In this document: piece by piece, positions 1-40,978 of the stretch
Layout of the letters: every line of letters starts with the position of its first letter
Numbering within the stretch: the first letter of the stretch is position 1
NCBI GenBank assembly: GCA_003220495.1
Contig: QHSP01000067.1
Span: 1 to 40,978 of the forward strand
Direction: 5' to 3'
From: Candidatus Rokuibacteriota bacterium
GTDB taxonomy: Bacteria > Methylomirabilota > Methylomirabilia > Rokubacteriales > CSP1-6
DNA: 40,978 nucleotides
Made by a program: the position numbers and the translations under genes
The notes under the pieces: model-generated
Database searches by the model: none
What the model was told of the DNA's origin: nothing
The model's input: only the letters and a program-made list of their open reading frames with translations

Positions 1-143
1 TGGGCGCGGTGACGATCGGGGTCGCCGAGGAGCTCTCGCTGCTCGTGCTGGCGCCGGCGTATCGCACCGCGATCGGCTTCGTCGCCATCTTGATCGTCCT
101 GACCCTCCGCCCGCGCGGGATTCTCGGAGAGCGCGCGTATTAG
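1..143 (+). CDS. livH: Branched-chain amino acid ABC transporter permease, LivH type (C-terminal end only)
   Basis: The window opens inside this gene; only the last 46 codons are present (reading from base 3 to the TAG at 141-143). The visible tail has a hydrophobic segment and the closing motif RPRGILGE, which is typical of the C-terminus of LivH/LivM-type inner-membrane permeases for leucine, isoleucine, valine and related substrates. The next gene encodes LivM, the usual partner permease, and starts at or within 20 bases of this stop, so the two are surely co-transcribed. Assignment to LivH rather than a second LivM copy rests on gene order, because the diagnostic N-terminal part lies outside the window. 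Confidence 0.85.
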   Translation, partial: GAVTIGVAEELSLLVLAPAYRTAIGFVAILIVLTLRPRGILGERAY

Positions 144-159
144 GAACTATCTCGTCGCG

Positions 160-1041
160 ATGCTGACGTTCGCCGGCCTCTACGGGCTCATGGCGCTCGG
201 CCTGAATCTCGTCTGGGGCATGACCGGGCTGATCAACCTCGGGCTCGCCGGCTTCTTCGCGACCGGCGCCTACGTCTCGGCCCTCGCCACCGTGAAGCTC
301 GGTCTGCCGATCGCCGTCGGTCTCGTCGCGGCAGCGCTCTTCGCGGCGGCCGCCGGCGCCGTCATGGCGCTGACGACCCGCAATCTGCGCGGCGACTACC
401 TTGCGATCATCACGCTCGGCTTCTCGGAGGTCGTACGCCTGGTCGCGAGCAACGAGATCTGGCTGACCCAGGGGACCGACGGGATCTCGGGGATCCCCGG
501 CCCCTGGCGCGGCCGCGTGGCGCCCGAGACCTTCAACCTGATCTATCTCGTGATCGTCGCCGTGTTCGTCGCCGCGGCGCTAGGGCTCCTCGAGCGCGTG
601 CGGCGCTCCCCCTACGGTCGCGTGCTCCGCGCGATCCGCGACGACGATCAGGTCGCGGCGGTCGCCGGCAAGCGCGTCATCGTGTTCAAGGTCGAGGCGT
701 TCGCGCTGAGCGCCGGAATCGTCGGGACCGCCGGCGCGCTCTACGGCCACTACACCTCCTACATCGCGCCCGACGCGTTCGCGCCGTTGATCACGATCTA
801 TGTCGTCCTCGCGCTGACGGCGGGTGGCACCGGCGACAACCGCGGCGCGGTGCTCGGCGCGCTGCTCGTGGTGTTCTTCATGGAGTCGACGCGCTTCGTC
901 ACCGGCTCGCTGCCGGGGCTTCGGCCCGTTCAGGTCGCCGCGGTCCGCGAGTTCCTCATCGGCGGCTCGCTGATCGCCGTCCTGCGCTGGCGACCCGCAG
1001 GACTGATCCCCGAACGCATCCCGCGCGCCGAGACGCCGTAA
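160..1041 (+). CDS. livM: Branched-chain amino acid ABC transporter permease LivM
   Basis: An inner-membrane permease of about 293 residues, a normal length for LivM. It has the family's N-terminal signature (GLYGLMALGLNLVWG followed by GLINLGLAGF), the TRNLRGDYLAIITLGFSE segment, and the cytoplasmic EAA-like loop near residues 140-175 (SPYGRVLRAIRDDDQVA) that contacts the ATPase. It would pass branched-chain amino acids or similar compounds delivered by a periplasmic binding protein. The ATG at 160 leaves a short N-terminus. The frame is open back to an ATT at 139 that overlaps the livH stop and would add seven residues, with no other standard start in between. No livG or livF follows: the gene ends at a hairpin facing an opposed gene, so the ATPases must be encoded elsewhere, probably upstream. 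Confidence 0.93.
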   Translation: MLTFAGLYGLMALGLNLVWGMTGLINLGLAGFFATGAYVSALATVKLGLPIAVGLVAAALFAAAAGAVMALTTRNLRGDYLAIITLGFSEVVRLVASNEIWLTQGTDGISGIPGPWRGRVAPETFNLIYLVIVAVFVAAALGLLERVRRSPYGRVLRAIRDDDQVAAVAGKRVIVFKVEAFALSAGIVGTAGALYGHYTSYIAPDAFAPLITIYVVLALTAGGTGDNRGAVLGALLVVFFMESTRFVTGSLPGLRPVQVAAVREFLIGGSLIAVLRWRPAGLIPERIPRAETP

Positions 1042-1096
1042 GGCGCCGCTTTCGAGCGCGGGCGTCGCCCGCGCGATCCGGATCCTGGGGGAGGCA

Positions 1097-1124
1097 TCGG
1101 AGGGGGCCGCCGGGGCCCCTCCGA
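1097..1124. terminator. GC hairpin between livM and the convergent deacetylase-like gene
   Basis: A perfect 9-bp stem (TCGGAGGGG pairing with CCCCTCCGA) encloses a GC-rich 10-base loop. It lies 55 bases past the livM stop and just past the end of the opposed gene, where a bidirectional terminator would sit. There is no T-run on either strand, so a classical intrinsic terminator is not proven. Confidence 0.45.
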
Positions 1125-1125
1125 G

Positions 1126-2268
1126 CTACAGATGATGGACGGGAAAGATCGTCCGGCGAACGGCGTCGACCTGACGCTGGGCATATTCCTGCGCCCGCGC
1201 GCGCCGGTGGTCCGGGAGCGGCTCGGCGGGATCCCAGAGTGAGTCGGTCGGGAATCCGTAGCGCCTCGTATCGCCGGCGAACGAGGCCGGGAGCGCCGCC
1301 GGAAGCTCGACGCCGTTGAGCACGGCCCACGCCGACGTCCAGGCGCGCGCGACGTTCGGCAGATCGTAGCCGCCGCCGCCCAGGCACACGAGCTTCGGCG
1401 CAAGCTCGGTGATGCGTGCGACGGCGCGCGAGAACCCCTGGACGTCGAGGGCCAGGTGCGTCAGCGGGTCGGTGCGGTGCGAATCGATCCCGAGCTGCGC
1501 GACGACGACGTCAGGGCCGAACGCGGCGAACAAGGGCGGGACGACCTGCTCGAACGCCGGGAGATAGATCGACGAGTCGGTGAACGGCTCGAGCGGGAGA
1601 TTCACGGAGTAGCCGACCCCCGCGCCCGTTCCCGCCTCCTCGACGAAGCCGGTGCCCGGGAAGAGATAGTCGCCGCGCTCGTGGGTCGAGATCGTCAGCA
1701 CGCGCGGGTCGCCGTAGAACGCGTGCTGCACGCCGTCGCCGTGATGGGCGTCGATGTCGACATAGAGAACGCGGAGCCCGCGCTCTCGGAATCGGAGGAT
1801 CGCGAGCACGGCGTCGTTGACGTAGCAGAAGCCCGACGCGCGCGAGGGCATCGCGTGGTGCAAGCCTCCGGCGAAGTGGAAGACGCGATCGGCCTCGCCG
1901 TTCAGCACGAGGTCGGCCGCCAGGATCGAGCCGGCCGCGCAGAGCCGCGCGGCGTCCCAGAGACCAGGAAACACCGGGTTATCGCCCGGGCCGAGGCCGA
2001 ACCGCTCGGCGAGCATGGGCGCCTGGCCGCTGTTGCACGCCTTGAGCATCTGGAGATATTCGGTCCCGTGGTACACGGCGAGCGCGCTTTCCGGCGCGGC
2101 CTCCGGCGCGCGCACGGTGGCTTGGGGCAAGCTCGTCAGGCCGTACGCCTGCATGAGGCGCCACGTGAGCCCGAGTCGCTCCATCCGGAGGGGATGGTGG
2201 GGACCGTAATCGAAGCGGGTCCATGCCTCCGAATGGATCAGTGCCGTGTTCCTGACTACCTCCGCCAA
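1126..2268 (-). CDS. Histone deacetylase superfamily protein (AcuC/HDAC-like amidohydrolase)
   Basis: A 380-residue protein of the arginase/deacetylase fold. Family landmarks are visible in order: an N-terminal YGPHHPLRMER segment, GGLHHAM, the zinc/catalytic motif DIDAHHGDGVQHAFY, STHERGDYLFPGTG, and GGGGYD near the end. Bacterial members (AcuC, acetylpolyamine amidohydrolases, deacetylases) remove acetyl groups from lysine or small amines with a Zn2+ ion; the substrate cannot be told here. The start is a TTG at 2268 that overlaps the end of moaC by 13 bases, so the two genes are translationally linked in one operon with the DUF465 gene. No ATG or GTG lies near the expected N-terminus. Confidence in the family is high, in the substrate low. 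Confidence 0.9.
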   Translation of the reverse strand: MAEVVRNTALIHSEAWTRFDYGPHHPLRMERLGLTWRLMQAYGLTSLPQATVRAPEAAPESALAVYHGTEYLQMLKACNSGQAPMLAERFGLGPGDNPVFPGLWDAARLCAAGSILAADLVLNGEADRVFHFAGGLHHAMPSRASGFCYVNDAVLAILRFRERGLRVLYVDIDAHHGDGVQHAFYGDPRVLTISTHERGDYLFPGTGFVEEAGTGAGVGYSVNLPLEPFTDSSIYLPAFEQVVPPLFAAFGPDVVVAQLGIDSHRTDPLTHLALDVQGFSRAVARITELAPKLVCLGGGGYDLPNVARAWTSAWAVLNGVELPAALPASFAGDTRRYGFPTDSLWDPAEPLPDHRRARAQEYAQRQVDAVRRTIFPVHHL

Positions 2269-2756
2269 TGCCCTGACTTGCCTCCCAGCTTCTCGACGAG
2301 CTGGACCCTGGCGATGGTCACACCGCGCTCCACGGCCTTCACCATGTCGTAGACGGTGAGGGCCGCTACCGCGGCGGCCGTGAGCGCCTCCATCTCGACG
2401 CCGGTCTTGTCCACGGTGCGCACGCGCGCTTCCACGGTCAGCTCGCCGCGTTTGAGATCATCGCTGAAGGTGACGTCGACTCCTGTGATGCGCAACGGGT
2501 GACAGAGTGGGATCAACTGGGGTGTGCGCTTGGCGGCCAGGATACCCGCGGTGCGCGCGACGCCGAGGACGTCGCCCTTGGGCGCGTTACCCTGCCGGAT
2601 GACGCGAAGCGTCGCGGGCTTCATTCTGAGAATGGCCCGGGCGACCGCCTCGCGAACCGTCTCGCGTTTTTCCGAGACGTCCACCATGCGGGCGTCGCCC
2701 TTCGCGGACAGGTGCGAGAGGCCGCGGTACGACTGCGCCCGCCGAGCGGTCGTCAG
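2256..2756 (-). CDS. moaC: Cyclic pyranopterin monophosphate synthase MoaC
   Basis: MoaC turns the MoaA product into cyclic pyranopterin monophosphate in molybdenum cofactor synthesis. The protein shows RMVDVSEK near the N-terminus, the active-site stretch PQLIPLCHPLRITGV, and the highly conserved KTGVEMEALTAAAVAALTVYDM. The family normally begins about ten residues before MVDVS with a (L/T)SHL segment, which is present here (GLSHLSAKGDAR), so the ATG of MVDVS at 2687 is too late. The only nearby upstream codon that could serve is a CTG at 2756 overlapping the DUF465 stop as CTGA; it gives 166 residues, the usual length. A distant in-frame ATG at 2846 would lie deep in the upstream gene. The gene overlaps the deacetylase-like gene downstream. 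Confidence 0.92.
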   Translation of the reverse strand: MTTARRAQSYRGLSHLSAKGDARMVDVSEKRETVREAVARAILRMKPATLRVIRQGNAPKGDVLGVARTAGILAAKRTPQLIPLCHPLRITGVDVTFSDDLKRGELTVEARVRTVDKTGVEMEALTAAAVAALTVYDMVKAVERGVTIARVQLVEKLGGKSGHWRR

Positions 2757-2980
2757 GCGGTGACGCCGGATCGAGCGTGCCGGATGATCGCCTCCATCCG
2801 GTCTTTGGCCATCAGCTTCAGCTTCTTCAGCTCGCTGATGCGCCACTGCCGTTCTGCCGAGAGCGGGATCGTTCCTTTGAGCGCCTCGAGCTCTTGATCG
2901 TGGGCGCGATGCTCACCCCGGAGGCGCCGGAACTCCTCGTTCTCGGCCGTGAGTCGTTCGATGAGGGACTCCTGATCCAT
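2753..2980 (-). CDS. Small DUF465/YdcH-like coiled-coil protein
   Basis: A 75-residue, highly charged, helical protein with the DUF465 pattern: a glutamate/arginine-rich N-terminal helix (ESLIERLTAENEEFRRL), an HRAHDQELEAL turn, then SELKKLKLMAKDRMEAII. Members are small two-helix proteins of unknown function found widely in proteobacteria. The ATG at 2980 has a good ribosome site (GGAGG about six bases upstream), which picks it over an upstream ATG at 3061 that falls inside the promoter. It is the first gene of the DUF465-moaC-deacetylase operon and its TGA overlaps the likely CTG start of moaC. Confidence 0.8.
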   Translation of the reverse strand: MDQESLIERLTAENEEFRRLRGEHRAHDQELEALKGTIPLSAERQWRISELKKLKLMAKDRMEAIIRHARSGVTA

Positions 2981-3031
2981 GCGAGGCCTCCTTGCACGGT
3001 GGAGGGACCGTCTACTCGCTGTCGACGCCTC

Positions 3032-3061
3032 GTTATAGCCTCGGATGCCGGCGGGTGTCAA
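3032..3061 (-). promoter_or_regulatory. Sigma-70-like promoter for the DUF465-moaC-deacetylase operon
   Basis: On the minus strand a perfect -35 hexamer TTGACA (3061-3056) is separated by 18 bases from the -10 hexamer TATAAC (3037-3032). Transcription would start near 3025, leaving a leader of about 45 bases with the GGAGG site of the DUF465 gene. It sits in the only sizeable gap (158 bases) upstream of that gene. Confidence 0.65.
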
Positions 3062-3138
3062 GCTTCGCCCCGGACATGTAGTGGGTCGGCCGAGCCGCCA
3101 CCCCTATTTCCGGTAATCCGCGCGTGGGAGGGCTTCCG

Positions 3139-5940
<2,802 letters not shown>

Positions 5941-6034
5941 CCCGAGCACATGCAGCACCCGTGATGCCAACGAGCAGGAGTCTTTAGATTCAACGGTTTG
6001 GCCTCCCCGAACGCCTTCCGGTCCGCCGCTCTTG

Positions 6035-7126
6035 TCAGAATTGACGACCGATGAGCTGCACGGCGCTCGCCTTGAAAGCCGCGATGATCCGGATGCCCTC
6101 GGCTAGGCCGAGCTCGACGAGCGAGCGCGCCGTCACCGTGGCGACGAGCGGGAAGCCGACGTCGACAACGACTTGGATCGCCGGGGTCGAGGGCGTCACG
6201 CGCACGATCGTTCCCGGAAGATAGTTGCGGGCGCTCGAGAGCGGCGTGACTTCGCTGGCCAGCAGGAGCGTGACGTCTTCGGGCCGGACGCCGAGCCGCA
6301 CGTCCTCGCCGATTCGCGCGGGTGCGGCGATCTCGAGCTTCCGGCCAGCCACCTCGACGACGGTAACTCCTCCGTCACGCGCGGTCACCCGGCCCGTCAC
6401 CAGGGTCTCCACGCCGACGAAGCGCGCGACCACCTCAGAGGCGGGAGAGTGGAAGACGCGCGCCGTCGCGTCGAGCTGTGCGATGTGTCCGGCCATCAGC
6501 ACCGCCACGCGATCGCCGAGCGTCTGAGCCTCGCCGCGGTCGTGGGTCACCAGCATGGTCGTGACGCGATCGTGGCGTAGGATGGCTCCGAGGTCCGGTA
6601 GTAGCTCGGCGCGCGACGGCGCGTCGAGGCCGGCGAAGGGCTCGTCGAGCAGCAGCACGTCGGGCTCGAGCACCAGCGCGCGGGCCAGCGCCACGCGCTG
6701 GGCCTGGCCCGCCGAGAGCGTTCGGGCCCGCCGATGCCTGAGCGGCGCGATGCCGAGCCGCTCGAGCCAGCGGCCGACGCGCGCGCCCCGCTCGTCTCGA
6801 GCGCCGCGGAACTTCAGCCCCAGCGCGACGTTCTGGGCGACGGTCATGTCGGCGAGCAGCGGATGCTGGAACACCATCGCCATGCGTCGCCGCTCCGCCA
6901 AGGAATGCGCCGCATCGACCGGCCGGCCGCGGAATCGAACGACGCCCCGGGTCGGGCGCTCGAGCAGGCCGGCGACGCGAAGCAACGTCGACTTGCCGCT
7001 GCCGTTCGGACCGATGACCGCCAGAATCTCGCCCTCGTCGACGCCGAGGGCCGGCACATCGAGCACGGTCGCGCCGCCGTAGGTCACCTGCACGTCGTCC
7101 AGCTCGACGACGGCGGCTTGCGTCAC
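6035..7126 (-). CDS. ABC transporter ATPase of the molybdate/tungstate operon (second ATPase, tungstate/TupC-like)
   Basis: A 363-residue ATPase with Walker [10 protein letters not shown] (near 39-47), Q-loop MVFQHPLL, signature [15 protein letters not shown], Walker [13 protein letters not shown] and the switch His in LVTHDRGEA. The C-terminal 125 residues form a TOBE-like region ([18 protein letters not shown], then the [15 protein letters not shown] block) of the kind that binds oxyanions in ModC-type proteins. The start is a GTG at 7126 overlapping the upstream ATPase stop as GTGA, so the two are translationally coupled. The signature is SAGQ rather than SGGQ, as in many TupC/WtpC ATPases. 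Its most likely partner is the TupB-like permease at the head of the operon; that pairing is inferred. Confidence 0.85.
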
Positions 7127-8250
7127 GTCGGCAGGACGTGGATCGAGCCGCGGTGGATCGAGAACTCCCAGCGCCGGTCGCGCTCGATCTCGAGGATCTC
7201 GTAGACGAGGTGCGGGACCTCGACCTCCAGGTCGAAGTCGCCCTGCGCGGGAGTGCCGGGCGTGTCCAGACGCAGGCGCAACGACCAGACGGTGCCGAAG
7301 TCGGCCTCGCCCACGACGGTCCCACGCATCAGGTTCATGTGGTGGGCCGCGTCGGGTGCGCTTCGATCTTTGCGAATCAGTCGCACGTATTCCGGGCGGA
7401 TGAAGAAGGCAATCGGGGTCTCCGGCGGCGGCAGATACGACCGCGTCGGCGAGTTCACCGCCTCGAGCGTGTGGCCTCGCCAGGCGATCTGGATGCGGTC
7501 GGGCATCGCCTTCACGACGACGCCGTGGAGCACGTTGCGAAGCCCCATGATCCGCGCGACCGCTTCGGACGCCGGCTGCCAGAGGAGCTCGGCGCGCGCC
7601 GCCGCCTGGATCACGCGCCCGTTCTCGTAGACGATGATCCGGTCGGCGAGCCGGTAGGCCTCGGTGAAGTCGTGGGTCACGAGCACGGCGGCGGTCCCCC
7701 ACCCGCTCAGGATCGAGCGCAGCTCGTCGCGCAGCGCACGGCGCAGCGGTGAGTCCAGCGCCGAGAGCGGCTCGTCGAGCAGCAGCAGCGCCGGATCGAT
7801 CGCGAGGGCGCGTCCGAGCGCTACCCGCTGGCGCTGACCTCCGGAGAGCTCGGCCGGGCGGCGGTGCGCGAGACCGGCGAGGTCGAGCCGCTCGAGCACC
7901 TCGACCACTCGCCGCTCGCGCTCTTGCCGCGACCGGCCGCGGAGACCAAAGCCGACGTTCCCGGCGACCGTCAGATGCGGAAACAACGCGTAGCCCTGGA
8001 AGACGTAGCCGACCCGCCGCTGCTGCGGCGGCAGATTCACGCCGGCCTCCGCGTCGAACAGCACGCGGTCGTCGACGACCACGCGCCCGGCGTCGGGCTC
8101 GACCAGGCCCGCGAGGCACTGGAGCGTCAGCGTCTTGCCGGCACCCGAGGGTCCGAACAGCACGGCGACACCGTCGCCCGCCGTCCACGAGACGTCCAGG
8201 GTGAAGCCCGGCAGCCGCTTCGTGATCTGGACCGAGAAACGATGCTTCAC
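7123..8250 (-). CDS. modC: Molybdate ABC transporter ATPase ModC
   Basis: A 375-residue ATPase with Walker A GPSGAGKT, Q-loop FQGYALFPHLTV, signature LSGGQRQRVALGRAL, Walker B LLLLDEPLSALD and switch His in LVTHDFTEA. The C-terminal half carries a TOBE-type accessory region. The N-terminus (HRFSVQITKRLPGFTLDVSW) matches ModC, which powers molybdate import through ModB. The start is a GTG at 8250 overlapping the modB TGA as GTGA; an open frame extends upstream but only inside modB. Its own TGA overlaps the GTG of the second ATPase. Length is normal for ModC with one TOBE region. Confidence 0.92.
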   Translation of the reverse strand: MKHRFSVQITKRLPGFTLDVSWTAGDGVAVLFGPSGAGKTLTLQCLAGLVEPDAGRVVVDDRVLFDAEAGVNLPPQQRRVGYVFQGYALFPHLTVAGNVGFGLRGRSRQERERRVVEVLERLDLAGLAHRRPAELSGGQRQRVALGRALAIDPALLLLDEPLSALDSPLRRALRDELRSILSGWGTAAVLVTHDFTEAYRLADRIIVYENGRVIQAAARAELLWQPASEAVARIMGLRNVLHGVVVKAMPDRIQIAWRGHTLEAVNSPTRSYLPPPETPIAFFIRPEYVRLIRKDRSAPDAAHHMNLMRGTVVGEADFGTVWSLRLRLDTPGTPAQGDFDLEVEVPHLVYEILEIERDRRWEFSIHRGSIHVLPT

Positions 8251-8915
8251 GCGGCCCTCGCCCCAAGACGCCCGGCCAGGATCAGCACCACGCACGAGAG
8301 CGCCGTGAGCGCCAGCACCAGCGCGACCGCCTCGCCCATCTCGCCCGTTTGCACCGCGGTATAGATCGCCAGCGGGACGGTCGTCGTCTTCCCGGGGATG
8401 TTGCCGGCCAGCATGAGCGTCGCGCCGAACTCGCCGAGCGCTCGAGCGAACGCGAGGACGAGCCCGGCGACGATACCGTTGCGCGCCAGCGGCAACGTGA
8501 CCTCGAGCGCCGTGCGCCACTCCGAGCGCCCGAGGGTGAGCGCGGCCTTCTCGAGCTCGCGATCGACCGATTCGATGGCGGCACGCGCCGTGCGAACAAG
8601 GAGCGGCAGCGCCATGACCGTCGCGGCGATCACGGCCGCGTACCAGGTGAACGCCACGCTCCAGCCGCTGAGCGCGTACACGGGCGCGCCGAGCCAGCCG
8701 CGGCGGCCGAGCAGGATGATCAGGTAGTAACCCGTTACCGTCGGCGGCAGCACCAGCGGGAGGGTCACGAGGAGATCGACCAGCGCGCGCCCGCGAAACG
8801 CGCGCCGCGCCAGCAGGTACGCGAGCGGGATCCCGATCAGCGCGTCCAGGAGCGTCGCGACGACCGCGACGCGGATCGACAGGCCGAGGGCGCTCAGGGC
8901 TTCGACGCTCATCAC
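8247..8915 (-). CDS. modB: Molybdate ABC transporter permease ModB
   Basis: A 222-residue membrane protein with about five hydrophobic helices and the ModB hallmark FARALGEFGATLMLAGNIPGKT near residues 155-178, which includes the EAA-loop contact for the ATPase. ModB forms the channel homodimer for molybdate. Its TGA overlaps the modC start. The first two codons are GTG and ATG (8915, 8912); either may start it. The modA gene ends 25 bases upstream, so modA, modB and modC sit in the usual order. Confidence 0.94.
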   Translation of the reverse strand: MMSVEALSALGLSIRVAVVATLLDALIGIPLAYLLARRAFRGRALVDLLVTLPLVLPPTVTGYYLIILLGRRGWLGAPVYALSGWSVAFTWYAAVIAATVMALPLLVRTARAAIESVDRELEKAALTLGRSEWRTALEVTLPLARNGIVAGLVLAFARALGEFGATLMLAGNIPGKTTTVPLAIYTAVQTGEMGEAVALVLALTALSCVVLILAGRLGARAA

Positions 8916-8940
8916 CGCTACTATGCCATCGTCGGCACGG

Positions 8941-9720
8941 TCATCGACGCACGCCGGCTGGCGGAGGCTGAAAGCCGAGGCGCGAGAGGGCCGCTTGCCC
9001 GTCGCGGCTCACGAGCAGATCGATGAATGCCTGGGCGAGCGCCGGCTGCTTCGAGGCTTTCACCACGGCCGCCGGATACGTCACGGGCCGATAGGTGTCC
9101 TCGGCCGGCCGAAACGCTTCGACGACCTGACGGGATCGGGCCGCCACGTCCGTCGTGTAGACGAATCCGGCCTCGACTTCGCCTCGCGCGACGTAGTCGA
9201 GCGCCTGGCGAACGTTCTCGGCGAGCACCAGCTTCGGCTGCAGCGGGTCCCAGAGCCCCACGCTTTTCAGGCTCTCCTCGGCGTACTGACCGACGGGCAC
9301 CGTCTTGGGATTGCCGACGACGATCCGTTGCACTTTCGCGCCGGCCAGGTCCGCGGGCTTCGCGATGTCGAGCGTCGACCCCGCCGCCTTGATCACCGTC
9401 AGGACGTTGCGCGCGAACACGCGCCGGGTCGCGGTGGTGATCAGGCCCTTCTGCTCGAGCTCGTCCATCTGCCGCTGCGCGGCCGAGATGAAGAGGTCGA
9501 CCGGCGCGCCGGCCTCGATCTGTTTCTGCAGCTCGCCCGACGAGCCGAAGTTGTAGCGCAAGGTCACCCCGGAACGACTCTGCATGAACTGGCGGCCGAG
9601 CGTCTCGACGGCCTCCTTCATGCTGATCGCCACCGAGAGCGTCATCTCCTGCGCCCCCGCGACGGCGGGCGGGCACAGGACGAGGAACCCGAGCACGGTG
9701 ATTCGCAACCCACGCGACAT
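8941..9720 (-). CDS. modA: Molybdate (oxyanion) periplasmic binding protein ModA
   Basis: A 259-residue secreted binding protein. Residues 1-23 form a signal peptide ending at a probable AGA-Q cleavage site. The mature part has the ModA pattern: a serine contact near SVAISMKEA, NFGSSGELQKQIEAGAPVDLFISA, GNPKTVPVGQYAEESL, and GFVYTTDVAA near residue 195. It would capture molybdate or tungstate in the periplasm and hand it to ModBC. It is the only binding protein in the five-gene operon, although two permeases and two ATPases are encoded. Sequence reading alone cannot separate molybdate from tungstate preference. Confidence 0.93.
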   Translation of the reverse strand: MSRGLRITVLGFLVLCPPAVAGAQEMTLSVAISMKEAVETLGRQFMQSRSGVTLRYNFGSSGELQKQIEAGAPVDLFISAAQRQMDELEQKGLITTATRRVFARNVLTVIKAAGSTLDIAKPADLAGAKVQRIVVGNPKTVPVGQYAEESLKSVGLWDPLQPKLVLAENVRQALDYVARGEVEAGFVYTTDVAARSRQVVEAFRPAEDTYRPVTYPAAVVKASKQPALAQAFIDLLVSRDGQAALSRLGFQPPPAGVRR

Positions 9721-9733
9721 GGTCCCTACCCTC

Positions 9734-10429
9734 TCAGCGCGCGTGGCGCTGCTGGATCGCGGTCAGCAGCCAATTCACGAGGAAGATCAGCACGAGCAGC
9801 AGCAGCGCCAGCGCGATCGCGACCTCGAAGTTTCCCTTGCCGGTCTCGAGCACCATCGCCGTCGTCAGCGTACGCGTCTGGCCCTTGATGTTCCCGCCCA
9901 CCATCATGGAGGCGCCGATCTCCGAGATGATGCCGCCGAAGCCCGCCATCACCGCCGCAAGCATCGGCAGGCGCGCCTCGCGGAGCACCAGCCACACCAT
10001 CTGAGTCCGCGACGCGCCGAGGGCGAGGAGCTGCAGCCGGAACTCGCGCGGCACCTGGCCGACCGCGGCGAGGGTGATCCCGGTCACGATCGGCGCGGCG
10101 ATGACCGCCTGGGCGGCGACGATGGCGGCCGGCGTGTACAGGATCTCGAGGTCCCCGAAGGGCCCGCTGCGCCAGAGCACGAGCGTCACGAAGAGTCCGA
10201 CCACGACCGGCGGCAGCCCCATGCCGGTGTTCACCGCGCTCACCACGAGGCCGCGGCCCCGAAAGCGCGCGAGCGCCAGCGCCGCGCCGGCCGGTACGCC
10301 GAGCGCGAGCGAGATCAACGTCGCGCTCCCCGAGACCTCGAGCGAGAGCCAGAGGATCCCCCAGATCTCACGGTCGGCGCCGGCGAGCAGCGCGAGCGCC
10401 TGGCGCGAGCCGCTCCACAGGAGGTCCAT
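9734..10429 (-). CDS. tupB: Tungstate-type ABC transporter permease (TupB-like)
   Basis: A 231-residue inner-membrane permease with about five hydrophobic helices. The C-terminal block ISEIGASMMVGGNIKG (near residues 165-182) followed by TRTLTTAMVLETGKGNF is the signature of TupB permeases of the tungstate TupABC system and differs from ModB, which has LGEFGATLMLAGNIPG. It is the first gene of the operon, 13 bases before modA, and starts 42 bases from the divergent tpx gene, so the promoter must be squeezed into that gap or lie in tpx. No TupA binding protein is present. It may use ModA or a distant binding protein. Confidence 0.87.
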   Translation of the reverse strand: MDLLWSGSRQALALLAGADREIWGILWLSLEVSGSATLISLALGVPAGAALALARFRGRGLVVSAVNTGMGLPPVVVGLFVTLVLWRSGPFGDLEILYTPAAIVAAQAVIAAPIVTGITLAAVGQVPREFRLQLLALGASRTQMVWLVLREARLPMLAAVMAGFGGIISEIGASMMVGGNIKGQTRTLTTAMVLETGKGNFEVAIALALLLLVLIFLVNWLLTAIQQRHAR

Positions 10430-10471
10430 GGCTCGACGAGTGTACTAAAATCTCCCCGGGAGGATTAAGCC

Positions 10472-10987
10472 ATGGCCGATGTCACGTTGCGAGGCAATCC
10501 CATCACGCTCGGCGGCTCCGAAGTGAAAGCCGGGCAGAACGCGCCGGACTTCACCGTCCTCGACAACGGGCTCAAGCCCGTCAAGCTGAGCGAGGCGAAG
10601 GGCAAGGTCGTGATCCTGAGCTCGGTGCCATCGCTCGACACCCCGACCTGCGACACCGAGACGCGACGCTTCAACCAGGAAGCGTCGAAGCTCGGCGCCG
10701 GGGTCGAGATCTGGACGATCAGCCGCGATCTGCCGTTCGCGCAGAAGCGCTGGTGCGGCGCCGCGGGGGTGACGGCCGTCAAGACGCTCTCCGACTTCCG
10801 CGAGCGCGCCTTCGGTCCCGCCTACGGCGTGGAGATCAAGGACGGTCCGATCGCCGGGCTCACCGCGCGCGCGGTCTTCGTGGTGGGCAAGGACGGCAAG
10901 GTGAAGCACGCCGAGTACGTGAAGGAGATCGGATCCGAGCCGAACTACGACGCGGCGCTCGCCGCGGCGAAGTCGGCGGCGAGCTGA
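10472..10987 (+). CDS. tpx: Thiol peroxidase Tpx (atypical 2-Cys peroxiredoxin)
   Basis: A 171-residue peroxiredoxin that reduces hydrogen peroxide and alkyl hydroperoxides using thioredoxin. The peroxidatic cysteine is C60 in SLDTPTCDTETRRF and the resolving cysteine C95 in KRWCGAAGV, the spacing expected for Tpx. Length and the NPITLGG start are typical. A strong ribosome site (GGGAGGA, 10458-10464) lies seven bases before the ATG. It is transcribed away from the Mo/W operon and ends at a hairpin facing the haem c gene. Confidence 0.96.
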   Translation: MADVTLRGNPITLGGSEVKAGQNAPDFTVLDNGLKPVKLSEAKGKVVILSSVPSLDTPTCDTETRRFNQEASKLGAGVEIWTISRDLPFAQKRWCGAAGVTAVKTLSDFRERAFGPAYGVEIKDGPIAGLTARAVFVVGKDGKVKHAEYVKEIGSEPNYDAALAAAKSAAS

Positions 10988-11016
10988 GCGGCGCCCACCT
11001 TCGACCGGGGCGCCGC
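10988..11016. terminator. Hairpin terminator candidate between tpx and the haem c gene
   Basis: A perfect 9-bp stem (GCGGCGCCC with GGGCGCCGC) and 11-base loop begin at the base after the tpx stop. The two flanking genes converge here, so it could end transcription from both sides. No T-run follows. Confidence 0.5.
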
Positions 11017-11048
11017 GGTCGGCCGCGGCGTCTCGGTCGAGTCTTGAT

Positions 11049-12002
11049 CTAGGACCCGCGCTCGAAGACGACCGTCACGGGCTTCGCGAACCGTCCCTTG
11101 ACGGACGGCATCGCCTGAATCGCGACCGGTCCGATCGTCACGGTGATCGTGTGCGCGCCGTCGGGCAAGGCGACGTTGACCCCGTAGTGAAAGCCCTGGC
11201 CGCCGACCATGGGCGCCAGGTTGACCTTGCGCGCGGGCTTGCCCGCCGCGCGGATCGTCGCCGACACCGGGAGATAGGGCACCGGCTCGCCGGTCGTACG
11301 ATCGGCGACGAAGACCATCAGATGGCCGGGCGCGGCGGCGGCGGCGCCGTGTCCGGCATGGCCGTCGTGGCCGGCGTGACCGCCGCCGCTCCGATAGTCG
11401 AGGCGCACCGTATAGTCGCCGGCCGTCGTCTCGGCCGGCGCGGCGGAGTGCATGTGATGGCCGCCCGCGGTCAGGCTCTTCAAGAACGCGACCAGGTCGA
11501 CGAGCTGGCTGACGCTCAGGCTGTCGGCGTAACTCGGCATGATCGACTTCCCGTCCGGCCCGGTGTAGCCCGGACCGTCGAGGATCACCGCGTTCGGCGC
11601 CAGGATCGACTCGGCGAAATACTCTCCGGGATGCTGGCCGCCCATGCCCGTCAGCTCGGGGCCGACGTTCTTCGCGTCGCCGCCTGCCGCAGGAAAATTC
11701 TCGCCGTGGATCGCGTGACACTTGTAACACTCGAGGTCGGCGAACACCTGCCGGCCCTTCACCGGATCGCCGCCGGGCAGCGCGAACTTCCAGCCGAGCG
11801 GCACGCCGCCCGACCGGTGGAGCTCCTCTATCGTGACTTTCTGGGACCTCGCGGCACCCTGGGCCGCGGAACCCGTCGGTGGCGAAGACGTCGGTGTTGT
11901 GGTGCGTTGCTCGTGTCCCTGGTGCTGGGCGAGCGCCGACGCCGCGAGCGCGACGAGCACCAGGGCCGCGCAGCCGAGAAGCCTCTTCGATCCCACCGTC
12001 AT
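11049..12002 (-). CDS. Secreted haem c protein with His-rich linker and P19/iron-transport-like C-terminal domain
   Basis: About 317 residues. A signal peptide (to about residue 26) is followed by a His/Gln/Thr-rich low-complexity segment, then a cytochrome c domain with the haem site CYKCH near residues 92-96 and a likely Met ligand in SIMPSYADSL. A His-rich stretch follows (HHMHSA near 180, then repeated GHAGHDGH). The last 110 residues look like the P19/Tp34 periplasmic iron- or copper-binding family (HLMVFVADRTTGEPVPYLPVS, LAPMVGGQGFHYGVNVALPDG). It probably binds haem and metal in the periplasm or at the membrane. The ATG at 12002 has a GAGG site five bases away; a GTG at 12008 is the alternative. 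The domain pairing is unusual; the P19 call is by motif only. Confidence 0.78.
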   Translation of the reverse strand: MTVGSKRLLGCAALVLVALAASALAQHQGHEQRTTTPTSSPPTGSAAQGAARSQKVTIEELHRSGGVPLGWKFALPGGDPVKGRQVFADLECYKCHAIHGENFPAAGGDAKNVGPELTGMGGQHPGEYFAESILAPNAVILDGPGYTGPDGKSIMPSYADSLSVSQLVDLVAFLKSLTAGGHHMHSAAPAETTAGDYTVRLDYRSGGGHAGHDGHAGHGAAAAAPGHLMVFVADRTTGEPVPYLPVSATIRAAGKPARKVNLAPMVGGQGFHYGVNVALPDGAHTITVTIGPVAIQAMPSVKGRFAKPVTVVFERGS

Positions 12003-12024
12003 GGTCACCTCGATCCTGCCCGTC

Positions 12025-12030
12025 AGTATA
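12025..12030 (-). promoter_or_regulatory. Possible -10 box for the haem c gene
   Basis: TATACT on the minus strand about 23 bases before the ATG, in the 141-base divergent gap with the double-GNAT gene. No clear -35 hexamer is visible, so this is tentative. Confidence 0.3.
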
Positions 12031-12143
12031 AGACCCGACGCTCAGGGAAAACCCGGCGCCCGATTGCGGTAGCTCCCCCAGGGGCGCCGCCTCGTGCCCT
12101 GTGTACGATCGAGTTGAGCGTGAAGGCGCGTCCCGTTGAAGCC

Positions 12144-13898
12144 ATGACCCCCACAATGACCTGCGCCCTCAAACTGGAGACTCATCGAGGGGATGCCGCG
12201 CTCGCGCTGATCGAGCGCCCCGACTTCAGACACGCGTGGCGATCCCTGCACCAATCATGCCCGTGGTCGACCGCGTTTCAAGCCAGTCCGTTCGCCGACA
12301 CATGGTACCGGTCGTATCGCGCGCAGTTCGCGCCGGTCGTCGTCGCCGGCTGGGCGGACGCGACGCTCACCGGCCTCGTGCTGCTCGCCATCAGCCACGA
12401 TGGGACGAGGCTCTGCCACGTCGGCGCGCAGCACGCCGAGTATCAGGTGTGGCTCAGCACCGATGACCGCTTCGTCGGCGCCGCGCTCGACGCGCTGGCC
12501 GCCGAATTTCCGGGCCGTCGGCTCCAGCTCCTCTTCGTCCCCCCCGGCGTTCCCTTCACGCCGCCGGACCGATGGCGGAGCCGATGCTTCCGGCGCCCGA
12601 TCCCGGCGCCCTTTCTCGCGACCCATCCGGCCGATACCGTCCGGGAGTCGATGCGAAAGAAGGCGAACAAGAGCAAGCTCAATCGCCTGACGCGGCTGGG
12701 CAAGATCACGTTCGAGCACGTGGCCGACGACGCCGCGTTCGCGGCGCTCCTGGATCAGATCGCTCCGCTCTACGATCTGCGCCAGGGCGCGGCCCACGCG
12801 GCGCTGCCGTTCCGCGAGGATCCCCTGAAGAAGTCGTTCTACCTGGCCCTGCAGCGCGAGACCGATCTCCTCCACGTCACGGCGATGCGCGTCGACGACG
12901 AGCTGGTCGCCGCCCACATCGGCGTTCGAAGCCGAAACACCGTCCTGGTGGGGATGCCGGCTCAGTCGCCGCGGTACGCCCGACATTCGGCCGGCAAGCT
13001 CCTGTTCTTCGAGCTCGCGCTGCTGCTCGAACAGGAAGGCGTCGACGCGCTCGACCTGACTCCCGGCGGCGAATACAAGGATCGCTTCGCGACCCGTTTC
13101 GACGAAGCGAGCACGTTGACCGTCGTCTTCTCTCGCGCGGGCGCCTGGCGACATCGCCAGCAGCGGAGGCTGATCGACGCCGCCAAGCGGCGCGGCGTCT
13201 CGACCGATTCGGTCAAGCGGACGCTCCGCACCGTGCGCCACACGGTCTCACACCTGCGGCCGGCGACCCTTCCGCTCCAGGTCGCGCGACGGCTGAAGCG
13301 CGCGGTGTGGGACGACGTCGAGCTGCGAATCTACCGGTTCCCGAGCGGAGCGTCGATGACCCATCCCGGGACGGTTCCCGTGGCGCGGGATCGCTTCGCA
13401 GACCTCGCGTGCTACGCGCCGGCCGAGCGGTGGCAGCCGACCGTGGACGCGTTCCTCCAGAGCGCCACGGAACGACTCGAAAACGGCGAGCACTGCTACA
13501 CCCACGTCGAGAACGGCGTGCTCGCGCACTACGGATGGCTCAGCGATCGTCAGGAGAGCACGTTCATGGACGAGGTCCACCAGTCGTGGACGCTCCCTCC
13601 GGGCGCGGCCGTCGCGTACGGCTTCTACACGCACCCTCGGTTCCGTGGCCGGGGCATGTACGCCGCGTCGCTCGGCCGCATGATCAGGGACGCCAAGGCC
13701 ATTCCCGGGCTCGGCGAGATCTACATCTGTGTCCGCGCCGACAACAAGCCCTCGCGCCGGGTCATCGAAAAGCTCGGGTTCGTCTACGATCGCAGCTTCC
13801 ACGAGCGGCGCCGGTTCCGGAGCGTTCGGCGGTGGTCCACCGGCGCCGGCGAATCCGACGGCTCGCGCGACGCTGAGGGCCCGCCGTCGCGGGCCTGA
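12144..13898 (+). CDS. Double-GNAT protein: CelD/FemAB-like N-terminal half plus C-terminal GNAT acetyltransferase
   Basis: About 584 residues with two acyltransferase-fold halves. Residues roughly 1-340 resemble the CelD/BcsL-FemAB group (FADTWYRSYRAQFAPVVVAGW, RKKANKSKLNRLTRLG, then GGEYKDRFATRFDE), often found in exopolysaccharide or cell-envelope gene sets. After a basic linker, residues about 400-570 form a second GNAT domain with the acetyl-CoA loop YTHPRFRGRGMYAASLGRMI and the closing VRADNKPSRRVIEKLGFVYDRS. The next gene, a polysaccharide deacetylase, starts within about 26 bases, so both probably modify the same glycan, for instance by exchanging N-acyl groups. The ATG at 12144 was taken; an in-frame GTG at 12120 and ATG at 12156 are possible. 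No function has been assigned to this exact pairing that I know of. Confidence 0.75.
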   Translation: MTPTMTCALKLETHRGDAALALIERPDFRHAWRSLHQSCPWSTAFQASPFADTWYRSYRAQFAPVVVAGWADATLTGLVLLAISHDGTRLCHVGAQHAEYQVWLSTDDRFVGAALDALAAEFPGRRLQLLFVPPGVPFTPPDRWRSRCFRRPIPAPFLATHPADTVRESMRKKANKSKLNRLTRLGKITFEHVADDAAFAALLDQIAPLYDLRQGAAHAALPFREDPLKKSFYLALQRETDLLHVTAMRVDDELVAAHIGVRSRNTVLVGMPAQSPRYARHSAGKLLFFELALLLEQEGVDALDLTPGGEYKDRFATRFDEASTLTVVFSRAGAWRHRQQRRLIDAAKRRGVSTDSVKRTLRTVRHTVSHLRPATLPLQVARRLKRAVWDDVELRIYRFPSGASMTHPGTVPVARDRFADLACYAPAERWQPTVDAFLQSATERLENGEHCYTHVENGVLAHYGWLSDRQESTFMDEVHQSWTLPPGAAVAYGFYTHPRFRGRGMYAASLGRMIRDAKAIPGLGEIYICVRADNKPSRRVIEKLGFVYDRSFHERRRFRSVRRWSTGAGESDGSRDAEGPPSRA

Positions 13899-13924
13899 GA
13901 GGCTTGAAGGGGGACGAGACCGCC

Positions 13925-14992
13925 GTGCTGCGAGCCGCGAGATTGGCGCTCCTGGGAACGCTCGGCGCCCTCGGCCTGGACGAAGTGGCTCTGCGAACCC
14001 GATGGCGACGGAATCGCCTGCTCATACTCGGCTATCATGGGGTTGCGCTCGACGACGAGCATCAGTGGGATCCCACGCTCTACATGCCCGCGCGGGTCCT
14101 GCGCCGCCGGCTCCAGCTGATCCACGAAGCCGGATGCCACGTGCTGGCGCTGGACGACGCCGTCCGCCGGTTGTACGACGGCGAGCTGCCTCCCCGGAGC
14201 GTCGTGCTCACGTTCGACGATGGCGCCTACGACTTCTATGCGCGGGCGTTCCCGATCGTCGAGACCTTCGGCTACCCGGTGACGGTGTATCTCACGACCT
14301 TCTACGCGGAGCTCAATCGCCCGGTCTACGACTCGATGGCCTCGTATCTCGTGTGGAAGGGCCGCGGTCGCGTCCTGCGCTGGCCCGAGGTGCTCGGCCG
14401 GCACGGCGATGTCGCGCTGACGGACGACGGCCGGCGCCTCGTCCGGGAACGGTTGTGGCGCTACCCCGTCGAGCACGGGCTGAGCGGCCGCGACAAGGAC
14501 GCGCTGCTCGCGCGGCTGGCCGCGCGTCTCGAGGTCGACTACGACGACATCCTGCGGCGCCGGCTGCTCCAGCTGATGACCTTGTCGGAGGCCGGCGAGC
14601 TCGCGCGCCGCGGGGTCGATCTGCAGCTTCACACCCATCGGCACCGGGTCTCGCTCGAGGAGGCGGTCTTCGCTCGGGAGGTCGGGGACAATCGGGAGCG
14701 GCTCCGGAGGCTTCGCGCCTCCGAGGCCACACACTTCTGCTATCCCGGCGGCGTTACCCGGCGCGAATTCCTCCCGTGGCTTCGCCGCTCGAACATCGCG
14801 TCGGCGACGACCTGCGCGCCCGGCATCGCTTCGCGCCGTCACGACCGGCTGCTGTTGCCGCGCTACGTCGACAGCGCCGAGCGCTCGGACGCCGAGTTCC
14901 GGGGATGGCTCGCCGGCGTCGCGGCGCTCCTGCCCAGGCGCCGCCAGGCCGAGGCAATCGGCCAGTTCCTCGAAGAGCCCGGCGCCCCCTGA
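13925..14992 (+). CDS. Polysaccharide deacetylase family protein (NodB/CE4)
   Basis: A 355-residue carbohydrate esterase family 4 protein that would remove N- or O-acetyl groups from a polysaccharide. The catalytic motif TFDDG is near residues 96-100 and the metal motif HTHRH near 236-240; a later FCYPGG matches the family. There is an insertion between the motifs (about residues 125-215), longer than in NodB and more like large exopolysaccharide-associated deacetylases. The GTG at 13925 has a purine-rich GGGGACGAG just upstream; a TTG at 13904 is the other choice. It follows the double-GNAT gene closely and probably shares its transcript. Confidence 0.88.
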   Translation: MLRAARLALLGTLGALGLDEVALRTRWRRNRLLILGYHGVALDDEHQWDPTLYMPARVLRRRLQLIHEAGCHVLALDDAVRRLYDGELPPRSVVLTFDDGAYDFYARAFPIVETFGYPVTVYLTTFYAELNRPVYDSMASYLVWKGRGRVLRWPEVLGRHGDVALTDDGRRLVRERLWRYPVEHGLSGRDKDALLARLAARLEVDYDDILRRRLLQLMTLSEAGELARRGVDLQLHTHRHRVSLEEAVFAREVGDNRERLRRLRASEATHFCYPGGVTRREFLPWLRRSNIASATTCAPGIASRRHDRLLLPRYVDSAERSDAEFRGWLAGVAALLPRRRQAEAIGQFLEEPGAP

Positions 14993-14998
14993 CGCGCT

Positions 14999-16444
14999 CT
15001 ACGAGAGATCGACCCAGACCGTCTTGGTCTCGGTGTAGTGCTCGAGGCCGGCCGAGCCCATCTCGCGCCCGAACCCCGACTCCTTGAACCCGCCGAACGG
15101 CAGCGCCGCGTCGAAGAGGTTGTAGGCGTTGACCCACACGGTGCCGGCGCGGATCGCGCGCGCGGCCTTGAGCGCCTTGGTGACGTCGCGCGTCCACACC
15201 GCCGCGGCCAGACCGTAGGTCGTCGAGTTGCCCTCGGCGATCCCTTCGTCGATCGACTTGAACGGGATCACGGAGAGCACGGGCCCGAAGATCTCCTCGC
15301 GGGCGATCTTCATCGTGTTGGTGACGCCGTCGAAGATCGTCGGCTCGACGAAATACCCTTTGCCCGCGCCGACGTTCGCCCGGCCGCCGCCGGCGACGAC
15401 CCGCGCGCCCTCCTTCTTGCCCGCGTCGATGTAGCCGAGCACGGTCTCCATCTGCTGCCTGGAGACGACCGGCCCCATCCGCGTCGCCTTGTCCATCGGG
15501 TCGCCGACCTTGAGGGTCTTGACCCGGTCCGTGAGCTTCGACATGAAGTCGTCGTGGATCTTGTCCTCGAGGAAGAGCCGCGAGCCGGCGGCGCACACCT
15601 CGCCCTTGTTGTAGAAGATGCCCGTGAGCGCCCCCTTCACCGCCGCTTCCATGTCGGCGTCGGCGAAGACGATGTTCGGCGACTTGCCGCCGAGCTCGAG
15701 CGAGAGCCGCTTGAGCGTGCCGGCGGCCTCCCGCATGATCCCCTTGCCCACGTCGGTCGAACCCGTAAAGGCGATCTTGTCGACGCGCGGGTCGCGCACC
15801 ATCGCCATCCCGACCTGGCCGCCGGGCCCGGTGACGACGTTGAAGACGCCTTCCGGCAGCCCCGCCTCTTGCGTGAGCTCGGCGAACTTGAGCGCGGTGA
15901 GCGGCGTCAGCGACGCCGGCTTGAGCACGACCGTGTTGCCCGCGGCCAGGGCCGGCGCGATCTTCCACGAGGAGAGCAAGAACGGAAAGTTCCACGGCAC
16001 GATCGCGCCGACCACGCCGAGGGGCTGGCGCAGGGTGAAGGTGAAGGCGTTCTCGCGCAAGCCGAGCGTCTCACCGTGGATCTTGGTGGCCCAGCCCGCG
16101 TAGTAGCGGAAGACCTCCGCGGCGAACGGGATCTCGACCTTGCCGGAGTCGAAGAGGGTCTTGCCCGTGTTGAGGCTCTCGAGCCGCGCCATCTCGTCGA
16201 GGTTCTGCGTGATCAGGTCGCCGAGCTTCCAGACGATCCGCCCGCGCTCGGCCGCGCTCATCCGCGGCCACGGCCCCGAGTCGAAGGCCTTGCGCGCCGC
16301 CGCGACGGCCAGATCGACGTCGCGCTCGTCGCCGCGCCCCACCCGGGCGCTCGGCTCCTCCGTCGCCGGATTGATCGTGTCGTACGTCGAGCCGGAGGCC
16401 GGCGCGCGCCAGGTGCCCGCGATGAAGAGCTGTCCAGTGTTCAT
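14999..16444 (-). CDS. NAD(P)-dependent aldehyde dehydrogenase
   Basis: A 481-residue ALDH superfamily enzyme that oxidises an aldehyde to its acid. Catalytic residues can be read directly: Asn152 in PWNFP, Glu250 in LELGGKSP, and nucleophile Cys284 in GEVCAAGSR. The NAD fold motif FTGSTDVG is near residues 226-233. The sequence is closest in style to the betaine/phenylacetaldehyde/ALDH1-2 group, which is too broad to give a substrate. A GGGAG site precedes the ATG. It is the last gene of the minus-strand run, 19 bases after the glycosyltransferase, and ends six bases from the convergent deacetylase. Confidence 0.94.
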   Translation of the reverse strand: MNTGQLFIAGTWRAPASGSTYDTINPATEEPSARVGRGDERDVDLAVAAARKAFDSGPWPRMSAAERGRIVWKLGDLITQNLDEMARLESLNTGKTLFDSGKVEIPFAAEVFRYYAGWATKIHGETLGLRENAFTFTLRQPLGVVGAIVPWNFPFLLSSWKIAPALAAGNTVVLKPASLTPLTALKFAELTQEAGLPEGVFNVVTGPGGQVGMAMVRDPRVDKIAFTGSTDVGKGIMREAAGTLKRLSLELGGKSPNIVFADADMEAAVKGALTGIFYNKGEVCAAGSRLFLEDKIHDDFMSKLTDRVKTLKVGDPMDKATRMGPVVSRQQMETVLGYIDAGKKEGARVVAGGGRANVGAGKGYFVEPTIFDGVTNTMKIAREEIFGPVLSVIPFKSIDEGIAEGNSTTYGLAAAVWTRDVTKALKAARAIRAGTVWVNAYNLFDAALPFGGFKESGFGREMGSAGLEHYTETKTVWVDLS

Positions 16445-16463
16445 GATGTGACTCCCTGGGGTA

Positions 16464-18080
16464 TTACGGACGTGGTGGTGAGGTGGTGCGATACGCGACG
16501 ACCGCGATCGGACGGAGCGCGAGACGATCGCGCATCAGGACCGTGAAGCCGTCGCCGTCTTCCAGCGACGTGAGCGCGCGGTCGGTCACGATGGCGACGG
16601 CCGGCCCGTCGCCACGCACGACCTCGCGGAGATTGCGAGCGGTCCCGGCCGGCACGACCGGGCGACGTAGATAGAACGCGAGCGGCATGTCGGCCAGACC
16701 GAGGGTCGCGACGACCGGCGACTCGCGCAGGAGCGGCTTCATTCGCTCGCGGAGCCCGGCGTAGTCGTAGGCGGCGTTTCTCCGCTCGAGCTCCCAGTGG
16801 TAGCTCGAGACGACCAGCACGGCGCAGCCCACCCACGCCGCGGCGAACGCGTGCCGCAGGCGCCCGTCGCGCGCGCCCATCATCAGCGCGGCCGCGACCG
16901 CCGCTACGGTGGCGACGAGCACGATCGCCTGGGCGACGTAGGCCGGCCAGACCATCGAGACCTCGTTGAGCGCGTTGCGCCGGTAGAACGCGCCGGCGAC
17001 TCCGGCGGCGACGAGGAGCGCGCCGGCGGCGGCGCAAATCCGCCACGGGATCCTCGGAGCGAGGCGCCGGCTGACGAGGCTCTCCGCCCACCAGCCGATC
17101 AGCAAGGAGGCCGGCGCCACGAGCGGCAGATAGTAGCGGAAGCGCTGCTGCTGCGACATGGCGATGACGACGAACATCGTCGCGAACGCCACGACGAGGA
17201 GGAAGATCGCGTCTCGCTCGGGGCCGCGGCGCCGGAGGAGGCGAGCCGCCTCGACGAAGGCGATCGGGACGAGGAATACCCACGGAAAGAGGATGCCGAA
17301 GGCATTCTGAACCGGCTCCGCCACCATTCCGGCGCGCAGATCTTGGGGCAGATACCAGAGGATCTGGTTGTGAACGACCGCCTGGCGTAACCCTTCGGCG
17401 TGATGGAACAGCCGGAAGACCGGCCAGGGGGCGACGACCAGCGCGAGCAGCGGCAATCCGAGCGGCAGGGTGAGCGCCCGCCAGCCTGCGGCGCGTCGGC
17501 CCATGGCCGCCCAGGCCACCGCGACGATGAGCGGCATGAAGCCGCCCGGACCCTTGGCCCAGAACGCGAGACCGACGAGGACGTAGAAGCCGACCCACGC
17601 GCGAGGCACGCCACGCGTCATCCGCCAGAGCATCCACAGGCTCGCCGTGATGAACGCCGTCATCAGCATGTCGGGCATCGGGATGCGGCCGTGCAGGAAG
17701 ACGCCCTGCGTGGTGGCGGCGGTCAGCGCGGCGTACGTGCCCGCCGCGGCGCCGAACATCTCGCGGCCGAGGCCGAAGATCACGAGCACCGTCGCGAACG
17801 CCGCCACCGCCGAGGGAATCACGGCGGTGAACTGGGTCACGTAGCCGAGCGGCCACGACACGAGCGCGATCAGCCAGGCCAGGAGGATCGGCTTGTTGTG
17901 GTAGACGCTGCCGTTCAGGATCGGGAACAGCCAGTCACCGCGCGTGAGGATGTCCTGCGCCAGGAGCGGGAACCGGGCCTCGTCGTTGGTCGTGAGGATG
18001 CGGCGGCCGAGATCCACTCCCACCATCACCGCCGCGCCCCCGACGACCCAGAGCAGCGCGCGCCGGTCCTCCCGCGTCAC
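16464..18080 (-). CDS. ArnT/PMT-like membrane glycosyltransferase (GT39/GT83 type)
   Basis: A 538-residue multi-pass membrane protein. The N-terminal region carries the GT-C hallmark of an acidic residue after the first helix (ILTTNDEARFPLLAQDIL), then PILNGSVYHNKPILLAWLIAL, as in ArnT, which transfers aminoarabinose from a lipid carrier to lipid A. About 11-12 hydrophobic helices follow, then a soluble C-terminal domain of about 100 residues. It probably uses an undecaprenyl-phosphate sugar, with an unknown acceptor (lipid A, protein or glycan). The start is a GTG at 18080 overlapping the D-aminoacylase stop as GTGA; the frame stays open far upstream but only as antisense or alternative-frame noise. 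Confidence 0.85.
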   Translation of the reverse strand: MTREDRRALLWVVGGAAVMVGVDLGRRILTTNDEARFPLLAQDILTRGDWLFPILNGSVYHNKPILLAWLIALVSWPLGYVTQFTAVIPSAVAAFATVLVIFGLGREMFGAAAGTYAALTAATTQGVFLHGRIPMPDMLMTAFITASLWMLWRMTRGVPRAWVGFYVLVGLAFWAKGPGGFMPLIVAVAWAAMGRRAAGWRALTLPLGLPLLALVVAPWPVFRLFHHAEGLRQAVVHNQILWYLPQDLRAGMVAEPVQNAFGILFPWVFLVPIAFVEAARLLRRRGPERDAIFLLVVAFATMFVVIAMSQQQRFRYYLPLVAPASLLIGWWAESLVSRRLAPRIPWRICAAAGALLVAAGVAGAFYRRNALNEVSMVWPAYVAQAIVLVATVAAVAAALMMGARDGRLRHAFAAAWVGCAVLVVSSYHWELERRNAAYDYAGLRERMKPLLRESPVVATLGLADMPLAFYLRRPVVPAGTARNLREVVRGDGPAVAIVTDRALTSLEDGDGFTVLMRDRLALRPIAVVAYRTTSPPRP

Positions 18081-19675
18081 GGCGTGAGGATGCGCCCCGT
18101 GCCAGCCGGGTTCATGCGCCCGCCGTCGACGACGACGGCGCCGTTGACGACGACGTAGGGGATGCCGCTCGGATAGCGATGGGGCTCGGCGAAGGTCGAT
18201 TCGTCGCGGACGCCGCGCGGATCGAAGATCACGAGGTCCGCGGCGTACCCCTCGCGCACCAGCCCGCGATCGCGCAGGCGCAGCCGCGCGGCGCACATGC
18301 CGGTCATCTTGTAGACGGCGGTCTCCAGCGGGAACAGCTTCTGCTGGCGGGCGTACTCGCCGAGCACGCGCGGGAACGTCCCGTAGGTGCGCGGGTGCGG
18401 CTTCCCCGGACGGTCCCCGTCTCCCGAGTAGAGCGGGATCGAGTCGGAGCCGATCATGAGCAGCGGGTGGGCGAGCACCTTGGCAACGTTCTCGATGCTC
18501 TGCGAGAAGCTGACCATGCCGACCGTGCACTTCTGCTCGAGCAGGAGGTTCATCAAGGTCTCGGCCGGCGCCATCCCGGACTGGCGCGCGATCTGCGCGA
18601 GGCTCAGCCCTTCGAGCTCGCGCCGCCGGCAGGTGGCGATGAAGACCTGGTCGAAGCCAATGCCCCCCTGCGAGACGGTGCCCCAGCGCTCGCCGTCGAT
18701 CAGACACTCCTCGACGATGCGACGCCGCGTGGGGCGGTCCGCGAGCCGCTCGAGCAGCTTGGTCAACCCCCCGTCGTGCGCCCACGCCGGCATCATGTTG
18801 TCGAGCTTCGTGCTGCCCGCGTTGTAGGGATAGACGTCGCCGAAGACGTCCACGCCGCGCGCCCGGGCCGACTCGAAGAGGCGCAGCGCGGCGTCGATCT
18901 TCGGCCAGTTCTCCCGGCCGGAGGCCTTCACGTGCGAGACCTGCACGCCGACCCCCGCCTCCTCGCCGATGCGGATGGCCTCGTTGATCGAGTCGAGGAG
19001 CATCGAGGACTCGCCGCGGATGTGCGAGAAGTAGTAGCCGCCGCGCGGGGCCATCGCCCGGGCCAGGGCGATCAGCTCCTCGGTGTCCGAGTAGGCGCTC
19101 GGCGCGTAGACGAGGCCGGTGGAGAAGCCGAACGCGCCGGCGTCCATCGCCTCGCCGAGCAGCCGCTGCATCCCGCGCAGGTCGTCGGCGCCGGCCGGCC
19201 GCGCCTCGAACCCCATCGCCGCGATGCGGAGCGCGCCGTGGCCGACGAAGTGCGCGATGTTGACGGTTGGACGGATCGCCCGCAGCGCGTCGAGGTACTG
19301 CGCGAACGACTCCCAGTTGAGATCGAGGCTCGCGCCGATGCCGCCCGCCCAGCCCTGGACGATCTCGCGCTGGTCCGGCCGCAGCGGCGCCTGCGAGAAC
19401 GAGCACATCCCGACGACCTCGGTCGTCACGCCCTGTCGCACCTTCGACTCGGCCGACGGGCAGGCGAAGTAGAAGAGGTCGGAGTGCGAGTGCATGTCGA
19501 TGAAGCCCGGCGCCACCGCGTGGCCGCCGGCGTCGATCACGCGCGCGGCCTCGCCCGACAGGCCGGGGCCGATGGCGACGATCCGGTCGCCCTCGACGGC
19601 GACGTCCGCGGGCCGCGCGGGCGCGCCGCTTCCGTCGATCAGGGAGCCGTTGCGGACGAGGAGCGACCAGGCCAA
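18077..19675 (-). CDS. N-acyl-D-amino-acid deacylase (D-aminoacylase, amidohydrolase family)
   Basis: A 532-residue amidohydrolase. The N-terminus has the composite beta-sandwich segment (VRNGSLIDGSGAPARPADV), then metal motif FIDMHSHSD near residues 58-66, VGMCSFSQAP (family cysteine ligand position near 89), SHIRGES and QVSHVKASG with further His ligands, and the catalytic Asp in LLMIGSDSIPL. Members hydrolyse N-acyl-D-amino acids, or dihydropyrimidine-like amides, releasing D-amino acids. The start is a TTG at 19675, with a GGAAGAG-like site just before it, four bases after the cyclophilin stop. The glycosyltransferase overlaps its 3' end. Confidence 0.92.
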   Translation of the reverse strand: MAWSLLVRNGSLIDGSGAPARPADVAVEGDRIVAIGPGLSGEAARVIDAGGHAVAPGFIDMHSHSDLFYFACPSAESKVRQGVTTEVVGMCSFSQAPLRPDQREIVQGWAGGIGASLDLNWESFAQYLDALRAIRPTVNIAHFVGHGALRIAAMGFEARPAGADDLRGMQRLLGEAMDAGAFGFSTGLVYAPSAYSDTEELIALARAMAPRGGYYFSHIRGESSMLLDSINEAIRIGEEAGVGVQVSHVKASGRENWPKIDAALRLFESARARGVDVFGDVYPYNAGSTKLDNMMPAWAHDGGLTKLLERLADRPTRRRIVEECLIDGERWGTVSQGGIGFDQVFIATCRRRELEGLSLAQIARQSGMAPAETLMNLLLEQKCTVGMVSFSQSIENVAKVLAHPLLMIGSDSIPLYSGDGDRPGKPHPRTYGTFPRVLGEYARQQKLFPLETAVYKMTGMCAARLRLRDRGLVREGYAADLVIFDPRGVRDESTFAEPHRYPSGIPYVVVNGAVVVDGGRMNPAGTGRILTP

Positions 19676-19678
19676 CCG

Positions 19679-20113
19679 CTACTCTTCCGCGATCGTGACC
19701 GACGTCATCTTGTCGCCCTGCTTGATGCGATCGACGAGCTCCATGCCCGACACCACTTTGCCGAAGACCGTGTACTGGCCGTCGAGGTGGGGCGTGTTCC
19801 CGTAGCAGATGTAGAACTGGCTCCCCGCGGAGTCCGGGTGCTGGCTGCGCGCCATCGCCAGGGTTCCGCGCACGTGCTTCTGCTTGTTGAACTCCGCCTT
19901 GATCGTGTAGCCCGGGCCGCCGGTGCCGTTGCCCTTCGGACAACCGCCCTGCACGACGAAGTCGGGCACGACCCGGTGGAAGTTGAGGCCGTTGTAGAAA
20001 CCCTTCTTGGTCAGGGTGACGAAGTTCTCAACGGTCTTCGGCGCGTCCTCCGGGAAGAACTCGAGCCGAATCTCGCCGCCCTTCTCGAGCGCGATGACGC
20101 CGGTCTGCTTCAC
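19679..20113 (-). CDS. Cytoplasmic cyclophilin-type peptidyl-prolyl isomerase
   Basis: A 144-residue cyclophilin that speeds proline cis-trans isomerisation. Active-site landmarks are present: FHRVVPDFVVQGG, GPGYTIKAEF, MARSQHPDSAGSQFYI and the HLDGQYTVFGKV loop. It has no signal peptide, so it should act in the cytoplasm. The GTG at 20113 has an AAAGGA site at proper spacing; a TTG at 20137 would put that site inside the gene. It lies 16 bases after a second cyclophilin, which does have a signal peptide; the two are evident tandem duplicates. Confidence 0.94.
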   Translation of the reverse strand: MKQTGVIALEKGGEIRLEFFPEDAPKTVENFVTLTKKGFYNGLNFHRVVPDFVVQGGCPKGNGTGGPGYTIKAEFNKQKHVRGTLAMARSQHPDSAGSQFYICYGNTPHLDGQYTVFGKVVSGMELVDRIKQGDKMTSVTIAEE

Positions 20114-20129
20114 GAGGTTTCCTTTCTGA

Positions 20130-20663
20130 TCAGGCAATGACTCTGATCGACTTCACGCGGTCGCCGACCTTGATGGTGTCGACGACCTCCATGCCGCTGA
20201 CGACTCGACCGAACGCGGTGTACTGCCCGTTGAGGTGGGCGGCGGGCCCGAGCATGATGTAGAACTGGCTCCCCGCCGAGTTGGGGTCGCTTTTGCGAGC
20301 CATGCCGAGGATGCCGCGCTCGAACTTCCGGTTGTTGAACTCCGCATTGATCGTGTAGCCCGGCCCGCCCGTCCCCATCGCCGGGTCGTCCATCGGCAAG
20401 GTCTTCGACTGGGGATCGCCGAGCTGGACGACGAATCCCGACTCGACGCGATGGAACCGCTGGCCGTCGTAGAACCCGGCGCGCGCGAGCTTGAGAAAGT
20501 TCTCGACGTGCTTGGGCGCGTCGGCGGGGAAGAACTCGAGCGTGATCTGGCCGCCCTTCTCGAGCGTGATCACCGCCGTCGGCGTCTTGGCGGGCGGCTT
20601 GTCCTGGGCCAGGGCCGGAGCGACGACCAGGACGGCCACCGCGAGCGCGAGCAGGCGATTCAT
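20130..20663 (-). CDS. Exported cyclophilin-type peptidyl-prolyl isomerase
   Basis: A 177-residue cyclophilin with an N-terminal signal peptide (MNRLLALAVAVLVVAPALA, cleavage before QDK), so it acts in the periplasm or outside. The active site is intact (FHRVESGFVVQLGDP, GPGYTINAEF, ARKSDPNSAGSQFYI, AHLNGQYTAFGRV). Compared with the downstream copy it has a 10-residue insertion (QSKTLPMDDPA) in the loop after GDP. A GGAGG site lies nine bases before the ATG. It heads the minus-strand run that continues through cyclophilin 2, D-aminoacylase, glycosyltransferase and aldehyde dehydrogenase. Confidence 0.94.
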   Translation of the reverse strand: MNRLLALAVAVLVVAPALAQDKPPAKTPTAVITLEKGGQITLEFFPADAPKHVENFLKLARAGFYDGQRFHRVESGFVVQLGDPQSKTLPMDDPAMGTGGPGYTINAEFNNRKFERGILGMARKSDPNSAGSQFYIMLGPAAHLNGQYTAFGRVVSGMEVVDTIKVGDRVKSIRVIA

Positions 20664-20758
20664 GACGGGGCGCCTCCGATGGCGGCACGCGCGGCCGACC
20701 GTCGCGGGACTGGGGCCCCGCCGGTCGAGGCGCACAAAAAAATCATGATGAGGGCGTC

Positions 20759-20764
20759 ATTATA
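20759..20764 (-). promoter_or_regulatory. Possible -10 box for the cyclophilin operon
   Basis: A consensus TATAAT on the minus strand lies 96 bases before the exported cyclophilin start, in the 149-base divergent gap with typA. It is the most AT-rich spot of this gap, next to a run of seven A (T on the minus strand). No convincing -35 is seen 16-18 bases upstream. Confidence 0.35.
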
Positions 20765-20812
20765 CATGCTCGGACGGCCGGGGTGGTCGTTCCGCCGTGA
20801 TACGATGGACCG

Positions 20813-22612
20813 ATGCGGCAGCGCGAAGACGTCCGTAACATCGCGATCATCGCTCACGTCGACCACGGCAAGACCACCCTCGTCGACGCGATGCTCTGGC
20901 AATCGGGCCTCTTTCGCCAGAACGAGTCGGTGCCCGAGCGCATCATGGACTCGATCGACCTCGAGCGCGAAAAAGGCATCACGATCATGGCCAAGAACAC
21001 GGCCATCAACTACCGGGGCGTCCACATCAACATCGTGGACACCCCCGGCCACGCCGATTTCGGCTCGGAGGTCGAGCGCACCCTGACGCTCGTCGACGGC
21101 GTCCTGCTCCTGGTCGACGCCGCCGAGGGGCCGCTGCCGCAGACGCGCTTCGTCCTCAAGAAGGCGCTCGAGGCGAGCCTGCCGCCGATCGTGGTCATCA
21201 ACAAGATCGACCGGAGCGACGCGCGCCCCGCCGAGGTGCTCGACGAGATCTACGACCTCTTCATCGACCTCGAGGCGACGGAGGACCAGCTCGAGTTCCC
21301 CGTGCTCTACAGCAACGCCCGGACGGGCACGGCGACCCTCAAGCTCGCCGAGCCGGGACGCTCGCTCGAGCCGCTGTTCGAGACGATCCTGGCCACCGTC
21401 CCGGCGCCGCGCTTCGAGCCGGAGGCGAAGCTGCAGTTCCGTGGGGCGATGCTCGACTGGGACGACTACGTCGGCCGGCTCGTCATCGGCCGTATCTTCA
21501 ACGGCCGGGTCCGCCAGGCCGAGAAGGTCGCGGTCGTCCACCGGGACGGCGCCGTCGAGCTCGCGAAGGTGACGGTCCTCTACGGCTACGAGGGGCTCAA
21601 GCGTGTGGAGATTGCTGAGGCGAGCGCCGGGGATCTCGTCGCGATCGCCGGCATCGACTCGATCGAGATCGGCGAGACCGTGGCCGACGCCGACGCGCCC
21701 ACGGCGCTCCCGCTCATCCGCATCGACGAGCCGACGGTCTCGATGCTCTTCTCGGCGAACGTATCGCCGATAGCGGGCAAGGAGGGGCGCTTCGTCACCT
21801 CGCCCCAGCTGCGCGACCGCCTCCTGCGGGAGCGGCGCGTCAACGTCGGCATCCGGGTCGAGGAGACCGACTCGCCCGATACCTTCCGCGTCTCCGGCCG
21901 CGGCGAGCTCCAGCTCGCGATCCTGATCGAGATGATGCGGCGTGAGGGCTATGAGCTCGAGGTCGGCAAGCCGACCATCATCACGCGCGCCGAGGGCGGC
22001 CAGACGCTCGAGCCGATGGAGTACCTGGTCATCGACATTCCCGAGGAGCACATCGGCGCGGTCACCCAGAAGATCGGACCGCGTCGCGGCGCGATGGCCA
22101 AGATGGTGAACCACGGCACCGGCCGCGTCCGGCTCGAGTATCGGATCCCGGCGCGCGGCCTCATCGGCTACCGCACCGAATTCCTCACCGACACGCGCGG
22201 CACCGGGCTCCTCAACCACCTGTTCGACGGCTGGGACGCCTGGCAAGGGGAGATCGCGCACCGTCAGAGCGGCGCCCTGGTCGCCGACCGCGCCGGGCGC
22301 GCGACCGCGTACGCGATCGACAATCTCCAGGCGCGCGGCGTCATGTTCATCGCGCCGGGCCTCGAGGTCTACGAGGGCATGATCGTCGGCGAGAACGCGC
22401 GCGAGAGCGATATGGACGTGAACATCACCAAGGAAAAGAAGCTCACGAACATGCGCGCGTCGACCGCCGACGAGGCCGCGAAGATCACGCCCCCGCGGGT
22501 CATGAATCTCGAGCAGTGTCTGGAGTGGATTCGAGAGGACGAGCTGCTCGAGGTCACTCCAAAGTCTCTTCGTCTCCGCAAGCGCGGCATGCGCGGGCGT
22601 AGGCGCTTCTAG
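20813..22612 (+). CDS. typA: Ribosome-associated GTPase TypA/BipA
   Basis: A 599-residue translational GTPase of the EF-G/LepA class. G motifs are intact: AHVDHGKTT (14-22), the switch I segment around [23 protein letters not shown], and NKIDR. The C-terminal half carries the BipA-specific block ([57 protein letters not shown]). TypA binds the 70S ribosome and helps 50S assembly and growth under stress or cold. The length matches the family. An in-frame ATG at 20804 sits nine bases upstream; the chosen one gives the conserved N-terminus. Confidence 0.98.
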
Positions 22613-22645
22613 CCTTCTCTCACCCGACTCGGTCCCACCGACTCG

Positions 22646-24238
22646 ATGCTACTGACCAACGGTCGCATCTATCTCATGGACGCCTGGGACACCGTGGTCG
22701 ATACCCTCGTCGTGCGGGACGGGCGTGTTGCGTTCGCCGGACGCCGGAGCGACGTGAACGTCTCCAGCGCCGAGGAGGTGGTCGATCTCGGGGGCCGAGC
22801 GGTGGTGCCCGGGCTCGTGGATGCGCACGGGCATCTGATGCATCTGGCCCGCGGGCGCTTGACCCTCGATGCCGGCGGAGCGCGGTCCGAGGCGGAGGTC
22901 GCCGAACGCGTGGCGGCGCGGGCGGCGACGACGCCGCGCGGCGAATGGCTCGGCGGCCGCGGCTGGGATCAGAACCGCTGGCCGGAGCGGCAGTGGCCGA
23001 CCAGGGCCTCGCTCGACCGCGCGGCGCCGCATCATCCGGTCGCGCTCACGCGCATCGACGGCCACGCGACCTGGGCGAACTCCGCCGCGCTGGCCGCCGC
23101 CGGGATCGACCGCGCGACCCCCGAGCCGACCGGCGGCCGGATTCTCCGAGACGAGCGCGGCGAGCCGACGGGCGTGCTCATCGACACGGCCCAGCGCCTG
23201 ATCCAGCGGGCGGAGCCGCGCCCCTCCCCCGACCGCTTCGACCAGGCCGTCGCCGAGGCGATCGACGAGTGCCTGGCGGCGGGGCTCACCGGAATCCACG
23301 AGATGGGCGCCGAGCTTTACGCGATCGCCTCGTACCGCCGGCTCGTCGAGCGCGGACGGTTCCCGTTCCGAAATTACGTCGCGGTGGCCGCGCGCTCGGA
23401 GTCGACGTGGGCGGTCTACCGGGAGAACGGCCCCGAGACGATCGGCGACGGGCGCGTCGTGGTGGGAGCGCTCAAGCTCATGGCCGACGGCGCCCTCGGC
23501 TCGCGCGGCGCCGCGCTTCACGATGCGTACTGCGACGATCCGGGCAACACGGGTCTCGTCCTGATCCCGTCCGACGAGATCACCCGACTGACGCTCGAGG
23601 CGGCCGGGCTGGGCTTCCAGGTCTGCGTACACGCGATCGGCGATCGCGCGAACACGCTGACCCTCGACGCGCTCGAGGCGGCGCTGGCGCGGGGACCATG
23701 GCCGGATCATCGATTTCGTGTGGAGCACGCCCAGATCCTGACCGAGCGCGACATCCCCCGCTTCCGGCGACTCGGCGCCCTGCCGAGCATGCAGGCGACC
23801 CACTGCACCTCCGACATGGAATGGGCGGCCGAACGCCTCGGCCCGGACCGGCTCCGGGGCGCCTATGCGTGGCGCTCGCTGCTCGAGACCGGCGTCGTCA
23901 TCGCCGGCGGCTCCGACTTCCCGGTCGAAAGCCCGAGCCCGTTCCACGGTCTCTACGCCGCGGTCGCCCGGCGCCCGCGGAGCGGCGAGGATCGCGGCTG
24001 GCAGCCGGAGCAGCGCATGACGCGCGAGGAGGCGATGCGCTCGTTCACGAGCTGGAATGCCTACGCGTCGCGCCAGGAAGGCGAGCTCGGCACGCTCGAG
24101 CCCGGCAAGCACGCGGACCTCGTCGTGCTCTCTGAGGATGTGTTCACGTGTCCTGAGGATCGCATCAAGGACATCACGCCCGTCCTGACTCTCGTCGGCG
24201 GCGACGTCGTCTTCCGCGGGACGCACTCGCCCGCTTAG
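22646..24238 (+). CDS. YtcJ-type amidohydrolase (amidohydrolase family 3)
   Basis: A 530-residue metal-dependent hydrolase. It begins with the beta-sandwich segment LLTNGRIYLMDAWDTVVDTLVV, has the metal motif LVDAHGHLMHLA near residues 60-71, GGRGWDQNRWPERQWPTR typical of YtcJ-like proteins, VCVHAIGDRAN, VEHAQILTERDIPRF, and GGSDFPVESPSPFHGLYAAV with the catalytic Asp. YtcJ relatives hydrolyse amides, lactams or imides; the substrate cannot be read from sequence. It follows typA by 33 bases on the same strand, but a shared function is not obvious. Confidence 0.92.
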   Translation: MLLTNGRIYLMDAWDTVVDTLVVRDGRVAFAGRRSDVNVSSAEEVVDLGGRAVVPGLVDAHGHLMHLARGRLTLDAGGARSEAEVAERVAARAATTPRGEWLGGRGWDQNRWPERQWPTRASLDRAAPHHPVALTRIDGHATWANSAALAAAGIDRATPEPTGGRILRDERGEPTGVLIDTAQRLIQRAEPRPSPDRFDQAVAEAIDECLAAGLTGIHEMGAELYAIASYRRLVERGRFPFRNYVAVAARSESTWAVYRENGPETIGDGRVVVGALKLMADGALGSRGAALHDAYCDDPGNTGLVLIPSDEITRLTLEAAGLGFQVCVHAIGDRANTLTLDALEAALARGPWPDHRFRVEHAQILTERDIPRFRRLGALPSMQATHCTSDMEWAAERLGPDRLRGAYAWRSLLETGVVIAGGSDFPVESPSPFHGLYAAVARRPRSGEDRGWQPEQRMTREEAMRSFTSWNAYASRQEGELGTLEPGKHADLVVLSEDVFTCPEDRIKDITPVLTLVGGDVVFRGTHSPA

Positions 24239-24385
24239 CGTTCCGCACGCGCGCGCTTCGCGTTCCGGCGGGTGCGCGGGGGGAGGGGGCGCGGCTACCA
24301 CGCGGCACGCGTTCGCTACTCCGGGGCGGCTGGGCTCCATCCTTCTTCGCCCGAGTCAGGAATTTGGCTCCTCACTGCCTCGCTG

Positions 24386-25300
24386 TCAGAGTTGGAGGAC
24401 GATCATTCCGGCCACGGTGAGGACGATGCCTGCGAAGGCGCGGAGGGTGAGGCGCTCGTCGAGGAAGACGATCGCGAGGGGGATCGCGAACATGGGAGCC
24501 GTCGAGGAGAGGACGGAGGCGACGGCGACGCCGGCGTGCTTGACGCCGGCGACGAACATGACCGAGCTCACCGAGGTGATCGCGCCGAGGATGGCGATGC
24601 GGACCTGCACGGCACGGCCGCTCTTGGCGAACGCGCCCGGAACCGAGCGCGCCCACGGCGTCAGCCAGAGCACCATCGACGCGACCGGCAACCGGATCGC
24701 CTGCGCGGTGGTCGCGCTCATCTCGGCGAGCGGCGGCTTGACGAGGACCGTCGAGATCGCCCAGGCGAGCGACGCGAGCACGGCCGCGCCGACGCCGAAC
24801 CAGAAGCGCTCCTCCGGCGCGCGCTCCGCCCACGGCGCGACGATGAGGACGAGACCGGCCATGGTGACGAGCGACCCGACGACGATGGGAACGGTGACGG
24901 GCTCGTCCAGGAAGGCCGCGGCGATCACGGCGGCCCCGAGCGGATAGGTCGTCGAGACCGTCATGGCGCGAGCGACGCCGATGGCGCGCGTGCTCTCGAA
25001 GAACACCGTATCGCCGAGCGCGATGGCCGTGACGATCGACAGCCCGAGCAAGAGCCACGCGCTCGCCGAGATCGTCGTGAAGGCGCCGGTGCCGGCGGTC
25101 GCCAGCACCCAGACGACGAGGAGCACGCCGCCGATCGTCGAACGGATAGCATTGATGCCGACCGAGCCGAGCTCGGACATCAGGGAGCGCGCCAGAAGGC
25201 TCGTCACCGCCCACGCCACCGCCGAGCCCAGGGCGGCGAGGGCTCCGAACGTCGTGTCGTCGATCACCTGGACGAAGGTCCTGCGAACGCGGACTATCAT
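24386..25300 (-). CDS. EamA-family (DMT superfamily) membrane transporter
   Basis: About 304 residues with ten hydrophobic helices in two homologous halves of the EamA type (first half from ALAALGSAVAWAVTSLLAR, second from GVGAAVLASLAWAISTVLV), each ending in the pattern LGAAVIAAAFLDEPV or PLAIVFLDERLTLR. Members export amino acids, metabolites or drugs. The ATG at 25300 is only three bases from the divergent hydrolase start at 25304, so the true start may be the in-frame GTG at 25267, which has an AGGA nine bases upstream. The gene ends 147 bases from the convergent amidohydrolase, a GC-rich gap where I see no further gene. Confidence 0.88.
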   Translation of the reverse strand: MIVRVRRTFVQVIDDTTFGALAALGSAVAWAVTSLLARSLMSELGSVGINAIRSTIGGVLLVVWVLATAGTGAFTTISASAWLLLGLSIVTAIALGDTVFFESTRAIGVARAMTVSTTYPLGAAVIAAAFLDEPVTVPIVVGSLVTMAGLVLIVAPWAERAPEERFWFGVGAAVLASLAWAISTVLVKPPLAEMSATTAQAIRLPVASMVLWLTPWARSVPGAFAKSGRAVQVRIAILGAITSVSSVMFVAGVKHAGVAVASVLSSTAPMFAIPLAIVFLDERLTLRAFAGIVLTVAGMIVLQL

Positions 25301-25303
25301 ACG

Positions 25304-26146
25304 GTGAAGCTCGCCGCTTACGCCGCGGTCTTCGCGGGCGCCTTCGTGACAGTGAGTCTCGTCAGCTTCTGGCTCGCCGTGCGGCCGCCGCGTCTCGCCA
25401 TTCCCCTCGGCCCAGGGGACTTCGCGCTGACGGTCGAGAACGTGACGATCACCGCCGACGACGGCGTGAAGCTCGCGGCGTGGCTCCTGCCGCGCGCGGG
25501 CGCCCCGGCGCTCGTCCTGCTCCACGGCTATCCTGCTGAGAAGGCCGATCTCCTGCCGATCGCCGCCGCGCTCGCGCCGCGCTTCACCGTCCTCCTGCTC
25601 GACCAGCGCTACTTTGGCCAGAGCGGCGGGCGGGCGACCACGCTCGGCTTCCGCGAGCGCCGCGATCTACGCCGGGTGATCGATTTCCTCGCCGCGCGCG
25701 GATTCACCGAGGTTGGTGTCTTCGGGCTCTCGCTCGGCGGCGCCGTCGCCCTCCTGGCCGCCGCCGAAGACCCGCGCATCCGCGCTGTGGCCGCGTACGC
25801 GCCCTTCGCGGACCTGCGCTCCCTCGGCTACGAGCTGTACGGCTGGCTGTGGTATTTGAAGTACCCTTTCGTGGGGCTCCTGCGCGGCTGGTCCGTGCTG
25901 TTCTTCGGCCACGACATCACCGCGGTCTCGCCCGAGCGGGCGGCGGCGGGGATCTCGGTCCCCGTGCTGCTCGTGGCCAGCCGCGAGGACGAGCAAATTC
26001 CGTTCGCGCACGCCGAGCGGCTGCGGCGCGCGCTCGCGCGAAATACGCGGAGCGAGTTCGTGTTCACGGATCGCGGTCGCCACGGCGAGCTGCCGCGCGG
26101 GTTCGACGCGAGCCTCGCCCGGTTTTTCCTGTTATATGTGAGGTGA
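25304..26146 (+). CDS. Membrane-anchored alpha/beta hydrolase
   Basis: About 280 residues. One N-terminal hydrophobic helix (LAAYAAVFAGAFVTVSLVSFWLAV) anchors or exports it. The alpha/beta fold follows: LLHGYPAEK (oxyanion strand), DQRYFGQSGG, nucleophile elbow FGLSLGGA with Ser near residue 147, acid in LLVASREDEQIP, and a C-terminal His in DRGRHGELP. This resembles esterase/acyl-peptidase-like hydrolases of the BEM46/YqkD group. The start is a GTG at 25304, three bases from the opposed EamA start. The next gene, another alpha/beta hydrolase of a different subfamily, begins 20 bases downstream on the same strand. Confidence 0.88.
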   Translation: MKLAAYAAVFAGAFVTVSLVSFWLAVRPPRLAIPLGPGDFALTVENVTITADDGVKLAAWLLPRAGAPALVLLHGYPAEKADLLPIAAALAPRFTVLLLDQRYFGQSGGRATTLGFRERRDLRRVIDFLAARGFTEVGVFGLSLGGAVALLAAAEDPRIRAVAAYAPFADLRSLGYELYGWLWYLKYPFVGLLRGWSVLFFGHDITAVSPERAAAGISVPVLLVASREDEQIPFAHAERLRRALARNTRSEFVFTDRGRHGELPRGFDASLARFFLLYVR

Positions 26147-26165
26147 CGCCGAGCGCGTCAGATCT

Positions 26166-27065
26166 ATGGACCACGCCTATGCCGAGGTCAACGGGATCCG
26201 GCTGCACTACGTGACGGTGGGCCGCGGCCCGCTGATCCTGTTCGTCCACGGGTTCCCCGAGTTCTGGTACGAGTGGCGCACGCAGCTCGCGGACTTCGGC
26301 CGTGAGCATCAGGCCGTGGCGCCGGACATGCGGGGCTACAACCTCTCGGACAAGCCGGCGGAGCTCTCGCAATACCGGGTCCCGCACATGGTCGAGGATC
26401 TCCGCGCCCTCGCCGATCATCTCGGCCGCGAGCGGTTCGTGCTCGTCGGCCACGACTGGGGCGGCGTCGTCGCCTGGGCGTTCGCCATCGCGCACCCCGA
26501 GCGGCTCGAGCGGCTGGTCATCGTCAATGCGCCCCATCCGGCGATCTTCGACCGCGAGATCCGCGAGAATCCGGCTCAGCAGAACGCCAGCCGCTACATG
26601 CTCACGTTCCGGAGCCCCGAGGCCGAGGCGATCCTCTCCGCCGACAACTACGCGCGCTTGGTCGGGGCCCTGAGCCGCGACCTCGGCGATCGGTTCACCG
26701 CCGCCGACCGCGCCGCCTATCTCGAAGCGTGGTCGCAACCCGGAGCATTGACGGGCGGGCTCAACTGGTACCGCGCGGCTGGCGTCGGCCCGCCGGCGGG
26801 TGATGGCGCGCCCGCGCGAGGCCTCGGCGGCGACGTCGCGCGGCTGACCGTGCGCGTGCCGACACTCGTGATCTGGGGCGAGCGGGATCAGGCGCTCCTC
26901 ACCGGCAACCTCGATGGGCTGGAGCGCTTCGTCCCCGACCTGACGATCGAGCGGATCGCCGATGGCTCGCACTGGGTGGTGCACGAGCATCCCGAGCTCG
27001 TCAATCGTCTGATCCGCGATTTCCTGGGTCCACGCCGGGCTTCGGCCGCAAAGGAGACACGATGA
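26166..27065 (+). CDS. Epoxide hydrolase-like alpha/beta hydrolase
   Basis: A 299-residue protein with soluble epoxide hydrolase features: HGFPEFWYEWR (29-38), nucleophile Asp97 in VGHDWGGVVAW, VNAPHP, a cap-domain Tyr in LNWYRAA that could protonate the epoxide, acid Asp241 in WGERDQ, and base His269 in DGSHWVVHEHP. Because the nucleophile is Asp rather than Ser, it should hydrolyse epoxides to diols (or be a haloalkane dehalogenase; the HGFPEFWYEWR and NAPHP motifs favour epoxide hydrolase). The stop overlaps the alanine dehydrogenase start by four bases (ATGA). Confidence 0.9.
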   Translation: MDHAYAEVNGIRLHYVTVGRGPLILFVHGFPEFWYEWRTQLADFGREHQAVAPDMRGYNLSDKPAELSQYRVPHMVEDLRALADHLGRERFVLVGHDWGGVVAWAFAIAHPERLERLVIVNAPHPAIFDREIRENPAQQNASRYMLTFRSPEAEAILSADNYARLVGALSRDLGDRFTAADRAAYLEAWSQPGALTGGLNWYRAAGVGPPAGDGAPARGLGGDVARLTVRVPTLVIWGERDQALLTGNLDGLERFVPDLTIERIADGSHWVVHEHPELVNRLIRDFLGPRRASAAKETR

Positions 27066-28174
27066 TCATCGGGGTTCCACGCGAGATCAAACCGGGTGAG
27101 CAGCGTGTGGCCCTCACGCCGGCCGGGGCACGGGCGCTGGTCGAGGGAGCTCACGGGGTGCTCGTCGAGCGTGGCGCCGGCGGCGGAAGCGGGATCCGGG
27201 ACGAGGAGTACGCGGGGGTCGGCGCCGAGCTCGTCTCGGTCGACGACGTCTGGCGACGCGCCGAGCTGGTGCTGAAGGTCAAGGAGCCGCTCGCGCCCGA
27301 GGTCGCGCGTCTCCGGCCGAGACAGGTCCTCTTCACCTACCTGCACCTGGCGCCGGCGCCCGAGCTCACCCGTGGGCTCCGCGAGTCGGGCGCGATCGCG
27401 ATCGCGTACGAGACGGTCCAGCGCGCCGATGGAAGCCTGCCGCTCCTCACGCCGATGAGCGAGGTGGCCGGACGCCTCTCGGTGCAGGAAGGCGCCTACT
27501 ACCTCGGCCGCGCGCACGGCGGCCGCGGAATATTATTGTCGGGCGTCCCGGGCGTGCCGCCCGGCAACGTCGTCATCATCGGGGCGGGCGCGGCCGGGCT
27601 CAACGCCGTCAAGACCGCCGTCGGGCTCGGTGCTGACGTCTCGATCCTCGACGTGAACGTCGATCGTCTGCGCCACGTCGACGATCTCTTCCGCGGCCAG
27701 GTGGTCACCCTGATGTCGAACAGCTTCAACATCGAGCAGGTCGTCCGGCGCGCCGACCTGCTCGTCGGCGCCGTGCTGCTCACCGGCGCGCGCGCGCCGG
27801 TGCTCGTCACCAAGGAGATGGTGTCGCAGATGAAGGACGGCTCGGTGATCGTGGACATCGCGGTCGACCAGGGCGGGTGCGTCGCGACCATCCATCCGAC
27901 GACCCTGCTCGATCCCGTCTACCTGGTCGGCGGCGTCGTCCACTACGGCGTCGCGAACATGCCGGCGCTCGTCCCGCGCACCTCGACCTTCGCGCTCACG
28001 AACGCGACGCTCCCCTACGTCATCGAGCTCGCCGCGCGTGGCGCGACCGCCGCGGCGCGGGCCAATCCCGCGCTGGCCAAGGGCGTGAACGTCTGGCTCG
28101 GCAAGGTCGTGCATCCGGGCGTCGCGGAGTCGCTCGGCGAGACTCCGACGCCCCTGGCGGCGGTGCTGGGCTGA
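27062..28174 (+). CDS. ald: Alanine dehydrogenase
   Basis: A 370-residue NAD-dependent enzyme that converts L-alanine to pyruvate and ammonia, or the reverse. It starts with IGVPREIKPGEQRVALTP, has the substrate Lys74 in VLKVKEPL and His95 in TYLHLAP, and the NAD fold VVIIGAGAAGLNAVKTA, then DIAVDQGGC and HYGVANMPALVPRTST, all diagnostic. It overlaps the upstream epoxide hydrolase by ATGA, and its TGA overlaps the likely CTG start of the DUF72 gene as CTGA, so three genes are translationally linked. Confidence 0.98.
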   Translation: MIIGVPREIKPGEQRVALTPAGARALVEGAHGVLVERGAGGGSGIRDEEYAGVGAELVSVDDVWRRAELVLKVKEPLAPEVARLRPRQVLFTYLHLAPAPELTRGLRESGAIAIAYETVQRADGSLPLLTPMSEVAGRLSVQEGAYYLGRAHGGRGILLSGVPGVPPGNVVIIGAGAAGLNAVKTAVGLGADVSILDVNVDRLRHVDDLFRGQVVTLMSNSFNIEQVVRRADLLVGAVLLTGARAPVLVTKEMVSQMKDGSVIVDIAVDQGGCVATIHPTTLLDPVYLVGGVVHYGVANMPALVPRTSTFALTNATLPYVIELAARGATAAARANPALAKGVNVWLGKVVHPGVAESLGETPTPLAAVLG

Positions 28175-28875
28175 AGACCCACGTCGGGACCTCGGGGTAC
28201 AACTACCCGGAGTGGCGGGGGACCTTCTATCCCGACAAGCTCCCGGCGTCGAAGATGCTCGCGTACTACGTCGAGCGTTTCACGACCGTCGAGATCAACG
28301 CGACGTTCTACCGGATGCCGAACGCGAAGACGGTCGCGGGCTGGGGGGCGGCCGCGCCCGCCGGCTTCACGTTCGTGCTGAAGGCGCCGCAGCGGATCAC
28401 GCACTTCGCGCGGCTCCGCGGCGTCGCCGAGCCGCTGCGCTATTTCTGCGATACCGCCCGCACGCTCGGCGACAAGCTCGGCCCCCTGCTCTTCCAGCTT
28501 CCGCCGAACTTCAAGAAGGCGACCGACCGGCTCGGCGAGGTGCTCTCCATCGTGCCCGACGGGTTTCGCGCGGCCTTCGAGTTCCGCCACGAGAGCTGGT
28601 TCGACGACGAGGTGTACGCGCTGCTCCGCTCGCGCAACGTTGCGCTCTGCATCGCCGACACCGAGGAAGGCACGACGCCGGCGATCGCCACGGCTGACTT
28701 CGGCTACCTCCGGCTCCGCGCCGTCGAGTACACGGACGGCGATCTGCGCCGCTGGATCGAGACGATCGACGCCGTCGGCACCGCCTGGCGCGACGCCTAT
28801 GTCTTCTTCAAGCACGAGGCAGAGTCGACTCGCCGCGCATTGGCCTTTCAGAATCTGGTCCCGACGCACCGGTAG
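28171..28875 (+). CDS. DUF72 family protein (YecE-like)
   Basis: About 234 residues of the DUF72 TIM-barrel-like family: HVGTSGYNYPEWRGTFYPDKLP, then VEINATFYRMP, FVLKAPQRITH, GPLLFQLPPNF, EFRHESWF, and the terminal YVFFKHEAESTRRALAF. The function is unknown; the fold resembles sugar isomerases and endonuclease IV. The conserved HVGTSGY always lies within a few residues of the N-terminus, but no ATG, GTG or TTG is available there. The codon in the right place is a CTG at 28171 that overlaps the ald stop as CTGA. The frame is open far upstream, but only inside ald. Confidence 0.9.
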   Translation: MKTHVGTSGYNYPEWRGTFYPDKLPASKMLAYYVERFTTVEINATFYRMPNAKTVAGWGAAAPAGFTFVLKAPQRITHFARLRGVAEPLRYFCDTARTLGDKLGPLLFQLPPNFKKATDRLGEVLSIVPDGFRAAFEFRHESWFDDEVYALLRSRNVALCIADTEEGTTPAIATADFGYLRLRAVEYTDGDLRRWIETIDAVGTAWRDAYVFFKHEAESTRRALAFQNLVPTHR

Positions 28876-28988
28876 CCCACCTCGCGCTCCGCCTTGTGTC
28901 CGTGTTCAAGGGCGTGACCGGCTGGCTCGACAATGAGCGGACTGGCTAGAGACTAACCAGACCGGCGTGCCCTGGCGTTCGGAAACTG

Positions 28989-29020
28989 CTGATATTCCTG
29001 GAATGCAGTTCCGGTATCAG
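28989..29020. other. Inverted repeat before the histidine kinase gene, ending in TTTT
   Basis: CTGATA and TATCAG, 20 bases apart, flank an imperfect inner repeat (TTCC...GGAA...TTCC) and are followed directly by TTTT at 29021. It could be a weak terminator for the DUF72 operon or an operator for the kinase gene. The rest of the gap 28876-29145 shows no other gene. Confidence 0.3.
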
Positions 29021-29145
29021 TTTTGCCCCTACATCCAGCCATGGAAAGCTCCGGTCAGGTGTCGGGGGTGCTACGGGCCTGTCGATTCGGCTCAAGGGCT
29101 TTGTCGGCGCGGTATGCCTCCCGCGGCGGCCGCATCGGGTTGGGC

Positions 29146-30579
29146 ATGCGGCTCAGCTCCAAGATCTTCCTCGCCTCTGCCCTCGTCATCCTCGTGTTCG
29201 CGGGCGTCAGCGCACTGAGCCTGGGTGCCGTGGGCCGTCTGGTGTCCGTGAACCGGGAGATCTCAGTGAGCTCGATTCCGGCGCTGACCATCACGGCATC
29301 CGCCCGCGACGCGCTACCCAGGCTCCTCGCGCTCGAAACGCGAGCGCTGGTGCTGGGCGACCCGCGCTATGCGACCGCATGGACGGAGCTGGGGACGCAG
29401 GTCACGGAGGACCTCCAGCGGCTGGCCGACTATCCGCTCAGCCCGCAGGAGGCGCTGCACCACCGCGAGGCCAGCGCCGCGTTTGCGGAGTATCGACGCA
29501 CGGTGGAGGCGGAGCGCACGCTTCTCCGGCGCGGCGATCGCGCCGGCGCCCTCCGTCTCACCGAGACCACCGCGCGCGTGCTCGCTGAACAGGTCCGAGG
29601 GAACCTCGAAGAGGCGATGGCCGCGACCCGCTCGCGGGTTCTTGCGGCGCAGGCCGAGGCTGCGCGCCTGGAAACCGGCACGTGGACCGCGGTGCTGATC
29701 GCGCTGGGCGCAGCCGTCGGGCTGGCCTTATGCGGGACCGCCATCATCGCTCGACGGATGACGCGCTCGCTCGATCTCTTGTCTGTCGCCACGACAGAGG
29801 TCGCCGCGAATGCCTTCAGAGAGCCCATCGTGATTGAGAGCGGCGACGAAATCGCGACGCTCGCGCGGTCGTTCAACTTGATGGCGAGCCAGCTTCGTCA
29901 GGCGGAGGAAGCGAAGCGGGAGTTTTTCGCGACGGTCTCACACGAGCTTCGATCGCCGCTCACGTCGATCCGCGGCGCCGTCGACCTCCTTCACGCCGGC
30001 GATCCCGGCCCGCTCACGAAGAAGCAGGTGCGTCTCACCGACAGCATCGGACAGAGTTCCGAGCGCCTTCTCCGGCTTGCCAACCAGATTCTCGAAATGT
30101 CGCGCCTTCGCGCCGGAGGTGTCGAGCTCGACTGGAAGCCGCTCGACCTCGCCCGGCTGGTGGACCGTGTCGTCGAGGAGCTCCACCCGCAAGCCGAGGA
30201 GGCGGGTGTCGCGTTGGAGCAGGAGTGCAACGGGTCTGACTTCACGTACCTCGGCGATGAAGAACGGCTCTACCAGCTCGTCGTGAATCTCGGTGCCAAC
30301 GCAATCCGCTTTACTCCGCGCGGCGGCCGCGTGCTCGTACGGCTCACCGACGCGACCCCGGAGTTCGAGCTGCAGGTCGAGGACACGGGCGTGGGCATTC
30401 CTGCCGACGCACTGCCGAACATCTTCGACCCCTATCGACAGGCGCACCGAGATCGGGGTGGCACCGGTCTGGGCCTGGCGATCGTCGAGGGTGTCGCGAA
30501 GGCCCACCGAGGGCATGTAACGGCGGAGTCGCGCGAAGGAGAGGGCAGCCGCTTCACGGTCCTCCTTCCGCGCTCCTGA
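29146..30579 (+). CDS. Membrane sensor histidine kinase (4-helix sensor, HAMP, HisKA, HATPase)
   Basis: About 477 residues. The first helix (KIFLASALVILVFAGVSALSL) and a second near residue 185 flank a periplasmic, mostly helical region of about 150 residues resembling four-helix-bundle sensors. A HAMP linker follows (ARRMTRSLDLLSVATTEVA, GDEIATLARSFNLMASQLRQ), then HisKA with phospho-His266 in FFATVSHELRSPLTSIRG, and an HATPase (DTGVGIPADALPNIFDPY, GGTGLGLAIVEGVAKAHRG). No response regulator is adjacent on the same transcript; the nearest is the single-domain receiver at 32502. The ATG at 29146 gives a signal-anchor start; in-frame ATGs further up lack conserved sequence. Its 3' end overlaps the opposed repeat gene by 26 bases. 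Confidence 0.92.
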   Translation: MRLSSKIFLASALVILVFAGVSALSLGAVGRLVSVNREISVSSIPALTITASARDALPRLLALETRALVLGDPRYATAWTELGTQVTEDLQRLADYPLSPQEALHHREASAAFAEYRRTVEAERTLLRRGDRAGALRLTETTARVLAEQVRGNLEEAMAATRSRVLAAQAEAARLETGTWTAVLIALGAAVGLALCGTAIIARRMTRSLDLLSVATTEVAANAFREPIVIESGDEIATLARSFNLMASQLRQAEEAKREFFATVSHELRSPLTSIRGAVDLLHAGDPGPLTKKQVRLTDSIGQSSERLLRLANQILEMSRLRAGGVELDWKPLDLARLVDRVVEELHPQAEEAGVALEQECNGSDFTYLGDEERLYQLVVNLGANAIRFTPRGGRVLVRLTDATPEFELQVEDTGVGIPADALPNIFDPYRQAHRDRGGTGLGLAIVEGVAKAHRGHVTAESREGEGSRFTVLLPRS

Positions 30580-31910
30580 GTGGGGCGCGTCCACAGCGCT
30601 GGCGTTCAGAGTCGCGAGCCGCGCGGCCGTCGGCTCCAGGCTCCCGCTTCGGGGATCCGCCATCTTTCCGATCCAGCTTCATCACGGTGGCGAGGTTGTT
30701 GAGGTCTCCCGCGGCGATCACATCCCTTTTGCTGTCCAACGCCACCGCACGGCCTTCACCACCGACGAGGGACTGGCGCCACAGCTCCGCTCCGTTGGCT
30801 CCATCGACCTTTATCACCACGAACTGGTGCATGGCGCCGCCCGTGAAGCCTGTCGCCACGACATCCCGTGCTCGATCGACCGTGACCGCCGTGGCCGCGC
30901 CACCTGGAATGACATGCAGCCACACCTCCGCGCCACTGGCGCCGTCAAGCTTGACTACGGTAAAGTCCGTTCCAGCCCTTGTTGAACCCGCGGCAACCAC
31001 GCTGTCGTCCTCATCCACCGCGACCGCCCGGCCCCCGCCTACAGGATTCGCCCCAATCTGTCGACGCCAAAGCTCGAATCCGCTGACGCCGTCGTATTTG
31101 ATCACCATGAAGGTTGGTCTGGCCCCCGGGTTCGTAATGCCAACCGCCACGACGTTCGCGGCTCCATCGACCGCAACCGCCTGGGCTGCCGGGAAAATGC
31201 TGTCGTTGGACGCATCAGTGGCCTGGCGCCACAACTCGGCCCCGCTCGCCCCGTCAAACTTGATCACCGTCCACGCATGAAGGATGGACCGCCGCCGCCG
31301 TCGCGTAGTTGATGTGCCCAGCCCCCTTGATCGCCTGACGCCACAGCTCGGTCCCCCTGGACCCATCGACCTTGATGACGGTAAAGTCACTGCCACTCGG
31401 GGTGTTGATACGACCGGCGGCCACGACATCCCCTTCTCCATCCACCACGACCGCAGCGGCCATGCCAGTCGCCCCGTCGCCCACTATGACCTGGCGCCAC
31501 AGTTCCTCTCCGCTCACCCCATCGAACTTGATCACAATAAAGGACGGTCCAGTTGCGAGGGTACGTATGGCGCCCGCCGCCACGACATTCCCATCCTCGT
31601 CCACCGTCACCGCGTTTGCGCCGCCACCCGGAATGACCTGGCGCCACAATTCTGCCCCGCTGGTCCCGTCCAGCTTCACCACGGTGAAGTCGTTGCCAGT
31701 GTCGGTGTTGGTCGTAGCGCCTGCTGCCACCACGTTCCCGCATCCATCGACCACCGACGCATTGAACACACCACCGCCAGCAGTACCAGAAATGTCTGTC
31801 TGCCAGGCCCAGACCTCAGTCCTCGGGTAGAAAAAGACGAGGCCATAGGCGACGAACAGGGCGACGAGAGACATTGCCGGTGTGACGGAAACACGCGTTC
31901 GGCCAGTCAT
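30554..31910 (-). pseudogene. WRQ-repeat beta-propeller-like secreted protein gene, broken by a frameshift
   Basis: Two reading frames carry one repeat protein. The 5' part (31910-31254) has a signal-anchor (SLVALFVAYGLVFFYP) and three repeats of about 45-50 residues of the type VDxxGNVVAAG...FTVIKxDGxSGAELWRQ. It then runs into a stop shortly after ATAAAV. A different frame continues from about 31280 (AWTVIKFDGASGAELWRQ) with four more repeats down to 30554. At the junction about 16-20 residues of one repeat (the VDGxGDVVAAG half) are missing together with the frame change, so a small deletion is likely. The last 45 residues leave the repeat pattern and overlap the kinase gene. The repeats resemble PQQ/SBBP-type propeller blades. 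It could be a true decaying gene, a phase-variable locus or an assembly fault. Confidence 0.65.
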
Positions 31911-32247
31911 GTCAGTTCTCCGGCTGGTGAGTCACGTGGTGAGCAGCGAGTGCGGTCCCCCCCGGGCAAGGTAACGATAGTCTCAGTGGGCCGTCGTCGT
32001 GACACGCCCCTACATAGTCGTGAGACCCCCAGCTGGGAAAATCAGTAAGACCCCGGAATCCGAGGAGGAAATCCCTGATAGGGACTGGGGCATTTGCTCG
32101 GGCTACAACTCGTGGTATCGTCCCGGCCATAAAGGACCGCGGTATCGTTGACCTGGCCGCGGCGCTCCTCAGTCGGTACGTCTCGACCCGCCGGTAGTCT
32201 CTGGACACCCCGTCCAGGCGTGTTTCGGATGCGGAAGCGGGTGCCGC
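31911..32247. other. Gap of 337 bases between the repeat gene and the small protein/receiver pair
   Basis: No convincing gene is seen. It must hold divergent promoters. A perfect 13-base palindrome TCCCTGATAGGGA lies at 32072-32084, after a purine-rich CGAGGAGGAA. Short direct repeats GTCGTGA (near 32006 and 32028) and GGTATCGT (near 32113 and 32140) occur. I cannot assign any of them. Confidence 0.35.
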
Positions 32248-32505
32248 ATGGTCGAGATCGTCCTCAGCGAGCACCAAGTCGCCTGTCTGAAGGCTGCCGT
32301 GGCGCGGGGGTCTGCCGAGTATGCGGCGCTCGAGGCAGGCGACTACTTTGCCGGGAGCGAGATCACCCCGGAGCCGGTGGCCGTCACGTTCACGTGCTCC
32401 TTGCCACTGGCACAGCAACTGCTCGCCATCGCCCGGGCCTCGTGCCCCGATGTCGCGACTGGGATTTGCGCCGCGATCGACCAGCAGACGCATCCGGGAA
32501 CATGA
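32248..32505 (+). CDS. Small protein of unknown function upstream of a receiver protein
   Basis: An 85-residue frame, MVEIVLSEHQVACLKAAVARGSAE at the start, with one short hydrophobic stretch (VAVTFTCSLPLAQQLLAIA) that may be an amphipathic or buried helix rather than a membrane span. I do not recognise the family. It is supported as a gene mainly by its 4-bp ATGA overlap with the response regulator start and by the gap before it. It might be a partner or stability factor for that receiver. No clear ribosome site precedes the ATG. Confidence 0.5.
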   Translation: MVEIVLSEHQVACLKAAVARGSAEYAALEAGDYFAGSEITPEPVAVTFTCSLPLAQQLLAIARASCPDVATGICAAIDQQTHPGT

Positions 32506-32927
32506 CGATCAACCCGAAGGCAACGAAGCGGGTCCTGATCGTCGATGACCAGCCCCACGTGCTCGACGTGCTGCGGGAGATTGTTGGCTCCTTCCGGCAC
32601 CGGCACGCGTATGAGATCACGACGGCGCGCTCTGCCGCCGACGCGCTCGTCATCCTGCAACGTGAGCGCTTCGACCTCATTCTGATGGACATGGTCATGC
32701 CCGAAATAGGCGACCCATTGCTCACGAGACAGGGCATCGACCTGCTCAAGCGCGTCCGTGACCTTGGCGTGAATGCGCCGGTCCTGATAATGAGCGGAGA
32801 CTGGGAGAGCCGGAAGGAGGCCGACGCGCTGATCGAGGGGGCATTCGGTTATCTGCACAAGCCGTTCGATCTGCGCGAGCTGGATCATCTCGTCGCCCGC
32901 GCTATCGGGTGCGCGCCCCATCGCTGA
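32502..32927 (+). CDS. Single-domain response regulator (receiver only)
   Basis: A 141-residue receiver with acidic pair D15-D16 in VLIVDDQPHV, phospho-acceptor D63 in LILMDMVMPE, the switch Ser98 in LIMSGDWES, and Lys120 in YLHKPFD. No output domain follows. Between the aspartate strand and the next helix it has a longer loop (IGDPLLTRQGID) than usual. It would act like CheY or Spo0F, by protein contact or phosphorelay. Candidate partners are the histidine kinase at 29146 and the hybrid kinase at 3139; nothing in the sequence proves either. It overlaps the upstream small protein by ATGA. Confidence 0.93.
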   Translation: MTINPKATKRVLIVDDQPHVLDVLREIVGSFRHRHAYEITTARSAADALVILQRERFDLILMDMVMPEIGDPLLTRQGIDLLKRVRDLGVNAPVLIMSGDWESRKEADALIEGAFGYLHKPFDLRELDHLVARAIGCAPHR

Positions 32928-33020
32928 GCCCGACGGCATCGGCCACGCCACCTGCGCGTGGGTGATCCCGGCTGCCTCGTAGCCCAACCGGACACGGCTC
33001 GATCGACGGGAGAAACGAGC

Positions 33021-33638
33021 ATGGCGATTGCCTTACGCACGCTGGGAGTCGTGGTTGTCGCTCTCGTCGCGGGGACCGCCTGGTCGCAGACGTCACCGTC
33101 CGCCGGCGAGGTGCTGAAGCTGCTGCGCGGCGGTGGATACGTCATCGTGTTCCGCCACGGGGCCACGCATGCCGACCAGGCCGACACCGACCCGCTGAAT
33201 CTCGACAACGTTGCCAAGCAGCGGCAGCTGAACGACAAGGGCCGCGCCGACGCGACGGCGGTCGGCGAGGCGTTCCGCGGCGCCGCGATCCCGGTCGGGA
33301 AGTCGTACTCCAGTCGCTTCTACCGCGCCGTGGAAACCGCGCGGCTGATCGGCGGCAAGGAGCCGCAGACCACGCCCGATATCACCGAGGGCGGCCAGGT
33401 CGTCAGCCCGAATGAGAACACCCGTCGGACGCAGGCGCTCCGAGCGCTCGTGGCGACCGCGCCGGCTCCCGGCACGAACACGCTCATCGTCACGCACAAG
33501 CCGAACATTCTCGACGCGTTCGGCAAGGACTGGTTCGAGATCAAGGAAGGCGAGGCCTCGATCTTCAGGCCGGAGGGCAACGGATACGCGCTGGTCGCCC
33601 GGGTGCAGATCAGCCAGTGGGCGACGGCGATGAAGTGA
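33021..33638 (+). CDS. Exported histidine phosphatase family protein
   Basis: A 205-residue protein with a signal peptide (to about residue 22, cleavage near AWSQ) and the RHG motif of the phosphoglycerate-mutase-like superfamily (R45-H46-G47 in VIVFRHGATH). Further active-site parts are SSRFYRAVETARL and the second histidine in IVTHKPN. Periplasmic members are generally phosphatases of uncertain substrate. A GGGAG site lies eight bases before the ATG. It ends 18 bases from the convergent LysR gene. Confidence 0.9.
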   Translation: MAIALRTLGVVVVALVAGTAWSQTSPSAGEVLKLLRGGGYVIVFRHGATHADQADTDPLNLDNVAKQRQLNDKGRADATAVGEAFRGAAIPVGKSYSSRFYRAVETARLIGGKEPQTTPDITEGGQVVSPNENTRRTQALRALVATAPAPGTNTLIVTHKPNILDAFGKDWFEIKEGEASIFRPEGNGYALVARVQISQWATAMK

Positions 33639-33656
33639 CTGGCGGCCCTCCGCCCG

Positions 33657-34550
33657 CTAGGCGAGCGATCGGCGCAGGTCGTCGAGCGTGCCGAGGAAGG
33701 CGTCGAGCACCGGCGTCTTCGGCTTGTCGCGCCGGAGCACGATCCCGATCTGGCGGAAGAGCGGTGGCGCGAGCTTCACCGCGCTGAGCCGCCTCGCCCG
33801 GACCTCGGCCTTGGCGGCGAACCACGACGTCACCGACAGCCCCAGCCCCGACTCGACGAGCTTCTTGATCGCCTCCGTGTTACCGAGCTCCATCGGCAGC
33901 GCCGGCACGGCGCCGCCCCGCTGAAACCACTCGTCGATGACGCGACGAAGCGTCGCCCCCTGCTCGAACAGGATCAACGGCTCACGCGCGAGCTCGGCCG
34001 CGGTCGCGCGGGAGTGTGGCCAGCGGCGGCCCGGCGGCCCGATGGCCACGAGCTCGTCGCGATGGAGCGCCGTCACCACCAGCTCGCGCTCCCGGACCGG
34101 CAGGCTCACGATCCCCACATCGAGCTCGTTGGCCACGACCGCGCGCGTCATCTCCGGCGCGTTGCCGGTGACGACGACGAGCTCGGTCTTGGGATAGCGC
34201 GCCCGGAACCGTCGCAGCGCCGACGGCAAGAGGTAGATGCTGAACGACGCGCTGGTGCCGAGCCGGATGCGCCCGGCCACGATCCCCCGCAGCTCTTGGA
34301 CGAGCTCGAGGCCGCGCTCGAGCTCCCGCATCGCGCGACCGGCGTGCGCCAGGAGGAGCTCGCCCGCCTTGGTCGTGTAGGTCCGCTTGCCGACGCGCTC
34401 GAGCAGCGCGAGCCCGAGCTCTTGCTCGAGCTGGCGGACCTGCATGCTGACGGCCGGCTGCGTGAGCCGGAGCTCACGCGCCGCCCGGGAGAAGCTCCCG
34501 TGGCGCGCGACCGCGGCGAGCGTCTGCAGATGCGCGAGCTGGATGTTCAC
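33657..34550 (-). CDS. LysR-family transcriptional regulator
   Basis: A 297-residue LTTR. The N-terminal winged helix-turn-helix reads LQTLAAVARHGSFSRAARELRLTQPAVSMQVRQLE, followed by the linker helix and a periplasmic-binding-protein-like effector domain (GTSASFSIYLLPSALRRFRARYP, ELDVGIVSLPV). The part resembles CysB/CbbR-like regulators; CbbR members often start GTSxxxxxYxLP. The start is a GTG at 34550; an ATG at 34766 lies beyond the promoter. No ribosome site precedes the GTG, and the promoter found upstream predicts a leader of only about eight bases. It is divergent from a GNAT gene and an aminotransferase, the likely targets along with itself. Confidence 0.92.
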   Translation of the reverse strand: MNIQLAHLQTLAAVARHGSFSRAARELRLTQPAVSMQVRQLEQELGLALLERVGKRTYTTKAGELLLAHAGRAMRELERGLELVQELRGIVAGRIRLGTSASFSIYLLPSALRRFRARYPKTELVVVTGNAPEMTRAVVANELDVGIVSLPVRERELVVTALHRDELVAIGPPGRRWPHSRATAAELAREPLILFEQGATLRRVIDEWFQRGGAVPALPMELGNTEAIKKLVESGLGLSVTSWFAAKAEVRARRLSAVKLAPPLFRQIGIVLRRDKPKTPVLDAFLGTLDDLRRSLA

Positions 34551-34564
34551 GTGGAAGAGGTCAA

Positions 34565-34593
34565 AAAATACCTGATCGTAACGATCAAGACAA
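34565..34593 (-). promoter_or_regulatory. LysR promoter with a palindromic operator filling its spacer
   Basis: On the minus strand, -35 TTGTCT (34593-34588) and -10 TATTTT (34570-34565) are 17 bases apart. The spacer holds a perfect 15-base palindrome TGATCGTTACGATCA (34587-34573). Its core has the T-N11-A form of LysR-type operators. Binding there would block RNA polymerase, fitting autorepression, and the same site could control the divergent GNAT gene, whose start is 85 bases away. Confidence 0.6.
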
Positions 34594-34671
34594 TTGATTT
34601 TGCTGATAGTACGAGCTGGCGCATGATGCGGCGCATGGACACGAGCGACCGTCTGGACCGCGCCCGGCTCG

Positions 34672-35268
34672 ATGCGGGGCGCCGGAGGCTCCTTCGCCTC
34701 GCTCACGCCCTGCCCGTCTCCGCGTCCGCGTAGCGGCGCGCCGGCCGATCGCGTCGAGCTCCGCACCGCGCGCGAGGCGGACCTCGCTCAGATCGCCGCG
34801 ATCTGGAACGACGAGGTCCTCGGCACCGACGCGACCACCGACACCGAGCCCAGGGATCCGGCCGCGCAGCGCGAGTGGTTCGCGCGGCACACGGAGCGCT
34901 ATCCGGTGGTCGTGGCCACGATCGGCTCGGAGAGCCCCGAGCGCGACGGCGACGTCGTCGCCTACGGGTCGCTCTCGCCGTACCAGCCGAAGCCGGCCTT
35001 CGCGCGAACCGCCGAGGATTCGGTCTACGTCGCGCGGGATCACCGCCGCGCTGGGCTCGGCGGCTTGATCCTCGCCGAGCTGATCCGGCGCGCGCGGGCG
35101 CTCGAGCACCACTCGATCGTGGCGCGGATCACCGCGAGAAACGCCGCGTCCCTCCGCCTGCATGCGCGCCACGGCTTCGAGCTCGTCGGCGTCGAACGCG
35201 AGTCGGCGTTCAAGCTCGGCCGCTGGCACGACGTCACGATCGTGCAGCGCCGCCTCGATTCGCGCTGA
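34672..35268 (+). CDS. GNAT acetyltransferase (phosphinothricin acetyltransferase-like)
   Basis: A protein of up to 198 residues. The core resembles the PAT/RimI-like group: [48 protein letters not shown], the acetyl-CoA loop [23 protein letters not shown], and [36 protein letters not shown]. Members acetylate amino groups of amino acid analogues such as phosphinothricin or methionine sulfone. The ATG at 34672 adds a proline-rich stretch before the conserved core; no other standard start is closer. It is divergent from LysR and followed 67 bases later by an aminotransferase. Confidence 0.87.
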
Positions 35269-35335
35269 TCGAACGGCCGCGCCGAGCGCCGAGGCCGGGC
35301 GGCTCCAACCCATTCACCAGCTACAGGAGCGTGTC

Positions 35336-36505
<1,170 letters not shown>

Positions 36506-36526
36506 CGGAATCGAAGGACGAACGAG

Positions 36527-39307
36527 TCAGCGACTCGCCGGCGCGCGGTGCTCGAGCTTTCGCAGGGCGGCCGCGACGTCGATACGTCCACTGAGCACCG
36601 GCGCCATCGGGTCGCCGATCTTCTCCAAGCGCGCCGGCGCCGTCTTGATCGTGAAACGCGCGGGATCGAGCTTCGCGGTGACCTCCTCCCAGCGGAGCGG
36701 GCACGAGACCGGCGCTCCCGGCAGCGGGCGCGCCGAGAACGGCGCGACGACCGTCTGGCCCCGGCCGTTCTGGCCGAAGTCGATGTAGACCTTGCCGCCG
36801 CGCGAGCGCAAGGGCCGCGCGATCGTCGAGATCTCGGGCTCCGCCTCGACGCCCATCGCCGCCAGAAGCCGCGCGAAGGTCCGCGTGACCTCGTAGTCGT
36901 AGCCGGCGCCGAGCGGCAGGACGATGTGGAGACCGGTCGCTCCGGAAGTCTTCACGTAGCTCGGCAGGCCGAGCCCGTCCAGGATGGAATGGAGCGCGCG
37001 CGCGACCTTGACGACGTCGGTGAACGGCGCGCCCTTGGGATCGAGATCGAGCACGAGCCAGTCCGGATTGTCGAGCGACGCCAGTCGCGAGCTCCAGAGG
37101 TGGAGGGGGATCGTGCCGAGATTGACGACGTAACGAAGGCTCTCGCGATCGTCGACGATGAAATAGTCGATGTCCCGGTCCACATCGTTGGCGTGGATCC
37201 GCTCGGTCCGGAGCCACGACGGCGTCCATTCGGGCGCGTCCTTCTGAAAGAAGGACTTCCCCGTGATCCCGTCGGGATACCGCGTCAGCACCAGCGGCCT
37301 ATCCTTCAAGTACGGAAGCAGCCACGGCGACACCGCCTCGTAGTACTCGACCAAATCCGACTTCGTATACCCCTCATCCGGCCAGAACACCTTCGACGGA
37401 TTGGTGATCGTCACCCGCCTCTCGTCAGCACCGACAAGAGCCGGCTCTCCGCTCACGCGCTTGTCATCCGCAGCGCTCGTGCGCCGCCCCTTTCCCATGT
37501 TCGTGCGCCGGGGATCCGACTTTCGGCTCGCTTCGGGCGTTGAATCACCGCTTTCTGAGGTCGATGCACGATCGCCCGACCCACCGCGTGGCGAGGAGGC
37601 CGGGGTGGGGGGGACGGGGCGGGCGGAGTGGGACCCTCTCGTCCCGCCCGCGGCTCGAAGAGCCGCGGAAAGCGGGCGAGCGGGTGACGCAGCCCGCCCC
37701 GTCCCCCCCACCCCGGCCTCCTCGCCACGCGCCACGACGGACGTCTCGCGCACGCAATCCTCGGGACGTTTGTCATCACGTAACCCGAGGAAAGACGGAT
37801 GTCGGATGCCGCCGTCGCGTGTCCACTCGGTGAAGCGAATCTCGCCCACGATTCTCGGCTCGACCCAGTGGTGGCCGCGCCCGCCGGGCGTGCCGCGCGC
37901 GAACGGTGAGGTCGGCCGCTCGAGCGGACGAAGCTTCTCGCTGATCGTCTTGAGTGTCCGCTCGTCGAACCCCGTGCCGACCTTGGAGACGTAGACCAGC
38001 TCGCCCTTGTCGTAGAGACCCAGGTGCAGCGCGCCGAAATGCGCCCGCGTGCCCTGTGGCACCGTGTAGCCGCCGATCACGAACTCCTGCCGGAGCTGAC
38101 ACTTGATCTTCAGCCAGTCCCGCGAGCGTTTCGCGGCATAGGTGCTGTCGCGCTTCTTCGCGACCACGCCTTCCAGCCCCTGCTCGCAGGCGGCGGCGAG
38201 AAAGTCCGCGCCGTGCTCCAGCACGTGGTCACCGAAGTAGACGACGCCGCGCGGCGGCACCAGGAGCCTCAGGCACTCCTTGCGCGCCTCGAGCGGCAGC
38301 CGACGGAGATCGCGGCCGTCGAGAACCAGCGCGTCGAAGAAGACGGCGCTGACCGGCACGACGCCCCGCGCGCGCTCGACGTCGGCCGGGCGCGTCAGGC
38401 CCATGCGCTCCTGGAGCCGCTGGAAGCTCGAGCGCCCGCGCTCGTCGAGCGCCACGATCTCGCCGTCCAGGACGAAGCTCGTGAGCGGCAGCGCGTGCAG
38501 CGCCGCCGTCACTTCGGGATAACGGGTCGTGACGACCTGGCCGCTGCGACCGCGCAGCTCGATCTCGTCACCGGCGCGCGAGGCGAGGACGCGGATGCCG
38601 TCGTACTTGATCTCGAAGAGCCACGACGGGTCCGACGGCGTCTCGTCGACGAGCGTCGCGAGCATCAGCAGATCGCCCTGCGGCGTGATCTCGCCGCGCG
38701 GCGCCTTGAGCTCGGTCAGGCGCCGACGCAACGTCTCGACCCGACTCGCGCCGTCGCGCAGCTCTTCGATCGTCAGCCCCGAGAGCACCGATTCGGGATA
38801 GCGCTCGGTCGGCTCCGTCTCGCCGGCGTATTCGTCGGACTTCTTCAGGAGGAGCCAGTCCCGGTCCTTGCCGCTCATCCGGGCCAGGGTCCATCGCCCC
38901 TTCAGCTTGTAGCCGAACAGCTCGAACTCGAGCTTGCCGCGCGCGATCTGCTCGCTGGCCGGCTCTGGTTTCAGGAGCTGGAACCGGCCGGCGTCCCACA
39001 CGATCGACGGCCCGGCCCCATAGCTGCCCTCGGGAATGACGCCTTCGAAGTCGGCGTACTCGATGGGATGGTCTTCGACGTGCACGGCCAGACGCTTCTC
39101 GTGCGAGCGCACCGAGGGCCCCTTGGGCACGGCCCAGCTCTTCAGCACGCCGTCGATCTCCAGCCGCAGATCGTAGTGGAGCCGGCGCGCCGAGTGCTTG
39201 TGGATCACGAACCGGCTGCCGCCGGCCGGGCCGGGCCCGCCGAAGGGCTCGGGGGTCGCGGCCGGATCGCGCTTGCGCCGGTACTCCTGGAGGTCGCGGC
39301 TAGCCAC
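36527..39307 (-). CDS. ligD: NHEJ DNA ligase D (phosphoesterase-ligase-polymerase)
   Basis: A 926-residue multi-domain NHEJ repair enzyme in the order PE-LIG-POL. The 3'-phosphoesterase part has FVIHKHSARRLHYDLRLE and HVEDHPIEYADFEGVIPEGSYG. The ATP-dependent ligase has the AMP-accepting Lys234 in FEIKYDGIR, FVLDGEIVA and EGVVAKK. After a linker, the primase/polymerase part has FWPDEGYTKSDLVEYY, the catalytic pair in LVLDLDP, and SGATGLHIVLPL. The linker (about residues 526-575) is encoded by a 147-bp palindromic element and is low-complexity (Gly/Ala/Pro/Arg), unlike the rest. The GTG start at 39307 overlaps the stop of the upstream CPBP gene by eight bases. LigD works with Ku, which is encoded divergently just beyond that gene. 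Confidence 0.97.
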   Translation of the reverse strand: MASRDLQEYRRKRDPAATPEPFGGPGPAGGSRFVIHKHSARRLHYDLRLEIDGVLKSWAVPKGPSVRSHEKRLAVHVEDHPIEYADFEGVIPEGSYGAGPSIVWDAGRFQLLKPEPASEQIARGKLEFELFGYKLKGRWTLARMSGKDRDWLLLKKSDEYAGETEPTERYPESVLSGLTIEELRDGASRVETLRRRLTELKAPRGEITPQGDLLMLATLVDETPSDPSWLFEIKYDGIRVLASRAGDEIELRGRSGQVVTTRYPEVTAALHALPLTSFVLDGEIVALDERGRSSFQRLQERMGLTRPADVERARGVVPVSAVFFDALVLDGRDLRRLPLEARKECLRLLVPPRGVVYFGDHVLEHGADFLAAACEQGLEGVVAKKRDSTYAAKRSRDWLKIKCQLRQEFVIGGYTVPQGTRAHFGALHLGLYDKGELVYVSKVGTGFDERTLKTISEKLRPLERPTSPFARGTPGGRGHHWVEPRIVGEIRFTEWTRDGGIRHPSFLGLRDDKRPEDCVRETSVVARGEEAGVGGTGRAASPARPLSAALRAAGGTRGSHSARPVPPTPASSPRGGSGDRASTSESGDSTPEASRKSDPRRTNMGKGRRTSAADDKRVSGEPALVGADERRVTITNPSKVFWPDEGYTKSDLVEYYEAVSPWLLPYLKDRPLVLTRYPDGITGKSFFQKDAPEWTPSWLRTERIHANDVDRDIDYFIVDDRESLRYVVNLGTIPLHLWSSRLASLDNPDWLVLDLDPKGAPFTDVVKVARALHSILDGLGLPSYVKTSGATGLHIVLPLGAGYDYEVTRTFARLLAAMGVEAEPEISTIARPLRSRGGKVYIDFGQNGRGQTVVAPFSARPLPGAPVSCPLRWEEVTAKLDPARFTIKTAPARLEKIGDPMAPVLSGRIDVAAALRKLEHRAPASR
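37585..37731. repeat. 147-bp palindromic element inside the ligD linker (perfect 40-bp inverted arms)
   Basis: Bases 37585-37624 and 37692-37731 are perfect reverse complements over 40 bases, 67 bases apart. The centre holds a smaller hairpin (37648-37668; 9-bp stem CCGCGGCTC/GAGCCGCGG, loop GAA). The four bases CCAC abut each arm (37581-37584 and 37732-37735), as a short target-site duplication would. The element is 49 codons long, has no stop in the ligD frame, and is also open on the opposite strand, where the arms encode the same peptides (RGEEAGVGGTGRA and ARPVPPTPASSPR). It resembles in-gene palindromic elements such as the RPEs of Rickettsia, though I know of no match. No second copy is seen in this window. 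Confidence 0.85.
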
Positions 39308-40769
39308 GCAGCACCAGGATCACGGAGAGCGAGGCCATCAGGTTGTCCGCCGCGTGCGCCGCCATGGAGGGCAGCAGGCTTCCCGTCCGCTCGAACGACC
39401 ACGCCCACAGGAGCCCGCTCCAGAAAACGGCCGCGAAACCGAGCGCGCCGTAGCCGTGAGCGACGGCGAAGATGGCCGCGCTGAGCACGGCAGCCGGGCC
39501 CACGGCGAACCGCCGGCGCAAGGTCGCGAACAGGAGCCCGCGGAACACGATCTCCTCGAACACCGGGGTGAGAATGACCGTGTCGAAGAGCGTCATCCCG
39601 ACGAGGGTCCGCGAGCCCCAGACCAGATCGCGGTCGAACCACTCCGTCCAGTGCGCGGAGAGTCCGAGCCAGCGTCCGGCCATGTCCATGACGCCTTCGC
39701 CGAGCTGGCCCAGGGCCAGCAAGGTGAGGATGACGAGCACGAGCCGGCGCGCGCCGGCTGAAGTCGGCACCAGTCCGAAGCTCTCGCTCAGGCGAAGGCT
39801 CGACGGCCGCAGCAGGAAAAGCCAGGCGAGGAAGATGAGCGGCACGAAGGAGAGGTTCGTCGTGGCGCCGATCAGGACACGGGAATAGGCTCGGTCGGGA
39901 AGGAACGAGGACACGAGAATCAGGAGGGATCCGAGCGCGCCGCCCCAGACGAGCACGAGGACCCCCGACAGCCCGCGCCAGGGTGGCGGTAAGACGGCGC
40001 CACCGATCCGATCGAGGGCCCGGCGGCGCACGACGACCCGAACGAGCAGGACGAGCCCGATACCGATGAGCACCAGCTCAACCACCACGGTCGCGCGCAT
40101 GCGGACGAGCAGCCGGTCGGAGCGCATCGCCTGGGCAGCCGTCGCCGCGGCCAGGAGATCCTGATCGCCGACGCGTGTCGCCAGGCGAGCCGCCATCCTG
40201 TCCCTGAACCAGCCTGGCTCGAGCGCTTCGGCGAGCGCCTCTGCGATGTTCGAGCCGATCTCTCCTTCCACGTCCTCATCGAGATAGGCGGCCCCGACGA
40301 GGAGCGCGAAGACGGGAAGCGGGTCGGCGCGGCGCGTCCATTCCTCGGCCCGCCGCCGCACGCCGGCGATCCGTCCGGATTCGCCCTCGAGCACCGCGAG
40401 GTGGAGATCGATGCTGGGGAGGGCCGACTCCCTGGCGAGCTCCTCGTACCAGTGGAGGCCCTCCTCGAGATCCTCCGCCGGGTCGCTCGACAGCACGCGA
40501 TACACGAATTGCTCCCAGGCCGGCGCGCGGCTGACCGCTTCGTCGATGTCCATCGTGCGGCCGACGATCAGCGCGAGCGCGCGCTCCGGCTCTTCGACTC
40601 CGTCCACGCGCGATCCGGAGAACTGGAGCCACGCCATCAGCGCGATGAACGAGAGGAGGATGAGCCCGGCGAGCGTCGTGACGAGCCAGACGAACCAGAC
40701 GAGCCGCGGTTCCCGGGGCTCGGGAGCCCCGATATCTTGCCGCTCGACCGTGGCCGGAACGCTATCCAT
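39300..40769 (-). CDS. CPBP-family intramembrane metalloprotease with a large N-terminal soluble region
   Basis: About 489 residues. After one hydrophobic helix (VWFVWLVTTLAGLILLSFIALMAWL) come about 150 mostly helical, acidic soluble residues, then seven or eight hydrophobic helices. The C-terminal CPBP/Abi (CAAX protease) core has the glutamate motif FEEIVFRG near residue 405, a second motif in AVAHGYGALGF, and HAADN. CPBP proteases cut within membranes; bacterial members act in processing, signalling or self-immunity. The N-terminal region is longer than usual and unrecognised. The ATG at 40769 was chosen; ATGs at 40805 and 40796 are possible. It overlaps ligD and is divergent from ku. Confidence 0.86.
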   Translation of the reverse strand: MDSVPATVERQDIGAPEPREPRLVWFVWLVTTLAGLILLSFIALMAWLQFSGSRVDGVEEPERALALIVGRTMDIDEAVSRAPAWEQFVYRVLSSDPAEDLEEGLHWYEELARESALPSIDLHLAVLEGESGRIAGVRRRAEEWTRRADPLPVFALLVGAAYLDEDVEGEIGSNIAEALAEALEPGWFRDRMAARLATRVGDQDLLAAATAAQAMRSDRLLVRMRATVVVELVLIGIGLVLLVRVVVRRRALDRIGGAVLPPPWRGLSGVLVLVWGGALGSLLILVSSFLPDRAYSRVLIGATTNLSFVPLIFLAWLFLLRPSSLRLSESFGLVPTSAGARRLVLVILTLLALGQLGEGVMDMAGRWLGLSAHWTEWFDRDLVWGSRTLVGMTLFDTVILTPVFEEIVFRGLLFATLRRRFAVGPAAVLSAAIFAVAHGYGALGFAAVFWSGLLWAWSFERTGSLLPSMAAHAADNLMASLSVILVLRG

Positions 40770-40823
40770 GGGAGGTCTCTGCCCTGCGCGCATCATAGGG
40801 ACCATCGTGCTATCGTGCAATCC

Positions 40824-40978
40824 ATGGCGCCGCACTCGATCGGCTCGGGAACGATCTCGTTCGGACTCGTCTCGATTCCCATCCGGCTCTACACCGCGGC
40901 CTCGTCGGCGAACGTGGCGTTCAACATGCTGCACGCGAAGTGCGGCTCGCGGATCAAGCAGCAGACGTTCTGTCCGGT
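40824..40978 (+). CDS. ku: NHEJ DNA end-binding protein Ku (N-terminal part only)
   Basis: The first 51 codons of a bacterial Ku gene are present before the window ends. The start APHSIGSGTISFGLVSIPIRLYTA is diagnostic, followed by NVAFNMLHAKCGSRIKQQTFCP. Ku forms a ring dimer on double-strand ends and recruits LigD, whose gene lies on the other strand beyond the CPBP gene. The gap to the divergent CPBP start is 54 bases and contains the repeat ATCGTGC twice (near 40804 and 40812). No strong ribosome site is seen before the ATG. Confidence 0.95.
   Translation, partial: MAPHSIGSGTISFGLVSIPIRLYTAASSANVAFNMLHAKCGSRIKQQTFCP

Follow-up and report, generated by a model that had tools for sequence, protein, structure and literature searches.

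A palindrome in the linker of ligD

The window, by which we mean the whole stretch of 40,978 nucleotides that was analysed, comes from an uncultured soil bacterium of the GC-rich Rokubacteria. It contains a ligD gene that carries a long palindrome within its reading frame. The features that matter here are the following:

36527-39307, minus strand: ligD, 926 aa, PE-LIG-POL, carrying the palindrome in frame
37692-37731, minus strand: 5' arm (in the sense of ligD and of the core), G-rich, perfect over 40 bp
37625-37691, minus strand: class A core of 67 bp, the dispersed repeated unit (blastn of the core and covariance model)
37648-37668, minus strand: inner 9-bp hairpin of the core, CCGCGGCTC-GAA-GAGCCGCGG, whose pairs covary among copies
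37585-37624, minus strand: 3' arm (same sense), C-rich, perfect over 40 bp
37732-37735, no strand assigned: CCAC adjoining the arm, with its direct-repeat partner at 37581-37584

The geometry described in the first-pass annotation, two perfect 40-bp arms separated by a 67-bp spacer with an inner 9-bp hairpin, was confirmed: the arms are exact reverse complements, and the whole 147-bp element scores as 72-nt arms of 81% complementarity. It is the strongest hairpin of the window and the sole one that reaches the scan threshold; when folded as ligD-sense RNA it reaches -163.2 kcal/mol, compared with -98.9 on average for shuffled sequences (z -12.4). The element corresponds to ligD residues 526-575 and lies between the ligase C-terminal domain and the Pol domain as assigned by Pfam (LigD_N 36-143, DNA_ligase_A_M 226-402, DNA_ligase_A_C 421-513, LigD_Prim-Pol 648-901). 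Because the domain order of LigD is PE-LIG-POL, this site is the LIG-POL linker, as had been proposed, and such a position fits the suggestion that an insert would be tolerated there. Both strands of the element are open, and the peptides RGEEAGVGGTGRA and ARPVPPTPASSPR can indeed be read on each. The CCAC tetranucleotide does abut both arms, but the target duplication that it might have represented is not upheld across relatives, for of the ligD copies compared only those of the window and L023 have it at either end. Elsewhere in the window, at 30753-31689, there are seven direct repeats of 72 nt, imperfect and about 112-162 nt apart, which probably belong to a repeat-domain protein.

Palindromes at the same site in related ligD genes

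Among the 79 LigD loci gathered as relatives of the window's ligD, a hairpin scan detected inverted repeats in the LIG-POL linkers of the window and of 13 Rokubacteria loci from other assemblies, and none at the scan threshold in the other linkers scanned. These palindromes fall into three classes: class A (window, L015, L016, L023), class B (L017, L018, L019, L042, L052, and L028 as a remnant without the 5' arm) and class C (L020, L021, L022, L024); the palindrome of L025 is unrelated to all three. Every sampled LigD of the window's clade has a palindrome at the linker site, L028 as its remnant, so that the idea of a recent insertion into ligD had to be given up. In L028 (4560-4756, AR26) the distal part of the class B core and the 3' arm are kept, the 5' arm is lost and the frame is shifted, through either a deletion across the hairpin or an assembly collapse. 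The LigD of L019, on a contig labelled Actinobacteria AC_69, is 98.5% identical to that of Rokubacteria L017, and the contig is probably a mis-binned Rokubacteria contig.

In a LigD tree built without the linker, the class A clade is nested in a grade of class B, and class C occupies sister lineages. The outer arms of the class A and class B ligD copies resemble each other (mean score 10.3 vs 3.8 at other loci, with 0 of 5000 random sets as high). Since A is nested in B and the outer arms of the two are alike, the core has been exchanged within ligD while the outer part of the palindrome stayed in place: the ligD core of the window's genus went from B to A with the outer arms remaining homologous.

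In ligD genes of other lineages (L039, L043, L050, L061, L090) the linker has a different short hairpin with TPSPLRGEGxGEG-type repeats. These were left out of the palindrome count; their presence at this position implies that the LigD linker gathers palindromes repeatedly.

The core as the dispersed unit

The first-pass annotation had taken the arm for the repeated unit. Patterns of the arm sequence, however, hit only the window within its own genome, and 58 relatives gave no convincing match; the arms are private to each copy, and it is the spacer that recurs instead. With the spacer plus 5 bp of arm as the query, dozens of copies were found. Half of the outcome that the annotation had named as fatal to its idea, an arm that occurs nowhere else together with relatives that share the palindrome, was therefore observed, and it is the core search that rescues the idea of a dispersed element. 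A covariance model of class A recovered 22 copies in the window's own genome, 27 in the congener G007, 10, 5, 12 and 12 in G003, G006, G021 and G029, respectively, and 6 in G046, which belongs to another family of the class. The cores of classes B and C are likewise dispersed, with 29-41 and 4-18 matches per genome, respectively, in the five genomes tested for each; a sixth genome (a 2.2-Mb bin) has class B in its ligD copy only.

In the window's genus the class A core has the consensus of roughly TCCGTCACCCRCTCGCCCGAATCGCAGCTCTTCGAGCTGCGGGCGGGACGAGGGGGTCCCACTCC. The arms of most of these copies are 25-50 bp long and near-perfect, and a few copies (e.g., L128, L130, L140) are armless; beyond the first ~20 bp from the core the arms of different copies have little in common except G-richness. 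The dispersed copies of classes B and C have private arms as well. What is conserved across families is the internal-loop core, and the pairs of its inner hairpin covary among copies, with 13 cells changed on both sides and 0 of 500 shuffles as high. Nearly all class A cores of G007 (L146-L163, L194-L205) have CCCA at a point where CCCG predominates among their orthologs in other species, as if the dispersed copies of a single genome had changed in concert.

None of the 13 ligD loci matched an Rfam family at gathering score, and the Rfam scan of the window gave sub-threshold microRNA-shaped matches only. A likeness of the antisense core to the ends of a T-box (GUGGGACC..CUCGUCCC) was dropped after no T-box model matched. 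The literature search turned up no account of repeats of this type in Rokubacteria.

Genomic placement and copies within proteins

Nearly all copies lie just after stop codons, the 5' arm starting at a median of 15 nt past the upstream stop. With gene calls from a simple codon model, the 80 class A copies are distributed between tandem genes in the sense (31) or antisense (11) orientation, convergent genes (27) and divergent genes (3), seven more being inside genes and one at a contig end. The 31 to 11 preference among tandem genes hints at a role in transcripts and is no more than suggestive, because orthologous copies were counted separately.

The suspicion that an in-protein palindromic element comparable to those of Rickettsia is present in a high-GC lineage was borne out by copies that stand in frame in other proteins. 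In G007 class A is found in a radical-SAM protein (L200), a membrane protein (L203) and a POR/DUF6537 protein (L204). Class B is found antisense in a TPP enzyme (L240) and class C, also antisense, in the ComEC proteins of two species (L272, L273); a further copy, L268, is in a protein without a Pfam match. According to Pfam, the radical-SAM, POR and TPP proteins have their inserts between domains; in the two ComEC proteins the insert falls within the metallo-beta-lactamase domain, at the same point in both. At the radical-SAM locus the site is empty in seven congeners, where the insert of about 126 nt is absent and there are ~14 residues in its place. At the position of class A in the POR/DUF6537 gene of G007, the congeners L275, L276 and L282 have a different short hairpin, GAGGGTTCACGGGGCTTCGGAACCCCACTC; here, too, one core may have been exchanged for another.

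Across copies the core is translated in all three sense frames (SPARPLSAALRAAGGTRGSHS, SVTHSPESQLFELRTGRGGPT and PSPTRPNRSSSSCGPDEGVPL), the copies grouping as window/L015/L016, L023/L204 and L200/L203, and also in antisense in the ComEC proteins and the TPP enzyme. Conservation must therefore act at the nucleic-acid level, and the phasing by which the window's copy encodes the same arm peptides on both strands, previously thought to be built for insertion in either orientation, is incidental.

Origin of the family

The repeat family may have begun as a MITE. In its full form this explanation holds that a transposase recognising terminal inverted repeats moves whole elements and that the private arms are those of old, decayed copies, and we regard it as possible but rather doubtful. 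As expected of a MITE, the copies of G021 and G029 have ATTATTCRCGAACGG-like terminal inverted repeats, and their conservation reaches as far as 60 nt to either side of the core; the same ends are found, full or half, in L141, L146 and L210 of the window's own genus. Such shared ends were not seen in most class A copies of that genus. Moreover, decay predicts that complementarity is lost, yet arms of unrelated sequence are near-perfect, and MITE transposases act at the ends of their elements, while here it is the centre that is conserved. No matching transposase was identified; an exact-match scan of viral contigs, bearing on a parent transposon with the same ends, gave hits on 5 contigs. A MITE origin is thus possible but leaves the arms unexplained.

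Another way to account for private arms is that the element consists of the core only. The 65-90-bp core would be transmitted or exchanged by invasion or replacement of the tip of a hairpin, and each copy would both grow and maintain its long perfect arms from local DNA, also within genes, by template switching that the core induces. We consider this somewhat unlikely.

How the arms stay complementary

The ligD orthologs of class A allow the evolution of the arms to be followed over graded distances. Between the window and L015, 12 of the 40 arm pairs differ, nine of them by double changes that keep a Watson-Crick pair; the corresponding numbers are eight and six between the window and L016, and 15 and 10 between L015 and L016. 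The divergence at four-fold sites of ligD in the same three comparisons is 0.23, 0.28 and 0.33, mostly C to G. The arm pairs thus change about as fast as single neutral sites do, most changes being matched on both arms. By our own calculation, arms that drift independently should have ~40-55% of their pairs changed, nearly all of them broken, with about one double Watson-Crick change per 40 pairs. Over the same distances the ligD core changes at only 4-6 of its 67 sites, and something beyond neutral drift must therefore hold it.

Selection for RNA pairing could in principle maintain such arms if the palindrome were a functional RNA hairpin, acting as a 3'-UTR terminator or stabiliser at most loci and as a translational pause in ligD. 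The location of copies just downstream of genes, the class A orientation bias, the internal-loop core conserved across families, the very stable fold and the covarying inner hairpin all speak for an RNA function. The pattern of substitutions in the arms does not. In the 99 copies of classes A, B and C, 3940 of 4254 stem positions (93%) are Watson-Crick, and among the remainder A-C mismatches (88) outnumber G-U pairs (53), the reverse of what RNA-pairing selection predicts. Many of the paired changes are swaps from G-C to C-G, which bypass G-U, and the neutral rate of pair changes, the antisense copies inside genes and the failure to match any Rfam family at gathering score also argue against this explanation, which we find improbable. 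Paired changes at the neutral rate together with scarce G-U pairs would be expected if, during replication, one arm serves as the template for its partner, and the upkeep of the arms is probably achieved at the DNA level by replication template switching.

A proposed explanation

Two further possibilities can be dealt with briefly. Placement downstream of genes and in-frame copies resemble REPs (PMC3733652), and the family could be imagined as a REPIN-like element mobilised by a RAYT (Y1 transposase); however, there is no GTAG tag, and PF01797 was found in none of the nine genomes of the genus, although the same search finds matches elsewhere in the class, which makes the idea very improbable. 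RAYT mobilisation at present is ruled out for the genus on these nine draft genomes. As for chance or an artefact of assembly, including the artefactual second arm that the first-pass annotation had considered, high GC does raise chance pairing, but the z of -12.4, the inverted repeats that 13 ligD loci of other assemblies have at the same linker site, their arms being different, and the dozens of copies with a conserved core leave this with a negligible probability.

We consider it likely, though by no means certain, that the palindrome in the ligD linker is a copy of a dispersed REP/MITE-like element whose arms are kept complementary at the DNA level. A non-coding Rokubacteria element of this kind would have arrived in the LIG-POL linker no later than in the ancestor of the window's genus and would have been inherited ever since. 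A flexible linker and the lack of in-frame stops in the GC-rich element presumably made it tolerable, and it may be neutral for the protein. The conserved core would be the functional or transmissible part. Most likely, its hairpin makes the replication fork switch templates. A change in either arm would thereby be transferred to its partner, and the palindrome may grow outward as far as a gene boundary or a constraint on the protein allows. Some observations speak against this explanation. The arms are strongly G-rich on the 5' side, which means that they cannot be simple copies of the flanking DNA and that some bias or selection is required as well; the sense preference of class A among tandem genes and the slow change of the core also count against it.

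The family has implications beyond ligD. The in-frame habit is seen in a GC-rich phylum across several proteins, including the NHEJ ligase LigD and the DNA-uptake protein ComEC, and the family bears on the origin of new peptide linkers. The dozens of differing arm pairs, most of them near-perfect and spread over species of graded divergence, constitute a natural experiment in which template switching can be weighed against selection as the keeper of perfect palindromes.

Comparison with known systems

The best-known in-frame palindromic elements are those of Rickettsia and some REPs. RPE-1 of Rickettsia measures roughly 100-150 nt. In the part of the literature that deals with them, RPE-1, RPE-4 and RPE-6 are presented as dispersed palindromes that are found in frame in protein genes, in tolerant regions (PMC3733652), and palindromes of this kind lose their repeat identity over time (PMC6649704). 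The Rokubacteria family shares with them the dispersed palindromic repeat, the in-frame copies in several protein genes (ligD, radical-SAM, POR, TPP enzyme, ComEC) and, at the radical-SAM gene, an empty site in relatives. It differs, as far as descriptions can be compared, in that only the core is shared while the arms are private and near-perfect, and it belongs to an unrelated lineage.

REPs are mostly located directly 3' of genes, between convergent or tandem genes, and some are in frame in linkers and in DNA-repair genes, e.g., the DNA ligase of O. terrae (PMC3733652). The Rokubacteria copies have the same 3'-of-gene placement, and their core holds an unpaired CGTC. REPs of the GTAG and CGTC superfamilies have 5-13-bp stems, 2-20-bp loops and a tag at one end, and those of the CGTC type a terminal CGTC tag, an 8-9-bp stem starting with AT, a 4-5-bp loop and a CCA-like tail (PMC3733652). 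In the Rokubacteria element, by contrast, the CGTC is in an internal loop inside 20-50-bp arms, the stem and loop differ from the CGTC type, and the core and arm sequences have no terminal GTAG tag with a short stem. Bacterial MITEs are alike in size, in dispersal and, for some Rokubacteria genera, in terminal inverted repeats; the conserved centre and private arms are unlike them.

For the arms themselves, the nearest parallels come from further away. Mitochondria of Nematomorpha have perfect inverted repeats within genes, both arms being coding, and conversion or template switching was proposed to keep the arms identical (PMC6649704); no shared dispersed core is described for these palindromes, whereas the Rokubacteria palindrome surrounds a repeat family. 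Template switching has been described as a way to arrive at perfect, co-evolving stems; its signature, multi-base compensatory changes without a G-U intermediate, was studied in rRNA and microRNA genes (PMC8794818). The Rokubacteria stems are much longer than those hairpins and belong to a bacterial repeat family. In its habit this family resembles the palindromic elements of Rickettsia, and it is distinct from them by its conserved core and its private, co-evolving arms.
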